A program made the translations under genes and the position numbers. From Seleniivibrio woodruffii (lineage in GTDB: Bacteria; Chrysiogenota; Deferribacteres; Deferribacterales; Geovibrionaceae): 64,000 bases of DNA. Where the stretch lies: the NCBI RefSeq assembly GCF_029267515.1, contig NZ_JAJUIS010000002.1, positions 124,001 through 188,000 on the forward strand, read 5' to 3'. This document shows positions 1 through 64,000 of this stretch, piece by piece (within the stretch, counting starts at the first letter, position 1; each line of letters starts with the position of its first letter). The notes below the pieces were generated by a model. The model saw nothing but the letters and a program-made list of their open reading frames with translations, had not been told where the DNA came from and did not search any database.

Positions 1-2269
1 GGTCACTGTGTCCACGGTTTCATCTAAATATCTCTCAACAGATGTTCTTGAAGTAAACAATATAGGTTCGGTCACAAAGCAGGCGGGTACAACTTTTTCC
101 GGGGTTGACTCAAACGGTTTGCTCACGGCTGATGTAACCGGAGATATAAAGTTCAGCTATACGGACGCTGACGGAAACAGCCAGACGCTGACCATAAGCG
201 GTACTTTCGGATCCTCCGGTCAGGACATAAACGTCGTTTCAACGAATGTTGAAGATACCCTTAATAACGCACTTAACGCCTCTATGGGGACGAACAATGT
301 TCAGTATGTCGTCATGAGGTCTGATTATAACAGCACATCCTCTTCATGGAATTTTTCCATGTATGAAACCACGATAGATGATTTTAACATAGCTTTTGAC
401 GGAACGGATGCGTCTACCATAAGGGATACTCTCGGTTTTTCCGAATCTTCATCCCCAACGGTTTCCACCACTACAAAAATAAACAAGTACCACCTTTCCG
501 ATTCTGCCGCCAACCTTGGAAACAAACTGGCAAGCTCCATTTCCGGTATTGTTCCTGGGGCATCTCTTGAGCTTTCCGGTGCGCTTACAACAGGAACTTT
601 TGTTTTCGCTCAGGATGCGTCTTTAAAGGTCTCTGCGGCAACATATTCCACATACGTCTCAGACACAGTTACAACAGGTACTTTAGATACGGCAACGGAC
701 GGACTTCAGAACGCCGGATTTTCGGTTGCGGCAAGCAGCAGCCTCAACGGTACCTTCACCATAAACGGTGTGGCAATAACTATTGATGATTATACGAAAA
801 TAAGCGTTGACGACCTGCTTGGCATAATAAACAGTTCCGGTGCCGGGGTCACGGCTTCGTATGATTCCACTGCCAAAAAATTCAAGCTGGAATCAAATAC
901 CATCGGTGCGAAAAGCATTACCCTCGGCGACTACAGCGATACAAGCAGTATGTTTAAACTGCTGAAACTGGACTCAACCAGCGAAACAACATATACCATA
1001 GGAAGCACGTCCGGCAGTATCAGCACTACAACAAATCTCACGGGTGCGGGGCTTACAACTTATCCTTACTCAGGAACCTTCACTGTAAACGGCGTGTCCA
1101 TTTATGTGGATACCGCTGTGGATACTATACAGACGGTAATAGATAAGGTGAATAAGTCCGGTGCCGGCGTAACAATGAGCTATGACGCCACAACAGATAA
1201 AATAAAGCTAAAATCAAATACGATAGACCCCATTACTGTGGGTTCGTCTGCGGATACAAGCAACCTGCTTGTAGCGTTTAACCTTACAGACGATTCAACT
1301 GTTGAAAAAACTGTCGGGGAAGAGGGCAGCAGAGCCGTTTTCACTGTGGACGGCACAACGTATGTCAGAGATACAAACGTTATAGACGATGTTGTGGGCG
1401 GTATTACGTTTACTCTTAACTCTGTCAGCAACGAATCCGCAACCATTGACGTGTCTGTTGATCCTGCAAAAGGTGTTGCGGCTTTCGCGAAACTGATTCA
1501 GCACTATAACACCCTAATGGAAAAACTCTATACACCGGAAGTGGATGAAGACGAAGAGGAAAAATATATCGAATATCTCACTGATTCCGACAAAGAGAGC
1601 ATGAGTGAAGACGATATAGCTACTTATCAGGAAAACTATGAACTTTATAACAGCTATAAGATAATCAGACGAAGCTCTGAACTTAGGAACCTTGACACAA
1701 ACCTGAGAAAATCATTCTTTGCCGAGCGAACCGGAATAACATCATCCATAAACGATATGTCCGACCTCGGAATAAAAGTTGCCGGAGCAGGGGATACATC
1801 GAAAGAGGTCTACGGATACCTCGTTTCCCTGTCCACAGATTATGATGAAATCTATGCCGCTCTTGAAGGCAACGAAACTTTTATGGATGCTCTTCAAAAT
1901 AATCCTAAAGATGTTTATACATTTTTTGCGAATTCATCCGATTTAGATGTAGATGATGCTACAACCACCAAAGAGAAGGCAGCCATTGAACAGCAGATAG
2001 AGAATGAAGTCGGCTGGGCAAGATACTTTGGTGATTACGTGCTTACTGCTTATACGGATTCAGATGGTATGATCGGTAATAAATTGGGCACAAGCGGAAC
2101 ACTTCAGACCTACATGGATAAACTGGCGACCAAGATCAGCGATCAGGAAGACAGGGTTCAGCAGGAGTTGGAACGCTATTGGGCACAGTTTACAGCTATG
2201 GAACAAGCGATTTCCGATGCACAATCTCAGGCTTCCGCATTAAGCAGCGTGACAGGTTCATCATCTTAA
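1..2269 (+). CDS. fliD: Flagellar filament cap / hook-associated protein 2 (FliD), 5' truncated by window
   Basis: The frame is open at the left edge (codons begin at base 2), so the N-terminus lies outside the window. An in-frame GTG at base 8 has no reason to be the true start. FliD caps the growing flagellar filament and helps flagellin fold outside the cell. Seen: a Ser/Thr-rich middle, a FliD-like stretch near DDVVGGITFTLNSV, and a C-terminal coiled coil (about the last 50 residues, MDKLATKI...MEQAISDA). Two similar segments, starting at FTINGVAITIDD and FTVNGVSIYVDT, match the flagellin hook IN motif in tandem. No cysteine was seen, as usual for exported flagellar axial proteins. FliS follows 24 bp later, the classical fliD-fliS order. 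The family call is secure. Confidence 0.93.
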   Translation, partial: VTVSTVSSKYLSTDVLEVNNIGSVTKQAGTTFSGVDSNGLLTADVTGDIKFSYTDADGNSQTLTISGTFGSSGQDINVVSTNVEDTLNNALNASMGTNNVQYVVMRSDYNSTSSSWNFSMYETTIDDFNIAFDGTDASTIRDTLGFSESSSPTVSTTTKINKYHLSDSAANLGNKLASSISGIVPGASLELSGALTTGTFVFAQDASLKVSAATYSTYVSDTVTTGTLDTATDGLQNAGFSVAASSSLNGTFTINGVAITIDDYTKISVDDLLGIINSSGAGVTASYDSTAKKFKLESNTIGAKSITLGDYSDTSSMFKLLKLDSTSETTYTIGSTSGSISTTTNLTGAGLTTYPYSGTFTVNGVSIYVDTAVDTIQTVIDKVNKSGAGVTMSYDATTDKIKLKSNTIDPITVGSSADTSNLLVAFNLTDDSTVEKTVGEEGSRAVFTVDGTTYVRDTNVIDDVVGGITFTLNSVSNESATIDVSVDPAKGVAAFAKLIQHYNTLMEKLYTPEVDEDEEEKYIEYLTDSDKESMSEDDIATYQENYELYNSYKIIRRSSELRNLDTNLRKSFFAERTGITSSINDMSDLGIKVAGAGDTSKEVYGYLVSLSTDYDEIYAALEGNETFMDALQNNPKDVYTFFANSSDLDVDDATTTKEKAAIEQQIENEVGWARYFGDYVLTAYTDSDGMIGNKLGTSGTLQTYMDKLATKISDQEDRVQQELERYWAQFTAMEQAISDAQSQASALSSVTGSSS

Positions 2270-2293
2270 TGTATAATAGAGGAGTTTTAATCT

Positions 2294-2719
2294 ATGCAAA
2301 GCCCTTACAAGAACTACATCAAACAGGAAGTTGAAGGAGCCACCAAAGGAAAACTTGTTCTTCTTCTGTATGATGGAGCTATCAAGTTTATGAGGATTGC
2401 TGTTAAAGCTATTGACGACAAAAATATTCAGGACTCTCATAACAATATTATGAAAGCCCAGAATATTATCTATGAACTTATGTCCACCCTTAACATGGAC
2501 GCAGGTGATATTTCAAAAAACCTCCTGCGCCTTTACGATTTTATGGTGTGGCAGCTTATAGAAGCGAACAGGGAGAAAAGTAAAGACAAAGTTGAAAGCG
2601 TGATAAAACTTATGTCAAACCTGAGAGAGGCTTGGAGAGAGGTTGTCCAGAAAGAAGAGGGCACCGCCAAACCGGAAACTCATGAGGCAGAGGTCAGATC
2701 CATCAATTTTGCCGGATAA
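2294..2719 (+). CDS. fliS: Flagellin-specific export chaperone FliS
   Basis: A 141-residue, mostly helical cytosolic protein that binds the C-terminus of unexported flagellin and stops it polymerising early. The start NYIKQEVEGATKGKLVLLLYDGA carries the family's 'P..LI.LLYDGAI' signature (here KLVLLLYDGAIKFM, residues about 18-31). Length fits the family (about 125-145). The ATG has a GGAG ribosome-binding site 9 nt upstream. It sits between fliD and a small unknown gene (3-bp gap), in one transcription unit. The last 20 residues look disordered. Confidence 0.93.
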   Translation: MQSPYKNYIKQEVEGATKGKLVLLLYDGAIKFMRIAVKAIDDKNIQDSHNNIMKAQNIIYELMSTLNMDAGDISKNLLRLYDFMVWQLIEANREKSKDKVESVIKLMSNLREAWREVVQKEEGTAKPETHEAEVRSINFAG

Positions 2720-2722
2720 TTT

Positions 2723-3058
2723 ATGACTATTAACCCTAACGGTTCCGTTGTTAATCTTCGGGAAAAGCTCCTGCAGATGGACAGGAAAAAAACACAGTCT
2801 GAGTCTGAAAGTGTGAATTCGGACAAATTGTCGGGCGAGTCCGTTTCTGCTGATAAACAGTATATCTCTGATATTATCGGCATAAGAAATGAAAATAAAC
2901 TCGCGGTACAGAGTTCAAACGCCATCACATCCAAGGATGAGGCGTTTGAGATGCTCGACCTTCTTAAAAAGAAGTTTGCCGACAGTTCTGAAACAGCTCT
3001 GAATGCTCACAAAAAGGCGAGTCCCGACACGGTGATGAAGTTCTATCCTTTTGAATGA
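2723..3058 (+). CDS. Uncharacterised flagellar-cluster protein (111 aa)
   Basis: I do not recognise this protein. It has a polar, low-complexity N-terminal half (SESESVNSDKLSGESVSAD) and a helical C-terminal half (DEAFEMLDLLKKKF) that ends in a distinct tail, ASPDTVMKFYPFE. There is no signal peptide, membrane segment or cysteine. It starts 3 bp after fliS and overlaps the next gene by 4 nt (ATGA), so it is clearly part of the fliD-fliS-fliT-like operon and is probably flagellar. The layout (disordered N-terminus, short helical C-terminus) would suit an export chaperone, anti-sigma factor or FlaG-like protein. No signature of FlgM or FlaG was seen, so no function is assigned. Confidence 0.7.
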   Translation: MTINPNGSVVNLREKLLQMDRKKTQSESESVNSDKLSGESVSADKQYISDIIGIRNENKLAVQSSNAITSKDEAFEMLDLLKKKFADSSETALNAHKKASPDTVMKFYPFE

Positions 3059-3441
3059 CATTCCACGGGTTTAAAAATGCTGATAAGGAAACAATCCTGA
3101 TGAGCCAATCCGATTTTCTTGTTATGTTTAAACAAGCGTATGATGCTGCAAAAGATTTGAATGAAAGAGCTTTTGATGATTCATTCTTAGATAAATATCA
3201 AACTTACAGTAGTTATATTTCCCAGATAATCCAGATACTTCAAAATATGCCGTATAAGACGGAAGAGGTTAGAACGCAAATAAAAAACCTTCTTGAAGAG
3301 CACAAGAAGGTTGAGTATCGTCTTGAAAGAGAAAAAACGGAGATTGGGAAAAAAATATCCGGCAAGATACGCAAACAGCATATCCAGAACAAATATCATT
3401 CAAAAAGTATTAAGTCGGCACTGCTAAATAAAAAAATCTAG
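3055..3441 (+). CDS. Small helical flagellar protein, FliT-like position
   Basis: A 128-residue, all-helical, basic protein at the end of the fliD operon, where many bacteria place fliT, the chaperone for the FliD cap protein. The helical region (about residues 20-90) and its length fit FliT, but I see no decisive FliT motif, so the call rests largely on position. Two starts are possible: ATG 3055, which overlaps the previous stop as ATGA but lacks a ribosome-binding site, and ATG 3100 (MSQSDFLVMF), which has AAGGAA 9 nt upstream. The second would give 113 aa. The very basic C-terminus (KIRKQHIQNKYHSKSIKS) is unusual for FliT. Confidence 0.6.
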   Translation: MTFHGFKNADKETILMSQSDFLVMFKQAYDAAKDLNERAFDDSFLDKYQTYSSYISQIIQILQNMPYKTEEVRTQIKNLLEEHKKVEYRLEREKTEIGKKISGKIRKQHIQNKYHSKSIKSALLNKKI

Positions 3442-3559
3442 AACATTCAAAGAAGGATTTCTAATTCCTGCTCTGAACACACACATGACATCGATCCGGT
3501 ATAAATACTAAACCTGTGCCTGTGCGGAGCACTGCCTGTGCTTTTTCTGAAAGGGGCTG

Positions 3560-3844
3560 TTATTCAGCGTCTATCAGAAGTTCTTTGATCTCTTTGCCGG
3601 GTTTGAAGTAGGGTACGTTTTTGGAAGGTACTTCCACTTTGTCTCCGGTTTTGGGGTTGCGTCCGAGTTTGGAGTTTTTCTCTCTGATCTTAAAGCTGCC
3701 GAATCCGCGGATTTCCACTTTGTCTCCGGCTTTCAGAGCGTCTTTGATGTTCTGGAAAACGCCGTTAACGATAAATTCGATCTGCTTTTTTGTCAGTTCG
3801 GGGTTGAGGGTAGCAATTACTTCGATCAGTTCTGATTTAGTCAT
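3560..3844 (-). CDS. HU/IHF-family DNA-binding protein (IHF-beta-like)
   Basis: A 94-residue nucleoid protein that bends DNA. The full HU/IHF fold is visible, including the DNA-binding arm signature GFGSFKIREKNSKLGRNPKTG (quoted in part: GFGSF...GRNPKTG). The beginning MTKSELIEVIA and end VPYFKPGKEIKELL resemble IHF-beta more than HU, but HU cannot be excluded. An ATG two codons upstream (3850) also exists. I chose the second ATG because its GGAG site lies 9 nt away (only 3 nt for the first) and because the family starts MTKSEL. The gene is monocistronic, converges on the fliT-like gene and diverges from murJ. Confidence 0.92.
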   Translation of the reverse strand: MTKSELIEVIATLNPELTKKQIEFIVNGVFQNIKDALKAGDKVEIRGFGSFKIREKNSKLGRNPKTGDKVEVPSKNVPYFKPGKEIKELLIDAE

Positions 3845-3896
3845 AACCATAATCTCCGTGCAAATATCGTTTATTTATGATATTTTTCAATGTCTC

Positions 3897-3925
3897 ATTA
3901 TATCCGATGTGTTTTAGCGTGTAAA
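3897..3925 (-). promoter_or_regulatory. Sigma70-type promoter of the HU/IHF gene
   Basis: Read on the minus strand: TTTACA, 17 bp, TATAAT. The predicted start lies about 45 nt before the ATG. The 5' untranslated region contains a short AT-rich inverted repeat (AATATC/GATATT) near 3863-3883. Confidence 0.7.
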
Positions 3926-3960
3926 GTGAATTTACATTTTTTTTTAAGGAAATAATTGTC

Positions 3961-5442
3961 ATGGCAGGATTTGTTAAAAAAGTGCTTAAATCCGGACTGG
4001 GAATTTTGACCAGCAGGATTTTCGGAATGGTCCGCGATGTTCTCGTGGCGGGCTTTTTTGGTGCAAACGCGCTCACAGACGCCTTTTTCGTCGCTTTTGC
4101 CGTTCCGAATCTTTTCCGCGCTTTTTTTGCCGAAGGAGCGCTCTCCTCTGTTTTTGTTCCCATAATGAGCGACAAGCTGACGAAAGAAGGTGAACATTCT
4201 GCTTCAGATTATCTTACCAGTCTCGTTTTTTTTGTTTCAGGCGTAATAATAGTTCTTCTTGCGGTAGTGTTTATATTTCCAAAGATATCCGTGACCGTTT
4301 TCATGCCTGGCTACAGACACGAAACAGCCATTCTGTCCGCCGCAGCCGATATGCTTGTAATACTCATGCCGTATCTGCTTACAATATCGGTTTGTGCGCT
4401 TTTTTCAGGTTATCTTAATATTAAGGATACCTACTATCTGCCTGCCGCCTCAACGGCTATTCTAAATCTCTCTATGATAGCCGGTGCGTGGCTGGGGTAT
4501 ATTAATTCAGGTGACATAAGGATACTGTGTTACGGTGTTCTTGCTGGCGGTGTGCTCCAGCTTTTTCTTGTTCTGGGAGCCGCTGTTTACAAAGGTTACC
4601 GTCCGGTTTTCTCATGCGGAATAAACAAGGATGCTCTTAATTCTTTTTACTATGTTTTGCCGTCTCTGGCAAGTGTGGGGATAAACCAGCTCAACTTCAT
4701 GGTGGGGCGCATAATCGCATCGTTTCTTGCTGTGGGGAGTATATCGTATCTTTATTATGCCAACAGACTTTTTCAGTTTCCTCTGGGCATGTTTGCCGTG
4801 GCTGTGGGTACTGTTACCCTGACGGAGATAAGCGTGGCGAACTCAAATGATGACTTCGGGCAACGTAATATACTTATAGATAAGGCGGTTAATGCTATTC
4901 TTGTAATAATGGTTCCCGCTGCCGCCGGTCTCATAATCCTTGCAGACCCTATCATTGCATTCGTTTACGGAAGGCTGTCTTTTGGGATCAAAGATGTTAA
5001 CGCAACGGCTTTTGCGCTTCGCATGTATTCTTCAGGTCTCCTTTTCTTTTCACTCATAAGCGTATTTAGCCGCATATACTATTCCGATAAGGATGTTAAA
5101 ACCCCGCTTAGGGCTGCGTCGATAGGGTTTGTTTTTAACGTTCTTCTCGGATTTCTTTTCATGAAGCCCCTTGGGCACGGCGGCATTGCTCTTGCGTCCT
5201 CTATTGCCGCGTTTGTGAACTGTGTGTGTCTGTATATAAATCTTAAACACTATAATTATTCCGTAAATGGCAGCTTGGCGCTTATCAGCAAGGTTGCCGT
5301 GTCAACTGCGGCAATGTCCGCCGTTATCTGTATCGCGGATATGGAAAGGGTGCAGGTTCTTATCAATATTACACTCGGATGCTGCGTGTATTATTTTACT
5401 ATGAAAATGCTTGGGATTGATATGCTGAAGGTGATGAAATGA
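3961..5442 (+). CDS. murJ: Lipid II flippase MurJ
   Basis: A 493-residue polytopic inner-membrane protein of the MOP superfamily that flips lipid II for peptidoglycan synthesis. Seen: the typical MurJ start (LTSRIFGMVRDVLVAGFFG, residues about 16-34), NLFRAFFAEGALSSVFVP, and about 13-14 hydrophobic segments over the whole length. The ATG has an AAGGAAAT ribosome-binding site. The next gene overlaps by 4 nt (ATGA), so murJ-dtd-hydrolase form one operon. Confidence 0.95.
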   Translation: MAGFVKKVLKSGLGILTSRIFGMVRDVLVAGFFGANALTDAFFVAFAVPNLFRAFFAEGALSSVFVPIMSDKLTKEGEHSASDYLTSLVFFVSGVIIVLLAVVFIFPKISVTVFMPGYRHETAILSAAADMLVILMPYLLTISVCALFSGYLNIKDTYYLPAASTAILNLSMIAGAWLGYINSGDIRILCYGVLAGGVLQLFLVLGAAVYKGYRPVFSCGINKDALNSFYYVLPSLASVGINQLNFMVGRIIASFLAVGSISYLYYANRLFQFPLGMFAVAVGTVTLTEISVANSNDDFGQRNILIDKAVNAILVIMVPAAAGLIILADPIIAFVYGRLSFGIKDVNATAFALRMYSSGLLFFSLISVFSRIYYSDKDVKTPLRAASIGFVFNVLLGFLFMKPLGHGGIALASSIAAFVNCVCLYINLKHYNYSVNGSLALISKVAVSTAAMSAVICIADMERVQVLINITLGCCVYYFTMKMLGIDMLKVMK

Positions 5443-5897
5443 GGGCTGTTCTTCAAAGGGTTAACAGTGCATATGTCCGTATCGACGGCAAAATTCAGGC
5501 GGAGATAGGCAAAGGGCTTCTGATACTTTTCGGTGTGGAGAAGACGGATGCAGAGGAGAAATGCGCAGAGCTTGCTTACAAGTCCATGAATCTTAGGATT
5601 TTTGAAGACGATAACGGTAGAATGGGGAAATCTGTTAAAGATGTGGAAGGAGGGGTTATTGTTGTAAGTCAGTTCACTCTGGCGGGAAACTGTAAAAAAG
5701 GTCTGCGTCCTGATTTTACAACTGCAATGGAACCTGTGACAGCCAATCAATACTATGAAAAGTTCGTTTCGGAGTGCCGCTTAAATTACCTTCCGGAAAG
5801 GGTACAGACCGGAATTTTCGCAGCCGACATGAAAGTTGGTCTTGAAAATGACGGTCCCGTTACAATAATATTAGAATCTAAGCAGGAGCATATATGA
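5439..5897 (+). CDS. dtd: D-aminoacyl-tRNA deacylase
   Basis: A 152-residue homodimeric proofreading enzyme that removes D-amino acids from mischarged tRNA. Seen: MRAVLQRVNSAYVRIDGK at the N-terminus, the active-site segment VVSQFTLAGNCKKGLRPDF (SQFTL motif, residues about 79-83) and the C-terminal NDGPVTIILES segment with its GPVT motif. Length is standard. It overlaps murJ upstream and the metallo-hydrolase downstream, both by ATGA. Confidence 0.96.
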   Translation: MRAVLQRVNSAYVRIDGKIQAEIGKGLLILFGVEKTDAEEKCAELAYKSMNLRIFEDDNGRMGKSVKDVEGGVIVVSQFTLAGNCKKGLRPDFTTAMEPVTANQYYEKFVSECRLNYLPERVQTGIFAADMKVGLENDGPVTIILESKQEHI

Positions 5898-6511
5898 ACA
5901 TTGATATAGTGATAACCGGCCCCCTGGGCGTAAATACATATATAGTATCGGATAAGGGCAATGCGGTGATTATTGATGCCGGCGGCAACGAAGAGGATAT
6001 TGAGGAATATCTCAATGATAACGGGCTGAAGCCTGTTGCTCTGGTGAACACCCACGGGCATTTTGATCATATAGGAGCAATATATCCGCTTATGAAGAAA
6101 TACGGGCTGCCTTTTTATTTACATAAGGATGATGAATTTCTTTTGGGGCAGGGTAAAAAAGTTATGCAGATGTATGGATTTGGCGACATGGAAACGCCTT
6201 ATGTAACAAATTATATTGAACACGGGCAGAAACTTGACCTCGGCGGGATAACCATGGATGTTATCCACACTCCGGGACATACACCAGGCGGGTGTTGTTT
6301 TTATATCGACGGGCTTAAAAGCGTTATAACCGGAGACACGTTGTTTCTGGAATCTGTTGGTCGTACAGACTTTCCATACAGCAGTACACAGTCCCTTGTA
6401 GACAGCATCAGTGAAAGGCTTTTTTCGCTTCCCTCGGAAACCGTCGTTTATCCCGGACACGGAGCGAAATCGACTATTGAGCATGAAAAAAACATGAACC
6501 CTTTCATGTGA
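5894..6511 (+). CDS. MBL-fold metallo-hydrolase (glyoxalase II-like)
   Basis: A 205-residue soluble hydrolase of the metallo-beta-lactamase fold. The metal-binding residues are visible in order: THGHFDHIGA (HxHxDH), HTPGHTPGG, GDTLFLESVGRTDFP (bridging Asp) and YPGHG. The pattern is that of the YcbL/glyoxalase-II-like subgroup, but the long substrate-binding C-terminal domain of true glyoxalase II is missing, so the substrate is uncertain. Last gene of the murJ-dtd operon, joined by an ATGA overlap. Confidence 0.85.
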   Translation: MNIDIVITGPLGVNTYIVSDKGNAVIIDAGGNEEDIEEYLNDNGLKPVALVNTHGHFDHIGAIYPLMKKYGLPFYLHKDDEFLLGQGKKVMQMYGFGDMETPYVTNYIEHGQKLDLGGITMDVIHTPGHTPGGCCFYIDGLKSVITGDTLFLESVGRTDFPYSSTQSLVDSISERLFSLPSETVVYPGHGAKSTIEHEKNMNPFM

Positions 6512-6540
6512 TTATGAAAATATTTACAGTGTTTGGATTA

Positions 6541-6568
6541 TTGACTTATATCACATATCTGATAAGAT
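6541..6568 (+). promoter_or_regulatory. Promoter of tsaB operon, start site close to the AUG
   Basis: TTGACT, 16 bp, TAAGAT. The -10 ends 7 bp before the tsaB ATG at 6576, so transcription would begin at or next to the start codon. No Shine-Dalgarno sequence precedes the ATG, which agrees with a leaderless message. Confidence 0.5.
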
Positions 6569-6575
6569 AACCTGA

Positions 6576-7163
6576 ATGAAGTACATGCTTGCGGATACAT
6601 CGGGAAAAGGGCTTTATGTCACTGTGTGCGACGAGAACAGAGTTCCTTTTTCGTCTGTCTTTCTGACGCTGGAAAACTCTCTGAGTGAAAAGATGCTCTG
6701 GGCTTTGGACAATCTTTTGTACGGTTCCGGACTGACACCGCAGGACATCGACAACTATTATGTGGTGAAGGGTCCCGGCTCCTTCACAGGAATAAGAGTG
6801 GGCGTCGCTACGCTCCTCGGTTTTTGTATGGCTTGCGGAAAGCAGCTTCAGGGAATAAGCTCCCTTGACGCGGCTGCAATAGTCAGCGGAAAGCAAAAGG
6901 TTACAACAGCAGTTAAACTTCGCGGAAAGCTATACGGCTACAGAAGATATGACTTTGAAAATAATGTTTTTTCTGAATATATGACCGGAAAGTTTGAAAG
7001 TACTGACGGTCTTTTTGTTGTGAACAGCGGTGATGGTAATACTGTCAATCTTTCAGAGGCTCTGCTTTCCGAAAGATTCGGCATGTTCGTGAGCGATTAT
7101 GCGCCGATGTATATGAGACCAAGCGAGGCGGAGATCAATTTTGATAAGAAACGCATCGCATGA
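6576..7163 (+). CDS. tsaB: tRNA threonylcarbamoyladenosine biosynthesis protein TsaB
   Basis: A 195-residue ASKHA-fold protein, partner of TsaD and TsaE in making t6A37 of ANN-decoding tRNAs. Seen: YMLADTSGKGLYV at the start and the diagnostic VKGPGSFTGIRVGVAT (residues about 66-82). It is shorter than E. coli TsaB (231), a normal variation. RimI follows with a 23-nt overlap; tsaB-rimI is a common pair. The ATG has no ribosome-binding site (see the promoter at 6541). Confidence 0.93.
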   Translation: MKYMLADTSGKGLYVTVCDENRVPFSSVFLTLENSLSEKMLWALDNLLYGSGLTPQDIDNYYVVKGPGSFTGIRVGVATLLGFCMACGKQLQGISSLDAAAIVSGKQKVTTAVKLRGKLYGYRRYDFENNVFSEYMTGKFESTDGLFVVNSGDGNTVNLSEALLSERFGMFVSDYAPMYMRPSEAEINFDKKRIA

Positions 7164-7581
7164 AGATCTGGACGCGATTCTTGAGATAGAAAACGGCTGT
7201 TTCACCCGCCCTTGGAGCCGGAAATCGTTTGAGGCCGAACTTTTTAAAATCAGAAGCGATTTTCTGGTCTGCGAAGAATGCGGTGAAGTGGCGGGATATA
7301 TAGTTTTCTGGTATATTTTGGATGAGGCGGAGCTTGCAGACGTCGCCGTTGCGGAAAAATTCCGCAGAAGGGGCATTGCGAGCCGTCTTATTACGCATTG
7401 TGTTGAAAAACACGAGGAAATCGATATCATACACCTTGAGGTGGAGACCAACAACATCTCCGCTGTAAGTTTGTATGAGGGAATGGGTTTTAAACCTAAA
7501 GGGCAGATAAAAGATTATTACGGTGAAGGCAGACACGCACTCAGGATGTCATGCCGCCGTACAGATTACAGGGGTGACTAG
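7141..7581 (+). CDS. rimI: Ribosomal-protein-alanine N-acetyltransferase RimI-like
   Basis: A 146-residue GNAT. Seen: the N-terminal 'DLDAILEIENGCFTRPWS' and the acetyl-CoA loop VAEKFRRRGIASRLI (Q/RxxGxG/A type, residues about 70-84), then LEVETNNISAVSLYEGMGF, all typical of RimI. The start is TTG at 7141: GGAG lies 7 nt upstream and the residues from this codon align with family N-termini (IRNASHEDLDAI). The gene overlaps the end of tsaB by 23 nt. Confidence 0.9.
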   Translation: MIRNASHEDLDAILEIENGCFTRPWSRKSFEAELFKIRSDFLVCEECGEVAGYIVFWYILDEAELADVAVAEKFRRRGIASRLITHCVEKHEEIDIIHLEVETNNISAVSLYEGMGFKPKGQIKDYYGEGRHALRMSCRRTDYRGD

Positions 7582-7582
7582 C

Positions 7583-7813
7583 ATGCTTAAAGACAGCGCA
7601 CTGGTGGAAAAGATTTGTCAGGTCGATGAGGAGTTCAGGAAACTTTTTGAAAACCACATCCGCTTCGAGCAGGATCTTGAGGCTCTTTACAGTCTCAAGT
7701 TTTTTCCGCCGGAGGTTGAAGCAAAGATGAAAGAACTGAAAATGCTGAAACTCAAAGGTAAAGACAGGATGACGCAGATTATAATAAAATACAAAAATGA
7801 TAATGGTTTATAG
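7583..7813 (+). CDS. DUF465 (YdcH-like) small protein
   Basis: A 76-residue helical hairpin protein. Seen: the family pattern F..L...H..FE.DLE.L......PPEVEAKMKELKMLKLKGKDRM, where the final KLKGKDRM matches the 'LKKEKLRLKD' region. Function in the family is unknown. An earlier in-frame start (7523) lies inside rimI; I chose ATG 7583 because it follows the rimI stop by 1 bp, has an AGGGGTGA ribosome-binding site and gives the normal family length. MetK follows 10 bp later. Confidence 0.85.
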   Translation: MLKDSALVEKICQVDEEFRKLFENHIRFEQDLEALYSLKFFPPEVEAKMKELKMLKLKGKDRMTQIIIKYKNDNGL

Positions 7814-7823
7814 GAGATAGTTA

Positions 7824-8963
7824 ATGAATAGCAAGAAATATTTATTCACATCAGAGTCTGTCAGCGAGGGACACCCGGACAAAATAGCGGATCAGATTTC
7901 TGACGCTATCCTTGACGCCATGCTTACCGATGACCCGAACAGCCGTGTTGCCTGTGAAACGCTTGTTACAACAGGACTCGCTGTGGTTTCCGGAGAGGTT
8001 ACCACCAGCACATATGTGGATATACAGTCAATTGTAAGAGAAACAATCAGACAAATAGGATATACAAGAGCTAAATTCGGTTTCGATGCTGATACTTGCG
8101 GCATAATAACAACGCTTAACAAGCAGTCTCCTGACATTGCCATGGGTGTTGACACCGGAGGCGCAGGTGATCAGGGGCTTATGTTCGGCTACGCTTGCGA
8201 CGAAACGCCTGAACTGATGCCCATGCCCATAATGCTTGCACATAAAATAACGAAGAGACTTTCCGAAGTCCGCAAAAGCGGCGAATTAAGCTACCTCCGC
8301 CCTGACAGCAAATCTCAGGTTACAATAGAATATGACGGATATACTCCGCTTCGTGTGGACACCGTTGTCGTAAGCTCACAGCACTCCGAGGATATCAGAC
8401 TTGACGTTCTCAAACACGATATAATCGAAAAAGTAATCAAACCGGTTATCCCCAGCGATATGCTTGACGATAAATGCAAATATCATATAAATCCCACAGG
8501 TCGTTTCGTGATAGGCGGTCCCATGGGGGACTGCGGTCTTACAGGACGTAAGATTATCGTTGATACATACGGCGGCATGGGGCGTCACGGCGGAGGAGCA
8601 TTCAGCGGAAAAGACCCGTCGAAAGTTGACCGCTCCGCAGCATATGCAGCAAGATGGGTTGCCAAAAACATCGTTGCCGCCGGACTCGCAAAAAGATGCG
8701 AAATTCAGGTGGCATACGCTATTGGGGTTGCAGAACCTGTCAGCGTCATGGTGAACACTTTCGGCACGGCCGAAGTTGACGAACAGCTTATCGAAAAAGC
8801 TGTTATGGAGGTTTTTGATCTCACGCCCAAAGGTATCATAACCGCACTCGACCTCCGCAGACCCATTTACAGAAAAACCGCTGCATACGGACATTTCGGA
8901 CGCAGCGAATTTTCATGGGAAAACACCGACAAGGTTGACGCACTTCTGGCAGCAATACGCTGA
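7824..8963 (+). CDS. metK: S-adenosylmethionine synthetase
   Basis: A 379-residue cytosolic enzyme that makes SAM from methionine and ATP. Seen: [20 protein letters not shown] (residues about 11-30), [20 protein letters not shown] (ATP-binding) and the loop [19 protein letters not shown]. Full length. It is followed by ahcY, so the maker of SAM and the remover of the methyltransferase by-product are coupled. No SAM riboswitch can fit in the 10-bp gap before it. Confidence 0.98.
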
Positions 8964-8979
8964 TAAATAAATTATTCAT

Positions 8980-9010
8980 GCCCGCGAAGTTTTTGACTTT
9001 TGCGGGCTTT
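8980..9010 (+). terminator. Hairpin between metK and ahcY (partial terminator)
   Basis: GCCCGC at 8980-8985 pairs with GCGGGC at 9002-9007, extended by G-U and A-U pairs, then TTTCT. The T-run is short, so it more likely tunes read-through than ends the transcript. Confidence 0.45.
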
Positions 9011-9032
9011 CTGTGCTTATAAGGAGAAAAAG

Positions 9033-10445
9033 ATGGACAATACGCTGAAATACAAAGTCGCCGATATTTCCCTTGCAGATTTCGGACGCAAAGAGATTGA
9101 CATCGCCGAGCATGAGATGCCCGGTCTGATGGCGACCAGAGAGAAATATGCGCCCCTCAAACCCCTTAAAGGAGTACGTATCTCCGGTTCTCTGCACATG
9201 ACCATTCAGACGGCGGTTCTTATAGAGACCCTTACGGCTCTCGGTGCGGAAGTAAAATGGGCGAGCTGCAACATCTTCTCCACACAGGATCACGCTGCCG
9301 CAGCCATAGCGAAAACAGGAGTTCCCGTATACGCGTGGAAGGGTGAAAACCTTGAAGAATACTGGTGGTGCACAGATATGGCGCTGCGTTTTGACGGTGG
9401 CAAAGGACCCCAGCTTATCGTTGACGACGGCGGCGACGCTACCATGATGATACACGTCGGTTATCTCGCAGAAAAAGATCCCTCCATTCTCGACAAAACT
9501 CCCCACGGAGAGGACGAGGCGGAACTCTATAAACGTCTGAAAATCATCCTTAAAGAGAACCCCACAAGATGGCACGATACTGTTAAGGAGTGGAAGGGCG
9601 TTTCTGAAGAGACCACAACAGGCGTTCATAGACTCTATCAGATGATGGAAAAAGGTGAACTGCTGGTTCCGGCAATTAATGTAAACGACTCTGTTACAAA
9701 GTCAAAATTTGATAACCTCTACGGATGCCGTGAGTCACTGGTAGACGGAATCAAAAGAGCCACCGACGTTATGATAGCCGGTAAAGTTGCTGTCGTATGC
9801 GGATACGGAGACGTCGGCAAAGGATGCGCGGAATCTCTGAAAGCAATGGGTGCAATAGTAATTGTTACAGAGATAGACCCCATATGCGCTCTTCAGGCTT
9901 GTATGGCGGGCTACAGCGTTAAAACAGTTGAGGATACCCTCGGTCTCGGAGATATCTATGTTACCACAACCGGCAACAAAGACATCATCCGTATCGAGCA
10001 CATGGAGAAGATGAAAGATCAGGCTATCGTCTGTAATATAGGTCACTTCGACAACGAGATTGAAGTGGCTAAACTCGAAGAATACAAAGGAATTAAAAAG
10101 CTGAATATCAAGCCTCAGGTGGACAGGTACACTTTCCCCTCTGGCAATTCAATATATCTGCTTGCCGAAGGAAGGTTGGTGAATCTCGGATGCGCCACAG
10201 GACACCCTTCGTTCGTAATGAGCAACTCTTTCACAAACCAGACCCTTGCCCAGATAGACCTCTGGACTAACAAGGATAAGTATGAGGCTAAAGTCTACAG
10301 ACTCAGCAAAAAGCTGGATGAAGAGGTTGCAAGGCTGCACCTTTCAAAAATAGGTGCTAAACTTACCACACTTTCAAAAGATCAGGCGGACTACATCGGC
10401 GTGCCGGTTGAAGGTCCTTATAAACCGGAGCATTACAGGTATTAA
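9033..10445 (+). CDS. ahcY: S-adenosylhomocysteine hydrolase
   Basis: A 470-residue NAD-dependent enzyme that splits S-adenosylhomocysteine into adenosine and homocysteine. Seen: the NAD-binding [18 protein letters not shown], the substrate region [26 protein letters not shown] and the conserved C-terminus KPEHYRY. A segment near [20 protein letters not shown] is the roughly 40-residue insertion found in the longer bacterial/eukaryotic-type subgroup. The start is ATG 9033 with AAGGAGA 6 nt upstream; an in-frame TTG at 9000 lies in the hairpin region and is rejected. SAH recycling here uses AhcY; Pfs/LuxS were not seen in this window. Confidence 0.98.
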
Positions 10446-10451
10446 TACCTT

Positions 10452-11819
10452 ATGGTAAAGCAGCATTTTGATATAGTTGTCATCGGTGCCGGTCCTGCCG
10501 GCATCGAATGTGCCAAAAAACTGGCAGACAGCGGAAAACAGGTTTTACTGATAGACAAGAACATAGGCGGCAGTTACTGCTACGCCGGGAGTGTTGTGTC
10601 TAACCTGCTGCTGCATATCAGCTATCTTTACGAAAGAAGCGTCAACAAGGCTTCTAACTTTTTAAGCGTCGATTATGATAAAGTTCCCTCATTCGACTTT
10701 AAAAAAGCTAAAAAGTATATTGACGGCATAACCTCTAAGCTCGTAAAAGATTTTCAGGACGAACTGGAGCAGTCCGGTGTTCAGGTTATCCGCGGAACCG
10801 CTGTTTTCGAAGATGAGAATACCCTGCGTGTTACGGATGAAAAACAGTCCTTTCTTATAGGATTTTCAAAAGCAGTAATAGCCACCGGTTCCAACAATAT
10901 GGCAACAAACGTTCCGTCTACTAAAAAACTCATTGACTCCACAAATATTTTCGAACTGAACGCAACTCCAAAAAGCGTTATAGTTGTCGGCGGCGGTTTC
11001 ATAGGTACCGAGTTTGCAACTTTTTTCAGACGGATAGGTTCCACTGTGACTATTATTGAAAAAACTGAGAAAGTTCTTGCAACCATTGACAGACAGGTTG
11101 TTAAAGACTATGAGGATCAGCTTAAAAAGAACGGAGTTGAGATAATTAAAGGCGTGTCTGTGGAGCGTATAGAGAAGGTCGGCAACAAGACCATCGTTTT
11201 TCTGAGTAACGACACCAAACTTGAATCGGAAGAGGTATTTCTGTCAATAGGCAGAAGACCTAACATGGGCAGGATAGGTGTTGACAGCGCAGGGATAAAG
11301 CTGTGCGAGAGAGGATTCCCTAAGCTGACGAAAAGCCTGCGCACAACCAACAGGAACGTTTATGTTGTCGGCGACTGCACCGGTATCAATATGTTTGTTA
11401 ACTGGGCGTTCATGTCGGCGGATATGGTTGCCAACGACATACTTGAGAAGAGCAAGGTCATATCGGCGGAATACTGCCCGCGTATACTGCATCTGGATCC
11501 GGAGATAGCCGCTGTCGGACTAAGCGAGGACAAGGCGAAGGAATCGGGAATAGAGTGCAAGGTTATCAAACATTCCTTCAAAAATCTTGAAAACGCCATA
11601 ATGTCAGGTACTTTCAAGGGCTTCATAAAGGTTATTTATGACGATGCCACTAAAAGAATCCTCGGATGCCATGCGATTGGCAGTGGTGCGGCGGAACTTG
11701 TAACAACCTTTTCAATGATGATCCAGTCAAGAATATCTCTTAATAAACTTGAAGATTTTGTCTTTAATCACCCGACTTTCTCCGGTGTTTTGGGCGACAT
11801 CGCAGGCAAGGTTAAATGA
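10452..11819 (+). CDS. Pyridine nucleotide-disulfide oxidoreductase family flavoprotein lacking the redox disulfide
   Basis: A 455-residue homologue of dihydrolipoamide dehydrogenase. FAD motif VVIGAGPAGIECAKKL (residues about 9-24), NAD(P) motif VVGGGFIGTEFATFF, second FAD motif VYVVGDCTG and a C-terminal dimerisation domain ending in NHPTFSGVL are all present. The active-site segment that should read GGTCLNVGCIPSK is GGSYCYAGSVVSN (residues 39-51): the two redox cysteines are Tyr42 and Ser47, and the catalytic HPTxSE has Gly for Glu. A standard dithiol-disulfide reaction is therefore unlikely. Soluble transhydrogenase (SthA) and related flavoproteins also lack the disulfide, so an NAD(P)H oxidase or transhydrogenase role is possible. 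It lies 6 bp after ahcY and overlaps plsC by 4 nt. Confidence 0.8.
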   Translation: MVKQHFDIVVIGAGPAGIECAKKLADSGKQVLLIDKNIGGSYCYAGSVVSNLLLHISYLYERSVNKASNFLSVDYDKVPSFDFKKAKKYIDGITSKLVKDFQDELEQSGVQVIRGTAVFEDENTLRVTDEKQSFLIGFSKAVIATGSNNMATNVPSTKKLIDSTNIFELNATPKSVIVVGGGFIGTEFATFFRRIGSTVTIIEKTEKVLATIDRQVVKDYEDQLKKNGVEIIKGVSVERIEKVGNKTIVFLSNDTKLESEEVFLSIGRRPNMGRIGVDSAGIKLCERGFPKLTKSLRTTNRNVYVVGDCTGINMFVNWAFMSADMVANDILEKSKVISAEYCPRILHLDPEIAAVGLSEDKAKESGIECKVIKHSFKNLENAIMSGTFKGFIKVIYDDATKRILGCHAIGSGAAELVTTFSMMIQSRISLNKLEDFVFNHPTFSGVLGDIAGKVK

Positions 11820-12535
11820 AAGCGATTTACAGCCTTTTCGTATGGATAACTTTCGGTCTCACGACCGCTTTCCTTACAGTTTGCGGAGTTCCTTTCGTTA
11901 TTGTCGGCAAAAACCCTTTCTTCTATCTGGCAAGACTTTGGGCAAAGATAAGCTCAAAACTGTTTCTTGTGCGCTATGAAGTTCAGGGGCTTGAAAAGAT
12001 AGAGCCGGACAAGAACTACGTCTTTATGGGCAACCACCAGAGCTATGTCGATATATTTTCCATGATATCCATAATAGACAAGGACTTTCTTTTCATGGCG
12101 AAGAGAGAGCTTTTTTCCATACCGTTTTTCGGCTATGCCATCAAGCATATGGGACTTATCCCTATCGACAGGGGTGAGAGCCGCGAATCACTTAAAAGCC
12201 TTTTCGATGCTGCCAAAAAGATTCAGGAAGGCTATTCTGTGCTCCTTTTCCCGGAGGGAACAAGATCCGAAGACGGAGTTATGCTGCCTTTCAAACGGGG
12301 AGCATTTACACTTGCCGTCCGCACCGGACAACAGATTATCCCTTTCGTGATAGACGGTTCGGGAAAGGTTATGAAGAAAGGGGCGTTTATCATCAATCCT
12401 TTCAGAAAAGTGCGTATATGTTTCCTCGACCCCGTAAGCCCCGACGGAATCAAAGACAGAGAGATGGTTGATATCATAAGAGCGAGGATGGAGGATGCGC
12501 AAAAAGAACTTAGCGGTGCTGGGACTGGGAAGTAA
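11816..12535 (+). CDS. plsC: 1-acyl-sn-glycerol-3-phosphate acyltransferase
   Basis: A 239-residue inner-membrane acyltransferase that converts lysophosphatidic acid to phosphatidic acid. Seen: N-terminal hydrophobic segment (residues about 5-35), NHQSYVDIF (NHxxxxD catalytic motif, about 71-79), KRELFSIPFFGYA, and FPEGTRSEDG (about 138-147). It overlaps the upstream flavoprotein by ATGA and the downstream folK by 41 nt. Confidence 0.94.
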   Translation: MKAIYSLFVWITFGLTTAFLTVCGVPFVIVGKNPFFYLARLWAKISSKLFLVRYEVQGLEKIEPDKNYVFMGNHQSYVDIFSMISIIDKDFLFMAKRELFSIPFFGYAIKHMGLIPIDRGESRESLKSLFDAAKKIQEGYSVLLFPEGTRSEDGVMLPFKRGAFTLAVRTGQQIIPFVIDGSGKVMKKGAFIINPFRKVRICFLDPVSPDGIKDREMVDIIRARMEDAQKELSGAGTGK

Positions 12536-13001
12536 TCTGGGGCGGAAAGCCCGCAATCTTGCCCTTGCCGTAAACGAAATATCCTGCTTTTGTGAGGTTG
12601 TGCGTGTGTCTTCGATATATAAGACCGCATCTTTGCTGCGTGACGGACAGGATGGATATTTTAATCTCTGTATGCTTGTCCGCACGGATTTTCCGCCGGA
12701 AAAACTCCTTTCAGCAGTCAAAAATCTTGAAAAAGTTATGGGCAGAGAGAACACCGGAAGATGGTATACCAGGCTTATAGATATAGATATTATAGACTAT
12801 GACAATATTGTTGCGGAGTTTGACGGTCTTTCTCTTCCCCATAAAGAAATGCAGAACCGCAGTTTCGTTCTTAAACCTCTGGCAGAAATTTATCCTGATT
12901 ACATTCACCCCCTAAGTTGCTTAAATGTCAATGATATGGTAAAAAATATCAAGGACGATCTTGGCATAAGCAAACTGGGGGTGTGCATATGGCGGTCATA
13001 A
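12495..13001 (+). CDS. folK: 2-amino-4-hydroxy-6-hydroxymethyldihydropteridine pyrophosphokinase
   Basis: A 168-residue folate-pathway kinase that transfers pyrophosphate from ATP to the pterin alcohol. Seen: LGLGSNLGRKARNL at the start, KNLEKVMGRE, GRWYTRLIDIDIIDYDN (catalytic DxD-type metal site) and LPHKEMQNRSFVLKPLAEI (LPHP..xxRxFVL.PL signature, here with Lys for Pro). It overlaps plsC upstream by 41 nt and the next gene by 13 nt. Confidence 0.94.
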   Translation: MRKKNLAVLGLGSNLGRKARNLALAVNEISCFCEVVRVSSIYKTASLLRDGQDGYFNLCMLVRTDFPPEKLLSAVKNLEKVMGRENTGRWYTRLIDIDIIDYDNIVAEFDGLSLPHKEMQNRSFVLKPLAEIYPDYIHPLSCLNVNDMVKNIKDDLGISKLGVCIWRS

Positions 13002-13687
13002 CCATCTCAAGACAATACGGTTGCGGCGGTGAATACGTCGCGGAACGCGTCGCAGAAAAACTCGGATTCAAATTCCTTCATAAAGAACTGATACGCATAG
13101 CTTCCGTTCTGATGAGCACAGACGAAGAGAAGCTGAAACAGTTTGACGAGGAGGAGTTTTCCACCATGCGGTCGTTTATGTCGAAATATTTCGACCTGGG
13201 CATGTTCACGGAAATGCTCAGTAAAACCGATTATTCCGAAAAAACTGCGAAAGAGATAGCCATTCAGGAAGCCGAAACTTTTTTCGACAAATACAATCCT
13301 GATACAACTGCGTTCGACAGTGACACTTTTCAGGCGATGATAAAAAAGATAATCATGAAGGCGGCGGACACCACAAATGCCGTGATAATGGGCAGGGGCG
13401 GGGTTTGTATACTTGCAGACGTGCCGGACACGCTGCATTTCAGACTTATTGCCGCGGATGATGACAGGATACGCTGGGTGAGCGCCCGCGAGAACATATC
13501 TAAAAAAGACGCTAAAGAGCGCATTGAAGAAGTTGACAAACGAAAAGAGAAATATTTCAGACACCATTTCGATAAGGATATAAATGACCAGTGGATGTAC
13601 CACGGCACTCTGAATCTTTCGAAACTGGATATAGAAGAGGCTTCGCTTGCTATAACCGCCATCGCGAAGATAAAATTTAAACTCTGA
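12989..13687 (+). CDS. Cytidylate kinase-like family protein
   Basis: A 232-residue protein of the 'cytidylate kinase-like' family (Pfam Cytidylate_kin2 type). The N-terminus VITISRQYGCGGEYVAERVAEKLG shows the family's modified P-loop (SRQxGxGG, without GKS/T). A second segment, AVIMGRGGVCILAD, and the LID-like arginines RERIEEVDKRKEKYFRHHF follow. These proteins are widespread in anaerobes but their nucleotide substrate is not established. The start is ATG 12989 with GGGGG 7 nt upstream; an in-frame GTG at 12983 is less likely. Last gene of the tsaB-metK-ahcY run. Confidence 0.85.
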   Translation: MAVITISRQYGCGGEYVAERVAEKLGFKFLHKELIRIASVLMSTDEEKLKQFDEEEFSTMRSFMSKYFDLGMFTEMLSKTDYSEKTAKEIAIQEAETFFDKYNPDTTAFDSDTFQAMIKKIIMKAADTTNAVIMGRGGVCILADVPDTLHFRLIAADDDRIRWVSARENISKKDAKERIEEVDKRKEKYFRHHFDKDINDQWMYHGTLNLSKLDIEEASLAITAIAKIKFKL

Positions 13688-13697
13688 AACCTTACTG

Positions 13698-13726
13698 TTG
13701 ACTGGACAGTGTTTTAAGCATAATAT
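13698..13726 (+). promoter_or_regulatory. Promoter of hisS-aspS
   Basis: TTGACT, 17 bp, TAATAT; the predicted start lies near 13733, about 18 nt before the GTG of hisS. No T-box or leader hairpin fits in the short leader. Confidence 0.7.
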
Positions 13727-13750
13727 CAGGATTTTGGAGGAATATTTCCC

Positions 13751-15013
13751 GTGTATCAGAAAGTCAAAGGTTTCAGAGATATATACGGACTGGAAGCCAG
13801 ATACTGGAACAAAGTTGAAAAGGTATTCAGGCAGACATTCCGCACGTTCAATTTCGAAGAGTTCTATCTTCCGGTTCTTGAGAAAACAGAAGTATTTAAC
13901 AGAGGCATAGGCTCCACAACAGACATAGTTGAGAAAGAGATGTTCGCCTTCGACGACAGGGACGGCACGTCTGTTTCACTGCGTCCGGAGGGCACAGCGT
14001 CACTTGTCAGAGCGTATGTTGAAAATAAACTGTTCTCAACACCTGGAATATCAAAATACTACTACATAGGTCCCATGTTTCGCAGGGAACGCCCGCAGAA
14101 GGGCAGATTCCGCCAGTTCACACAGGCGGGGATCGAAGTTTTCGGCTCCGGCGGTCCTTCAATAGATGCGGACGTTATTTATCTGCTCTATAAGCTGGCT
14201 GAAAATCTCGGCATAAAGGACTACGTCAGTATGGAGATAAACTCCATCGGATGTCCGAGCTGCCGTCCTGCATACAACGAAAAACTTATCGAATATTTCA
14301 AGGCGAATATAGACCATCTTTGCGGAGACTGCCTGCGCAGACTTGACAAAAACCCCATGCGCATCCTCGACTGCAAGAACGAGTCCTGCAAAAAGATAAC
14401 CGCAGACGCGCCCAAAGCCGTTGACTATCTCTGCGACGAGTGCAAAGACCACTTCGAAGGTGTGAAAAGCTACCTTGACGCGCTCTCTGTTCCATATAAA
14501 GTGAACCCTATGATGGTTCGCGGACTGGATTATTACGTACGCACTGCGTTTGAGATGATAACCGACAAACTCGGCTCCCAGAGCGCCGTGGGTGCCGGAG
14601 GACGCTATGACGGACTGATTCAACTCCTCGGCGGTCCGGACACTGCGGGAATAGGCTTTGCGGTGGGCATAGACAGGCTGGTTAGTCTCTGTATGCTCAA
14701 CGAAACGGAGAAAGAGAACGATCTTGACGTGTTCATCATCAGCTTTAAGGACGTTTCAGACAAAACCGCACTTAAACTTGCGAACGAAATGCGTTCACAG
14801 GGGATCAGTGTCGATATGGACTACGATTTCAGAAAGATGAAGAAGCAGTTCAGCCTTGCCGACAGATACGGTGCACTTTTCACCGTTGTGATAGGTGAGG
14901 ACGAAGCTGCTAAAAACACCGCCGCTGTCAAAGACATGCAGGCTGGTACGCAGGAAGAGATTGAGACCGCAAAGGTTACGGCATATATTATAGATAAACT
15001 CAGGAGGAATTAA
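13751..15013 (+). CDS. hisS: Histidyl-tRNA synthetase
   Basis: A 420-residue class II synthetase. Seen: [17 protein letters not shown], motif 1 region [13 protein letters not shown], motif 2 [20 protein letters not shown] (FRxExPQ.GR..F), the HisA signature [14 protein letters not shown] and motif 3 [17 protein letters not shown]-like ([12 protein letters not shown]). The C-terminal anticodon domain is complete. The start is GTG with GGAGG about 11 nt upstream; no competing ATG is near. aspS follows 1 bp after the stop. Confidence 0.97.
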
Positions 15014-15014
15014 C

Positions 15015-16805
15015 GTGCTTTCAAACATGGGAGACTGGCGAAGAAGCCACCACTGCGCACAACTTACCGGAAAAAACATCGGCGAAAAGGTCTGTCTTAT
15101 GGGCTGGGTTCAGAGACGCAGAGACCACGGCGGCGTTATTTTCGTTGACCTCAGAGACAGAGAGGGGCTTACTCAGGTTGTAATGAACCCCGAATATAAC
15201 GAAAAAGTCCACGAACAGGGCAACAGCGTGAGAAACGAGTTCGTTATCGCTGTTAAAGGAACCGTTTCCGGCAGACCGGACGGAACAGTCAACACAAAAC
15301 TTCCTACAGGCGAAATAGAGATAATGGTTGACGAACTGCGCATCCTGAACAACGCAAATACTCCTCCTTTTATGATAGACGATTACACCAATGCGAATGA
15401 AGACGTAAGGCTGAAATACAGATACCTCGACCTGCGCAGACAGAAACTTCAGAACAACCTCAGACTGCGCCACGAACTGACACGCACTGTCAGAGAGTTT
15501 CTCTACAGCAGAAACTTCATGGACATCGAAACGCCTTTCCTTACAAAATCAACACCTGAAGGCGCAAGAGACTACCTTGTTCCCAGCCGTGTGAACCCCG
15601 GAAAGTGCTACGCGCTGCCCCAGTCGCCCCAGATGTTCAAACAGCTTCTGATGGTTGCCGGCTACGAAAGATACTTTCAGGTAGTAAAATGCTTCCGTGA
15701 TGAAGACCTCCGCGCAGACCGCCAGCCTGAGTTCACTCAGCTGGATATGGAGATGTCGTTTATCGACAGGGAAGACCTCATGGACCTCATCGAGGACATG
15801 TTCATCCTTATCTTTGACAGAATAAAAGGTATCAAACTGACAAAAGGTTTCCCCAGAATGTCATATGACAACGCTATGGAAAAATACGGTCATGATGCCC
15901 CCGATACCCGTTTCGAAATGTTCCTTAAAACTATCAACGACCTCGTTAAAGATTCCGGATTCAAAGTATTTAACGACACTGTTAAGAACGGCGGGGTTGT
16001 AAAAGCGGTTGTTGCACAGGGAGCAGGAGAGAAATTCTCAAGAAAGGACATCGATGATATGACAGACTTCGTTGTAGGACTCGGCGCAGCCGGTCTTGCA
16101 TACATAAAAGTGAACGAAGACGGTCTCCAGTCGCCTATTGTTAAGTTCCTCGGCGATTCTGCCGATAAGATTGTGAGCGAACTGGGCGCAAAACCGGGCG
16201 ATATCATTTTCTTCGGCGCAGGCAAAAAGGAAATCGTGAACCTTTATATGTCAAAACTGCGTATAAAACTCGCAAATATGCTCGGTCTCATAAAAGAGGA
16301 TCAGTATTCATTCACATGGGTGCTGGACTTCCCGCTGCTTGAATACGATGCAGAAGATAAAAGATACGTCGCTGTTCACCACCCCTTCACAGCTCCGCTG
16401 GACGAGGACGTGGACTATTTTGACACAGATCCCGGCAAGATGCGCGCCAAAGCATATGACCTTGTTCTCAACGGCTCGGAGATAGGCGGCGGTTCCATAA
16501 GGATACACAGAAGCGACGTTCAGGAGAAAATGTTCAACGCTCTCGGCTTCACGGAAGAGGAGAGGGAATATAAATTCGGCTTCTTCATAGAGGCTCTGCG
16601 CTACGGAACGCCTCCCCACGGCGGTATAGCGTTTGGCGTGGACAGACTTGCATCGATACTGACAGGTTCCGACTCCATCAGAGACGTTATTGCGTTCCCC
16701 AAAACGCAGAGAGCAACCGATATGATGAGCGATGCACCCAGCAAAGTGGACGAAAAACAGCTTAAAGAACTCTTTATGCAGTTCAACGTCCCTGAGAACG
16801 ATTGA
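15015..16805 (+). CDS. aspS: Aspartyl-tRNA synthetase (bacterial type)
   Basis: A 596-residue class II synthetase. Seen: N-terminal OB fold ([20 protein letters not shown]), motif 1 [21 protein letters not shown] (in part), [20 protein letters not shown], motif 2 [18 protein letters not shown], the GAD insertion domain of the bacterial enzyme (about residues 300-420) and motif 3 [15 protein letters not shown]. Start is GTG 15015 with AGGAGG 7 nt upstream; an in-frame ATG 12 nt later is less well placed. Whether it discriminates tRNA-Asp from tRNA-Asn cannot be told from the sequence. Confidence 0.97.
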
Positions 16806-16845
16806 TAAATTATATAAATATTACAAAAATAAGTAGTTTGCACTT

Positions 16846-16874
16846 TTGACAAACTATTTCATGTGTGATATTAT
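16846..16874 (+). promoter_or_regulatory. Strong sigma70 promoter of the LysM lipoprotein
   Basis: TTGACA, 17 bp, TATTAT: one of the best promoters in the window. The predicted start near 16881 leaves a leader of about 22 nt with a CGGAGG ribosome-binding site. Confidence 0.8.
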
Positions 16875-16902
16875 TATATGTAAACAAAACCCGGAGGATG
16901 AA

Positions 16903-17751
16903 ATGAGCAGAGTAACTAAATTGCTGTTTATGGCTGTTATAGCAGCCGCTGTGTTAGTCTCAGGCTGCACAAAACCTCCCGTTCAGGAGATGGACAACGC
17001 CAGAGCCGCCATGAAGGCAGCTCAGGAGGGCGGCGCAGAAATGTGCGCCGGAACCGAATACTTAGCTGCTAAACAAAAACTCGAAGCTGCGGAAGCAAAA
17101 GTTGCTGAAGCTGAAAAAGGTGGCGATAAAAGTGAGCTTTACAAACAGGCAAAAGCTGAACTGATTGAAGCAGCAGCCGATTTTGAAAAAGTTAAACTTG
17201 TTGCCGCTGAAAGAGCGAAAGTTAACGAGCAGGCTAAAGCCGAGCTTGCAGCTGCAAAAAACAACCTTGCCGCAAATGCTGAGGACGGAGCCAAATACTC
17301 CGCCACATATCAGGCAGCCAAAGCAAAACTTGATGAGGCTCAAGGTCTTATTGACAAATGCGAAGGCGAAAAAGCACTTGCTGTGCTGAAATCTGTTTCT
17401 ACTGACAACGATACCATCCAGAAAGAGATTGCAGAGGGCAAAGCCGCTTCAATGAAAGCGGATACCAAGGGTTCAGCCGCTGCTTCAACTCCGGTTGCAG
17501 GTTCAGTTGAAGATATAATGAAGTATAAAGTCGTCAGAGGCGATAATCTTTGGAATATCTCTAAAGCGAAATACCTCAACCCATTTATGTGGCCGCTCAT
17601 CTATTGGGCTAACAAAGAGCAGATTAAAGACCCCGACCTGATTTTCCCCGGTCAGGTGTTTAAGATCCGCAAAGATGTTGACGCTGACAAAGCGAAAGCA
17701 GTTGACTACTCCAAACACAGAGGACCATGGTCGCTGTTCGACGGCAAATAA
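16903..17751 (+). CDS. LysM-domain lipoprotein with DUF4398-like coiled-coil
   Basis: A 282-residue envelope lipoprotein. Seen: signal peptide with lipobox LVSGC (Cys about residue 22), a long Ala/Glu/Lys-rich helical region (about 25-190) of the DUF4398 kind, an Ala/Ser/Thr linker, and one C-terminal LysM peptidoglycan-binding domain (YKVVRGDNLWNISKAKY...PDLIFPGQVFKI, about 207-260). Such proteins probably tether the outer membrane or a periplasmic partner to the wall. Its own promoter and terminator make it monocistronic. The ATG at 16903 follows CGGAGGATGAA; an upstream in-frame TTG falls inside the -35 box and is rejected. Confidence 0.9.
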   Translation: MSRVTKLLFMAVIAAAVLVSGCTKPPVQEMDNARAAMKAAQEGGAEMCAGTEYLAAKQKLEAAEAKVAEAEKGGDKSELYKQAKAELIEAAADFEKVKLVAAERAKVNEQAKAELAAAKNNLAANAEDGAKYSATYQAAKAKLDEAQGLIDKCEGEKALAVLKSVSTDNDTIQKEIAEGKAASMKADTKGSAAASTPVAGSVEDIMKYKVVRGDNLWNISKAKYLNPFMWPLIYWANKEQIKDPDLIFPGQVFKIRKDVDADKAKAVDYSKHRGPWSLFDGK

Positions 17752-17771
17752 GACAACAATCTTTCAAATAG

Positions 17772-17802
17772 AAAAGCGGAGGTTAACGCCTCCGCTTTTT
17801 TT
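17772..17802 (+). terminator. Intrinsic terminator after the LysM lipoprotein
   Basis: Perfect 8-bp GC-rich stem (GCGGAGGT-type arm at 17776-17783, matching arm 17788-17795), a short loop, and a run of seven T. An A-run on the other side lets it also serve the converging carbonic-anhydrase-like gene. Confidence 0.9.
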
Positions 17803-17840
17803 GTATCTGATATTCTTATTAAAAAAAATGTTACTAATAT

Positions 17841-18371
17841 TTAAATCGACTTATATCCGTTTTCAAGGTACATGTTCTTGTAGCTGATATATCTGTCGGC
17901 GTAGTTTCTTATGCCGTCAATATCCTTTTGTTCCAATGTCTTCACCACTTTTGCGGGGCTGCCCATTATGAGGGAGCAGGGAGGGAACTTCTTGCCGGGG
18001 GGGACAAGGGATCCTGCGGCTACTATGGAGTTTTCTCCTATTTCCGAATCATCAAGGATGATTGCACCTATACCAACCAGAACGTTGTTGTTTATTCTGC
18101 ATCCGTGAAGCATAGCGTTATGTCCTACTGTGACGTAATCACCTAATATAGTAGGGAATTTATCTAAAGTGGTATGTATAACGGTTCCGTCCTGAACGTT
18201 TGAACATTTCCCTATGACTATCTTTTCCACATCGCCTCTTAAAACGACGTTAAACCAGATGCTTGCGTCATCATCAAGTATAACTTCGCCGATTATATCT
18301 GCGCTGTCTGCTGTAAAAACTCTTTCACCCTTAACAGGAGCGGTGTTCAGCCTGCGTAATACAGATTCCAT
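17841..18371 (-). CDS. Gamma-carbonic anhydrase-like hexapeptide-repeat protein
   Basis: A 176-residue left-handed beta-helix protein of the YrdA/PaaY/CaiE group. Hexapeptide turns run from about residue 20 to 135. The trimeric metal site is visible: HTTLDK (first His), VTVGHNAMLHGC (second and third His, residues about 82 and 87). The family includes true carbonic anhydrases and close homologues without proven activity. It is divergent from the XRE-cupin regulator with 217 bp between them. Confidence 0.87.
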   Translation of the reverse strand: MESVLRRLNTAPVKGERVFTADSADIIGEVILDDDASIWFNVVLRGDVEKIVIGKCSNVQDGTVIHTTLDKFPTILGDYVTVGHNAMLHGCRINNNVLVGIGAIILDDSEIGENSIVAAGSLVPPGKKFPPCSLIMGSPAKVVKTLEQKDIDGIRNYADRYISYKNMYLENGYKSI

Positions 18372-18400
18372 ATAATCACCTGTCCAATAATATTTAAAAC

Positions 18401-18429
18401 AGGATATTCGCCTATTTGTTTTCAGTCAA
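18401..18429 (-). promoter_or_regulatory. Promoter of the carbonic-anhydrase-like gene
   Basis: Read on the minus strand: TTGACT, 17 bp, TATCCT; the start would lie near 18394, about 23 nt before the ATG. Confidence 0.6.
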
Positions 18430-18532
18430 CTGTTAAAGTAATTTTTGACGAGATATTAATTAAAATAAGATAATATTGGGTAATATATTAGTAAATATCG
18501 TAAAATAAAAGATTAATTATTAACGAAAGATG

Positions 18533-18562
18533 TTGACAGTGTGTCTTTATTTAATATATAAT
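18533..18562 (+). promoter_or_regulatory. Promoter of the XRE-cupin regulator
   Basis: TTGACA, 18 bp, TATAAT, a near-consensus sigma70 promoter; the start is near 18569, 20 nt before the ATG. The AT-rich stretch 18431-18532 between the two divergent promoters holds no clear dyad. Confidence 0.78.
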
Positions 18563-18588
18563 CTTAATTATTTTTATGGGGTGTTATT

Positions 18589-19125
18589 ATGCCTTACGGT
18601 ATCAAATTAAGAGAGATCAGAAAAAAACTTGGTATGACCCTTGAGGATATATCCCAGAAAACCGGTTTTACCAAAAGTTTTATCAGCCAGATAGAGAATG
18701 GAAAGAACTCACCCTCTATCGCTTCGCTGAAAAAGATCTGCTTTGCGCTCGGAACAACTATCAGCGAACTTTTTGAGGATGAACGCAACATTGTTAACGT
18801 GTTTGATCCCTCGGAATATAAAGTTTTTAAAAACAAGAGTATTTCGATGTCGTTCATCGCTTCTAAACTTGTTAACAGAAAACTTGAGCCCATGCTTATA
18901 GAGCTCGACCCTTACGGTGAAACAGGTTCCGAATATTATCAGCACGTAGGTGAAGAGTTCGGTTACGTTATAGAAGGCGAGATCTGCGTGGTGATAGGTG
19001 CTGATGAGTACCATCTTCCGGCAGGACACAGCATATATTTCAGCTCAAACATGCCACACAAGATACGCAACAGAACCGATAAACCGGCTGTGGCTCTCTG
19101 GGTGGATACGCCGCCAACTTTCTAA
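18589..19125 (+). CDS. XRE-family transcriptional regulator with cupin domain
   Basis: A 178-residue regulator. N-terminal helix-turn-helix (LREIRKKLGMTLEDISQKTG...SFISQIENGKNSPSIASLKKI, residues 5-52) and a C-terminal cupin barrel (about 75-178) with GEEFGYVIEGEICVVIG and LPAGHSIYFSSNMPHKIRN. The layout is that of SinR/PuuR-like regulators whose cupin senses a small molecule; the ligand is unknown. ATG 18589 has GGGGTG 7 nt upstream. It has its own promoter and a hairpin downstream. Confidence 0.9.
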   Translation: MPYGIKLREIRKKLGMTLEDISQKTGFTKSFISQIENGKNSPSIASLKKICFALGTTISELFEDERNIVNVFDPSEYKVFKNKSISMSFIASKLVNRKLEPMLIELDPYGETGSEYYQHVGEEFGYVIEGEICVVIGADEYHLPAGHSIYFSSNMPHKIRNRTDKPAVALWVDTPPTF

Positions 19126-19133
19126 AAAGTTAA

Positions 19134-19159
19134 CAGAGGAGGTCGTAAGACCTCCTCTG
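19134..19159. repeat. Perfect 11-bp hairpin, first copy of a local repeat
   Basis: CAGAGGAGGTC, GTAA loop, GACCTCCTCTG. It begins 9 bp after the XRE stop. No T-run follows, so it is a poor terminator as it stands. The first 17 bp recur at 19312-19328 (next entry). Confidence 0.75.
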
Positions 19160-19252
19160 ACTGATGATAAACTGGTCTAAACTCAATTGGATTAGCTCAT
19201 AGCAAAGCTGTTTCATAAAGACTTTGGCTTCTCTGTAATGGCAGCAACTTTC

Positions 19253-19285
19253 GTCTTTGCGAGGACTGAAAGGATTAAGCAATCT
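19253..19285. repeat. Possible dispersed intergenic repeat
   Basis: The stretch containing CTTTGCGAGGACTGAAAGG and ending AGCAATCT looks like the 'TTGCGAGGAGCGAAGCGACGAAGCAATCT' type of short dispersed repeat that I recall from intergenic spacers of several bacteria. It lies in the 343-bp spacer between the XRE gene and panB, between the two copies of the hairpin repeat. Only one copy occurs in the window, so the call rests on recall. Confidence 0.35.
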
Positions 19286-19311
19286 GATTTTCTTAGTTTT
19301 TTGTCAACAAC

Positions 19312-19340
19312 CAGAGGAGGTCGTAAGATCTCTTTTTTTT
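19312..19340 (+). terminator. Degenerate second copy of the hairpin with a T-run
   Basis: The 17-bp CAGAGGAGGTCGTAAGA of 19134-19150 is repeated exactly at 19312-19328. Here the right arm has changed to ATCTC and runs into eight or more T, giving an intrinsic terminator with G-U pairs. It probably ends the XRE transcript. Confidence 0.65.
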
Positions 19341-19343
19341 ATC

Positions 19344-19372
19344 TTGACGTAAGTTCTTTAATTACCTATTAT
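19344..19372 (+). promoter_or_regulatory. Promoter of panBCD
   Basis: TTGACG, 17 bp, TATTAT, directly after the terminator at 19312-19340. The start near 19379 leaves an untranslated leader of about 90 nt, long for this genome; no known riboswitch was recognised in it. Confidence 0.65.
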
Positions 19373-19468
19373 TCACTTGCTTGGATCTTCGGACCGAGAC
19401 ACCGCAAATCAACAAAGTTCAATTTTTGCCATGTCTTGCGTCTGTAATCAGAAAATCAGAGGTTGGAT

Positions 19469-20278
19469 ATGAGCAAACACACTGATATCAAAAAGATTAC
19501 AGTCAATACAATCAAAAAAATGAAGTCTAACGGTGAAAGAATATCCTGTCTCACCGCATATGATTTCACGTCTGCATCTATACTGGACAAAGCCGGAATA
19601 GATATGATTCTCGTGGGTGATTCCCTTGGAATGGTCATAAACGGCTATGAAAACACTCTTCCGGTCACGGTAGATGAAATAATCTATCACTGTAAAATGG
19701 TCAAACGTGCCGCGACTAACGCATTTCTTATCGCCGACATGCCGTTCGGTTCCTATCATGTATCAGACGAACAAGCCCTTGAAAACGCTATCCGCGTCAT
19801 TAAAGAGACCGGATTTGACGCTGTTAAGATTGAAGGCAGCGGAGAACGTGCCGGACTGGTAAAAAAACTCACCGGATGCGGCATAAACGTTATGGGTCAC
19901 ATCGGTCTCATGCCGCAGTTCGTCAGTACAATGGGCGGATACCGCATACAGGGCAGGGAAGGGCACGAAAAATTGCTTGCCGATGCTGTTGCACTGGAAG
20001 AGGCAGGAGCGTTTTCTATAGTGCTTGAGGGCACTGTCAGTTCTGTTGCGCAGGTGATAACGGACACCCTGAAAATACCCACCATAGGCATAGGTGCCGG
20101 AGTTCATTGCGACGGACAGGTGCTTGTTTTTCATGATGTTTTCGGTATATTCGACGGCTTCACACCAAAATTTGTCAAGCAGTATGCCAATGTTAATAAG
20201 ATAATATCAAAGGCGGCAAAGACTTATATTAAAGAGGTAAAAACCGCTGAATTCCCGCAGGATATACATTCTTTCTGA
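19469..20278 (+). CDS. panB: 3-methyl-2-oxobutanoate hydroxymethyltransferase
   Basis: A 269-residue enzyme that hydroxymethylates ketoisovalerate to ketopantoate, the first step of pantothenate synthesis. Seen: ISCLTAYDFTSASILDKAGIDMILVGDSLGM (in part LTAYD, VGDSLGMV), IADMPFGSY, KIEGSGE and GHIGLMPQ. The start is ATG 19469 with AGAGG 6 nt upstream; an in-frame TTG two codons earlier is less likely. panC follows after 8 bp. Confidence 0.97.
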   Translation: MSKHTDIKKITVNTIKKMKSNGERISCLTAYDFTSASILDKAGIDMILVGDSLGMVINGYENTLPVTVDEIIYHCKMVKRAATNAFLIADMPFGSYHVSDEQALENAIRVIKETGFDAVKIEGSGERAGLVKKLTGCGINVMGHIGLMPQFVSTMGGYRIQGREGHEKLLADAVALEEAGAFSIVLEGTVSSVAQVITDTLKIPTIGIGAGVHCDGQVLVFHDVFGIFDGFTPKFVKQYANVNKIISKAAKTYIKEVKTAEFPQDIHSF

Positions 20279-20286
20279 GGTGATAG

Positions 20287-21141
20287 ATGAAGATATTTAG
20301 AAAAGTAGCTGATATAAAAACTGAAATTAAAAAAATAGAGGCATCTGCTAAAACTGTGGGACTTGTTCCCACCATGGGGTTTCTCCATGAAGGGCATATG
20401 TCGCTGGTGCGCGAATCGGTTAAAAACAACGACGTGACTGTGGTCAGCATATTTGTTAACCCGACACAGTTCGGACCCACGGAAGACCTTGCGGCTTACC
20501 CGCGCGATTTCGAAAACGACTGCGCACTTCTTAAAAAGAACGGCGCGGATATCGTGTTCAACCCCGAACCTTCGGAGATGTACGGCGAAGGTTTTTGCAC
20601 TAAGGTTGAGTTATCCGGTATCACAGAGGTTCTTTGCGGGATCACAAGACCTGTGCACTTCGCCGGGGTTGCAACTGTGGTTACAAAGCTGTTCAACATT
20701 GTTGAACCCCACAGAGCATATTTCGGATCAAAAGATTATCAGCAGCTTCAGGTTATAAAGCGTATGGTGAAAGACTTGAACATGGACGTTGAAGTTGTGG
20801 GGATGCCTATCGTGCGCGAGGCTGACGGTCTGGCACTCAGCTCAAGAAACGTTTATCTCGGTGCGGAGGAACGCGTTTCAGCACTGGCTCTCAGCGGCAG
20901 TTTCAAAGTTGTCGAAGACCTGCTGAAAAAGGGCGTGAAGGATACTGAAACCATAAGAAAAGAGATTGCGGATTTCATTCTGAGTCATCCGCACACGAAG
21001 ATAGATTACATCGAAACGGTAAATCCTGAGACTCTGGTCTCAGTGGGCATGACAGACGCGGATTTCGTTGTTGCGCTTGCCGTATATGTCGGAAAAGCAA
21101 GATTGATAGATAACAGATATTTTGAGGTGCATCATGTTTAG
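20287..21141 (+). CDS. panC: Pantoate-beta-alanine ligase
   Basis: A 284-residue adenylate-forming enzyme that joins pantoate and beta-alanine. Seen: [18 protein letters not shown] (residues about 27-44; HxGH ATP site), [34 protein letters not shown], and [15 protein letters not shown]. Full length. It overlaps panD by 8 nt. Confidence 0.97.
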
Positions 21142-21502
21142 AGAGATGTTCAAATCAAAAATTCACAGAGCCACAGTTACAGATGCTGATCTGCACTATG
21201 AAGGCAGCATAGGCATCGATCTCGACCTTATGGAAGCGTCAGGCATCAGAGAGTATGAAAAGGTAGATATCTGGAACATAACAAACGGCGAACGTTTCCA
21301 GACGTACGCCATTGAAGGCAGACGCGGCAGCGGCGAAATATGCCTTAACGGAGCGGCGGCGCGCAAGGTGCATGTCGGCGATATGGTTATAATCGCCACG
21401 TTTGCCATGTACGACGAAAAGGAGCTTGAAAACTATAAGCCCACAGTCGTTCAGGTAGATGCGAATAACAAAATTGTGCAGAAGACAGGCGCCTTAGTAT
21501 AA
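21134..21502 (+). CDS. panD: Aspartate 1-decarboxylase proenzyme
   Basis: A 122-residue pyruvoyl enzyme that makes beta-alanine from aspartate. The self-cleavage site is visible as YEGSIGID, with Gly24-Ser25 exactly where the family cleaves. Also seen: [29 protein letters not shown] and [16 protein letters not shown]. The start is ATG 21134 (an in-frame TTG at 21122 is rejected because it moves the cleavage site from residue 25). With panB and panC this gives pantoate plus beta-alanine to pantothenate; panE was not seen here. Confidence 0.97.
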
Positions 21503-21505
21503 TAT

Positions 21506-21534
21506 TTGCAATCTTCCGATTAAACTGATATGAT
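21506..21534 (+). promoter_or_regulatory. Promoter of cheW-recG
   Basis: TTGCAA, 17 bp, TATGAT; the predicted start near 21541 gives a leader of about 20 nt before ATG 21561. Confidence 0.55.
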
Positions 21535-21560
21535 TGCACAAAAATACAAAGAGGTTCTCC

Positions 21561-22013
21561 ATGTCCGAATATAAACAGTATGTCCGTCTGCTTCTTGCTG
21601 AAGATAAATACGGCATCGATATCATGGATATTGAAGAAATTCTCCGCATGGTGGATATTACAACCGTCCCCAAGGCACCTTCATTTGTTGAGGGCATCAT
21701 AAATCTTCGGGGCAGGGTTATCCCTATCGTGGATCTGCGCAAGAAACTCGGGCTTATGGCATCTGATTTTACAAACTCTACCCGTATAATTGTTGTCAAC
21801 CTCAACGGACGCAAAATAGGCTTTATTGTCGATAACGTTGAGGATGTTCTCCGCGTCAGCAGCGATGTTGTGGACAAGGCTCCAGCCGCATCCACAGGCG
21901 CCGATACTAAATACATTCAGGGTGTTGCGAAGACCGAAACAGGAATGGTGATAATCCTTGATGTACATAAAGTTTTCTCAGGAAATGAATCTTCCGCTCT
22001 GAACATGTTTTAA
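21561..22013 (+). CDS. cheW: CheW-type chemotaxis coupling protein
   Basis: A 150-residue single-domain CheW that links chemoreceptors to the kinase CheA at the cytoplasmic membrane. Seen: YVRLLLAEDKYGIDIMDIEEILRM, VEGIINLRGRVIPIVDLRKKLGL (residues about 44-66) and GFIVDNVEDVLRVSSD. It stands alone, away from other che genes, next to recG (the recG ATG overlaps none but follows immediately). The start is ATG 21561 with GAGG 6 nt upstream. Confidence 0.93.
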   Translation: MSEYKQYVRLLLAEDKYGIDIMDIEEILRMVDITTVPKAPSFVEGIINLRGRVIPIVDLRKKLGLMASDFTNSTRIIVVNLNGRKIGFIVDNVEDVLRVSSDVVDKAPAASTGADTKYIQGVAKTETGMVIILDVHKVFSGNESSALNMF

Positions 22014-24287
22014 ATGGCAAACGACAGAGGAAGACTTTTAAGACTGCTTGCAGATATTAAAGATCACACGGCGGACTACTTTAAAAATCCGCGCAAATAT
22101 CTGGATGCGCTGAAAGATATAACCACCCGCAGCGGTTTTGACTCTGCGGGTTTTGTTTTTAAAGACACTTACGAGCGCAAAGAGCTTGAGAATATCCTTG
22201 CCGAGATAACACTTCTGGCACAGTCCGCAAACACTACCGAAGAGTTTAAAGCAGTAGACATCCGCAGTCTCCCGCGCATAGGTAAAAAGGTTGCGGATGC
22301 TCTGGAAAAGCAGAATATCCGAACTGTCGAGGATATGCTCTATCATTTCCCTTACAGATACGAGTATATAGGCGAGTCCCAGAGCGGAAAGCGTGCATTG
22401 ACAGGTGTTTTCAAAACTGGTGGTGTCGTTATAACCAAAAACAGGAAAAGATTCTACAGGGCTGTTTTTCAGGCTGATTTCGGTCAGTTCTGTGCAATCT
22501 GGTTTCATTTCTCAGCAAAATTCCCGTCTGGCGCTCTAAAAGAGGGCGATAAATACACACTTTACGGTCAATCAGGTAATTTCAGCGGCATGGAATCGAT
22601 AATCCACCCGCAGTTCATCAAAGAGGACGAGATGGGCGAGATAATCCCCGTTTACACTCTGCCTAAAACCGTAGCGCTGAAAAGCTATTGTTCCGCTGTT
22701 AAATCCGCTCTGGAGCGGTATCTTGGTCTTGTGCCTGATTATCTGCCCGCCAGATATGAGATGAAATACAAATATCCTTCCGCGAAAGAGGCGCTCAGGC
22801 TGATACACATGCCTGACACACCGTACGAACTGCCATCTCTGTCCGACAGAAGCCATCCTGCATATCAGCGCTTCATTTACGAAGAGCTTTTTTATCTTCA
22901 GATGGGGCTGTTGTATAAAAAGAAAGCCTACGCCCGCCAGGAGGGCATAAGGTTTGACATAAAAATGGAATATCTTGAGTGGATAAAAGGACTTCTGCCT
23001 TTTAAATTCACACACGCACAAAAAAAGGTCATGGCGGAGATTTTTAACGATATGTCAGCCACCGGACAGATGAACAGACTGGTTCAGGGGGACGTGGGCA
23101 GCGGTAAGACCATCGTTGCGTTCACGGCGGGGCTTGTGGCTGTAAAAAACGGCTGGCAGGTTGCCGTAATCGCCCCCACAGAGGTTCTTGCCAGACAGCA
23201 TATGGCTAACCTTATTAAGCTCATTCAGGGAACCGACGTTACAGCGGCGCTTCTGACAGGTTCCATGACCCAGTCGGAGAAGAAACGCACCAAAGAGATG
23301 ATTGCCGCCGGACATATGGATTTTGTTGTGGGCACCCACGCTGTGATTCAGGAGAATGCAGATTTTATGCGCCTTGGGCTTGCTATAATAGATGAACAGC
23401 ACCGTTTCGGTGTTGAGCAGAGAAAATCATTGATAGAGAAGGGATACATGCCGGACATCCTTCTTATGACGGCAACGCCTATCCCGCGGACACTGGCGCT
23501 TTCGTTCTACGGCGACCTCGACATCAGTATAATAGACGAGATGCCTCCGGGGCGTACACCCATAATAACTAAACACAGCAATAATATAGAAGATGCACAC
23601 AGTCTCATTGCCTCTGAGATTGCCAAGGGACACGGGGCATATGTGATATATCCGCTCATAGACGTGAGCGAGAAGATAGACCTGAAAGCAGCCACAGACG
23701 AGTATGAGAACCTCTGCGGGGTTTTCGGTGAAGAGAACGTGGGACTGCTCCACGGGCGGATGAAACACGAGCAGAAACAGCAGCTTATGGATGCTTTCAA
23801 AGCGGGCACGATAAAGATTCTGGTGTCAACCACAGTTGTTGAGGTTGGTGTGGATGTTCCGCAGGCAACCGTCATGGTAATTGAGAACGCCGAGCGATTC
23901 GGGCTTTCACAGTTGCATCAGTTGCGCGGGCGTGTGGGAAGAAGCCACAGACAGTCCTATTGTATGCTCATAACAGGAAAAGAGGTCTCCGAAGAGGGCA
24001 GGGAGCGCATAAACGCCATGTGCCGATATGCGGACGGCTTCCGTCTCAGCGAAATTGACCTTGAGATGCGCGGCCCCGGAGATTTCTTCGGAACGCGTCA
24101 GTCCGGACTGCCGGAGTTTCGGTTTTCAAACATTGTGCGCGATGTTAAGGTGCTTCAGCAGGCGCGTCATGATGCCGCCGAAGTGCTCTCGGACGATCCT
24201 TCGCTTTCGCAGTCTAAAAATGCTGTCATAAAACAGGTATTGGCGAAAAAATGGAAAAAAGAACTGGAATACATAGATATTGCCTGA
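22014..24287 (+). CDS. recG: ATP-dependent DNA helicase RecG
   Basis: A 757-residue superfamily 2 helicase that remodels stalled forks and Holliday junctions. Seen: wedge/OB domain (LPRIGKKVADALEKQNIRTVEDMLYHFPYRY), Walker A GDVGSGKTIVA, GTHAVIQE, DEQHRFGVEQR (DExH), MTATPIPRTLALSFYGDLD, VVEVGVDVPQATVMVIE and the TRG motif region HQLRGRVGRS. The N-terminus carries an extra helical segment of about 80 residues before the wedge domain. The ATG follows the cheW stop directly (TAAATG). Confidence 0.97.
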   Translation: MANDRGRLLRLLADIKDHTADYFKNPRKYLDALKDITTRSGFDSAGFVFKDTYERKELENILAEITLLAQSANTTEEFKAVDIRSLPRIGKKVADALEKQNIRTVEDMLYHFPYRYEYIGESQSGKRALTGVFKTGGVVITKNRKRFYRAVFQADFGQFCAIWFHFSAKFPSGALKEGDKYTLYGQSGNFSGMESIIHPQFIKEDEMGEIIPVYTLPKTVALKSYCSAVKSALERYLGLVPDYLPARYEMKYKYPSAKEALRLIHMPDTPYELPSLSDRSHPAYQRFIYEELFYLQMGLLYKKKAYARQEGIRFDIKMEYLEWIKGLLPFKFTHAQKKVMAEIFNDMSATGQMNRLVQGDVGSGKTIVAFTAGLVAVKNGWQVAVIAPTEVLARQHMANLIKLIQGTDVTAALLTGSMTQSEKKRTKEMIAAGHMDFVVGTHAVIQENADFMRLGLAIIDEQHRFGVEQRKSLIEKGYMPDILLMTATPIPRTLALSFYGDLDISIIDEMPPGRTPIITKHSNNIEDAHSLIASEIAKGHGAYVIYPLIDVSEKIDLKAATDEYENLCGVFGEENVGLLHGRMKHEQKQQLMDAFKAGTIKILVSTTVVEVGVDVPQATVMVIENAERFGLSQLHQLRGRVGRSHRQSYCMLITGKEVSEEGRERINAMCRYADGFRLSEIDLEMRGPGDFFGTRQSGLPEFRFSNIVRDVKVLQQARHDAAEVLSDDPSLSQSKNAVIKQVLAKKWKKELEYIDIA

Positions 24288-24302
24288 CAGGTGTAATTCG
24301 AT

Positions 24303-24331
24303 TTGATTTATGCGTTATTGTGCGGTTTAAT
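24303..24331 (+). promoter_or_regulatory. Possible promoter of the SWIM gene
   Basis: TTGATT, 17 bp, TTTAAT; weak, but it is the best match in the 79-bp gap after recG. Confidence 0.3.
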
Positions 24332-24366
24332 TGATATATACACCAACGTTACAGGAGGCAACCCCG

Positions 24367-24903
24367 ATGCAGCTAATTAAACTTACTGAAGAACAGCTCA
24401 AAAACATCTGCTCAGGCATAAACTTGCAGAGAGCAGAGAATTATGTCGGGAAGTTCCATAACTGCTCTGTTGACGGTTCGCTTATCAAAGGAACTATAAA
24501 GGGCAACCATGGTGACTATGAGGTCAGTCTTGATCTGGCGAGTGATCCAATCGGCTATACATGCAGCTGTGAAAACTCCAGAGAACTTTTCTGCAAACAC
24601 GCGGCCGCACTTGGACTTACCTATATCTACACCCCTTGGGTTTTCGCCAGCAAAACGAGGCTGGACAGAAAAAAACTCCAATCCACAAACGAAATACAGT
24701 TTTTTGTAAAGACTACTCCGCTTAAAGACCTTCTGGACGAGCTTAAAAAGGCGAACATAGGTCTTTCAACGATTTCAGAACTTACCGGCATTTCAATGCA
24801 GCAGATTTCCGTTATGGTAAAGGAGGATACCACTGGAAAGCATCACTCTCTTACGGATCCTTTAAAAATGTCGTGCTTGTTCCTTCTTGAAAAATATGCT
24901 TAA
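24367..24903 (+). CDS. SWIM zinc-finger protein
   Basis: A 178-residue protein with a SWIM domain: TCSCENSRELFCKHAAALGL (CxC...CxH, residues about 60-80). The N-terminal half (LQRAENYVGKFHNCSVDGSLIKGTIKG) is also typical of SWIM proteins. The C-terminal half is helical, with no helicase part. SWIM domains are thought to bind DNA or protein; the role here is unknown. The ATG has AGGAGG 8 nt upstream. A strong terminator follows. Confidence 0.88.
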   Translation: MQLIKLTEEQLKNICSGINLQRAENYVGKFHNCSVDGSLIKGTIKGNHGDYEVSLDLASDPIGYTCSCENSRELFCKHAAALGLTYIYTPWVFASKTRLDRKKLQSTNEIQFFVKTTPLKDLLDELKKANIGLSTISELTGISMQQISVMVKEDTTGKHHSLTDPLKMSCLFLLEKYA

Positions 24904-24906
24904 ACT

Positions 24907-24936
24907 AAAAGCCCTGTTGAGTCAGGGCTTTTTTTT
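24907..24936 (+). terminator. Intrinsic terminator after the SWIM gene
   Basis: AAAAGCCCTG, loop TTGAGT, CAGGGCTTTTTTTT: 9-bp stem and eight T. Confidence 0.92.
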
Positions 24937-24957
24937 CGAATAACACAAAGGATTAAT

Positions 24958-25239
24958 ATGACTGAAAACTTGAAAAACAAAGACCCGTTTCATGGAATCA
25001 CGCTGGAAATGATTGTGAACAGACTTGCAAAACACTACGGATGGGAAAAGCTGGGCGAACTTATCACCATCAAGTGTTTCATAAAAAATCAGTCGGTTCC
25101 GTCCTGTCTGAAATTTCTGCGGCAGACGCCATGGGCAAGGGCAAAGGTTGAAGATCTTTACCTCGCTACAGAGTTTACTGACGAAGAACCCGTTAAGGTT
25201 AAGAAAGTTAAAAACAGACCGCAGGAAAGCGATATATAA
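24958..25239 (+). CDS. VF530 (DUF2132) family protein
   Basis: A 93-residue protein. Seen: DPFHGITLEMIVNRLAKHYGW and PSCLKFLRQTPWARAKVEDLYL, which together define the VF530/DUF2132 family (a small helical fold suggested to bind DNA). The C-terminus is a basic, probably disordered tail. It lies alone between the SWIM terminator and carB; AAAGGA precedes the ATG. Confidence 0.9.
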   Translation: MTENLKNKDPFHGITLEMIVNRLAKHYGWEKLGELITIKCFIKNQSVPSCLKFLRQTPWARAKVEDLYLATEFTDEEPVKVKKVKNRPQESDI

Positions 25240-25264
25240 ATTCAGTCCGGTGCACATAATAACC

Positions 25265-25293
25265 TTGTAAAAACGGCTGAAATCTGATAGAAA
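25265..25293 (+). promoter_or_regulatory. Possible promoter of carB-pyrK-pyrD
   Basis: TTGTAA, 17 bp, TAGAAA in the 92-bp gap before carB. Weak match; no attenuator like that of pyrR was seen here. Confidence 0.3.
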
Positions 25294-25331
25294 ATTGAAG
25301 TTTTGCCCATAGAGGTTCATCGGAGGATATT

Positions 25332-28300
25332 TTGGCTAAGAGAACAGACATTAAGTCTATCATGATAATAGGTTCCGGACCTATCGTCATCGGACAGGCG
25401 TGCGAATTTGACTATTCGGGAACACAGGCTGTAAAAGCGCTTAAAGAAGAGGGGTACAGGGTTATCCTCATCAACTCTAACCCAGCGACAATTATGACAG
25501 ATCCCGAAATAGCCGATGCTACATACATCGAACCCCTTAATGTTGAAATGGCGGAAAAAGTTATCGCAAAGGAACGACCCGATGCGATTCTGCCCACAGT
25601 CGGCGGACAGACTGCCCTTAACCTTGCGAAAGATCTTCATGCCGCCGGAGTGCTGGATAAATATAACGTTGAGCTTATCGGCGCTAAAATAGAGGCTATC
25701 GACAAAGCGGAAGACAGGGAACTCTTCAAACAGGCTATGAAAAAAATAGGTCTGACCCTGCCCGAAAGCTACGTGGTCAATACATATCAGGATGCCCTTG
25801 ACTGCATCGATAAAATAGGCTTCCCCGCAATCATCCGCCCATCGTTCACTCTCGGCGGAACAGGCGGAAACGTCGCCTATAACATGGAAGAATATAAAGA
25901 ATACGTTGAATGGGGGCTGGAAGCGTCTCCTGTAACTGAAATTCTGGTTGAGGAATCGGTTCTCGGCTGGAAAGAATACGAGCTTGAGGTCATGCGCGAC
26001 CTCAACGACAACGTCGTTATCATCTGCTCCATCGAAAACATAGACGCAATGGGCGTTCACACCGGCGACAGTATAACAGTTGCACCCGCCCAGACCCTTA
26101 CGGATAAGGAATACCAGATAATGCGTAACGCCGCCATCGCCGTTATCCGCGAGATAGGCGTCGATACTGGCGGTTCAAACGTACAGTTTGCCGTTGATCC
26201 CAAAACAGGAAAACAGATTATCATCGAGATGAACCCCAGAGTTTCCAGAAGCTCCGCGCTGGCATCAAAGGCAACTGGCTTCCCCATAGCCAAAATAGCG
26301 GCAAAGCTCGCTGTGGGCTATACTCTGGACGAACTTAAAAACGACATCACGCTCAAGACCCCCGCGTCTTTCGAGCCTACAATAGACTACTGTGTTACCA
26401 AATACCCCAGATTTACCTTTGAAAAATTCCCCGGTGCGGACAACACTCTGACAACTCAGATGAAATCCGTAGGCGAGGCTATGGCTATCGGCAGAACCTT
26501 CAAGGAGTCCATCCAGAAGGCGATAAGCTCTCTTGAAATAGGTAAATCCGGTTTCGACGAGGTTTTCAGCGACGAAGAGCGCAAGACAGAAGCTGCAATC
26601 GAACAGATCAAAGCATTGCTCAGAAGACCCACTGCGGAACGTATGTGGTATGTCGGCGAGGCTTTCAGAGCAGGATTCTCCGTTGCTGAGGTTCACGAGC
26701 TCTGTTTCATTGATCCGTGGTTCCTAGATAACATCAAACAGATAATAGATTTTGAAGCTGAACTTAAAAAAATATCAATATCATCAATAGATGAGGCGAC
26801 ATTTATTAAAGCAAAGCAGATGGGTTTCAGTGATAAACGACTGGCAAAACTCATGAATTGCGCAGAGCTTGATGTCTGGGCGAAGACAAGGGGCAGGGCA
26901 GTATACAAGCGCGTTGATACATGCGGTGCGGAGTTCGAGTCTTTCACTCCCTATCTTTACAGCACTTATGAAAAAGAGTGTGAAGCGGAACCCACTGACA
27001 GGAAAAAGATAATGATTCTCGGCGGCGGACCCAACCGTATCGGTCAGGGTATAGAGTTTGACTACTGCTGTGTTCATGCTTCTTTTGCCCTTGAAGAGAT
27101 GGGATTCGAAACAATCATGGTCAACTGTAACCCTGAAACCGTTTCAACCGACTATGACACATCCGACAGACTCTATTTCGAACCCCTTACGAGGGAACAC
27201 GTTCTTAATATTGTAGATAAAGAAAAACCCTTCGGCGTAATCGTCCAGTTCGGCGGTCAGACACCCCTTAAACTGGCAGTACCGCTGGAAAAAGCAGGCG
27301 TTCCGATTCTTGGCACCTCACCGGACAGCATAGACATAGCCGAAGACAGGGAACGCTTTAAGGATATGATAACCAGACTGAATATAAAACAGCCGCCCAA
27401 CGGCATAGCAAAAAATGCCGAGGATGCTTTCAGAATAGCCGAAGAGATAGGCTATCCCGTTGTTGTGCGTCCGTCATATGTTCTCGGCGGTCGGGCTATG
27501 GAGATAGTGTACGACACTGAATCGCTCCAGAACTACATGGTGTACGCAGTTAAAGCCAGCGAAGAGCACCCTGTTCTGATAGATAAATACCTCCAGCACG
27601 CAACCGAGGTGGACGTTGACTCCATAAGCGACGGCGAAACAACCGTTATCGGCTCCATCATGCAGCACATTGAAGAGGCGGGCGTTCACTCAGGCGACTC
27701 CGCGTGTTCAATCCCGTCAAGAACCATAAGCGATGCTGTGCGCGCACAACTCCTTGAATATACAAAGAATATCGCGAAAGAGCTTAAAGTCATCGGTCTG
27801 ATGAACATCCAGTATGCCATCAAAGACGAAGAGATATATATGCTTGAGGTAAACCCCAGAGCATCCAGAACAATTCCCTATGTCAGCAAGACTATAGGTG
27901 TTCCGCTGGCAAAAATGGCGGCAAAGGTCATGGCAGGCGCAAAACTGAAAGACCTCGGCTTCACAAAAGAGGTGGACATAAGCTACTTCACCGTGAAAGA
28001 GTCAGTATTCCCCTTCGTCAAGTTCCCCGGAACAGACCTTGTACTCGGACCGGAGATGAAATCCACAGGCGAAGTCATGGGTATCGACTCCCATTTCGGA
28101 AGCGCATTTTACAAGGCTCAGATAGCCGCAGGAAATAAACTTCCCAAAAGCGGCAACGTCTTCATCAGCGTTAAAGACTCCGTTAAAGAGGAGATACTTG
28201 GCGTTGCGAGGGAACTTGTTAAGACCGGCTTTAAACTTGTTTCGACATCAGGAACTTATAATTTCCTGCGCGAAAACGGACTTGAAGTCGTTAAACTTGC

Positions 28301-28550
28301 AAAAGTTCACGAAGGTATTCGTCCAAACGTTGTGGACAAAATTAAAAACGGCGAAATCGCCTTTGTTATCAATATCCCTGAAGGTAAAAAATCCAGACTG
28401 GACAGCGAATCCATCAGACGTACCATGCTGAGCTACAGTGTGCCCTACGTCACAACCGTTGAGGCTGCGAAAGCGTGCATAGTAGCCATCGCGGCAGGAC
28501 AAAAAGGTCTGACGGTTACGCCCATTCAGGAATATTATAAAAGAGGCTGA
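25332..28550 (+). CDS. carB: Carbamoyl-phosphate synthase large subunit
   Basis: A 1072-residue enzyme that makes carbamoyl phosphate for pyrimidine and arginine synthesis. Two homologous ATP-grasp halves are visible ([18 protein letters not shown] near residue 13; [17 protein letters not shown] near 560), each with [18 protein letters not shown] / [18 protein letters not shown], followed by a C-terminal MGS-like allosteric domain (about 935-1072, [17 protein letters not shown]). The start is TTG 25332 with GGAGG 5 nt upstream. carA is not in the window; the partner must be encoded elsewhere. pyrK follows after 2 bp. Confidence 0.98.
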
Positions 28551-28552
28551 AC

Positions 28553-29332
28553 ATGAAAGGAAAAGTTGTTAAAAATCAACAGCTTAATGATAAGTACTTT
28601 TTCCTTGAAATAAAATCCGAAGAGTTTGTTACGCAGGCTAACGTCGGTCAGTTCCTTATGATAAAACCCGGAAGTCAGGATTACACGCACGATCCGCTTC
28701 TACGCCGCCCGCTGGGTATCGCAGACGTTAAAGACGGCAAGTTCAGCCTTGTTTATATGGTTGTAGGCAAAGGAACAAAACTGCTCAGCGAGTTCCACGA
28801 GGGCGGAATGATAGAGTTTTCCGCGCCCCTCGGCAACCGCTTCACACTGCTTGAGAATAAGCGTGTGGCTCTTGTTGCCGGAGGAATAGGCATCGCTCCT
28901 GTATTCTGGCTCGCGAAAACTCTTAAAACACGCGGCTGTGTGGTTGACCTCTATTATGGCGGTCGTACCGTGGACGACGTTGTTCTTCTTGAAGAGCTGA
29001 AAGAAAACACCGACCATCTGATAGTTACAACTGACGACGGTTCCGCCGGAATAAAAGGATATGTCACACTTCCTTTTAAGGAAAATGTTGAAACTTACGA
29101 TATGGTATACACCTGCGGACCCAAACCCATGCTCCAAACCGTCAGCGAAATCTGTATCAATGCGGACGTTCCGGTGGAAGTTTCTCTGGACGAGCGCATG
29201 GCTTGTGGACTGGGTGCTTGCCTCGGATGTATCATATATGTGAAAGATGGCGACGAAATAGTGCAGAAACGCTGTTGTGTCGAAGGTCCTGTTTTCGACG
29301 GCTCCAAAATTGCGTGGGATAAATTAATCTAA
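28553..29332 (+). CDS. pyrK: Dihydroorotate dehydrogenase electron-transfer subunit
   Basis: A 259-residue FAD and [2Fe-2S] protein that passes electrons from dihydroorotate (via PyrD) to NAD. Seen: ferredoxin-reductase-like FAD site (DPLLRRPLGIAD), NAD site VALVAGGIGIAPVFWLA, and the iron-sulfur cysteines Cys218, Cys223, Cys226 and Cys241 in ACGLGACLGC...QKRCC (an extra Cys242 is adjacent). Its presence defines PyrD as class 1B and an NAD-linked pathway. Confidence 0.96.
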   Translation: MKGKVVKNQQLNDKYFFLEIKSEEFVTQANVGQFLMIKPGSQDYTHDPLLRRPLGIADVKDGKFSLVYMVVGKGTKLLSEFHEGGMIEFSAPLGNRFTLLENKRVALVAGGIGIAPVFWLAKTLKTRGCVVDLYYGGRTVDDVVLLEELKENTDHLIVTTDDGSAGIKGYVTLPFKENVETYDMVYTCGPKPMLQTVSEICINADVPVEVSLDERMACGLGACLGCIIYVKDGDEIVQKRCCVEGPVFDGSKIAWDKLI

Positions 29333-29347
29333 TTCGGAGAATCGTTT

Positions 29348-30268
29348 ATGTCTGACAGACTTAAAACCGTCTTTTGCGGTATAGAATTCAAGAACCCGAT
29401 AATCACTGCCAGCGGAACGTTCGGCTATGGTCTGGAATATGCGAAACATATCGATATAAGCAGGCTAGGCGGAATCTCTGTTAAGGGTATATCACTGCAA
29501 GAAACTGCCGGTAATCCCATGCCCCGAATAATGGAGACCACATCGGGAATGTTAAACGCCATCGGGCTTCAGAACGTCGGCGTGGATAAATTTATAAACG
29601 AAAAACTGCCTGAACTCAGAAAGCACGACACGAAGATAATCGTTAACTTCTGGGGTAAAACCATTGATGAATATGTGGCAGTTGCCCGTATACTCGACGA
29701 TGCCGACGTTGATATGCTTGAGATGAACATATCCTGCCCGAACATAAAAGAGGGCGGCATAGCCTTCGGTACCGACCCGAAAATGACATACGAAGTCACT
29801 TATAACGTCAAAAAAGCTATTAAAAACAAACCGCTTATGGTGAAACTGTCGCCGAACGTCACAAATATCAAGGTTTACGCGAAAGCCTGCGAGCAGGCTG
29901 GAGCGGACGCAATCAGCGCGATAAATACGCTGCTTGGCATGTCCGTTAATATCCATACCAGAAAGCCCAATATTTACAACGTTACGGGCGGACTTTCAGG
30001 TCCCGCTATCAAACCGGTTGCAATACGCATGGTTCACGAGACATTCAGGACAGTTAATATCCCGATAATGGGCATCGGCGGCATAATAGACTGGCGAGAT
30101 GTTGTGGAGTTCGGACTTGTGGGCGCATCCGCCGTTCAGGTGGGTACGGCAAACTTCATAGACCCTGAGATACCGTTAAGGATAATAGACGACCTTGACA
30201 AATATATGGCTGAAAATAATATATCGAATTTCAGCGAACTGATTGGAAAAGTTGATCTGACAAGATAA
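29348..30268 (+). CDS. pyrD: Dihydroorotate dehydrogenase, class 1B catalytic subunit
   Basis: A 306-residue FMN enzyme that oxidises dihydroorotate to orotate. Seen: NPIITASGTFGYG, NISCPNIKEGG with the catalytic Cys of class 1 enzymes, KLSPNVTNI, AINTLLGM, GGLSGPAIKPVAIRMV and GIGGIIDWRDVVEFGLVGASAVQVGT (in part). Partner of PyrK 15 bp upstream. A terminator follows. Confidence 0.97.
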   Translation: MSDRLKTVFCGIEFKNPIITASGTFGYGLEYAKHIDISRLGGISVKGISLQETAGNPMPRIMETTSGMLNAIGLQNVGVDKFINEKLPELRKHDTKIIVNFWGKTIDEYVAVARILDDADVDMLEMNISCPNIKEGGIAFGTDPKMTYEVTYNVKKAIKNKPLMVKLSPNVTNIKVYAKACEQAGADAISAINTLLGMSVNIHTRKPNIYNVTGGLSGPAIKPVAIRMVHETFRTVNIPIMGIGGIIDWRDVVEFGLVGASAVQVGTANFIDPEIPLRIIDDLDKYMAENNISNFSELIGKVDLTR

Positions 30269-30269
30269 A

Positions 30270-30300
30270 AAGAGGGCGGGTTAAAACCCGCCCGTTTCGT
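30270..30300. terminator. Bidirectional terminator between pyrD and purB
   Basis: GGGCGGGTT (30274-30282) pairs with AACCCGCCC (30285-30293). Plus side: GTTTCGTTT. Minus side: CTCTTTTTA. It can end both converging transcripts. Confidence 0.85.
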
Positions 30301-30302
30301 TT

Positions 30303-31739
30303 CTATACTTTGATGTCTACGTCCATTCCGAGAAATTTTTCATACTTCTCAATAACAGGTGTTACTTCTTCTCCAAGGAACTGGTCAACCTGCTCCGGTG
30401 CTCGTCCGACAAATTTTATAGGGTCGAGCAGAGCCATGATTTCCTCTTTGTTCAAAGGCACGTCCTTGTCCGCAGCCAGTCTGTCGAGAAGATCATTGTC
30501 CTTGCCTTCCATCTTGACGCGTTTACCAGCTTCCATAGAGTTGACACGGATTACCTCGTGCATGACCTGTCTGTCTGCGCCTCGTTTGACGGATTCCATT
30601 ATAATATTTTCTGTCGCCATGAAGGGGAGTTCCTCCATAACGCGTTTTGTTATCATCTTTTCATAGACGACCATGCCGTCAGTGATGTTGTAAAGCAGTT
30701 CAAGGATCGCATCGATGGCGAGGAACGCCTCGGAGATACCTATACGTCTGTTTGCTGAATCGTCAAGAGTTCTTTCAAACCACTGGGTAGCGTGGGTCAT
30801 GTAAGGGTTGAGGCTGAGCGCTATGACATGGCGGGAAAGGGAGCAGACACGCTCGCTGCGCATAGGGTTGCGTTTATATGCCATGGCGCTGGAACCTATC
30901 TGGTTTTTTTCGAAAGGCTCTTCAATCTCTTTCAGGTTGGCAAGCAGCCGCAGGTCAGTAGCCATTTTATGAGCTGACTCCGCGATTGCCGCGAGTACCG
31001 CAAGGACTCTTGTGTCCTGTTTTCTTGTATAAGTCTGCCCTGTTATGGTCAAAACCTTGTCAAATCCCATCTTTTTAGACACAGTCTCATCCAGTGTACG
31101 CACTTTTGCGTGGTTGCCTTCGAAAAGGTGAAGGAAGGAAGCCTGAGTTCCGGTCGTGCCCTTAACACCTCTGAAACGCAGATTTTCATGTGCAAACTCA
31201 AGTGCTTCGAAGTCCAGAACAAAGTCCTGAAGCCACAGGCAGGCACGTTTGCCAACGGTGGTGAGCTGTGCCGGCTGGAAATGTGTGAAGCCGAGCGTAG
31301 GCATATTTTTATATTTCAGAGCAAATTTTTTCATATTGTCCATGACGTTGACCATCTTTTTACGGACGATCTCAAGCCCCTCTTTAAGGACTATAACGTC
31401 TGTGTTATCACCGACAAAAGCGCTTGTAGCGCCAAGGTGAATTATGGGCATTGCCTTGGGGCAGCACTCGCCGTATGTGTGGACGTGCGCCATAACGTCG
31501 TGGCGGAATTTGCGTTCCATTTGAGCCGCATATTCAAAATCTATGTTTTCAACGTTGGCTTTAAGCTCTGCAATCTGCTCATCAGTGATGTTGAGTCCGA
31601 GTTCCTTTTCAGATTCTGCAAGGGCAACCCAGAGCTTGCGCCATGTAGTGAATTTTTTGTGCGGTGAGAAAAGGTAGAGCATTTCAGGGCTGGCATACCT
31701 CTCCTGCAAAGGGTTTGAATAACTTTTGTAATCTTTCAT
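30303..31739 (-). CDS. purB: Adenylosuccinate lyase
   Basis: A 478-residue fumarase-superfamily enzyme acting twice in purine synthesis (SAICAR and adenylosuccinate cleavage). The signature loop is [20 protein letters not shown]; the catalytic-His region is [13 protein letters not shown]. The length and the '[10 protein letters not shown]' form resemble the animal-type ADSL clade rather than the shorter B. subtilis-type PurB. A second ATG lies one codon upstream (31742); I prefer 31739 because GAGG lies 6 nt before it. Last gene of the HAD-mtaD-purB operon. Confidence 0.94.
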
Positions 31740-31748
31740 CATATTCCT

Positions 31749-33032
31749 CTAACCGTTTATTATCTTATCCGCCCAGAGCCTGGCGTTATACTTTATTTTC
31801 TCTTCATCCATTGTATGGATTATTCTATCTTTCATCAAACACTTACCGTTGACATACATAGCCGTTACGTCGGATGATGATGCGGAATATACAAGGTGGG
31901 AAACAGGATTAAAAACTGGGGTGGTCTTCGGGCTGTCGAAAGAAACCACGATGAAATCGGCTTTATTTCCTTTTTTAAGCTCGCCTGTGTCGTCTACGCC
32001 AAGGGCTTTCGCGGCGCCCGTGGTCGACATATGCAGAACAGTTTCGGCGGGCAGGGCGGTTGCGTCTCTAAGCACACCTTTGTGAACCAGAGCGACGCTG
32101 CGCATTTCGTCAATCATATCGAGATCATTGTTACTTGCCGCACCGTCAGTGCCGATGGTTACGTTGATTCCGGCATCCATCATCTTTTTGACTGGTGCAA
32201 AACCGTTCGCCAGCTTCATATTGCTCTGGATGCAGTGTGAAACGCTTACATTTTTTTCGCCCATAATGGCTATATCATCATCGCCAAGATGTACGCAGTG
32301 GGCAAAAATACTCTTAATATCAAAAGCTCCTGTTTCATTCATAATATGGACTGTGGTCTTTCCGTGCTTAGCGACAGAATCCGCTGCTTCGTTTGCAGCC
32401 TCCATGAGATGGGTGTGCAGAAGAAGGTCGTGTTTTCCGCAGAACTCGACACATTTAACGTAGTTCTCAGGACTTACTGTATAAGGTGCGTGGGGACAGA
32501 GCGAAACGGTGATGTTGTCGTCGTTCTTATATTTGATGTGAAGGTCGGATGCTTTTGATATGTAATCGTCTGCGCCGGTTCCGAATTTCGTAGGGAAGTC
32601 TAGTACCCCGACACCTATTATGCCTTTCAGTCCGCTTTTTTTCAGTGATGAAGCTATGTGGTCTGACAGGAAATACATGTCATTGGAAAGTGTCGTTCCG
32701 CTTTTTATCATTTCGATGGCAGCAAGGTCACTTGCCGCCTGAATAAATTCAGGCGAGAGCCACTTTGCCTCCGCTGGCCATATGTGATTCTGGAGCCACT
32801 CCATGAGGGGCAGGTCATCTGCCATCCCTCTGAAAAGTCCCATCGGAAGATGCGTATGAGTGTTCACCAGTCCTGGAAAGATTGCAGAGTTGCTGAAAAT
32901 TTCAATGGTGTAATCATCTGCCGGATTTTCGGCTATGCCTGTTATAGTGTCATTCTCTGTAAGCAGGTGGGTGTTAGTATGTATCTTGTTGTTGTAATAG
33001 ACGTAATCTGCATAGTAAGCTGTTTTTGTCAC
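31749..33032 (-). CDS. mtaD: 5-methylthioadenosine/S-adenosylhomocysteine deaminase (amidohydrolase)
   Basis: A 427-residue metal-dependent deaminase. Seen: FPGLVNTHTHLPMGLFRGMA (HxH metal site), CPHAPYTVSPENY, LLHTHLMEAANEA, IFAHCVHLGDDDI and TIGTDGAASNNDLDMIDEMR (metal-binding Asp). This matches the MtaD/DadD group acting on SAH, MTA or 5'-deoxyadenosine; the exact substrate is not certain. The start is GTG 33032 overlapping the upstream TGA (GTGA). With AhcY in the same window there would be two routes for SAH. Confidence 0.88.
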   Translation of the reverse strand: MTKTAYYADYVYYNNKIHTNTHLLTENDTITGIAENPADDYTIEIFSNSAIFPGLVNTHTHLPMGLFRGMADDLPLMEWLQNHIWPAEAKWLSPEFIQAASDLAAIEMIKSGTTLSNDMYFLSDHIASSLKKSGLKGIIGVGVLDFPTKFGTGADDYISKASDLHIKYKNDDNITVSLCPHAPYTVSPENYVKCVEFCGKHDLLLHTHLMEAANEAADSVAKHGKTTVHIMNETGAFDIKSIFAHCVHLGDDDIAIMGEKNVSVSHCIQSNMKLANGFAPVKKMMDAGINVTIGTDGAASNNDLDMIDEMRSVALVHKGVLRDATALPAETVLHMSTTGAAKALGVDDTGELKKGNKADFIVVSFDSPKTTPVFNPVSHLVYSASSSDVTAMYVNGKCLMKDRIIHTMDEEKIKYNARLWADKIING

Positions 33033-33664
33033 TTCATACCCTCCAGAATATCAATTATCTCAAGCGGGGCGTTAACTGTGAAGTCGGGTTTAACATCACT
33101 CACAGTACCATAGCCGAAAGTGCAAAAGCAAGTTTTTACCCCTGCATAGTAGCCAGCTTCAATATCCGTGTGGTTGTCTCCAATCATAATAGTGGATGAT
33201 TTTTCGGCACCGTAGTCTTTAACAATATTTTCAACAGGGACAGGGGAGGGTTTCTTTGCGCCGAAGCTGTCGCCTCCGTACCATTTGTCGAAATACCTGT
33301 CTATACCGTAATGCTGAACAAGTCCGCCTGTTAAAGATTCTATTTTATTTGAAAGAATAACTGTTTTTATATTATTTCTGTCCAGATACTCGAATATTTC
33401 ATCATAACCATCTATTACTCTTGTGTTTACTGTCATTTTCTCAGCGTAAAGGGTTCGGAAAAAAACTTCCATCTCGTCTTTGAAATTTTCTTCCCCTGCT
33501 GCGCGAATGACCAGTTTTCTAATTCCATCACCTACAAAACTTCTTGTTACATCTATGGAAAATCTTTTAAGACCGAAATGTTTCATAGTGTCGTCGAGAC
33601 ATTCGTGAATATCCTGAAGCGTGTCGAGGATGGTGCCGTCCAAATCAAATATTGCAAGAATCAT
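33029..33664 (-). CDS. HAD-superfamily phosphatase (phosphoglycolate phosphatase-like)
   Basis: A 211-residue HAD hydrolase. Motif I DLDGTILDT (nucleophile Asp near residue 7), motif II-III ILSNKIESLTGG and KPSPVPVENIV, motif IV MIGDNHTDIEAG. The substrate is not decided; Gph-like and 5'-nucleotidase activity both fit. The open frame extends 41 codons upstream, but MILAIFDLDGT with GGGGGAA before it marks the real start at 33664. First gene of an operon with mtaD and purB, which favours a nucleotide-related phosphatase. Confidence 0.87.
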   Translation of the reverse strand: MILAIFDLDGTILDTLQDIHECLDDTMKHFGLKRFSIDVTRSFVGDGIRKLVIRAAGEENFKDEMEVFFRTLYAEKMTVNTRVIDGYDEIFEYLDRNNIKTVILSNKIESLTGGLVQHYGIDRYFDKWYGGDSFGAKKPSPVPVENIVKDYGAEKSSTIMIGDNHTDIEAGYYAGVKTCFCTFGYGTVSDVKPDFTVNAPLEIIDILEGMK

Positions 33665-33710
33665 AAATTCCCCCGAAATTATTAAATAACCGCAGTCTTT
33701 TGGGTTTTCT

Positions 33711-33739
33711 GTTATAGTATTTCTATCTGTGCTAGTCAA
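33711..33739 (-). promoter_or_regulatory. Promoter of the HAD-mtaD-purB operon
   Basis: Read on the minus strand: TTGACT, 17 bp, TATAAC; predicted start near 33704, 40 nt before the ATG. Its -35 hexamer overlaps a weak plus-strand promoter (TAGTCA, 17 bp, TATAAG at 33733-33761) for the YqaA gene. Confidence 0.65.
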
Positions 33740-33766
33740 TACGATAAGGCGGTGGTATAAGAGTTT

Positions 33767-34225
33767 ATGCATGAATGGCTGATACAATACGGTTATTTAT
33801 CTATGTTTATGCTGGCGTTTCTCGCATCGACAGCTATTCCGGTCGCTTCCGAATGGCTTCTTGTGGCGCTGGTGATAAAGGGGCTGAACCCTGTTCTTCT
33901 TCTTGTGTGCGCGGTTACAGGAAACTATCTCGGAGCCTGCACAACCTATGCCATAGGCTATTACGGCAGTGATTACGCCATAAGAAAGATACTCAAAATC
34001 AGCGATGAGAGCAGGGCAAAAGCTGAGCGTACCTATAACAAATACGGTGCAGTTTCCCTGCTGTTCTCATGGATACCGATAATCGGCGACCCTCTTTGCC
34101 TTGTTGGCGGTCTTTTCAAGATACATTTTCTTAAATATTCCGTTCTGGTCTTCACAGGAAAGCTGATACGCTACGGCGCAACTGTCTGGCTCACCCTGAA
34201 AGGAACGGAAGCCTTTATCCGTTAG
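33767..34225 (+). CDS. YqaA-type DedA-like (VTT domain) membrane protein
   Basis: A 152-residue inner-membrane protein of the SNARE-associated/VTT superfamily, YqaA subgroup. Seen: FLASTAIPVASEWLLVALV (residues about 19-37), VTGNYLGACTTYAIGYYG and LLFSWIPIIGDPLCLVGGLF with the conserved Gly-Asp-Pro. DedA relatives help recycle lipid carriers or keep membrane potential; the YqaA role is not known. The ATG lacks a clear ribosome-binding site; the possible promoter at 33733-33761 ends 5 bp before it. Confidence 0.88.
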   Translation: MHEWLIQYGYLSMFMLAFLASTAIPVASEWLLVALVIKGLNPVLLLVCAVTGNYLGACTTYAIGYYGSDYAIRKILKISDESRAKAERTYNKYGAVSLLFSWIPIIGDPLCLVGGLFKIHFLKYSVLVFTGKLIRYGATVWLTLKGTEAFIR

Positions 34226-35191
34226 CTATTTTTTTGTTTTCCAGAGAGAAAAGAAAACGCCTGATGCCAGCAGAAACAGCGTTATCGTCAGCGATTGAAG
34301 TGATGAAAAATGATACCATCCAAACACGTCGCCTATGAAAATCTTTGAACCTATGAACACAAGAACCAGAGAAAGTGTGTATTTCAGGTAGTAGAAGCGT
34401 TTTATCATGGCGGCAAGGGCAAAATAAAGCGCCCGCAGACCGAGGATTGCAAATATATTACTTGTATATACTACATAAGGATCTGTTGTTATTGTGAAAA
34501 CAGCAGGTACGGAGTCCACGGCGAAAATAACATCCGCTATCTCAACCATTAACAGTGCCACGAAGAGGGGAGTGCAGTAAATGTGGAGCTTGCCTGTTTG
34601 TGGATGTGGCTCTTTTATGAAGAAATCGTGCCCGTGGAGATGCTCCGTTATCCTGAGGTGGTTCCGAAGGAATTTAAGGATTGCGTTGTCTGACAGGTCG
34701 TCGTCTTCGATCTCTTTGTTAAAGAGCATTTTAACGCCTGTGTATAGAAGAAAAAGGGCGAATATATAGAGTATCCACTCGAAACGGCTGACCAGAGCTG
34801 AACCCAGTCCTATCATTATGCCGCGCAGAAGGATAACGCCGAGGATCCCCCAGAAGAGAACTCTGTGCTGATATTTTGCAGGAGTTTTGAAATAGCCGAA
34901 TATCATGGCTATTACGAATATGTTATCCATAGCAAGCGATTTTTCAACCACAAAGCCTGTCAGATAGTTAAATCCGCTGTCATGTCCGAACTTCCACCAG
35001 ACCCATACGCCGAAGAGAAGACCTATGGCTATGTAGAACACAGACATTTTAAGACTTTCCGCAACACCGATTTCATGATCTTTTTTGTTGAACAGTCCCA
35101 AATCAAGAATAAGCAGGAATATCACAATCGCAAAGAAGAGTATCCAAGACCAGATTGGCTTAGACATAACCGTTATAAATAGAAAATCCAC
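34226..35191 (-). CDS. TerC/Alx family integral membrane protein
   Basis: A 321-residue protein with about nine membrane segments. Seen: LILDLGLFNKKDHEIGVAESL, FVVEKSLAMDNIFVIAMIF (conserved acidic residues in the membrane, typical of TerC) and VEIADVIFAVDSVPAVFTIT. Alx and TerC members export manganese or load it onto secreted proteins. The start is GTG 35191 with AGAGGG 8 nt upstream; ATG 35167 lacks a site. The stop abuts the stop of the converging YqaA gene with no gap. No yybP-ykoY manganese riboswitch was recognised upstream. Confidence 0.92.
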   Translation of the reverse strand: MDFLFITVMSKPIWSWILFFAIVIFLLILDLGLFNKKDHEIGVAESLKMSVFYIAIGLLFGVWVWWKFGHDSGFNYLTGFVVEKSLAMDNIFVIAMIFGYFKTPAKYQHRVLFWGILGVILLRGIMIGLGSALVSRFEWILYIFALFLLYTGVKMLFNKEIEDDDLSDNAILKFLRNHLRITEHLHGHDFFIKEPHPQTGKLHIYCTPLFVALLMVEIADVIFAVDSVPAVFTITTDPYVVYTSNIFAILGLRALYFALAAMIKRFYYLKYTLSLVLVFIGSKIFIGDVFGWYHFSSLQSLTITLFLLASGVFFSLWKTKK

Positions 35192-35309
35192 AGCAAATAC
35201 CCTCTGAAAATAATAAGTAAGACAATCTAATCCAGTTACAGTTCAAACGCAAACATAATTCGTTCAAATTAATTTAACATAATATATCTTATAGGACGTT
35301 ACTGTGTAG

Positions 35310-35344
35310 TCAGGGTAGAAGCTGGTTCGCCCTGAAACCCCTGA
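35310..35344. other. Alternative stem-forming repeats in the terC upstream spacer
   Basis: TCAGGG (35310-35315) can pair with CCCTGA (35330-35335) or with CCCTGA (35339-35344), two mutually exclusive hairpins of 6 bp. They lie between the end of the ABC operon and terC. There is no strong T-run on the minus strand. The rest of the 173-bp spacer is AT-rich and no clear promoter for terC was found. Confidence 0.4.
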
Positions 35345-35364
35345 TTTTATTGGATTGCTCTGTT

Positions 35365-36153
35365 TTAGTGATTGGCGCAGTAATTGTTGAAGACGTTATT
35401 GAGGAATTTTACGTTTTTAAATGCCGTTGTGTTGGCTCTGGAAAATTCAGACTCTTCCACTTTTACATATTCAGATTTCAATCCTTTGTATTCGTTCCTA
35501 TCCTGCGGCGGCATTGGATTTTTATTCATAGGGCCGACCTGATATACGTATATGTCCGGATTGCCGGCAACAACTGTCTCTATGCCTGTCTTAAAGACTT
35601 TCTTTTCTTCTTTGACAGACATGTAGCCTCCGGCGCGGGTCACCATGTCACTTACTATACTGTCGGTTCCGGCAGACATCAGAGGCGTTTGCGATACCTC
35701 GAAAAATATGTTTACCCTGCACGCAGGTTTTTTTAGCCCCGTAATTTCCTTTTTAAGCGACTTTTCCAGAGCGGCGGCGGTATCTGCCTTGCCGAACTCC
35801 TTTCCAAGGTCTCTGACGGTCAATAAAATTTCCGCCAGATTGTTCGGGTCAAAAGTATAAGTTCTGATACCAAGAGCAGCTTTTATTTCATCTGTGAAAT
35901 ATTTGCCGTTACCTGCGATGAGAAGATCCGGCTTCAGCGACCTGATTATCTCTATGTTAGGTTTAAGATGCGTGCCGACCTCGACGGCGTTAGGAAATCC
36001 GTCAAGATTTTTTGTAACACCAACAACTTTGCTTTCAGCTCCGAGTTTTTGTATAATGTCTCCCGCTGCAGGAGCAAGAATAACTACCCTCTCTGCGGCA
36101 AAGGCGCTAAATGATGAAAGAGAAATCGTGAGAATTAGGAGAAACCTTAACAT
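35365..36153 (-). CDS. Periplasmic substrate-binding protein, BtuF/HmuT type
   Basis: A 262-residue TroA/BtuF-fold protein. Seen: Sec signal peptide (hydrophobic core residues 3-15, cleavage near AFA-AER), RVVILAPAAGDIIQKLG, the SLKPDLLIAGNG segment and TPLMSAGTDSIVSDMVTRAGG, the last like heme (HmuT) and cobalamin (BtuF) binding proteins. It serves the permease and ATPase encoded just upstream. Heme, cobalamin or a siderophore are all possible substrates. It overlaps the ATPase gene by 47 nt; AGAGG lies 6 nt before the ATG. Confidence 0.85.
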   Translation of the reverse strand: MLRFLLILTISLSSFSAFAAERVVILAPAAGDIIQKLGAESKVVGVTKNLDGFPNAVEVGTHLKPNIEIIRSLKPDLLIAGNGKYFTDEIKAALGIRTYTFDPNNLAEILLTVRDLGKEFGKADTAAALEKSLKKEITGLKKPACRVNIFFEVSQTPLMSAGTDSIVSDMVTRAGGYMSVKEEKKVFKTGIETVVAGNPDIYVYQVGPMNKNPMPPQDRNEYKGLKSEYVKVEESEFSRANTTAFKNVKFLNNVFNNYCANH

Positions 36154-36832
36154 TATAAACCTCTTCTATTATCTTAGGCGTCACTTCCTTGTTTGAAATA
36201 TCGTAAAGTATTTTTCCATCCTTCATGAAAATGAGACGTTTGAAATATCTTATAGCGAGATTGACGTCGTGCATGGATGCTATGACGGTTTTCATAGTAT
36301 CTTCAATAATATTCATGATTTCAAGTGAGTGCCGGACATCAAGCATACTGACAGGTTCGTCCAGAAACAGGAATGGGGTTTCCTGGTTGAAAGCGCGCGC
36401 CAGCAGAACTCGTCGTTTTTCGCCTCCGGAAAGCTCGTTCAAACGTTTGTCCTTATATTTTACGATGTCGAAAAGAGTAAGTTTTTCAATGGTTTTTTCA
36501 TCATCTTTACGGCTGTATTTTCCGCCGCACATGCGGAATCTGCCCATGCGTACTATCTCGAAAACAGTGAACGGAAACGATACGTCTGGATTCTGGGCGA
36601 ACAGCGCAAACATCTTCGCCCTATCCTCTGTGGACATGCTTTTCAGCGGTCTGTCCATGTATGAAACGTTTAGCTCTGATTCCAGCAATCCGCAGCTATA
36701 GTTGATAAATGTACTTTTGCCGCAACCATTTTCACCAAGAATAGCAACTTTATCATGAGTTTTAATTAATAAATCATTTATATCAAGTGCAAAGTCTGGT
36801 CTTTTAAAGTAAATTCTGCCGTATTTAATCAT
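36107..36832 (-). CDS. ABC importer ATPase, FecE/BtuD type
   Basis: A 241-residue nucleotide-binding subunit. Walker A GENGCGKST, signature LSGGEKRRVLLARAF, Walker B FLFLDEP, H-loop MHDVNLA. The start is ATG 36832, which overlaps the permease stop by 8 nt; the open frame continues upstream but only inside the permease gene. Pairs with the FecCD permease and the binding protein to import an iron chelate, heme or cobalamin. Confidence 0.9.
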   Translation of the reverse strand: MIKYGRIYFKRPDFALDINDLLIKTHDKVAILGENGCGKSTFINYSCGLLESELNVSYMDRPLKSMSTEDRAKMFALFAQNPDVSFPFTVFEIVRMGRFRMCGGKYSRKDDEKTIEKLTLFDIVKYKDKRLNELSGGEKRRVLLARAFNQETPFLFLDEPVSMLDVRHSLEIMNIIEDTMKTVIASMHDVNLAIRYFKRLIFMKDGKILYDISNKEVTPKIIEEVYNVKVSPNSHDFSFII

Positions 36833-37763
36833 GCCACATCTCCGCACGGCGTTTAACGAGGATATAGAAGAAGAATACACCGCCTATAACCGCAGTAACT
36901 ATACCAACAGGGAGTTCCGCTCCGGAGCTTATCGCCGAACGGGCGAAGGTATCTGCACCAAGCAGCAGGAGTCCGCCGAATATCATTGAATAGTAAAGGT
37001 TTGACTTCATATCCGGTCGAAATGTACTGCGGGCGATATGTGGAACAATCAGCCCTACAAAGCCTATAAGACCGCTGTAACTCACTGCAACGGAAACAAG
37101 TATAGTTGCCGTGATAAACGCCGCCGCCCTCTCCTTCCGTATGTCTACTCCGCCTGTCCGCGCTGTGCTGTCGTCGAATACCAGCATGTCAAGCACTGCG
37201 GCTCTGCTATTCAGGTATATAAACGATGCCGTCAGCACTATAAAAACAATTGCCAGTTCATAGAAATCGATATAGCTGAAACCGCCCATAAGCCAGAATA
37301 TCACAGACGAAAGTGATTCATCGAAATAGAATTTTATAAAACCCATTATGGATGAGGCAACTATGTTAACTATCACACCGCAGAGTATCATTGTTACGGC
37401 GCCATTTGCTCCGCCTGACAGTGTATAAACAAGCCATAGTCCGAGGATTCCTGTAAGAAATGCGAACGGAGGTACATAAACCGGTGGAAAACCTGCTGCA
37501 ATGGCAAAAACAGCCCCAAGAGCGGAAGATGATGCGGCTCCGGTGGTGAAGCTGTCCGCGAGAGGATTTCGCAGCACGAGCTGATATACGGAGCCTGAAA
37601 GCCCAAGCATTGCACCGATCAGAAAAGAGAATACAGCTCTTGGCAGCCTCAGGTTTGTGATAATGTCAAAATTATCGCCGCTCAGTATGTCCAGTTTTAC
37701 TGAACCGAAAAACAGAGAGGACGCAATGGCGACGACAACAAACAGCAGCCAGAGATATCTCAC
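36825..37763 (-). CDS. ABC importer permease, FecCD/BtuC family
   Basis: A 312-residue inner-membrane permease with about ten membrane segments. Seen: LRLPRAVFSFLIGAMLGLSG, LRNPLADSFTTGAASSSALG and SGLIGFVGLIVPHIAR, all hallmarks of the FecCD family. The start is GTG 37763: GGGGGA lies 7 nt upstream and the codon overlaps the preceding stop as GTGA. Upstream in-frame TTG and ATG lie inside the ABC-2 gene. Confidence 0.92.
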   Translation of the reverse strand: MRYLWLLFVVVAIASSLFFGSVKLDILSGDNFDIITNLRLPRAVFSFLIGAMLGLSGSVYQLVLRNPLADSFTTGAASSSALGAVFAIAAGFPPVYVPPFAFLTGILGLWLVYTLSGGANGAVTMILCGVIVNIVASSIMGFIKFYFDESLSSVIFWLMGGFSYIDFYELAIVFIVLTASFIYLNSRAAVLDMLVFDDSTARTGGVDIRKERAAAFITATILVSVAVSYSGLIGFVGLIVPHIARSTFRPDMKSNLYYSMIFGGLLLLGADTFARSAISSGAELPVGIVTAVIGGVFFFYILVKRRAEMWHD

Positions 37764-38497
37764 GGTTCCATCCCCCGCATTATGCGCATACATATCCAAA
37801 ACAGAACGGCCGCTATCAGAGCGGAAATACCGAAATTGACCAGATATTGCGTCTCAATGCCGATAACGGAGCCACGGATGAGCGACGTTGTGTAGGTCAT
37901 GGGGAATATGTGTGCCAGATATTTGACAACTAAGGGCATTTTATCAACGGGGTAAAAAGTGCCTGAAAGAAAAATCATAGGCGTGATTACGAACGCGTTG
38001 ACGGCAAACTGATCGCCGTGGTTTTTTACCTTCAGTGCAACGGCAATGCCGAGCAATGAAAAAATTATCAGGTGAATCAAAAGTGCCGGAACTATCATCA
38101 GCGAAGGGATATGCCTCATTCCCGCGATGTAGCCGTAGATAAGGATTATAATCACGGGGATAAGCCCTTTGATTATCCCGTAAATCACTTCTCCTGTTAT
38201 TATTTCCCATCTTCCTACCGGAGCAAGCAGGTATTCGTCGAACGTTTTAAAATAGAATCGGGATATGTTGATATCACTCGAAATCCCATAGCTCTGGTTC
38301 ATGCTTGTCATTGCAATAAGTCCCGGAATGAGGAAATCTATGTAGCCTGTCTGTCCGACAGAGGAGTTTCTGCCAATCCCGTATCCGAATGCCAGAAGAA
38401 ACAGCAGCGGAGATACTGAAGACGCTAAGATATTGCGGTATATGCGGCTTTTCAGAACGCGCATTTCGCGGTAAAGTACGCCTTTTATGCCGTTCAT
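37760..38497 (-). CDS. ABC-2 type exporter permease
   Basis: A 245-residue protein with six membrane segments. Seen: an amphipathic N-terminus (YREMRVLKSRIYRNIL), FLIPGLIAMTSMNQSYG and the family's ITPMIFLSGTFYPVDKMP (residues about 173-190). Resembles NodJ/YadH-type exporters. It overlaps the ATPase gene (ATGA) and the FecCD permease gene (GTGA), so exporter and importer are translated from one message. Confidence 0.9.
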   Translation of the reverse strand: MNGIKGVLYREMRVLKSRIYRNILASSVSPLLFLLAFGYGIGRNSSVGQTGYIDFLIPGLIAMTSMNQSYGISSDINISRFYFKTFDEYLLAPVGRWEIITGEVIYGIIKGLIPVIIILIYGYIAGMRHIPSLMIVPALLIHLIIFSLLGIAVALKVKNHGDQFAVNAFVITPMIFLSGTFYPVDKMPLVVKYLAHIFPMTYTTSLIRGSVIGIETQYLVNFGISALIAAVLFWICMRIMRGMEP

Positions 38498-39333
38498 GCG
38501 TCTATCCTCCGCCCTGTTATTTTGAGATACACGTCCTCAAGTGTCACTTCGCGTATCCTTGCCTCTGTCGTGATATTTTCCAACGCCGCGATGGCATCGT
38601 GTCTTGTCGGAAAATGTATGGTTTCAATCTCATTTTCCTTATATATATCAAGGGCAAATTTACCTATGGAGTCTTTAAGTTCCTTGGTTTTGCCCTCGGC
38701 GGCTATTTTGCCGTTGTCCATGATTATCACGCGGTCGGAGAGCATTTCCGCCTCTTCGATGTAGTGTGTGGTCATGATTACTGTGCAGCCATGGGTCTTG
38801 TTTATAGAGCGGATAAAGCTCCATAGGGTTCTGCGGACGCTTGCGTCCAGACCTGTGGTGGGTTCGTCCAGAAAGAGCACCTTGGGTTTATGCAGCAGTG
38901 CACGGGATATGACAAGTCTGCGTTTCATACCGCCGGAGAGCTTATCCGCGGTTTTGTCCTTGTGGTCTGCAAGCCCCGAAAAGTCCAGCGCATCCTGTAC
39001 CGCTTTCTGAATATCTTTTATTCCGAACAGCTTGCAGTGGACGATGAGGTTCTCTTCAACTGTCAGGTCGCGGTCTACGTTGTTGTGCTGGGGAACCACT
39101 CCTATTTCCCGTTTTATGGTGTTGTCGGATGAGTCGAACACCTTGCCGTTGTAAAGGATTTTTCCTGCTGTAGGGTTTGAAAGTCCGGTAAGCATATTTA
39201 CGGTTGTGGTTTTTCCTGCTCCGTTTGGTCCGAGCAGAGCCACCGATTCACCCGCTTCCACAGACAGTGATATGCCGTCCACAGCGGCTTTTTTATCGAA
39301 TTTCTTCACAAGATCAACAGCTTCAATCAACAT
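38494..39333 (-). CDS. ABC-2 type exporter ATPase
   Basis: A 279-residue NodI/CcmA/YadG-like ATPase. Walker A GPNGAGKTTTVNML, signature LSGGMKRRLVISRALL, Walker B VLFLDEPTTGLD, switch His in TTHYIEEAE; C-terminal domain of about 70 residues. Start ATG 39333 has AAAGGAG 5 nt upstream; an in-frame start six codons earlier has no site. First gene of a five-gene operon with its own promoter at 39357. Confidence 0.92.
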   Translation of the reverse strand: MLIEAVDLVKKFDKKAAVDGISLSVEAGESVALLGPNGAGKTTTVNMLTGLSNPTAGKILYNGKVFDSSDNTIKREIGVVPQHNNVDRDLTVEENLIVHCKLFGIKDIQKAVQDALDFSGLADHKDKTADKLSGGMKRRLVISRALLHKPKVLFLDEPTTGLDASVRRTLWSFIRSINKTHGCTVIMTTHYIEEAEMLSDRVIIMDNGKIAAEGKTKELKDSIGKFALDIYKENEIETIHFPTRHDAIAALENITTEARIREVTLEDVYLKITGRRIDA

Positions 39334-39356
39334 TTTTTCTCCTTTACACAAAAACT

Positions 39357-39385
39357 ATTGTATAAGAGTGATGGATATTTGACAA
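39357..39385 (-). promoter_or_regulatory. Promoter of the five-gene ABC operon
   Basis: Read on the minus strand: TTGTCA, 17 bp, TACAAT; start near 39350, about 17 nt before the ATG. No Fur-box-like dyad was seen around it. Confidence 0.65.
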
Positions 39386-39408
39386 GAACAGTCTTTTGAA
39401 AGTAAGAT
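39379..39408 (+). promoter_or_regulatory. Promoter of the thioesterase gene, start site close to the AUG
   Basis: TTGACA, 18 bp, TAAGAT. The -10 ends 6 bp before ATG 39415, and no ribosome-binding site precedes the ATG (leaderless candidate). Its -35 shares the bases TTGACAA with the divergent promoter 39357-39385, so the two promoters cannot easily be occupied together. Confidence 0.5.
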
Positions 39409-39414
39409 ACCGGA

Positions 39415-39867
39415 ATGGATGCAAAAGTTTACGAATGTGTTAAAGAAGTTTTTGAGACCAACACTCCTTTCAGCAGGAATCTGGGGATAAAAGTGCTTCT
39501 GGACGGATCACTTAATCCTTATATCAGGGTTGAACGGCAGGATCATCTCATAGGGAATTATATTCAGGATATCCTGCACGGAGGCGTAATTTCGAGTGTT
39601 CTGGATATCATAGGTGCAATTATCGCCGTTGACGGGGTTATAAGCCGCATGAAATATGACCAGAGAGCCGATATTATGAAAAAATTCGAAAAACTTGGCA
39701 CTATAGACATGCGCGTGGACTACCTGCGACCGGGGCGCGGTGTCAGTTTCATTGCAACCGGAGAAGCTATGCGCACAGGAAACAAGGTTTCCGTGGTCAG
39801 AACAAAGCTGAAAAACGATGAAAATACACTTATTGCTGCCGGAACAGGCACATATATGGTCGGCTGA
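39415..39867 (+). CDS. PaaI/YigI-type hotdog thioesterase
   Basis: A 150-residue acyl-CoA thioesterase-like protein. Seen: the hotdog helix ILHGGVISSVLDIIGAIIAV (residues about 56-75; HGG motif) and the strands DMRVDYLRPGRG and VSVVRTKLKNDENTLIAAGTGTYMV (in part). The substrate is unknown. It overlaps the next gene (TGATG). Confidence 0.85.
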   Translation: MDAKVYECVKEVFETNTPFSRNLGIKVLLDGSLNPYIRVERQDHLIGNYIQDILHGGVISSVLDIIGAIIAVDGVISRMKYDQRADIMKKFEKLGTIDMRVDYLRPGRGVSFIATGEAMRTGNKVSVVRTKLKNDENTLIAAGTGTYMVG

Positions 39868-40949
39868 TGAAGATAATCCATATCGACACAGGGAAAGAAT
39901 GGCGCGGCGGACAGAGGCAGGCGCAGTTTTTACACGAAGGGCTGCTGGAGTCTGGTTTTGAGTCGATACTTGTGTGTAACGCTGACGGTCAGTTCCCGAA
40001 AAGGGGTGTCCAGTCCATTATCCCAATGAAATTCAGGGGCGAAACCGACCTCAGCTTTATGCGAGAGCTTAAAAAACTGATACGCATTGAAAAACCGGAT
40101 ATAGTCCATACCCACGACGCACATTCTCTCACCCCTGCTCTGCTGGCAAAGGTCATGGGAACCGGGTTTAAGCTGATAAACACCAGACGCGTGGATTTCT
40201 CTGTAAACAAAGGATATTTCAGCCGGAAAAAATATGACAACAGACAGGTTGATATTATAGTCGCTATATCGAAAGCTATCAGAGACATGCTTATAAGCGA
40301 CGGGATATCCGGTTCAAGAATAAGACTGATAAATAGCGGCGTCCGCTTTCCAAAATCATTAAATTATCTTCTTTATAAAGAGCTTATAGATAAGTACGAA
40401 CTTTACGGCAGATTTGTTATCGGCAACGTTGCCAATATATCCGACCACAAAGACCAGAAAACGCTCATAGACGCTTTCATCCGTTTCAGAGAGGAGGCTG
40501 AAAACGCATCTCTTGTTATTGTTGGCGGCGGTCCCCTTTCTGATGAATTAAAGGCTTATGCTGCCGCAACCCCTTATGGCAGTGATATAATTTTCACAGG
40601 ACATACGGAGAGCGTATACGAACATCTGGCTCTTTTCGATGTATTCTGCATGTCCTCTAAAACAGAAGGTCTGTGCACGTCCATTATAGACGCCATGTTC
40701 ATGATGCGCCCTGTGGCCGCCACAGCCGCTGGTGGAATACCTGAGCTTGTGAAAGATAATTTTAACGGTCTGCTGTCTCCTGTTAAAGACTCGGAGGCGC
40801 TTGCAGAGAGCTTTAACCTGCTTTACGACGACAGGGAGCTTGTGAAGAGGTTTTCATCGAACGGATTCCATACGGCATTAAAATTTTCCGACAATGCAAT
40901 GGTTTCCGGCTATATCAGACTGTATGAGGAGCTTTGCGGGCGGGTGTAG
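39867..40949 (+). CDS. Glycosyltransferase family 4 protein
   Basis: A 360-residue GT-B glycosyltransferase. N-terminal acceptor domain (DTGKEWRGGQRQAQFL), C-terminal donor domain starting near residue 185 (IGNVANISDHKDQKTLIDAF), the sugar-nucleotide site GHTESVYEHLALFDVFCMSSKTEGLC (in part) with the EX7E-type SKTEGLCTSIIDAM. Probably acts on lipopolysaccharide or another envelope glycan. Its last 40 bp overlap the 3' end of folA on the other strand. Confidence 0.88.
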   Translation: MKIIHIDTGKEWRGGQRQAQFLHEGLLESGFESILVCNADGQFPKRGVQSIIPMKFRGETDLSFMRELKKLIRIEKPDIVHTHDAHSLTPALLAKVMGTGFKLINTRRVDFSVNKGYFSRKKYDNRQVDIIVAISKAIRDMLISDGISGSRIRLINSGVRFPKSLNYLLYKELIDKYELYGRFVIGNVANISDHKDQKTLIDAFIRFREEAENASLVIVGGGPLSDELKAYAAATPYGSDIIFTGHTESVYEHLALFDVFCMSSKTEGLCTSIIDAMFMMRPVAATAAGGIPELVKDNFNGLLSPVKDSEALAESFNLLYDDRELVKRFSSNGFHTALKFSDNAMVSGYIRLYEELCGRV

Positions 40950-41395
40950 TGAATCATGGTGAATTCGTCAAAATATGTCTTTTCTGCTTCACGCCATTGA
41001 AGAAGATCAATTTCAGGGAAATAGGTGTCTCCTTTATATCTGCCTTTGACCCATGAAATATACATGTGGCTGACAATATTGACTGTAAGATTATAAATAT
41101 CTGCTCCACCTATAAAAAATAGCTTCCTGTCTGTCTGCTCGCCTATGCGCACAGCCTCAAGGATGGTTCGGCAGGTTGTAACGCCTTCTATTTTGTGAGA
41201 AGATATAACAATATTCTCCCTGTCGGGCAAAGGTCTGCCAATTGACTCGTAAGTCTTTCTACCCATTACAATTATATTATCAGTGGTCAGTTTTTTGAAA
41301 AGCTGGAGTTCCTGAGGAATGTGCCATGGGATTTTTCCTCCAGCACCGATAACTCTGTTTTCAGCCATCGCAGCAATGAGATAAAGTTCTTTCAC
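40910..41395 (-). CDS. folA: Dihydrofolate reductase
   Basis: A 161-residue NADPH-dependent enzyme. Seen: LIAAMAENRVIGAGGKIPWH, WHIPQELQLFKKLT (catalytic acid is Glu, as in many bacteria), IVMGRKTYESIGRPLP and FFIGGADIYN. The start is GTG 41395, overlapping the upstream TGA (GTGA) with GGAG 8 nt before; this gives the standard length of about 160. The open frame runs 37 codons further upstream inside the transferase gene and is rejected. Last gene of the 15-gene minus-strand run. Confidence 0.95.
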   Translation of the reverse strand: MKELYLIAAMAENRVIGAGGKIPWHIPQELQLFKKLTTDNIIVMGRKTYESIGRPLPDRENIVISSHKIEGVTTCRTILEAVRIGEQTDRKLFFIGGADIYNLTVNIVSHMYISWVKGRYKGDTYFPEIDLLQWREAEKTYFDEFTMIHYTRPQSSSYSLI

Positions 41396-42042
41396 CTTGT
41401 GTCTCCGTAGTGCGATTTCATGTTGTCCGGATGTGTGCCGGAAAGATAGCGCAGTGTCATGTACCAGTTGCGCAGTGTAGTAAAAAGCACACCCTCTTTC
41501 TCCCATCGGCGCGCAGAGGTATGCACTTTTTTATTGATGAGTCCGAATTTAAATCCGGCTCGTTTAGCATCCTGCATCAGCCTGAAATCCTCGAAGAGCG
41601 GATATTTTTTATAGCCATTGAAGCACTGTTTTTTTATAAAAATAGCCTGATCTCCGTATGGTATCTTTGTCAGACGGCATCTTATGTTTGAAAAAAACTC
41701 GATTATACGAAACACGGGTCTTTTACTGTCAATTCCGAGTAAAAATGCACCGTAGTCAGCAGTTTCGAGGCACTTCACGACAGATTCATGCCATTTTTCC
41801 GGTAGTTTTGTATCACAGTGCAGAAAAAGCAGGATGTCACCGGTTGCCGCCTCTGCCCCTTTGTTCATCTGTATGCCCCTGCCCTTTAATGTTATGACCT
41901 TTACGACTTTTTCGTTTGAAATAACGTCTAATGTCCTGCCGTTGCAGTCTGAAACGATTATTTCACAGTCTTTAAGTCGTGAAACAGTGCTGTTTATAGT
42001 ATTTTGCTCATTAAAAACCGGAATTATGACTGATACTGTCAT
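41392..42042 (-). CDS. rSAM/selenodomain-associated glycosyltransferase (TIGR04283 type)
   Basis: A 216-residue GT2-fold protein. Seen: VSVIIPVFNEQNTINSTVSRL, GRGIQMNKGAEAATGDILLFLHCDT (in part; DxD-like HCDT), and PYGDQAIFIKKQCF. This is the 'transferase 2' family often found with transferase 1 (here at 42703) and a TVP38 protein (42039). The radical-SAM/selenodomain partner was not seen in the window. Overlaps its neighbours by ATGA and GTGA. Confidence 0.85.
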   Translation of the reverse strand: MTVSVIIPVFNEQNTINSTVSRLKDCEIIVSDCNGRTLDVISNEKVVKVITLKGRGIQMNKGAEAATGDILLFLHCDTKLPEKWHESVVKCLETADYGAFLLGIDSKRPVFRIIEFFSNIRCRLTKIPYGDQAIFIKKQCFNGYKKYPLFEDFRLMQDAKRAGFKFGLINKKVHTSARRWEKEGVLFTTLRNWYMTLRYLSGTHPDNMKSHYGDTR

Positions 42043-42710
42043 TTTCTGCTCTTTATCTTGTTATAAATAACAGGTATTAGCATCATTACGCCGAAAAGAA
42101 CAAAAACCAGAAGCATCTTTTGCGAAAATATTTCCTCTGGCGAGTTTATCTCTCCGAGTCTGCTGCCCGCAAACATTATAACAAATCCTCCTGGTATTAT
42201 TCCCGAAGCTGTAGTCCAGAGAAATGTTCTGAATGGAATATTCGTTAGTCCTGCCAGTATGTTAATTAGAAAAAAAGGGAAAACGGGGATAAATCTCAAT
42301 GTCAAAAGGTAAAGATGCCCGTTTTTTGAAAGTTCTGTGTTAAAAAGCGTGAGCTGACGAGCATATTTATCGTGGATATAGTTGCCAAGCAGATATCTTG
42401 AGATAAAGAAAGCGGCGGAAGCACCTGCCGTGGCTGCTGTTACGGACAGTGCAAGACTCAAAACAACGCCGAACACATAACCGCCGAAAAGACTTATGAT
42501 AATCGCGCCAGGCAAAGCAAAAGCTGTATAAAGAAAATACCCTGCTGTATAGAGAAGAACGGAAGTAACATAGTGTTGATGTACATAGGTTTTCAGCCCG
42601 TCTGCGTGTGTCTTCAGATATGAGAACGTAGCCATATCTGAATATTCGCTGCTGCGCAGCAGGATTATAAAAACGGCAATAAGTATGAGTATTATCAGTT
42701 TCTTAAACAA
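42039..42710 (-). CDS. TVP38/TMEM64 family (VTT domain) membrane protein
   Basis: A 223-residue protein with about six membrane segments. Seen: FALPGAIIISLFGGYVFG, LRFIPVFPFFLINILAGLTN and a Gly-rich IIPGGFVIMFAGSRLG, all TVP38 features. The function is unknown; relatives scramble or handle lipids. The start is TTG 42710 with GGGGA 5 nt upstream, overlapping the previous gene by 8 nt. Confidence 0.87.
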   Translation of the reverse strand: MFKKLIILILIAVFIILLRSSEYSDMATFSYLKTHADGLKTYVHQHYVTSVLLYTAGYFLYTAFALPGAIIISLFGGYVFGVVLSLALSVTAATAGASAAFFISRYLLGNYIHDKYARQLTLFNTELSKNGHLYLLTLRFIPVFPFFLINILAGLTNIPFRTFLWTTASGIIPGGFVIMFAGSRLGEINSPEEIFSQKMLLVFVLFGVMMLIPVIYNKIKSRK

Positions 42711-43314
42711 ATCTATCCCCGAATTTCATAAGGTCATCCACGGTGTCAATGTCGCCTAGTTCTTTCAATAAAGCTACTGACTTATCTCTTGTTTCGAGCC
42801 TTTTCAAAGTTTCAATCAATACTGTATCAATACTCCATATCATATTACTGAATATAGAATATTCCTTTGATGGTCCGCTCATTCCGACAAGATAATAACC
42901 GCCGTCGAACGCTTTTCCCAGAACTGCATCGCTGTCTGCAAGAGCGGAGAAACCCTCCGAAATCATTTCGCTGTCAAGCTCCGGTATATCGCTTCCTGTA
43001 ATAATACAGTTAGTGTATCCCCTTTCAAACGCATATTCAAAGGCGTTTTGCATTTTTCTGCCAAGATCCCCTGTTGTCTGAGCTATAAATTCATAATCTC
43101 CAAGCCAGTTTTTGAACTCGTGTGATTTTTCATGAGAATCTATAGCTATCAGAAGGTCATATTTATCAGATTCTATTGACTTTACGGCATTTTCAGCCAG
43201 TTTTTTATATATTTCCGCTGCTTTTTCCATCCCAATGGCTTTTCCTAAACGTGTTTTTACCCTTCCGGCTTCCGGAAATTTAAGAAAAATGATACATACA
43301 TCGCTATTTTTCAT
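42703..43314 (-). CDS. rSAM/selenodomain-associated transferase 1 (TIGR04282/DUF2064)
   Basis: A 203-residue nucleotidyltransferase-like GT-A protein. Seen: CIIFLKFPEAGRVKTRLGKAIG, GDLGRKMQNAFEYAFERGY, CIITGSDIPELD (DxP motif) and LGKAFDGGYYLVGM. These match DUF2064. It is coupled to TVP38 and transferase 2 downstream and overlaps the methyltransferase gene by 11 nt. Confidence 0.87.
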   Translation of the reverse strand: MKNSDVCIIFLKFPEAGRVKTRLGKAIGMEKAAEIYKKLAENAVKSIESDKYDLLIAIDSHEKSHEFKNWLGDYEFIAQTTGDLGRKMQNAFEYAFERGYTNCIITGSDIPELDSEMISEGFSALADSDAVLGKAFDGGYYLVGMSGPSKEYSIFSNMIWSIDTVLIETLKRLETRDKSVALLKELGDIDTVDDLMKFGDRFV

Positions 43315-43900
43315 GGTATGACCACAGTTTAGGTATCAGCGCCGGAACTTTTTTGCGGTATTCTATGTAATCCTGTCCAAATTCTTTAATTAGTTTGCGC
43401 TCTTCGTTTATATATCCGAGGATAAAATACACTGTGAGTATCAGAGTTATAACGAAATCCGTTCTGTTCATGGGACGTGCCCAGATTAAAACCAGTCCGG
43501 CGGTATAGTAAGGATGCCGTACCATTGCCAATGCACCCGTAGTTTTGAGATTTTTGGGCATTTCAGGCTGTTTTTCACCATTAAAATGTGCTTTTATCTG
43601 TGAAAAGCCAAGAAATATGCCGTTATCATATGATTTTGACGCATATAGTCCGAAAATAAGCCCGCAAAACCATATTAAGCCTAGAATGATCTGCCAGAAT
43701 ACCGATGGGGTGAAAAACGGCTGATGGTCAATATTCAGATAAAGATACGGGAATGGTAAAAGCAGAATAACAGATTGCGATACATAGAAAAATCTGTACC
43801 ACCAGAGGTCATATATCCGTCCGGTAAGTTTTCTGTCCGCAAGTACGCTGTGAAGGATACAATAAAATATCAGATAGATGTAAAGATATAAAGGTGTCAA
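43304..43900 (-). CDS. Isoprenylcysteine carboxyl methyltransferase-like membrane protein
   Basis: A 198-residue protein with about five membrane segments. Seen: LVRHPYYTAG-type motif (MVRHPYYTAGLVLIWARP, residues about 126-143) and the C-terminal EERKLIKEFGQDYIEYRKKVPALIP, which mark the ICMT/NnrU-like SAM-dependent methyltransferase family. The substrate is unknown. The start is TTG 43900 overlapping the ptsP stop (TTGA) without a ribosome-binding site, so it depends on coupling. The early start is needed for the first membrane segment. Confidence 0.82.
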   Translation of the reverse strand: MTPLYLYIYLIFYCILHSVLADRKLTGRIYDLWWYRFFYVSQSVILLLPFPYLYLNIDHQPFFTPSVFWQIILGLIWFCGLIFGLYASKSYDNGIFLGFSQIKAHFNGEKQPEMPKNLKTTGALAMVRHPYYTAGLVLIWARPMNRTDFVITLILTVYFILGYINEERKLIKEFGQDYIEYRKKVPALIPKLWSYHEK

Positions 43901-46017
43901 GTATTTATAACCGTATTAAGCAGATGATGTTTCAGTTCGCTTATGGCATATGGGCTTACACTGAAATCTCTGTACCCTATTTCTATAAGTTTGACAAGTA
44001 TTTCAGGGTCGGCAGCCATTTCACCGCATATCTCGACCGGTATGTTTATGCTGTTGGCGCGCTCAAGGATGCGTCGCAGGAGGCTGAGAAACGCCGGATT
44101 GTCAAGTTTGTACAGCGAGCTGACCATGGGGTTACCCCTGTCCAGAGCGAAGAAATACTGGAACATATCGTTTGTTCCAATGCTGAAAAACGAACACTCA
44201 CCCTGCATCTGATCCATCTGATAGATAACAGAAGGAATTTCCAGCATTACTCCGAAATCAGGAAGCTCAAGTCCAAGTTCCGCGGCTATTTCACGCGCGC
44301 GGTTCTTTACGCTGAAAAATTCTGATACGTCAGCGATAAAAGGAACGAGTATCTTTATTTTCGGATATGTTTTATGTAACGTTATAAGAGCTTTAAGCTG
44401 ATCATCCAGCATTTTGCAATAGTCTGTCAGAAGCAGCCTTACGCCTCTGTTGCCTAGCGCCGGATTGTCCTCATCCGCCTCGTATGCAGTCTTTTTGTCG
44501 GAACCGATGTCCAGAAGTCTGAAAACGACGTGCTTATCGGTGAAGGCGCGCATTATTTCTCTGTATATCTCTATCTGGTTGTCTGTTGTGAATGGAACAT
44601 CCTGACGCAGATAGAAAATTTCCGTCCGCACCAGCCCTATGCCCTCGGCGCAGAACTGCCCTGCCTTCTCCGAGTCCAGAACGCTGGATATGTTTGCGTA
44701 AAAGTGCACCATGGAGCCGTCTTGCAGCGGTACAAGCTGACACGCAATATCCCTGCCCTCCGGCTGGGTGTGTTTTGCTGACATCTTGGCTTTATATTTT
44801 TCGATGGTTTCCTGTGTGGGATTGAAGATCACTACACCGTCGTAGCCGTCAACAATAACAGACTGTGCGTACTCAAGTTTATTATGAATATTTGAAATAC
44901 CTGTTACTGCAGGTATTTTTCTGCTCTTTGCCAAAATTGCAGTGTGGCTGGTAACGCCGTCTTTCTCCGTTACAAATCCGCATACGCGCTCGAGGTCAAG
45001 TGAAGCGGTTTCGCCTGGGGTCAGGCGGTTTGCAAAAATCACACTGTTATCCAGCAGATTAGCCTCTTTGCTCACAGCGCCCAGATGCTCAAGAAGCCTT
45101 GTGGCAATATCCTCGATATCCTGTGCGCGTTCTTTCAGATATGCGTCGTTGATGGAACGGAACCTGCGTATGTATTTGTCCGCGACGTGGCGCACGCTGA
45201 ACGAGGCGCTCTTTTTCCTTTCGATGATGTGGTTTTCTATATCTTTCTTGAAGGAAACGTCGTTCAGCATCATCAGATGGGTTTCGAATATGCCGGAAGC
45301 TATCTCCTGACTAGTTGATTCCATTTTATTTATGAGTTCTTTAAGATCATTTGTCGTCTTATCTACAGCGTTTCTGAACTCCGTTAACTCCTCGTCTGGG
45401 GAAACGTTGTCATGTGTTTTTTCCACCAGTTTTGAAAGCACCATAACAGGTTCTCCGAAGGCTATGCCGCTTGAAAGCGGAACCCCCTTTTCCATCCGCT
45501 CTGAATCGTCCAGTCCCTTTTCCGCATCGTCCTGTGAAAAAAGGTAATGGCGCAGAACCAGCCCTGAAACCTGTGCAGCAACAGCCATAAGCAGTTTCTG
45601 CATGGTATCGGTGTTCAGTTTATTTTTGCGGAACTGAAATACCAGAACGCCGAACTCGTGTTCTCTGCTTTTAAGGGGAACGCCGATGAACGTCTGATAC
45701 GGTTCCTCGTTGATGCCGGGGAAATAGTGAAATCTTTCGTGGCTTTTGGCATTTCTGATAAATGTATATCTGTTTTCAGAGAATGTCAGACCTGTCAGAC
45801 CTTCGTTGAAACCGAGTGAGATGCTGCCCACAGCGTTTTCGCTGAGTCCGTTTGTAGCTGCCAGAACCAGCCTGCCGCCGTTTTTCAGATATATCGAGCA
45901 TACGTCGCTTCCGATTGCGTCTTTAACGTATGCGGCAATGTTCGACAGTGTGGTGTCGGTGTCGTCTGAGTTGAGGATTATATTGCTTATGCCCAAAAGC
46001 AGATCGATTTTTTTCAT
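43897..46017 (-). CDS. ptsP: Phosphoenolpyruvate-protein phosphotransferase with GAF domain (PtsP, EI-Ntr)
   Basis: A 706-residue cytosolic protein. N-terminal GAF domain (residues about 15-160), then the enzyme I fold: GVPLSSGIAFGEPV, the phospho-His segment TEKDGVTSHTAILAKS, the PEP-binding barrel GIGLVRTEIFYLRQ, and MLEIPSVIYQMDQM / CSFFSIGTNDMFQYFFALDR with catalytic Cys region VEICGEMAADPE. EI-Ntr starts the nitrogen PTS phosphorelay rather than sugar uptake. NPr and EIIA-Ntr were not seen nearby. Confidence 0.95.
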   Translation of the reverse strand: MKKIDLLLGISNIILNSDDTDTTLSNIAAYVKDAIGSDVCSIYLKNGGRLVLAATNGLSENAVGSISLGFNEGLTGLTFSENRYTFIRNAKSHERFHYFPGINEEPYQTFIGVPLKSREHEFGVLVFQFRKNKLNTDTMQKLLMAVAAQVSGLVLRHYLFSQDDAEKGLDDSERMEKGVPLSSGIAFGEPVMVLSKLVEKTHDNVSPDEELTEFRNAVDKTTNDLKELINKMESTSQEIASGIFETHLMMLNDVSFKKDIENHIIERKKSASFSVRHVADKYIRRFRSINDAYLKERAQDIEDIATRLLEHLGAVSKEANLLDNSVIFANRLTPGETASLDLERVCGFVTEKDGVTSHTAILAKSRKIPAVTGISNIHNKLEYAQSVIVDGYDGVVIFNPTQETIEKYKAKMSAKHTQPEGRDIACQLVPLQDGSMVHFYANISSVLDSEKAGQFCAEGIGLVRTEIFYLRQDVPFTTDNQIEIYREIMRAFTDKHVVFRLLDIGSDKKTAYEADEDNPALGNRGVRLLLTDYCKMLDDQLKALITLHKTYPKIKILVPFIADVSEFFSVKNRAREIAAELGLELPDFGVMLEIPSVIYQMDQMQGECSFFSIGTNDMFQYFFALDRGNPMVSSLYKLDNPAFLSLLRRILERANSINIPVEICGEMAADPEILVKLIEIGYRDFSVSPYAISELKHHLLNTVINT

Positions 46018-46052
46018 ATAATATCTTTATCAGATTCCTTCTCAGTCTGCAA

Positions 46053-46841
46053 TCAAACAAATACGGACTTATCCGCTCCTAAAAAGCTGCACAGCCCCGC
46101 AATAGCGGGTGTAACGTCTTTGGAATATTTGTTAACATACAGTTGTATATGGTTTTTTATTACTGAATCATCCATCTCCTGCGCATGGAATTTAACAAAG
46201 TCCTCAATATTTTCATAATGCTCGTCCGCGTAGTTGATGGATTGTTTTATAACGTCCGTTATCTCCTGTGCATGGTCAAGAAGTTCGTTGCGGATGAGAA
46301 TAGCACCTAATGGTATGGGAGATCTGAATTTTTCTTCGTAAAGCTCGCCGAGATCACAGAGTTTTTTTAAGCCCTGCTGTTCATATATAAATCTTCCTTC
46401 GTGGATTATAACTCCTGCTGCAACCTGTTTTGACGCTATTGCAGGCATTATCATGTCAAACCGCAGTTCCACGAACTCGAAATCTTCACCGAAAAACATT
46501 TTAAAAAAACGGAATGCACTGGTATTTACGCCTGGGATGGCAATTTTTTTGCCTCTTAGCGATTCAACGGAAACGTTTTCTGCGGACACGACCAGAGGAC
46601 CGCAGCCGAAGCCCAGAGCGCCGCCCGCTCTGAGTATTTTGTATCTGTCTTTAACTGCTGGAACCACACCATATGAAACCTTTACAACGTCAGCCTCGCC
46701 TTTGATGGCAAGTCCGTTGAGCACCTGCACGTCGTCCATGTAGAGATCAAGTTCAAAGTTGTGTTTCACCAGCCCTTTTATCATCGCCCCAAAGATGTAT
46801 GTGTCGTTGGGGCATGTGGATATACCCAGTTTCAGCTTCAT
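46053..46841 (-). CDS. mqnD: 1,4-dihydroxy-6-naphthoate synthase (futalosine pathway)
   Basis: A 262-residue periplasmic-binding-protein-like enzyme of menaquinone synthesis. Seen: the MqnD mark LGISTCPNDTYIFGAM (residues about 4-19), VLNGLAIKGEADVVKVSYG, and RSPIPLGAILIRNEL. It converts cyclic dehypoxanthine futalosine to dihydroxynaphthoate. The start is ATG 46841, 1 bp after the mlaD stop; longer in-frame starts lie inside mlaD. Implies menaquinone as a respiratory quinone. Confidence 0.92.
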   Translation of the reverse strand: MKLKLGISTCPNDTYIFGAMIKGLVKHNFELDLYMDDVQVLNGLAIKGEADVVKVSYGVVPAVKDRYKILRAGGALGFGCGPLVVSAENVSVESLRGKKIAIPGVNTSAFRFFKMFFGEDFEFVELRFDMIMPAIASKQVAAGVIIHEGRFIYEQQGLKKLCDLGELYEEKFRSPIPLGAILIRNELLDHAQEITDVIKQSINYADEHYENIEDFVKFHAQEMDDSVIKNHIQLYVNKYSKDVTPAIAGLCSFLGADKSVFV

Positions 46842-46842
46842 C

Positions 46843-48411
46843 TTAGTTAGGCATCGGCACTTTGCCGAGCAGGTATTTGAGGTCGTCGTCACGGAACTGC
46901 ACACCGCCGCCGACGAACCATGACTTATCGTCTTTGTTCAGGAAATTGTCATAACCTGCCTGCATGAAAAGGTTTTTATAGAATACATATTTAGCTGTTG
47001 CCTTTGCGTGTGCCTTTTTGTCTTCGTCTTTATCAGGGAAGTCAAACAGGTCTGCGGAGAGCACCAGTTTGTCTTCGTCTTTCAGCGGGTGATAGTCGAG
47101 TCCCACGCCAGCTTCGGACTCTTTAAGACCGACACGGAAGAAGTAATTATCCCAGAACCTGTTGGCGTACATCGCAGTGAAGGTCATGCTGCCGGGGCTG
47201 CGTTTGCTGCTGGTGACTGTTTTCTGATATGGTCCCTCGCTTGAACCGGGGGTGTAATAGTCGTAAGTTGCTGTCTCGTTAGTAATTGTTTTCTTTTCAA
47301 CACCGTCCGGGTGGCTGGAAAGACCAAGCAGATAATATCTCTCTTTGCTGGGTGTAATTTTGACTGTAGCATGTCCCTTGCTTTCGTCTGTTTCTCCGTA
47401 TCTCTCTGCAAAGAAAGCAAGATCCACTTTAAATTCGTTCAGTTTTCCCAGAGTGTCTTTCAGTCCTACAAGTGCGCCGTTCAGGTTGTCAACTGTCTGT
47501 TCGTCGTTGACCAGCTTGCCTATCGTTCCCTTGCCTTCGCTTATCTTGCCTGTAATATCGTTAAGGTTATCAACTGTCTTTTCAAGTTTAGCCGTAACTG
47601 TGCTCATATTTTTAATAGTGCTGTTGATATCCTCTTTGTTGCCGCCGATGATATCGTTTACATCCCCTGTTATGCTGGTGAGATTTTTTGTGATGGCAGG
47701 GGTTTCCGCTTTCATATCCCTGGTTATGGAGTTTATGTTTGCTATTATCTGATTAATGTTGGATGCGTTTGCGGTTGTGATGTCCGAAAGCTGTCTGGTA
47801 AGTTCGTCAACGTTGTACATTATTGCGTTGACGTGATTTTCATTATTTTTAACTATGGAGTTCACCGCATCCGTAATCTCGCGGATATTCGAAATAGTGG
47901 CGGACATGTTGCTTTCCGCCTCATTGGTTGCCAGAACCTTTCTCAGCGAAGCCGTTATCGCTTTTATGTCGTCGGCAATGTCGCCTATCTTGTTGCCCAG
48001 AACGTCGAAATCCGTTCCGCCGCCTTCAGAGGCTATCGTTGTACCTTCGGATATGACCCCTTCGGCTTTTCCGCCTGCAACTTTAAGTTCAGCGTATTTT
48101 TCGCCGAGGAAGCCTTTTGAGCGGACTGCCAGAACAAGGTTGGCTGGTAGTGTATATTCCTTGTCTATCAGCATGATTACGACAGCTTTTCCGTTTTCCA
48201 GTTTGATGTCTTTAACTTTTCCGACCTCAACGCCGCTGAATATAACGTTCGCGTCTTTTGTAAGTCCGGATGCGTCTTCCACAACAGCCTGAATACTCAC
48301 TCCGTTTCCTCCGGAAAATGACATATCCACCAGTTTTAAAGACATTGCCCCTATCAGTATAAGACAGCCGACCACGAATAATCCGACCTTAGCTTCAAGT
48401 CCCATCTTCAT
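46843..48411 (-). CDS. MlaD/MCE-domain protein with long C-terminal extension
   Basis: A 522-residue protein. One N-terminal membrane anchor (residues about 8-30), one MCE domain (about 38-115, VEDASGLTKDANVIFSGVEVG...), a long helical region with MCE-typical coiled repeats (about 130-325), and a C-terminal region of alternating aromatic beta strands (about 330-522, e.g. DNYFFRVGLKESEAGVGLDY) that looks like part of an outer-membrane-type barrel. E. coli MlaD is only 183 residues. It works with MlaF and MlaE, encoded just before it, in phospholipid transport between membranes. mlaB and mlaC are not seen. Confidence 0.88.
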   Translation of the reverse strand: MKMGLEAKVGLFVVGCLILIGAMSLKLVDMSFSGGNGVSIQAVVEDASGLTKDANVIFSGVEVGKVKDIKLENGKAVVIMLIDKEYTLPANLVLAVRSKGFLGEKYAELKVAGGKAEGVISEGTTIASEGGGTDFDVLGNKIGDIADDIKAITASLRKVLATNEAESNMSATISNIREITDAVNSIVKNNENHVNAIMYNVDELTRQLSDITTANASNINQIIANINSITRDMKAETPAITKNLTSITGDVNDIIGGNKEDINSTIKNMSTVTAKLEKTVDNLNDITGKISEGKGTIGKLVNDEQTVDNLNGALVGLKDTLGKLNEFKVDLAFFAERYGETDESKGHATVKITPSKERYYLLGLSSHPDGVEKKTITNETATYDYYTPGSSEGPYQKTVTSSKRSPGSMTFTAMYANRFWDNYFFRVGLKESEAGVGLDYHPLKDEDKLVLSADLFDFPDKDEDKKAHAKATAKYVFYKNLFMQAGYDNFLNKDDKSWFVGGGVQFRDDDLKYLLGKVPMPN

Positions 48412-48423
48412 AAAAACACTCCG

Positions 48424-49179
48424 CTACATGATTTTGATAGGTCCCTCTTTCGAAGCCGAGAAGAACTGCTTCACATAAGGGTTATCTGTGGTTTTAAAAT
48501 CTTCGGCAGTGCCGTAAAGCACGACCTTGCCGTCGTAAAGCATTGCTATATAATCCGCTATTTTAAGTGTACTCTCTATGTCATGGGATATAACTATCGA
48601 CGTTATCCCCAGTTGTTTCTGCGTATCGTTGATGAGGTTATCCACCACGTCGCACATGATGGGGTCAAGTCCGGTTGTCGGCTCGTCATACAGCATTATT
48701 TCAGGTTCCAGGGCAATGGCTCTGGCGAGTCCCACCCTCTTTCTCATACCGCCGGAAAGCTCCGAAGGCATCTTATCCTCAATGTTGCTCAGTCCCACAA
48801 GACGGAGTTTCTCAGTAACTATGGCGTCAATCCTGCTTTTCGGCAGTTTGGTATGTTCAATCAGAGGAAACGCCACATTCTCGTATACGTTCATAGAGTC
48901 GAAGAGTGCTGCGTTCTGGAACAGTATCCCGAAGGTTTTGCGCATATTGACAAGCTCTTCCGGCTTCATAACAGTGATGTCCTGTCCGTTCACAAACACT
49001 TTGCCTTTTGTCGGAGGCATCAACCCGCAAAGCTGTTTCAGCAGTACGGACTTACCGGTTCCGGAGGGACCGATTATATAGGTTATCGCACCTTTAACGA
49101 TTTTAAGGTCGATACCCTTGTGTATCTTGTGCGTTCCGAAACTTTTATGCAGATCAAAACATTCTATAGCGTATTCCAT
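48424..49179 (-). CDS. mlaF: Phospholipid-transport ABC ATPase MlaF
   Basis: A 251-residue ATPase. Walker A GPSGTGKSVLLKQLCGL, signature LSGGMRKRVGLARAIAL, Walker B EIMLYDEPTTGLDP, H-loop SHDIEST. The 'GGMRKR' form is that of the MlaF/Ttg2A/Mkl group. It lies between mlaE (8 bp) and mlaD (12 bp). Confidence 0.94.
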   Translation of the reverse strand: MEYAIECFDLHKSFGTHKIHKGIDLKIVKGAITYIIGPSGTGKSVLLKQLCGLMPPTKGKVFVNGQDITVMKPEELVNMRKTFGILFQNAALFDSMNVYENVAFPLIEHTKLPKSRIDAIVTEKLRLVGLSNIEDKMPSELSGGMRKRVGLARAIALEPEIMLYDEPTTGLDPIMCDVVDNLINDTQKQLGITSIVISHDIESTLKIADYIAMLYDGKVVLYGTAEDFKTTDNPYVKQFFSASKEGPIKIM

Positions 49180-49187
49180 CAGCCACC

Positions 49188-49958
49188 TTAGAACATGAAT
49201 GCCGTAAGTATATAGTCAAAAATGAGAATCATGACACAAGCCATGACAACGGATTCTGTTGTCGCCCTGCCGACACCCTCTGCGCCGCCGCGGGTCATAT
49301 AACCCTTGTAGCAACCGACAAGGGTCACTATGCCGCCGAAAACGACTGACTTTATCATCCCGTTGGCGAAATCTTCAAAGTCTATGTAAGTGTACATATA
49401 ATCCAGATAAAGGGTCTTGTTTATGCCGAGAACCTTGATGCTCACCAGATAGCCGCCGATAACACCGCAAAGCACCGTCACGGCGTTAAGCATCGGCATA
49501 ACTATCAGTCCGGCGAGGATGCGCGGTACGAAGAGATAATGCACAGGGTCAACAGCCATGGCGTTCAGTGCGTCAACCTGCTCCGTGACCTTCATGGTGC
49601 CTATTTCGGCGGTGATGGCGGAACCTGCACGTGCAGCAACCATGATTGCCGAAAGCACGGGACCCAGCTCCCTTGCCATTGCAAGGGCGACCACCGTTCC
49701 AACAAGCTGGTCGGCTCCGAATTTGTGAAAGCCGATATAGCTCTGAAACGCAAAGACCATTCCTGTGAAACTTCCGGTCAGGATGATTACCGACATTGAG
49801 TTTGCACCGATGAACTCTATCTGTTTTAAAAGTAGTTTTGTACGGAACGGCTTTTTAAACGTTAGTTTAATCGTTGAATAAAATAAAAGAGCCATATGCC
49901 CTGCTACTTCAACGATATTTACAAGCGGTCTACCGAAAAAACTTAATACTTTTTCCAT
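49188..49958 (-). CDS. mlaE: Phospholipid-transport ABC permease MlaE
   Basis: A 256-residue inner-membrane permease with about six hydrophobic segments. Seen: the MlaE family blocks SMSVIILTGSFTGMVFAFQ, MARELGPVLSAIMVAARAGSAITAEIGTM (in part) and VVFGGIVTLVGCYKGYMTRGGAEGVG (in part). The start is ATG 49958; a TTG directly before it is also open. First of the three mla genes, 9 bp after alr. Confidence 0.94.
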   Translation of the reverse strand: MEKVLSFFGRPLVNIVEVAGHMALLFYSTIKLTFKKPFRTKLLLKQIEFIGANSMSVIILTGSFTGMVFAFQSYIGFHKFGADQLVGTVVALAMARELGPVLSAIMVAARAGSAITAEIGTMKVTEQVDALNAMAVDPVHYLFVPRILAGLIVMPMLNAVTVLCGVIGGYLVSIKVLGINKTLYLDYMYTYIDFEDFANGMIKSVVFGGIVTLVGCYKGYMTRGGAEGVGRATTESVVMACVMILIFDYILTAFMF

Positions 49959-49967
49959 CAAACCCCT

Positions 49968-51056
49968 TTATCCGAGATAAACTCTTGGTATTCTGTCGGA
50001 AATGCCGCACAGCATTTCATATGAGATGGTGTTTGCCCACCCTGCCCACATATCCGCCGTGATATTTTCCCCCATTATCTCAACCCTCATTTCGCTGTCT
50101 GTGTCAACGCCTGAAAGGTCTATCATGGTCATATCCATGCACACTGTGCCTATAACCGGGCATTTGATGCCGTTTACAAGCATGTGGCTGACGTTTGTGA
50201 AACAACGCTGGTATCCGTCGGCATAACCGATGGGAACAACGCCGTATGTCATATCTTTTTCGGCGAAAAAGCGCCTGTTATAGCTGACCGCTTCGCCTTT
50301 TTTTATCTGTTTCACATGAACAACTTTTGAATAGATGCTCATTACTTTTCTGAGTGTAACATTATTTTCGCCGTAAAGGTAGCCGTAAAGCATCAGTCCC
50401 GGTCTGGCGAGTGAAAATTTATTGTTAAAAGCGGAAACTCCTGATGAGTTGAAAAGACTGGTGTTGCAGGTTATTCCGTTGTCAACAATGTATTTTTCAA
50501 AAATTCGTATCTGTTCTTCGGTATATTCCGTGTCGCTGTCTGATGAAGACAGGTGGCTCATAACGTGAACAGGGCGCAGGTTTTCATATCTGGAGAGGAA
50601 GTCGCTGAAAGGCATTTCAGGCGAAAATCCCAGTCTGTTCATTCCTGTGTCAATCTTGACAGACACATAGGCGGTGCGGTTCATTTTTCCGAGAAAATTA
50701 TTGAAGGCAGCCGCAAATTTCTCATCAACCATGTTCAGCACGAGATTGTATTCCAGCACGTCGTCAAAGAAATCGCCGTCAACGTAGCCCAGGATGAAAA
50801 TCATCGGTTCGCTGCCGAGATATTCGCGCAGAATCATTCCTTCAAGTATGGTTGCAACGCCGAATTTTTTGACCTTGTGCTTTTCATAGGCATAAGCGGC
50901 TAGCTTCATAGCTCCGTGTCCGTAGCCGTCCGCCTTAACGATGGCGATTATGTCGGTTCCCGCTTTCGCCCTCGCCTGTTCAATGTTGTGTCCGAACGCC
51001 TGAAGGTCAATTTCAGCGTAGGTTGGTCTCAGTGATTTGATCTTAGTCTTTGTCAT
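49968..51056 (-). CDS. alr: Alanine racemase
   Basis: A 362-residue PLP enzyme that makes D-alanine for peptidoglycan. Seen: PTYAEIDLQAFGHNI, IVKADGYGHGA with the PLP lysine (residue about 40), KIDTGMNRLGF, LMLYGYLYG, and AVSYNRRFFAEKDMTYGVVPIGYADGY (in part; catalytic Tyr). It overlaps the end of prfB by 14 nt. Confidence 0.96.
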   Translation of the reverse strand: MTKTKIKSLRPTYAEIDLQAFGHNIEQARAKAGTDIIAIVKADGYGHGAMKLAAYAYEKHKVKKFGVATILEGMILREYLGSEPMIFILGYVDGDFFDDVLEYNLVLNMVDEKFAAAFNNFLGKMNRTAYVSVKIDTGMNRLGFSPEMPFSDFLSRYENLRPVHVMSHLSSSDSDTEYTEEQIRIFEKYIVDNGITCNTSLFNSSGVSAFNNKFSLARPGLMLYGYLYGENNVTLRKVMSIYSKVVHVKQIKKGEAVSYNRRFFAEKDMTYGVVPIGYADGYQRCFTNVSHMLVNGIKCPVIGTVCMDMTMIDLSGVDTDSEMRVEIMGENITADMWAGWANTISYEMLCGISDRIPRVYLG

Positions 51057-52158
51057 ACTCTATTCCTGCGTTGTGCAGCAGATACGCACGGATGAAAGCA
51101 TCGAGGTTTCCGTCCATCACAGAGTCCACATTGCCTGTTTCGTGGCGGGTGCGCAGGTCTTTCACCATTTTGTAAGGGTGCATAACATATGATCTTATCT
51201 GGTTGCCCCAGCCTATATCGGTTTTGGTGCTTTCCAGTTTCTGCTTTTCTTCGTTCTTTTTTTCAAGTTCGTGCTCGTAAATCCTTGATTTAAGGATCTT
51301 CATGGCGTGAGCTTTGTTTTTGTGCTGGCTTCGTTCAGACTGACAGGTTACGACTATACCTGTAGGCATGTGTGTAATACGCACAGCGGAGTCTGTTGTG
51401 TTGATGTGCTGACCGCCGGCGCCGCCAGCTCTGTATGTGTCAATCTGAAGGTCGGATTCGTTTATCTCAACCTCGATATCGTCCTCTATCTCTGGCATAA
51501 CGAATACTGCGGCAAATGACGTGTGGCGTCTGTTTGCGGAGTCGAAAGGCGAAATGCGCACAAGTCTGTGTACGCCTGTTTCTCCTTTAAGATAGCCGTA
51601 GCAGAATGGTCCTTTGATGTTTATCGTAGCGTTCTTTATGCCCGCCTCGTCACCTTCCATATAGTCAAGTATCTCGTATTTATAACCTCTTGTCTCTGCA
51701 AAACGGATATACATACGGTAGAGCATGGAAGCCCAGTCACTGGCTTCCGTTCCGCCGGCGCCTGAGTTTATGGTGACAATGGCGTTGTTGGCATCGTTGG
51801 GACCGCTGAGAACAAGCTGAAGCTCGAACTCGCGCACTTTTTTTGAAAACGCTTTGATAGCGTCCTCAATGTCCCCGTCAAGTCCTTCCTCGCCCTCTTT
51901 TATGAGTTCCAGAAGCACTTCGGTGTCGTCACGCAGTGTCAGAAGTTCATCCCACGATTCAAGTTTTTTCTTGAGAGTGGACTGCTCTTTCAAAATCAGT
52001 TTGGATTCTTTTTTGTTCCAGAAATCCGCATCATTCATGGACATTTCATCTATTTTCGCGATTTTTTTCCTGAGTTCGTCCTCATTCATCGCAGTAGCGA
52101 AGCTCGCCACCTCTTTGTTGAGTTTTTCCGCTTCGCTGATTATTTCGTCGATCATCAT
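51043..52158 (-). CDS. prfB: Peptide chain release factor 2, single uninterrupted frame
   Basis: A 371-residue release factor that reads UAA and UGA. Seen: the SPF anticodon tripeptide in VRISPFDSANRRHTSF, the catalytic GGQ in RAGGAGGQHINTTDSAVRITH (in part) and the C-terminal DIGWGNQIRSYVMHPYKMVKD (in part). The whole protein lies in one frame, including the N-terminal region where many prfB genes have a programmed +1 frameshift at an in-frame UGA. Here there is none, so UGA-dependent autoregulation is absent. It lies 6 bp after pmbA. Confidence 0.95.
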   Translation of the reverse strand: MMIDEIISEAEKLNKEVASFATAMNEDELRKKIAKIDEMSMNDADFWNKKESKLILKEQSTLKKKLESWDELLTLRDDTEVLLELIKEGEEGLDGDIEDAIKAFSKKVREFELQLVLSGPNDANNAIVTINSGAGGTEASDWASMLYRMYIRFAETRGYKYEILDYMEGDEAGIKNATINIKGPFCYGYLKGETGVHRLVRISPFDSANRRHTSFAAVFVMPEIEDDIEVEINESDLQIDTYRAGGAGGQHINTTDSAVRITHMPTGIVVTCQSERSQHKNKAHAMKILKSRIYEHELEKKNEEKQKLESTKTDIGWGNQIRSYVMHPYKMVKDLRTRHETGNVDSVMDGNLDAFIRAYLLHNAGIEYDKD

Positions 52159-52164
52159 AAAAAT

Positions 52165-53478
52165 TTATTCTCCGCTGACAGTCATTTTATCAAAAAGAGC
52201 AGAGGCAGATGTTACCCCCGCATAAGTTCTGTAGTCTTCAAAAACGGCGATAATGCCCCGCAGCAGGTCTTTCAGATTTCCTGAGAGCACAGCTTCACGG
52301 AACGGATGGACAATCTCCCGTCCGCTCATGAGCACACCGGAGATACCGACTGAGAAATCGCCGCTTACGGTGTCTGCCGTATGCATCCCCATAACGTCTG
52401 TGACTTTAACATATTCATTCATAAAATCATAAGGCATTTTATCCGTACTCGCTTTTAAAATAAGGTTGGATGTACCTATACCTATATGTCCGCCTCTGCC
52501 GGTCTGCGCATTTGCCGTGTTGCGCATTCCCATTGCGGATGCTGTGTAGCTGTTGTGGAGGAACGAATCCAGTATCCCGTTTGCAAATATGGGCGTAAGT
52601 CCAGTGTGGTGTCCTTCGTCGTCAAAGTACCTTGAACCGGTTCCGCCGCGCAGCTTAGGGTCGTCAAACAGCGTTAACGCTTCCGAAGCGGCTTTCTTCC
52701 CCAACCTGTCGCCCAATACGCTTATATTCTTGTAAACGTTATCTGCATTGACAAGCTCAATGATAATTTCAAGGAAATCTGCCATTACCAAAGGATTGAA
52801 CAGTACCCCGTATTTACCTGTTTTCAGCCTTTTGGCGCCAAGCAGAGCACATGCAGAGTACGCAGCTTCTTCCGCAGCTTTTGTATAGTTAAGACCTTTA
52901 AGCGAAAAACTGTCCGCCATGCCGGAACCATCCTGCTCGCCCTTATGGTTAGCAATAGCATATGTGTATGAAGAATAGTATGTTTTTTCTGAGTATAGAT
53001 CGTGACAGAACGGGGTGATTATTTTTGTTGATTCTTTTGCAGCGCTGATGACTGACTGCTGAACAGATTTCACTCTTATGTCTGCCGCTTTTGCAGTTTC
53101 AACAGCTTCCAGTGCCATGTCAGCCATTTGTGCTGTGGTCAGCGATTCGAAACAGCCGTCGTTCTGAATAAAGTCTTCGGCATATTCAGGCTTAAACGGA
53201 ATATTATGAATATCCTTCGGCATAGTGTCTATAACTCTTTGGTGTGAAGAGAGAAAAGTTTCTATTATGTCGGTGTTTAAACCGTCTGCGCTCATAGAAA
53301 CAATCCGTCCCTCTTTGAATGCACGGATAACGATGCCAGTTTCTGAGCCTATATCGATGCTTTCAAGGGTTTTACCGTTTAACAGGACGGATTTTGAAAC
53401 AGATTCCGAAACAGTTACAGTGACGTTATCGTAAAAATGGCTGTGATGCTCCAGAATACTCTTTATATCATAGTTCAT
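52165..53478 (-). CDS. pmbA: TldD/PmbA family protein (TldE/PmbA-like)
   Basis: A 437-residue protein of the TldD/TldE protease family. Seen: the N-terminal domain, GKYGVLFNPLVMADFLEIII and the C-terminal VMGMHTADTVSGDFSVGISGVLM (in part), all of the PmbA half. TldE has no metal-binding HExxxH of its own and needs TldD; a tldD gene is not in the window. It overlaps the GNAT gene by ATGA. Confidence 0.92.
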   Translation of the reverse strand: MNYDIKSILEHHSHFYDNVTVTVSESVSKSVLLNGKTLESIDIGSETGIVIRAFKEGRIVSMSADGLNTDIIETFLSSHQRVIDTMPKDIHNIPFKPEYAEDFIQNDGCFESLTTAQMADMALEAVETAKAADIRVKSVQQSVISAAKESTKIITPFCHDLYSEKTYYSSYTYAIANHKGEQDGSGMADSFSLKGLNYTKAAEEAAYSACALLGAKRLKTGKYGVLFNPLVMADFLEIIIELVNADNVYKNISVLGDRLGKKAASEALTLFDDPKLRGGTGSRYFDDEGHHTGLTPIFANGILDSFLHNSYTASAMGMRNTANAQTGRGGHIGIGTSNLILKASTDKMPYDFMNEYVKVTDVMGMHTADTVSGDFSVGISGVLMSGREIVHPFREAVLSGNLKDLLRGIIAVFEDYRTYAGVTSASALFDKMTVSGE

Positions 53479-53924
53479 AATGTCCGTTTCATTGCTATTT
53501 CGTCGCAGTCGGGAAACTTAGCACATTTCAGGCAGTCAGACCATATTTTTTTTGGGAGCTGTTCTTTTTCTATCTCGACAAAGCCGAGCTTGCCGAAAAA
53601 TCCCGGCTGATAAGTCAGCAGAAATGCGTCAGTTATACCGACTTCCCTTGCCATCTGCATCGAGCTTTCAACAACGGCGGTACCTATGCCCTTTTTCGTG
53701 CTGTACTGGCTCACGGCGACGGAGCGTATCTCCGCCAGATTCTCCCATGTCGGGTGCATTGCGCTGCATCCGAGTATCTCGCCGCCTTCATCCCAGACGA
53801 CAAATTCAAGTATCTTTTCGTATATTTCGTTTATGCTGACAGGGAGCATCAGCCCCACTTTCGCATGGGTATTTACAAGGTTCTGGATGTTCTTCGCATC
53901 CGCCATAACGGCTTTTCTTATCAT
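53475..53924 (-). CDS. GNAT acetyltransferase, short ArgA-like
   Basis: A 149-residue acetyltransferase. Seen: acetyl-CoA loop YSTKKGIGTAVVESSM (residues about 78-93), YQPGFFGKLGFVEIEKEQLPKKIWSDC (in part) and the Cys-rich end KCAKFPDCDEIAM. The latter is typical of the stand-alone N-acetylglutamate synthases of several anaerobes (short ArgA), the first step of arginine synthesis. Without arg genes nearby this is a family-based inference. Confidence 0.78.
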   Translation of the reverse strand: MIRKAVMADAKNIQNLVNTHAKVGLMLPVSINEIYEKILEFVVWDEGGEILGCSAMHPTWENLAEIRSVAVSQYSTKKGIGTAVVESSMQMAREVGITDAFLLTYQPGFFGKLGFVEIEKEQLPKKIWSDCLKCAKFPDCDEIAMKRTL

Positions 53925-54316
53925 TTCACGGTTTCCTTGATGAACAGTCTGTAAATCCTTACTGCGGTATCTTTGTCGGGGAGCAGCTCAACGTGTTTCT
54001 TTGCGCTGAAATTGATCTTAATGTTTTCTGCGTTGAACTGCGTGATTGTTATGTAAATTACAGCGTTGTTTGTCCGCGCTTCAATTTTACCGTCTGCAAT
54101 GCTTGAAAGGGTTATCTGTGCGTTCTCGCTGTTGAATATGCCTATAAGCACTTCAAAAGCCTGTTCCTTGGGCATTGTGAAAACGTCTGTAACGGAATCG
54201 TTTGTTGTTGTGTAAACAGCTCCGCCCGCAGCGCCGCCGAATATAAGGGGTGCCGGAACACAGCTATACATAACAAGAGCCGCTGCCGCAACGATAATAA
54301 GTTTATGTAATTTCAT
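53921..54316 (-). CDS. DUF3568 family lipoprotein-like protein
   Basis: A 131-residue exported protein. Seen: a signal peptide ending in an imperfect lipobox (LVMYSC, Cys19), then VPAPLIFGGAAGGAVYTTTND, common in DUF3568 proteins, and a small alpha/beta domain (KEQAFEVLIGIFNSENAQIT). Function unknown. First gene of the long minus-strand run; GAGGA precedes the ATG. A possible promoter (TTGAAA, 15 bp, TATAAA) upstream has a short spacer. Confidence 0.75.
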   Translation of the reverse strand: MKLHKLIIVAAAALVMYSCVPAPLIFGGAAGGAVYTTTNDSVTDVFTMPKEQAFEVLIGIFNSENAQITLSSIADGKIEARTNNAVIYITITQFNAENIKINFSAKKHVELLPDKDTAVRIYRLFIKETVK

Positions 54317-54385
54317 AGCATCCTCACAAAATCTTTATTTATTGAATAGTTTATAGAACAGACAGATTTTTTTCAAGAAAATTCG

Positions 54386-54415
54386 TTGACAAGATAAAAT
54401 GGCAGGGGCTATTAT
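54386..54415 (+). promoter_or_regulatory. Promoter of pyrR-pyrB-pyrC
   Basis: TTGACA, 18 bp, TATTAT; predicted start near 54422, leaving a leader of about 115 nt that contains a leader peptide and a terminator. Confidence 0.78.
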
Positions 54416-54429
54416 CTCAAGGGTGAATG

Positions 54430-54468
54430 ATGACAGAACGGATTAACTTTTTAAACATATCTTTATGA
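54430..54468 (+). CDS. Putative pyr leader peptide (12 codons)
   Basis: ATG ACA GAA CGG ... TGA encodes MTERINFLNISL; an ATG directly before it (54427) would add one Met. AAGGG at 54419-54423 is a usable ribosome-binding site 6 nt from the second ATG. The stop codon ends 7 nt before the terminator stem, so a ribosome at the stop would cover the stem's left arm. The second half of the coding sequence is U-rich, which could pause RNA polymerase when UTP is low. Confidence 0.5.
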   Translation: MTERINFLNISL

Positions 54469-54475
54469 GTACACG

Positions 54476-54515
54476 GCCTTTTAGCCGCCACTGGCGGTTG
54501 AAAGGCTTTTTTTTT
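54476..54515 (+). terminator. Attenuator (intrinsic terminator) upstream of pyrR
   Basis: A 14-bp stem (54476-54489 with 54493-54506, including three G-U pairs), loop ACT and nine T. It lies after the pyr promoter and before the pyrR start, so it must be bypassed for expression. No complementary upstream strand that would form a competing antiterminator was found. Confidence 0.88.
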
Positions 54516-54535
54516 GAATAAACGGAGGCTGAAAA

Positions 54536-55072
54536 ATGTCCGCGAAAGAGATTATGAACAAAGAAGAGATGGCGAGAACCCTGAACAGGATGGTGTTTCA
54601 GATTCTTGAAGCCATCAAAAGCGAAGACGGCTTCTGTCTGGTGGGAATCAGACGCGGCGGCGCTGTGCTTGCAAAGCGCATGGCTGATATTCTGGCAAAG
54701 GAGGGAAAAAAGGATATCAAAATCGGATATCTGGACATCACCCTTTACAGAGATGACCTCACCAGTATACACGACTATCCGGTTCTGCAGAGCACCGAGA
54801 TAGATTTTGACATTACTGGCAGAAACATCGTGCTGGTAGACGACGTTATCTACACCGGAAGAACCACCAGAGCAGCTCTTGACGCTCTCATAGACTACGG
54901 AAGACCAAAAAAGATCCTGCTTGCGGCGTTCATCGACAGAGGACACAGGGAGTTGCCCATTCAGCCTGATTTCACAGGCAGAACAGTGCCTACATCCCGC
55001 AGTGAAATAGTTGATGTTCAGCTTGAAGAACAAGCCGGATGTGATTGTATATTAATAAATAAAAAAGCCTAG
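54536..55072 (+). CDS. pyrR: PyrR bifunctional regulator / uracil phosphoribosyltransferase
   Basis: A 178-residue PRTase-fold protein. Seen: the PRPP loop NIVLVDDVIYTGRTTRA (residues about 97-113), IRRGGAVLAKRM and the C-terminal FIDRGHRELPIQPDFTGRTVPTSRSE (in part), diagnostic of PyrR. In Gram-positive bacteria PyrR binds a leader RNA loop; in many Gram-negative bacteria it does not. No PyrR-binding loop was seen here. GGAGG precedes the ATG; pyrB follows after 18 bp. Confidence 0.95.
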   Translation: MSAKEIMNKEEMARTLNRMVFQILEAIKSEDGFCLVGIRRGGAVLAKRMADILAKEGKKDIKIGYLDITLYRDDLTSIHDYPVLQSTEIDFDITGRNIVLVDDVIYTGRTTRAALDALIDYGRPKKILLAAFIDRGHRELPIQPDFTGRTVPTSRSEIVDVQLEEQAGCDCILINKKA

Positions 55073-55090
55073 AACACAAGGAGTCAAACC

Positions 55091-56041
55091 ATGGCTTACA
55101 AAAGAAAAGACCTTTTGGGGATGAAGGACTTGACCAAAGAGGAGATACTTTATCTTCTGGAAACAGCTCAGAAATTCACTGAAATCAACGAGCGCGACGT
55201 TAAAAAAGTACCCACTCTGAAAGGGAAAACGGTGATAAACCTGTTTTTTGAGCCTTCCACAAGAACAAGAACCTCTTTCGAGATCGCCGGAAAAAGGCTC
55301 TCCGCCGATACCATAAACTTCACTGCGTCCTCCAGCAGTACGACAAAGGGCGAAACCCTTATAGATACTGTGAAAAATATGGAGGCAATGAAATCGGACA
55401 TCTTCGTTGTGCGCCACTCCTACTCCGGAGCGGTTAAGTACATCGCGGAACATACAGACGCAAAAATCATCAACGCCGGCGACGGACTTAACGAACACCC
55501 GACGCAGGCGCTTCTGGATATGCTCACCATCAGACAGAGCAAAGGCAGGCTTGAAGGGATTGAAGTCGCAATAATCGGAGATATCACCCATTCCCGCGTC
55601 GCACGCTCTGATGTGTGGGCTATGACAAAGCTGGGCGTTAACGTCCGTCTTTTCGGTCCCACGACAATGATACCCAAACACTCACAGGTATTCGGCTGCC
55701 GAGTATGCAAATCTATGAACGAAGCTGTCGAAGGCGCCGACGTTATTATAATGCTGCGTATTCAGAGAGAACGTCAGGGTAAGCTGCTTATCCCCTCTAC
55801 AAAGGAATACGCAAAATATTTCGGTCTCACAAAAGACAAACTGGCTCTGGCAAAACCAGATGCGCTGGTAATGCACCCCGGCCCCATCAACCGCGGCGTT
55901 GAGCTTATGAGCAACGTTGCCGACGGCGACAATTCAGGAGTTCTGAAACAGGTGACAAACGGCGTTGCCGTGCGTATGGCTGCTCTTTACATTCTTGGCA
56001 TAGGAAACAACAAGGGAGGAATTGATGAAAACGCTTCTTAA
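55091..56041 (+). CDS. pyrB: Aspartate carbamoyltransferase catalytic subunit
   Basis: A 316-residue enzyme that joins carbamoyl phosphate and aspartate. Seen: [18 protein letters not shown] (carbamoyl-phosphate site, residues about 50-68), [34 protein letters not shown] (in part HPTQ) and [11 protein letters not shown]. No pyrI regulatory subunit follows. It overlaps pyrC by 17 nt; AAGGAG precedes the ATG. Confidence 0.97.
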
Positions 56042-57302
56042 AAACTGCAAAATTGTCAATCATGATAAGGTCACAGAGGGCAATGTCCTGATAGACGGCG
56101 AAATCATAGCCTCCGTTACGGCACATGCAGACGAAAAAGCGGATAAGGTCATCGACTGCAAAGGGAAATATGCAGTTCCCGGTCTGATAGATCTCCACGT
56201 TCATTTCCGTGACCCCGGACTGGAATACAAAGAGGACATCACTTCCGGCGCGAAAGCTGCCGTTGCAGGAGGCGTTACGGCCGTATGCCCCATGGCGAAC
56301 ACAAAGCCAGTGAACGACAACAGGATAGTGACTGAATACATGATAAGAAAGGCTCAGTCTGACGGACTCATAGACCTTTTCCCAATCGGAGCAATGACAA
56401 AAGGTATGGAGGGCGAAGAACTTACAGAAATGGGCGATATGACCGAGGGCGGAGCCATAGGCTTTTCGGACGACGGCAAACCCGTTTGCAGTGCAGAAGT
56501 TTTCCGCCGCGCCGCCGAATACGCATCGCAGTTCGGTTCTTTCGTGATAAGCCACGCAGAGGACAAGAGCCTTGCCGGAGCGGGAGTTATCCACGAAGGC
56601 GAAGTTTCCGCCATTACAGGGCTTAAAGGCATTCCTTCAGAATGTGAGGAGGTCATGGTCGCCCGTGATATCCTGATGTCAAAGCTGACAGGCGCCCATG
56701 TCCACATCTGCCATATCAGCTCCAAAGGTACACTTGAACTGATCAAATGGGCTAAATCCATGGGGTATAACGTAACTTGCGAAGTTACCCCCCATCATTT
56801 CACATTGACCGAGCAGGAACTTCTGACCTACGATACCAACTGCAAAATGAACCCTCCCCTGCGTGCACAGGAGGACGTTGACGCGCTTATCGAAGGGCTT
56901 AGAAACGGCGACATCGACTGCATCGTTACCGACCACGCCCCACATCATCCCGATGAAAAGGCGCAGGAGTTCGACCTTGCACCGTTCGGCATAACAGGAC
57001 TTCAGACGATGCTCCCCCTCTCTCTCGCACTTGTTGAAAAAGGTGTGATAGATATGCCTGCTTTCGTAAGGCTTACGTCTTATAATCCTGCTAAACTCAT
57101 CAAAAAGACGGACAGAGGCGAGATAGCCGTCGGCAAACTGGCTGACATCGCCATTGTTGATCCGGAACTGGAGTACGTTTTTGACCTTACCCTTAACAAA
57201 TCAAAATCAGTCAATACTCCGTACATGGGTAAAAAACTGAAAGGCGCTGCGCTTTACACGATTAAAAGCGGAAAGGTAGTTTTCGAATTTCCTATGAACT
57301 GA
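56025..57302 (+). CDS. pyrC: Dihydroorotase (class I)
   Basis: A 425-residue zinc amidohydrolase. Seen: [20 protein letters not shown] (HxH, residues about 54-73), [49 protein letters not shown] and [12 protein letters not shown]. Active-type class I, with all metal ligands present, unlike the inactive PyrC' partner of some ATCases. The start is ATG 56025 (GGAGG 5 nt upstream). A terminator follows 10 bp after the stop. Confidence 0.97.
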
Positions 57303-57312
57303 TAAAGATATG

Positions 57313-57346
57313 CCGCCGGATGAAATATTCCGGCGGTTTATTTTAT
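57313..57346 (+). terminator. Intrinsic terminator after pyrC
   Basis: CCGCCGGA (57313-57320), loop of 8 nt, TCCGGCGG (57329-57336), then TTTATTTTAT. It overlaps the stop codon of the converging binding-protein gene. Confidence 0.85.
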
Positions 57347-58420
57347 CATTGAAACCCCTTTGTCAGAGAATATTATCTGCCTGAAAACCGGTGTGGTTTC
57401 ATACATCTTGCCATAAATATCGTTTCCTGTGAACTCCGCGGAAACGGCGTCCGCAGTTGTTTTCATATTAGTGTTTCCGAAAATATCAGGGAATATTATT
57501 GTCCCGATGTAATAAGCGTTTATGAATAGATTTTCATAGTGCGCCGCGTACCTGTTGTAAGGCAGGATTGTATATACCCTGTTGTTTTTTATCGCCGGAA
57601 TGTTCCTGAAAAGTGCCTTATTTGCGGCGTAGTCCTGTTTCAGCTTATCCAGCATGGTATATTCGACAAAAAAGTAGTCCGGTTTTGCCTCAACCAGTTC
57701 GTTCAGGCTTATTTCGGAATACGGGATGGTGGATCTGAGATCTGATCCTATGCTCATATGATTCAACATTCGAAGATATGTGTAGCATTTTTCAACCGTA
57801 TAGCTTGCTTTAGATGGTTTATACTGCTGGGAGAGAATGAAAAGTTTCTTTTTCGGTGCGTCCTTTGTCTTTTCTATAAGCTCTTTTCTGGTTTTCGCCA
57901 TAAAGTTCATGATATCCTGCATATCTTTCTGTTCATCAAGGATATAACCTGTCAGCCTTATGGATTGGAGGATTGCATCAAAGTGGAGATATCCTGTTTC
58001 AGAACAGTTCATTGCGGCAACAGGAATTTGAACGGACTGAGCGAGTTTTTCAACCTGCTTTTCGTTTAAACCTGAAACCAGAATGATGTCGGGATCTGCT
58101 GCTTTGATGGATGCGTAATCCGGAGCGAAGTTATAGAACGACCTGAATATTGGCGGCATTTTATCGTATCCCTCAGGATAGATACATGAACAATACTTAT
58201 GCACTTTTCCCATAGATGGTGATAAGTCTTGTGTTACCAATTGTTTGGAGTAGTCTGCATATTCGGTTAAAGCGGAACTTCCCGGTCCCACAGCCGAAAT
58301 TTTTCTGATCTTATCCGGGACATAGACCTCTCTGCCGCAGGCGTCAATAACCTTGAAGTTGTCAGCAAGTGAGTAGCCGGACATTGCGAAAAGCACTATG
58401 ACAATAAATAATTTAAACAT
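57338..58420 (-). CDS. Orphan ABC substrate-binding protein, iron-siderophore/cobalamin type
   Basis: A 360-residue periplasmic protein with a Sec signal peptide (cleavage near SLA-DNF). Seen: VIDACGREVYVPDKIRKISAVGPGS (in part), typical of FecB/FepB-like proteins, NFAPDYASIKAADPDIILVSG, and RNIPAIKNNRVYTILPYNRYAAHYEN (in part). Cysteines include a CSC pair (HKYCSC, residues about 75-80), unusual in this family. No permease or ATPase gene is adjacent; the importer at 35365-37763 could be shared. Its promoter holds a palindrome (58465). Confidence 0.85.
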   Translation of the reverse strand: MFKLFIVIVLFAMSGYSLADNFKVIDACGREVYVPDKIRKISAVGPGSSALTEYADYSKQLVTQDLSPSMGKVHKYCSCIYPEGYDKMPPIFRSFYNFAPDYASIKAADPDIILVSGLNEKQVEKLAQSVQIPVAAMNCSETGYLHFDAILQSIRLTGYILDEQKDMQDIMNFMAKTRKELIEKTKDAPKKKLFILSQQYKPSKASYTVEKCYTYLRMLNHMSIGSDLRSTIPYSEISLNELVEAKPDYFFVEYTMLDKLKQDYAANKALFRNIPAIKNNRVYTILPYNRYAAHYENLFINAYYIGTIIFPDIFGNTNMKTTADAVSAEFTGNDIYGKMYETTPVFRQIIFSDKGVSMIK

Positions 58421-58454
58421 TGCACACCGTATGAGACGATAATATCGGAATAAT

Positions 58455-58484
58455 TATATACCCGCAATACAAATGTATTGACAA
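58455..58484 (-). promoter_or_regulatory. Promoter of the orphan binding protein
   Basis: Read on the minus strand: TTGTCA, 18 bp, TATATA (TATAAT lies 2 bp further). The start is near 58448. The spacer is filled by the palindrome 58465-58480, a classical repressor position. On the plus strand the same -35 bases read TTGACA, but only a weak -10 follows. Confidence 0.55.
58465..58480. promoter_or_regulatory. Palindromic operator candidate
   Basis: CAATACA-AA-TGTATTG, a perfect 7-2-7 inverted repeat in the 106-bp divergent spacer, overlapping the -35 hexamers on both strands. The repressor is unknown; no regulator gene is adjacent. It does not match the usual Fur box. Confidence 0.6.
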
Positions 58485-58526
58485 AAAAAGCGTCCGAGTG
58501 TTCAACTTCACACGGAGGTTCGCAAT

Positions 58527-58973
58527 ATGACAGAAGAAACAATTGACAAAGCTGCGGAAGCCGCTGTACGCCTTTTTAAAAGCGGATATTCCTGCTCCGA
58601 GGCAGTACTTCTTGCGTTTGAAATGAATACTGAAAAAAAGTTTTCTGAAGATGCAAAACGCGGTATGAGCGCCTATGTTGAAGGTCTCAGCGGTTCAGGC
58701 TGCGTTTGCGGCGCCCTTGCCGGAGCAGTATTTGTTTTAAGCACCATGGGTGGCAGACTCAGCACAGACGAACCCATAAATAAACTGAAACATGCCGTAA
58801 GCACACTTCACGACGATTTCCGCAAAGAGTTTTCAAGCGCCTGCTGCCGCGTGATAACCGCTAAGTCTGCAAAGCTGTTCGGTATAGGCAAGTTCAACAC
58901 CTGCCCTCTCACAGTTGAGTTCTGTATCAGAAAAATAATGATTCTTGCTTCAGAAAACGAATGGATAAAGTGA
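58527..58973 (+). CDS. C_GCAxxG_C_C family protein
   Basis: A 148-residue helical, probably redox-active or metal-binding protein. The family motif is visible: GSGCVCGALAG (residues 56-66), with Cys23, Cys106-Cys107, Cys126 and Cys133 completing the C...C..C pattern. Family members occur mainly in anaerobes; some precede or fuse to redox proteins, but the function is not established. The ATG has GGAGG about 9 nt upstream. Sharing an operator with an iron-type binding protein hints at a metal or redox link. Confidence 0.9.
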   Translation: MTEETIDKAAEAAVRLFKSGYSCSEAVLLAFEMNTEKKFSEDAKRGMSAYVEGLSGSGCVCGALAGAVFVLSTMGGRLSTDEPINKLKHAVSTLHDDFRKEFSSACCRVITAKSAKLFGIGKFNTCPLTVEFCIRKIMILASENEWIK

Positions 58974-58974
58974 C

Positions 58975-59052
58975 AAAAAAAATCCCGGTTACATGCTTTA
59001 AGGGGGGAGGAGGGATAAAGCATAGAAATAACCGGGCAATAGTCTGTTTGGT
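58975..59052 (-). ncRNA. Candidate small RNA with anti-Shine-Dalgarno loop
   Basis: Predicted transcript of about 78 nt on the minus strand, with its own promoter (59059-59086). It has a short 5' tail and then a hairpin with two 8-bp helices (59029-59036 with 58984-58991; 59016-59023 with 58993-59000), an asymmetric internal loop, and a 15-nt C-rich apical loop (59001-59015) that includes CCUCC. The stem is followed by A and eight U, a proper intrinsic terminator. The loop is complementary to the GGAGG ribosome-binding sites used by many genes here. cimA, upstream on the same strand, has its own terminator. Confidence 0.5.
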
Positions 59053-59058
59053 ATTTTT

Positions 59059-59086
59059 ATTATAGTCTTCTTTATATAATTTTCAA
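59059..59086 (-). promoter_or_regulatory. Promoter of the candidate small RNA
   Basis: Read on the minus strand: TTGAAA, 16 bp, TATAAT. It lies in the gap between the cimA terminator and the RNA hairpin and serves no protein-coding gene on that strand nearby. Confidence 0.55.
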
Positions 59087-59126
59087 CTGAAATCGTAAGA
59101 TATGTCAAATATTCAGCGGTATTAAA

Positions 59127-59161
59127 TGAAAAAAGCCGCTCCCTGCAGGAAGCGGCTTTGT
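59127..59161 (-). terminator. Intrinsic terminator after cimA
   Basis: Read on the minus strand: AAAGCCGCT arm (59151-59159) pairs with AGCGGCTTT (59132-59140), with an inner CCTGCAGG palindrome, then six T. It begins 6 bp after the cimA stop. Confidence 0.85.
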
Positions 59162-59165
59162 TTTG

Positions 59166-60749
59166 TCAGTTTGTGCGCTCTTTGTCTTTCAGAAGTTTAT
59201 ATTCCATTGAATCCATAAGAGCCTGGTATGAAGCGTCTACAATGTTTGCAGCGACACCAACCGTTCCCCATGTGCTGTCCTTGTCTTTTGATTCGATAAG
59301 AACTCTGGTAACGGCTTCCGTTCCCTCGCCCGATGTAAGGATGCGAACCTTATAGTCAACCAGTTCCATATCCGATATGCGGGGATAGAATTTTGAGAGA
59401 GCTTTGCGGACGGCTTTGTCCAAAGCGTTTACGGGACCGTTTCCGGATGCCGCTGTATGCTCCTGTTCATCGCCAACAACTATTTTTACAGTCGCTTCCG
59501 CCATTGGACTGTCAGATTCACCATGCTTTTCGTCGATGACTCTGTAGCTGACAGAGTCGAAGAAAGGCGTGAAGGTTCCCATGGTCTTTCTCATGAGAAG
59601 TTCGAACGAAGCCTCTGCCCCTTCATACTGAAAGCCTTTGTTTTCAAGCTCTTTCAGCCTGTCAACAACGGAGTTCACCTTCTGGTCGTTACTGTCTATA
59701 TCCAGACCGAAGTCCTTTGCCTTGTAAACAAGGTTGGACTTGCCCGAAAGGTCGGAAAGCAGAACTCTCTGTTTGTTGCCAACCAGTTCGGGTTCTATGT
59801 GTTCGTAGGTTCTGGCGTTTTTAAGGATGGCGCTGACATGCACCCCGCCCTTGTGCGCAAAAGCAGCGCGTCCGACATAAGGCTGGTGTATGTTGTGTTT
59901 CAGGTTGCCAAGCTCGTTGACATATCTGGATACACTGCGAAGTCTGTTCAGTTTGTCTGCCGGAACACACTCATATCCATACTTCAACTGAAGGTTTGGA
60001 ATTACAGAGCAAATATTTGCGTTGCCGCATCTTTCTCCGTAACCGTTTATCGTTCCCTGCACCTGAGTTATACCGTTCACAACAGCCATAACGGAGTTTG
60101 CAACCGCGCAGTCGCTGTCGTTGTGGCAGTGTATGCCAAGTGGATAGTCGCCTGTCACTTCTCGAAGCTGACGGATGATATCCGCAAGTTCCTGAGGCAT
60201 GGTACCGCCGTTTGTGTCGCAAAGGATGATGCAGTCGGCTTTCGCCTCCATGGCAGCCTTGACGGTTTTAATGGCGTATTCTTTGTTCGCCTTAAAGCCG
60301 TCGAAAAAATGCTCCGCATCATAAAAAGCCTTGTCCACCTTTGATTTAAGGTATGACACTGAGTCATAAATTATATCAAGGTTCTGCTCAAGTTCAATTT
60401 TAAGAGCTTCAGTAACGTGCAGATCCCATGTCTTTCCGAAGATGGTCAGGTTGGGAACTTCAGCCTCAAGAAGCGCCTGAATGTTTTCGTCCGTGTCGCA
60501 AGTTCTTTTCGCACGTCTTGTGCTGCCGAACGCCGCAACATGGTCAATGGGTACGGATGATTTTTTAACATCTCTGAAAAACCCGATATCTCTGGGGTTG
60601 GAACCTGGCCAGCCGCCTTCGATATATCTTATGCCGAAATCGCAAAGTGCTTCAGCTATTTTCACCTTATCTGCTATGGTGAAGTTAACGTCCTCCGACT
60701 GAGTGCCGTCTCTCAGCGTGGTGTCGTATATCTCTATCTTTTTTGACAT
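59166..60749 (-). CDS. cimA: (R)-citramalate synthase
   Basis: A 527-residue DRE-TIM metallolyase that condenses pyruvate and acetyl-CoA, the first step of the citramalate route to isoleucine. Seen: IEIYDTTLRDGTQSEDVNFT, YIEGGWPGSNPRD, FGKTWDLHVTEAL, CDTNGGTMP, GIHCHNDSDCAVANS, GTINGYGERCGNANICSVIP (in part) and a C-terminal LeuA-type allosteric domain (about 370-520). Features FGKTWDLH and GWPGSNP separate it from LeuA. Last gene of hom-kinase-lysC-cimA, 18 bp after lysC. Confidence 0.95.
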   Translation of the reverse strand: MSKKIEIYDTTLRDGTQSEDVNFTIADKVKIAEALCDFGIRYIEGGWPGSNPRDIGFFRDVKKSSVPIDHVAAFGSTRRAKRTCDTDENIQALLEAEVPNLTIFGKTWDLHVTEALKIELEQNLDIIYDSVSYLKSKVDKAFYDAEHFFDGFKANKEYAIKTVKAAMEAKADCIILCDTNGGTMPQELADIIRQLREVTGDYPLGIHCHNDSDCAVANSVMAVVNGITQVQGTINGYGERCGNANICSVIPNLQLKYGYECVPADKLNRLRSVSRYVNELGNLKHNIHQPYVGRAAFAHKGGVHVSAILKNARTYEHIEPELVGNKQRVLLSDLSGKSNLVYKAKDFGLDIDSNDQKVNSVVDRLKELENKGFQYEGAEASFELLMRKTMGTFTPFFDSVSYRVIDEKHGESDSPMAEATVKIVVGDEQEHTAASGNGPVNALDKAVRKALSKFYPRISDMELVDYKVRILTSGEGTEAVTRVLIESKDKDSTWGTVGVAANIVDASYQALMDSMEYKLLKDKERTN

Positions 60750-60767
60750 AATTTTACCTTAAAAAGA

Positions 60768-61982
60768 TTACGCTTCGACAAAAGCCTCGTGCAGTATTCT
60801 CACCGCAAGCTCGGAGAATTTCTCTTCAACGACGCATGAAACTTTTATCTCGCTGGTGGTTATCATTTTTATGTTGATGTTATTCTCCGCCAGAAGAGAG
60901 AACATCTTTGCCGCAACGCCTGCATGGCTTCTCATACCCACGCCGACAATAGATACTTTGGCGATGTTCTCATCAGCCAAAACCTCCTTGGCACCTATCT
61001 CTTTTGCGATTGCGTTGCATACGTCGGTTGCGCGCAGGATGTCTGTTTTCTGCACGGTGAAAGACATATCTGTATTTCCGTCCTTCCCTACGTTCTGAAC
61101 GATAACGTCAACGTTGATATTGCTATCGGCAATTTTATTGAATATTTTTGATGCGATTCCGGGATTGTCCGGAACAGCCGTAATAGTAATTTTAGCCTGA
61201 TTTTTGTCTGAAACGACGCCGGTTACAACAACCTGCTCCATGTCTGAATCCTCCTTGGTTACTAATGTTCCGGGTTTGTCCTCAAGTGATGAAAGAACCA
61301 TGATGTCTACGTTGTGGTTCATGCCCAGTTCAACGCTTCTGGACTGGAGAACTTTTGCGCCGAGAGACGCAAGTTCCAGCATTTCGTCATAGGATATCTT
61401 ATCCAGTTTTTTGGCATGTTTGACAATTCTGGGGTCGGCGGTGTAAACACCGTCAACGTCGGTATATATTTCGCATACGTTGGCTTTCAGCGCGGCTGCC
61501 ACAGCAACTGCGGACGTGTCGGAACCGCCCCTGCCGAGCGTTGTGATATCGCCCGTTTCAGGAAAAAGTCCCTGAAAGCCTGCAATGATACATATCTTTC
61601 CTTTTTTAAATTCTTCTCTGATGCGGTCTGCCTTAACGTCCATGATACGGCTGTTGGAGTGTGCCCCGTTGGTCACCATCCCTATCTGGATACCCGTTAG
61701 GGAAACAGCGGGATAGCCCATTGAAATGAGAGACTGCGCAACCAGAGGTGAGCTTGCGGACTCGCCTGTGGAAACAAGCTGATCGTATTCTCTGGGGCTG
61801 TACTTGGGGTCAATCTCTTTCAGGAGGTTGATAAGCCTGTCTGTTTCGCCGGACATGGCAGAAACCACACATGCTACGTCATGCCCCTGATCTTTCTTTT
61901 TTGCGATGATTCTCGCGACATTTTTGATGCGTTCGATGGAGCCTACGCTGGTTCCGCCGAACTTCATAACTACAATGCCCAC
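60768..61982 (-). CDS. lysC: Aspartate kinase
   Basis: A 404-residue enzyme that phosphorylates aspartate, entry to lysine, methionine and threonine. Seen: [47 protein letters not shown] (in part), [15 protein letters not shown], and two C-terminal ACT domains (about 265-404) for feedback control. The start is GTG 61982 with AGGAGG 6 nt upstream. Confidence 0.97.
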
Positions 61983-62003
61983 TAAAGTCCTCCTTAAAAG
62001 CTG

Positions 62004-63170
62004 TCAACCGTTGATAACGGGACTTTTCAGAAAAAATTCTGCGATACGGAAACCGTTTTCTATGAAAAACGTGGGTTTCATAAACTCGTCATAGGTCTGG
62101 TTTTCATCCGGTTTAACCCCTGTTCCGTATATTATACAGGGTACAGGCTCCGCAACGTGCGTGCGGCGCTTAACGGGTGTGGGGTGGTCGGGTGAGACCA
62201 TGATCCTGAAATCCCCGAATTTTTTCAGTCCGTCAAGGAGTATAGGGAGAAGACGGCTGTCGATGTTTTCCACAGCTTTAATTTTTTCACTTATACTACC
62301 CATATGTCCAGCTTCATCAGGGGCTTCGACGTGTATGAATACATAATCATTTTTTTCGAGAGATTTCAATGCGTATTCGGCTTTGCCCTCAAAATTGGTG
62401 TCTATAAATCCGGTCGCTCCCGGAACGTTAATAATTTCAAGTCCGCCGAACCTGCCTATACCCCGGATAAGGTCAACAGCGGCAACGACAGCACCGTTCA
62501 GCCCGTAAAGTTCTTTAAACGAAGGCATTTCGGGTTTAACACCCTCTCCCCAGAACCATATACTGTTGGCACGGGCATATTTTCCGCCATCGAAAACTTT
62601 TTTTGCACGCTCCATTATTGAGAGCAGTGTGTCTGCGCCCTTTCCTTTCGGGAGATACTGTTCCCATTCCTGCCCCATTATATCGTGAGGAGGTGTTGTC
62701 TGAAGTTCGAAATCGACATTGCGCATTATCATGAGGTTGCGGTATCCAACGCCTGGGTAAAATTCCGCACCTTCGCTTCTGAATATGCTGTCAAGCTCAG
62801 CTATACAAGCCTTTGCGACGTTTCCGTCAATATGGTGAGCGGAGAAATCGTCCATCACTTTTCCGTCCAGAGTAACAAGGTTGCAGCGGAACGCCATGTC
62901 CCCTTTGTTCAGTTCAATACCCTGACTGCCCGCCTCAAGCGGGCTTCTGCCTGAGTAGTAGACAGTGGGGTCATAACCCATCAGAGAAAGATTGCAGATA
63001 TCGCTGCCGGGGTAGTACCCGTCGGGTGTGGATTTTATAAATCCGCCGACGCCCTCTTTTGCCATTCTGTCCATATTCGGCTTATCAGCCGCCTGCATGA
63101 CGGTTTTTCCGCCAAGTTCTTCTATTTTATGGTCGCTCATCCCATCGGTGAGCAGTACGACATATTTCAT
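62004..63170 (-). CDS. Archaeal-type phosphoglycerate mutase homologue, probable homoserine kinase
   Basis: A 388-residue alkaline-phosphatase-superfamily protein. Seen: VVLLTDGMSDHKI (metal Asp near residue 9), YYPGSDICNLSLMGYDPTVYY with the catalytic Ser near 56, GRSPLEAGSQGIEL, IHVEAPDEAGHMG and MVSPDHPTPVKRRTHVAEPV (metal His/Asp). This subgroup, closest to ApgM, is proposed to be homoserine kinase (TIGR02535) because it clusters with threonine genes; here it lies between hom and lysC and no thrB was seen. Glycolytic mutase is the alternative. The ATG abuts the hom stop (TAAATG). Confidence 0.85.
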   Translation of the reverse strand: MKYVVLLTDGMSDHKIEELGGKTVMQAADKPNMDRMAKEGVGGFIKSTPDGYYPGSDICNLSLMGYDPTVYYSGRSPLEAGSQGIELNKGDMAFRCNLVTLDGKVMDDFSAHHIDGNVAKACIAELDSIFRSEGAEFYPGVGYRNLMIMRNVDFELQTTPPHDIMGQEWEQYLPKGKGADTLLSIMERAKKVFDGGKYARANSIWFWGEGVKPEMPSFKELYGLNGAVVAAVDLIRGIGRFGGLEIINVPGATGFIDTNFEGKAEYALKSLEKNDYVFIHVEAPDEAGHMGSISEKIKAVENIDSRLLPILLDGLKKFGDFRIMVSPDHPTPVKRRTHVAEPVPCIIYGTGVKPDENQTYDEFMKPTFFIENGFRIAEFFLKSPVING

Positions 63171-64000
63171 TTAAACAAGCTCCTTAACTCTTATGGCGAC
63201 TGTTTTGTCAGTAACACAGTCTTCTCCGTCTATTTCGGCTATCGCCTTCATAATGTTGTGCGCCACGGTCTTGTGTGTCATAAATACCATGGTCACAACC
63301 TCTCCGGGAGCCCTGTCGTCGGGCTGGATAGCCTGTGATATACTGATTCCGTATTTGCCCAGTATTCCGGCTATCTTTGCCAGAGTCCCCGGTTCGTCCA
63401 GAACCGTGAAGCGCAGGTAAAATTTTGATTTGATGTCTTTTATGTCCCTGATGGGATAGTAGTAATCGAAATCTCTTGTGAATCCGAGCACAGGAACTCG
63501 CTCTGCGCATCCGCTGGCGATGTCTCTTGCTATTGAAACAACGTCCGCTGTTACCGCTGAACCTGTGGGTTTGCCACCTGCGCCGCGTCCGTAGTACATT
63601 GTTTTGTCCACGCTGTCACCGATGAACTCGACAGCATTGAAAACGCCGCTGACCTGTGCCATCATTTCCGCGTTGGGCAGAATTGTCGGATGCACCCTTA
63701 CTTCTATACAATCGTCGTGTTTTTTGGCTATTGCAAGGAGTTTTATCTTGCAGTTCAGCTTCTTGGCAAACTCAATATCCACCTTTTTGATGTTTGATAT
63801 GCCTTCAACGTATATCTTGTCGAAGGGTACCAGAGTCTTAAAACCGATAGACGCAAGAATTGCTATTTTGTGGGCAGTGTCTATCCCTTCGATGTCAAAA
63901 GTTGGATCTGCCTCTGCGTATCCTTTTTCCTGAGCCGCTTTCAGAACTTCGGAGAACTCTTTTCCCTCAGCCTCCATTGAAGAAAGAATATAGTTTGCGG
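63171..64000 (-). CDS. hom: Homoserine dehydrogenase, 5' truncated by window
   Basis: The frame is open to the right edge (…ANYILSSMEAEGKEF), so the N-terminal NAD(P)-binding domain lies outside the window; the in-frame ATG at 63977 is internal. Seen: YILSSMEAEGKEFSEVL, EADPTFDIEGIDTAHKIAILAS (in part; catalytic Asp/Lys region DIEGIDTAHK), and a C-terminal ACT domain (KFYLRFTVLDEPGTLAKIAG, about the last 90 residues) for threonine feedback. First visible gene of the threonine/isoleucine operon. Confidence 0.95.
   Translation of the reverse strand, partial: ANYILSSMEAEGKEFSEVLKAAQEKGYAEADPTFDIEGIDTAHKIAILASIGFKTLVPFDKIYVEGISNIKKVDIEFAKKLNCKIKLLAIAKKHDDCIEVRVHPTILPNAEMMAQVSGVFNAVEFIGDSVDKTMYYGRGAGGKPTGSAVTADVVSIARDIASGCAERVPVLGFTRDFDYYYPIRDIKDIKSKFYLRFTVLDEPGTLAKIAGILGKYGISISQAIQPDDRAPGEVVTMVFMTHKTVAHNIMKAIAEIDGEDCVTDKTVAIRVKELV

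Follow-up and report, generated by a model that had tools for sequence, protein, structure and literature searches.

The leader in front of the pyrR-pyrB-pyrC operon of Seleniivibrio woodruffii points to ribosome-coupled attenuation that operates without the canonical PyrR loop, and we put the probability of this reading at about 0.8. The case was built from sequence, namely from the architecture of the leader, its conservation, the position of the leader stop codon, the unstructured leader RNA, and the lack of the loop and of the residues that accompany it. A fuller version, in which nucleotide supply would act on the attenuator via the speed of the polymerase and canonical PyrR-RNA binding would play no part, is in our judgement an even bet. 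PyrR usually runs such switches by binding an RNA loop.

The features of the leader and the operon in the window, that is, in the whole 64,000-nt stretch of DNA that was analysed, are collected in Table 1. The sequence-only reading had described a promoter, a 12-codon leader ORF with a ribosome-binding site, and a terminator with nine T, and all of these were recovered; it had also given the stem as 14 pairs and the gap between the leader stop codon and the stem as 7 nt, whereas the count is 15 pairs and 6 nt when the outer G-U pair is included (7 nt if it is left out). The hairpin (54475-54507) folds at -24.6 kcal/mol (shuffle z -6.4), and the T run (54507-54515) ends 20 nt before the pyrR start. 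The sole upstream gene (53921-54316, minus strand) is divergent from pyrR and runs away from the terminator, which therefore ends no other gene's transcript. This gene is lipoprotein-like, with a DUF3568 match of 19.6 bits that lies below the cut-off of 23.2, and in several relatives pyrR apparently has a similar coding sequence next to it. The leader could alternatively start at an in-frame ATG at 54427 (13 codons), a codon that is missing from the relatives L029 and L032. A transcription start 6-8 nt past the -10 box would fall inside the Shine-Dalgarno (SD) motif, so that the ribosome site of the leader ORF would lie at or beside the transcription start and the 5' UTR to the ATG at 54430 would be about 7-9 nt long. 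The encoded PyrR shares 97% identity with its counterpart in Seleniivibrio sp. S2C1195.

Table 1. Features of the pyrR leader and operon in the 64,000-nt stretch of S. woodruffii.
Feature	Position	Strand	Remarks
Sigma-70 type promoter, TTGACA-18-TATTAT	54386..54415	+	TTGACA 54386-54391, 18-nt spacer, TATTAT 54410-54415; 11/12 consensus match; relatives with the same -35/-10
SD-like GGGTGA of the leader ORF	54421..54426	+	Counted from the ATG, G at -8 in 17 and G at -7 in 14 of 19 representative leaders
Leader ORF, 12 codons + TGA (MTERINFLNISL)	54430..54468	+	ATG 54430, TGA 54466-54468; frame open to the terminator zone in 24 genomes
Intrinsic terminator	54475..54515	+	15-pair stem, 3-nt loop, nine T; found in 24/24 leader-bearing relatives
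SD motif of pyrR, CGGAGG	54523..54528	+	Read directly
pyrR, PyrR family protein	54536..55072	+	NF003549 222.6 bits, cut-off 138; Phe at B. subtilis position 22, Gln at 146
pyrB, aspartate carbamoyltransferase catalytic subunit	55091..56041	+	NF002032 413 bits, cut-off 263
pyrC, dihydroorotase	56025..57302	+	TIGR00857 442 bits, cut-off 279

In the mechanism that we propose, transcription would begin at or just upstream of the ribosome site of the 12-codon ORF. A polymerase ahead of the ribosome would allow the 15-pair hairpin and the U tract to end transcription before pyrR, while with a slow polymerase the leading ribosome, at the leader stop codon, would mask the hairpin's 5' arm, letting the polymerase proceed. 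The most likely input would be nucleotide supply through polymerase speed, following the logic of pyrBI. We infer not only the transcription start, but also that the ORF is translated, that termination takes place at the hairpin, and that the attenuator responds to pyrimidine nucleotides.

The sample comprised 50 Deferribacterota genomes, 44 of which encode PyrR at strong scores, and all 44 upstream regions were read. A promoter, an ATG, a short ORF, and a terminator precede pyrR in 24 of these 44 genomes, which belong to eight genera and to the families f1, f2, f3, f4, f5, and f7. The leader ORFs have lengths of 7-27 codons and nearly all possess an SD motif, the terminator is present in every leader (24/24), and the leader stop codon always lies between 9 nt before the stem and a position beyond it (24/24). 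This succession of SD motif, ORF, and terminator in 24 genomes, with the stop codon at or inside the terminator zone, supports the ribosome-coupled attenuation that the sequence-only reading had proposed, and the comparison of related leaders that it had recommended showed that the ORF and the stop position are kept throughout the eight genera.

Before the terminator zone the 24 leaders contain a single stop codon in the frame of the ORF; the other two frames have 50 and 17. The ORF frame is open to 9 nt or less from the stem in 23 of the 24; the exception is L026, in which the one in-frame stop that was counted terminates the ORF itself, 9 nt ahead of the stem. The relatives have a common ancestry, so these leader counts are not independent events, and the chance of an open frame was expressed as one value per genus (means of 0.27-0.72 in shuffles of each leader), which multiplied over the eight genera gave a product of 0.0034. 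When the leaders were anchored at the ATG, the SD motif, the start codon, and one promoter position were strongly conserved, and this comparison revealed no strongly conserved leader position outside promoter, SD motif, and ATG. The sequences of the leader peptides diverge widely and have no shared run of regulatory codons, which argues against amino-acid attenuation of the trp/his type.

The leader is absent from most of f7, from f6 and f8, from the outgroup f10, and from one f1 genome (L042), and this distribution suggests that the order had it ancestrally and that several lineages lost it later. In L042 (G024), direct repeats are found 330 bp upstream of pyrR, as if a repeat element had overwritten the region. 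In L048 (G037), the leader ATG is located about 7 nt past the -10 box, suggesting a leaderless mRNA for the leader ORF. Neither carA nor pyrE of the same family has such a leader in the loci read, and both were thus rejected as additional members of the attenuator.

The position of the leader stop codon can be compared with experimental results for E. coli, where termination fell from about 90% to less than 10% when a stop codon was shifted from 28 bp to 5 bp upstream of a terminator, and where the effect of the stop codon on the terminator extends to 27 nt (PMC4824070), a limit inside which all 24 leaders lie. In the same species a terminator 30 bp past the start codon retains most of its efficiency despite translation, pausing being the known exception (PMC4824070), and therefore coupling by a short ORF would require a slow or paused polymerase. 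The distance from the ATG at 54430 to the terminator stem is 45 nt, so that termination would be the default state in S. woodruffii and readthrough would occur with a slow polymerase, if the pyrBI logic applies. No pause site was identified in the leaders.

Of 20 nt in the second half of the S. woodruffii leader, 11 are U (shuffle p about 0.07), and the U-rich half described by the sequence-only reading thus exists locally, but it is confined to close relatives; the other leaders are A-rich, and nearly all 24 contain more A than U, compared with fractions of 0.17 A and 0.36 U in E. coli pyrL. A U-rich pause tract before the terminator, as in pyrBI, is therefore marginal in S. woodruffii and not conserved in the A-rich relatives, and the claim of UTP sensitivity finds no support in conserved sequence. 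The absence of an antiterminator, in turn, was confirmed. By itself the leader has a folding energy of -2.4 kcal/mol and is less stable than most shuffled sequences, 192 of 200 of which are at least as stable. The leader together with the 5' arm reaches -8.3 kcal/mol versus -24.6 for the terminator of the S. woodruffii stretch, and no antiterminator emerged from the folding.

The sequence-only reading had seen no PyrR loop in the leader and had suggested a search with Rfam. RF00515 has no match at gathering in the window, including the leader, and none in the 50 Deferribacterota genomes, and a permissive scan yielded 16.7 bits (cut-off 54, E 7.7). The positive controls, Bacillus subtilis, Thermus composti, and Lactococcus lactis, were matched, but RF00515 reached gathering in none of the Omnitrophota PyrR loops scanned, and Rfam was therefore rejected as the lone arbiter. 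Because it overlooked clear loops elsewhere, a dedicated covariance model, R1, was built; it matches 37 of 48 pyrR loci outside the Deferribacterota with up to 46 bits, 16 of these sequences having been used to build it. In the 44 Deferribacterota leaders it has no match, the best score being 13.2 bits (E 1.4). The absence of the loop is thus borne out by both models. Two weak R1 matches in the 50 genomes (23.7-23.8 bits, E about 0.03) are at chance level and were discarded. Furthermore, the SD motif begins about 5 nt past the -10 box, which leaves no room for a PyrR hairpin controlling the ribosome site of the leader. The best matches to the consensus ARUCCNGNGAGGYU in families f2 and f4 (up to 11/12, L044) fall on the base-paired 3' side of the terminator stem instead of in a loop of the PyrR type, and were regarded as coincidence. 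The terminator 3' arm GGGAGGCT (L036, L039, L044-L047, L049) resembles the PyrR recognition sequence and is paired inside the terminator.

All PyrRs from the 37 loop-bearing loci have His22 and Arg or Lys146 (B. subtilis numbering), and neither His22 nor Arg/Lys146 occurs in the 44 Deferribacterota PyrRs. In the 24 leader-bearing genomes, position 22 is occupied by Phe (21), Tyr (2), or Ser (1), and position 146 by Gln (23) or His (1). Other candidate residues of the RNA face are retained in these PyrRs, R19, H140, and R141 in all 24 and K152 in 23, and R141 is also present in 11 of 11 loop-less PyrRs of other phyla. In B. subtilis PyrR, T18, H22, and R141 are needed for RNA binding; H22 and R146 are absent from all 44 Deferribacterota PyrRs, and R141 is retained in the 24 leader-bearing genomes. 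In a PyrR tree the Deferribacterota form a clade (support 99/97), whose position next to other loop-less PyrRs has weak support (86/87). Of the 24 leader-bearing genomes, 23 encode Upp, which is absent from 14 of the 20 PyrR genomes without the leader. Therefore, PyrR is not retained simply as the only UPRTase in leader-bearing genomes, and we do not favour that explanation; the redundancy with Upp hints at a regulatory role of PyrR. In genomes that lost the attenuator, PyrR may have become the sole UPRTase.

Several known systems resemble the leader in part. With pyrBI (pyrL) and pyrE of E. coli it shares, at the sequence level, a leader ORF with a ribosome site, a leader ribosome positioned to cover the intrinsic terminator before the first gene (24/24), and the lack of an antiterminator; it differs in the length of the ORF (12 codons versus 44 in pyrL), which ends before the stem and not beyond it, in the mostly A-rich leaders, in the SD motif at the 5'-end, and in an operon that encodes PyrR. 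Attenuation by PyrR in Bacillus (RF00515) likewise involves a terminator upstream of the genes of a PyrR-encoding pyr operon, but here a leader ORF is present and the PyrR loop and antiterminator are not. Van de Casteele et al. in 1997 reportedly described a leader ORF for the pyrR-pyrB-bbc-pyrC operon of Thermus ZO5 and proposed that a translating ribosome prevents the terminator. In that system, too, a leader ORF and a terminator, in the absence of an antiterminator, are reported for a PyrR operon, as found here, and the combination of a PyrR operon with a ribosome-coupled leader was reportedly already anticipated for Thermus. The differences are that RF00515 matches in Thermus composti and in no Deferribacterota genome, that Thermus PyrR retains H22 and R146, and that R1 found no PyrR loop controlling the leader ribosome site in the Deferribacterota.

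A further counterpart was encountered in the Omnitrophota, whose pyrR leaders also consist of a promoter, an SD motif, a short leader ORF, and a terminator, followed by pyrR. They differ in the presence of a PyrR loop, a hairpin of the form CCTTT(T)AA-stem-CNGNGA-stem-AAGG with compensatory changes at 5/6 pairs of the inner stem, and in a PyrR with H22 and R/K146. The 3' arm of the loop, AAGG(AG), is the SD motif of the short leader ORF, and the terminator follows. Such loop-bearing leaders were seen at L006-L008, L010, L011, L013, L014, L017, and L074-L101. To call a PyrR-encoding operon with pyrBI-like leader control an unusual mix, as the sequence-only reading did, was thus an overstatement, since the same layout with an intact PyrR loop extends across the Omnitrophota and was reportedly proposed for Thermus ZO5.

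Other inputs to the attenuator have to be weighed. PyrR with UMP or UTP might touch the single-stranded ribosome site of the leader ORF in a non-canonical way and so block translation of the leader, whereupon the terminator would form, a Thermus-like logic without the RNA loop that we consider less likely than control by polymerase speed. Such a contact would suit an operon in which pyrR is the first gene, PyrRs that retain R19, H140, R141, and K152 and that Upp makes enzymatically redundant (23/24 leader-bearing genomes, with 14/20 leaderless PyrR genomes devoid of Upp), and the Omnitrophota, in which the PyrR loop hides the SD motif of an equivalent leader ORF. However, the Upp pattern tracks phylogeny, H22 and R146 are gone, R141 is equally found in the 11/11 loop-less PyrRs, and the leader is unstructured, without a loop and without a conserved motif past SD motif and ATG. 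Canonical PyrR attenuation with an unrecognized loop and antiterminator is scarcely credible; the operon does encode PyrR, and Rfam alone is insensitive, having overlooked the Omnitrophota loops at gathering, but R1 finds no loop, there is no room for a hairpin between the -10 box and the SD motif, and no antiterminator fold was obtained.

The leader ORF might alternatively sense ribosome supply or general translation capacity instead of pyrimidines, and the attenuator would then couple pyrimidine synthesis to growth. The conserved signals are indeed translation signals only, the leaders are not U-rich, and the peptides are without shared regulatory codons; nevertheless, this input is improbable, given that the device stands before pyrR in 24/24 cases and that neither carA nor pyrE in the family carries it. 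A different precedent is pyrC of E. coli, the translation of which is set by the choice of the transcription start. A nucleotide-dependent start that keeps or trims an SD motif at the 5'-end would set leader translation in a similar way, and the likely start inside the SD motif in S. woodruffii as well as the ATG at the expected start in L048 could be accommodated, but the sequence from the -10 box to the SD motif is unconserved and families f2-f5 have roughly 8-19 nt from the inferred start to the ATG, which makes such switching very improbable.

If ribosome-coupled attenuation without the PyrR loop is correct, annotation of a PyrR as an "attenuation protein" does not mean that it works via the known loop, and it should be noted that RF00515 overlooks loops outside its training range. 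Tentatively, the leaders of the Deferribacterales, the Omnitrophota, and the Thermus type could be arranged in a series that joins an SD-hiding PyrR loop with a bare pyrBI-like ORF, in which the Deferribacterales, without the loop and the two accompanying residues, would run the device on polymerase speed alone or would have re-wired it to a new PyrR contact. The contrast between Deferribacterales and Omnitrophota offers a natural test of what PyrR requires for RNA binding. PyrR control and ribosome-coupled attenuation of pyr genes are usually taught as alternatives in different bacteria, and an order with only the ribosome half, together with a phylum in which both halves are fused, would show passage between the two mechanisms.

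Follow-up and report, generated by a model that had tools for sequence, protein, structure and literature searches.

The alpha-r14/NfeR1 and cuckoo (CcsR) RNAs of the Alphaproteobacteria carry an anti-Shine-Dalgarno loop motif, CCUCCUCCC, by which mRNAs are silenced at their ribosome-binding sites (PMC10746234, PMC3927594). For NfeR1, this kind of motif has been proven to block ribosome-binding sites (PMC10746234), and CcsR-like RNAs often adjoin a DUF1127 gene (PMC10253847). In RepG of Helicobacter pylori the seed is the C/U-rich loop of the terminator hairpin, and this loop suffices for repression (PMC8295292). The NmsR sibling sRNAs of Neisseria meningitidis contain UC-rich unpaired regions, one of them a loop, that complement Shine-Dalgarno sites, and they act on TCA-cycle mRNAs, among them a succinate dehydrogenase mRNA (PMC5362039). 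A 10-nt anti-Shine-Dalgarno motif is also shared by SisA-D, sRNAs of one Caulobacter crescentus genome (PMC12559287).

A predicted RNA with a loop of this kind is located on the minus strand of the window, the 64,000-nt stretch of the Seleniivibrio woodruffii genome that was analyzed here. Its loop includes CCUCCUCCC, unpaired in the predicted fold. In the alpha-r14 and cuckoo RNAs the motif hairpins number two to four and their stems vary, whereas the RNA described here has a single motif hairpin, placed in the terminator itself, with constrained stems. No DUF1127 gene was detected by Pfam among nine neighbors from the families f1, f2, f3, f5, and f8 (families are numbered, f1 being the family of the window). 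RepG is the nearest parallel in its way of working but has a further stem-loop and a phase-variable G-repeat target, whereas the loop core of the RNA described here is fixed as CCCUCCUCCCC, its hairpin is the only one, and its host possesses Hfq. Across 385 genomes, every member identified by the covariance model belonged to the order. The NmsR sRNAs differ by their three stem-loops and two UC-rich regions, and no sequence relation to them was seen (no Rfam match at this locus). To judge by these likenesses, the RNA most likely works like NfeR1 and the cuckoo RNAs, RepG, and NmsR; membership in any of these groups is not supported. The kind of mechanism is already known from other phyla and the RNA family itself is undescribed, a literature search having found no described small RNA for the Deferribacterales. 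The RNA could be the first riboregulator in this order with a clear phylogenetic range, and it suggests that the strategy of a C-rich anti-Shine-Dalgarno loop is also used beyond its known phyla, in a very compact form.

Comparison among genomes shows a stand-alone gene that is conserved and structured and whose loop is constrained. It likely encodes a trans-acting, single-hairpin sRNA whose anti-Shine-Dalgarno loop would occlude G-rich ribosome-binding sites, probably together with Hfq; we infer its expression, its pairing with mRNAs, the repression, and the need for Hfq. According to this model, an RNA of about 60–110 nt, depending on the species, would be made from its own sigma-70-type promoter and would end at its own terminator hairpin. 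The long loop of the terminator would expose as its seed the near-invariant CCCUCCUCCCC, a copy of the 16S anti-Shine-Dalgarno sequence, and this seed would pair with mRNAs that have unusually G-rich ribosome-binding sites (GGGGAGGA, GGGAGGAGGG). This pairing would block 30S binding, and Hfq would probably sit on the U tail. More tentatively, and with some doubt, the RNA may be an sRNA reduced to its terminator, one hairpin serving as terminator, Hfq tail, and anti-Shine-Dalgarno seed, and may control, throughout the order, the mRNAs whose ribosome-binding sites are richest in G; it would have been lost or gained with Hfq. In Deferribacter-like genomes the predicted transcript is about 60 nt long, with a leader of 3 nt.

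Organization of the Locus

A sequence-only reading of the window had described a complete minus-strand unit with a TTGAAA-16-TATAAT promoter, a transcript of about 78 nt, and a two-helix hairpin followed by eight U. The promoter is present in the sequence at 59086–59059 and consists of a −35 element (TTGAAA, 59081–59086) and a −10 element (TATAAT, 59059–59064) that are separated by a 16-nt spacer and match 11 out of 12 consensus positions. The small RNA (78 nt, 58975–59052, minus strand) has its +1 at 59052 and ends with the T8 run, both ends being predicted; sequence and fold confirm the proposed unit as a predicted transcript. Its U8 tail (58975–58982, minus strand) is part of the terminator and the presumed Hfq site. 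The 5′ leader (59037–59052, minus strand) is near-identical within the genus and differs in other genera. On the plus strand, a weak stem resembling a terminator (59031–59052 of the window) overlaps this leader; it may terminate the mRNA of the neighboring C_GCAxxG_C_C gene and could explain the conservation of the leader within the genus.

The upstream neighbor is cimA (59166–60749, minus strand), a gene of the citramalate synthase family with the Pfam domains HMGL-like and LeuA_dimer. It ends at 59166 and carries its own terminator (59159–59132, minus strand), distinct from the RNA gene, and the RNA unit is therefore separate from cimA, as had been proposed. The convergent neighbor, the C_GCAxxG_C_C gene (58527–58973, plus strand, identified as an ORF and by Pfam), ends 1 nt before the end of the RNA. 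The RNA had been said to reach the end of this gene; the two do abut, without overlapping, the stop codon ending at 58973. With the gene ending there, its plus-strand mRNA would enter the full complement of the RNA, as expected of a cis-antisense regulator or 3′-end partner of the C_GCAxxG_C_C gene. Such a role is very improbable given that this gene is found near the RNA in only two genera of one family and that the RNA is kept beside other genes in four other lineages; as a general function, the suggested 3′-end pairing with this mRNA is thus not supported.

Structure of the Predicted RNA

The fold of 83 nt displays a 9-pair outer stem (5′ arm 59028–59036, partner 58992–58984), a 4-nt bulge, an 8-pair inner stem (5′ arm 59016–59023, partner 59000–58993), and a 15-nt apical loop, UCCCUCCUCCCCCCU (59001–59015), all on the minus strand. 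The outer stem is supported by the fold and by compensatory changes, and the inner stem as well as the 3′ arms of both stems (58984–59000) by the fold and the alignment. The energy of the hairpin is −23.4 kcal/mol compared with a mean of −9.7 for shuffled sequences (z = −6.1), and none of 200 dinucleotide shuffles was as stable. The hairpin is single, and the predicted RNA in f2 and f5 leaves no room for another.

The loop is all-pyrimidine and, as the earlier reading had stated, contains CCUCC, and it is the only one with CCUCC among the 86 hairpins before T-runs that a loose scan of the window returned. The proposed seed is the core CCCUCCUCCCC at 59004–59014 (minus strand), identical in about 22 out of 26 copies. 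The sequence CCUCCU is the core of the 16S anti-Shine-Dalgarno sequence; the loop includes it and complements ribosome-binding sites of the GGGGAGGAGGG type, and blocked ribosome binding would be expected from this loop sequence. The complementarity of CCUCC to GGAGG sites that had been pointed out is real for pyrR (ACGGAGG) and pyrC (AAGGGAGGAATTG), but a 5-nt Shine-Dalgarno match is unspecific.

Distribution across Genomes

A covariance search over related genomes had been suggested as a check. Two models were built, the first from 15 copies and the second from all 26. With the first, exactly one copy was found in each of 26 genomes within six families of the Deferribacterales: f1 (12/12), f2 (4/4), f3 (3/3), f5 (2/2), f7 (3/3), and f8 (2/2). 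This model detected none in f4 (0/5), f6 (0/15), or f9 (0/2); f10 (0/3) likewise lacked a true copy. Across 385 genomes, all members scored at least 53.8 bits with the second model and everything else at most 31.5 bits. In the window, the covariance-model match spans 59036–58976 with 91.6 bits. A DNA search likewise recovered the element in all 12 members of f1 and in several other families, and at laxer settings the non-carriers returned weak matches only, mostly too short for the loop. Taken together, the undescribed small-RNA family is very probably real.

Exact matches to GCTTNNNCCCTCCTCCCCYCT numbered 21 in a scan of 84,980 species genomes; eight were in Deferribacterota records, and no credible relative was found outside the phylum. 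The 13 stretches beyond the Deferribacterota did not exceed 17.7 bits under the covariance model and were taken as chance matches. A match in G048, a genome of the same phylum, was rejected as a family member as it is a plain terminator without the loop, and a second exact GGGGAGGAGGG in the S. woodruffii genome was set aside since it lies inside a coding region for amino-acid biosynthesis. A comparison with Rfam identified no family at the gathering score in the window, and the best minus-strand matches at relaxed settings were below every cut-off.

Conservation of the Stem and the Loop

Within the genus, 75 out of 80 columns over 59056–58977 are identical among the five species while the flanking 20-nt windows mostly show 0–8 identical columns out of 20, the upstream counts being lowered by an upstream insertion in one of the five members. 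This block matches the extent of the predicted RNA. In the alignment of the 26 copies, 97.6% of the cells are paired and changes on both sides occur in 4 out of 14 pairs, counts that lean toward the model because the alignment was fitted to it; sliding the pairing partners by one column reduces the pairing to less than 50%. RNAalifold recovered the identical two helices from this alignment with four compensatory pairs. An independent MAFFT alignment of 15 copies gave 97.9% paired cells, with both sides changed in three pairs. Loss of the stem pairing in close relatives had been named as an outcome that would count against the small RNA; all relatives retain the paired stem.

The loop core CCCUCCUCCCC is unchanged in 22–23 out of 26 copies and the remaining loops are C-rich with CUCC. 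One member of f2 (L062) retains the core; in the other three the C-rich loop is shifted or shorter and still holds CCUCCCC or CCCUCCCC. The U run is at least five nucleotides long in all 26 copies. The lower stem (CCCGG...CCGGGAUUUUU) is invariant too, for which pairing by the loop would not by itself account.

A frame of 71 codons on the minus strand begins at 59023, inside the hairpin, and could be read as a small protein-coding gene. It passes through the terminator, its ATG is missing from f3 and f5, from two out of the three copies in f7, and from one copy in f2, and the sequence changes follow the base pairing, which together leave a coding function with a negligible probability.

Promoters and Gene Neighborhoods

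The TTGAAA and TATAAT motifs and their 16-nt spacing are identical, and at the same distance from the RNA, in all five members of the genus and are found further upstream in four more f1 genomes. Promoter-like pairs are located at fixed, family-specific distances in f2, f3, f5, and f8. The promoter is thus kept across the whole genus and in most other lineages, its loss having been the second outcome to watch for; the score was weak or no promoter was found for L013, L017, L020, L024, and L025.

The genes beside the RNA change from family to family. They are cimA in f1, cimA and pyrC in f7, panD in f8 (plus a hemerythrin gene in one f8 genome), an NlpC/P60 gene in f2, a glycosyltransferase gene in f3, and a HAD phosphatase gene in f5. 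In one genome (G004), extra sequence lies between the RNA and cimA and the RNA is intact. The terminator form of the RNA and its position downstream of cimA in f1 and f7 would fit an element that is merely the intrinsic terminator of cimA or of a neighbor, with no role of its own. However, cimA has its own terminator, a promoter is located just upstream of the RNA, and a terminator has no need for a fixed 11-nt loop. The own promoter in most copies and the neighbors that vary by family therefore argue against a cimA terminator, and we regard a terminator without further function as highly unlikely. The claim of a stand-alone small RNA receives strong comparative backing from the one copy per genome (26 genomes), the compensatory changes in the stem, the near-invariant loop, the own promoter in most copies, and the changing neighbors.

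Co-occurrence with Hfq

Hfq (PF17209) was identified in all 26 carriers of the RNA and in none of the 20 non-carriers of the order, and a canonical 74-aa Hfq ORF is present in the S. woodruffii genome (L314:287-511). In f9 and f10, Hfq is present and the RNA is absent. An SdhAB tree, the sampling of which left out f5 and part of f4, separates carriers from non-carriers by a single branch (support 93/92), and the RNA/Hfq split therefore counts as one event. The co-occurrence is consistent with Hfq dependence of the predicted RNA and is not proof of such dependence.

The lack of any Hfq match in f4 and f6 (20 genomes) represents a lineage-wide absence within the order. Separately, a minus-strand ORF of 174 codons next to a response-regulator gene (L313:481-1005; G000:C11:245380-245904) encodes two Hfq domains, of which the N-terminal is degenerate, and similar two-domain Hfq ORFs were found in most Hfq-bearing genomes of the order.

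Candidate Targets

The target ranking covers the 67 start regions of the window; their duplexes with the loop have a median energy of about −8 to −9 kcal/mol. In the same genome, sites picked by pattern reach −16.3 (sdhB), −20.7 (livF), and −23.1 kcal/mol (a ferredoxin gene). The mean energy of the sdhB-loop duplex is −15.3 kcal/mol in 23 carriers compared with −9.9 in seven non-carriers, and the plain anti-Shine-Dalgarno strength of sdhB differs likewise (−11.3 and −8.3); general Shine-Dalgarno strength accounts for part of the G-richer sdhB site in carriers. The GGGGAGGA-ATG sites of livF, found in five genomes, fall within codons of the upstream gene (GGG GAG GAT), and protein constraint may therefore explain them. 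The ferredoxin site has 10 base pairs and is found in two species only. Overall, the three genes are only suggestive as targets: long stretches of complementarity upstream of ATG are hardly more frequent than reversed-pattern controls, and none of the candidates, the best of which were pattern-picked, displays convincing order-wide conservation.

The lack of a conserved mRNA target among the candidates, the sequence invariance of loop and lower stem over the order, as in a protein site, and the second, longer Hfq-type protein in most members of all Hfq-bearing families of the order would agree with a real small RNA of the sponge or titration type, in which the C-rich loop captures a protein or a second RNA instead of ribosome-binding sites. 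We consider this unlikely, as the conserved sequence exactly complements G-rich Shine-Dalgarno sites, RNAs already known to carry this motif have mRNAs as their targets (PMC10746234, PMC3927594), and the loops in f2 move the motif but retain C-rich runs. The occlusion of ribosome-binding sites remains the preferred reading.

A Second Unit in Seleniivibrio

A second sRNA-like unit was observed on the minus strand between htpG and a NFACT-like gene (L105, about 1430–1620; G000:C10:2274-2464, near 2345). It consists of TTGACA and TATATT boxes, CCCTCCTCCCTCC, and a terminator, and it is conserved in four out of five members of the genus; searches of the other genomes returned no copy. Four genomes have GGGAGGAGGGTTATG sites that were initially considered as a gene start; these sites are the opposite strand of this unit and were discarded. 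The presence of CCCTCCTCCC in the second unit resembles SisA-D in that several motif-sharing sRNAs occur per genome; SisA-D belong to another lineage, and the likeness concerns the shared motif. The second unit and the RNA beside cimA have CCCUCCUCCC in common.
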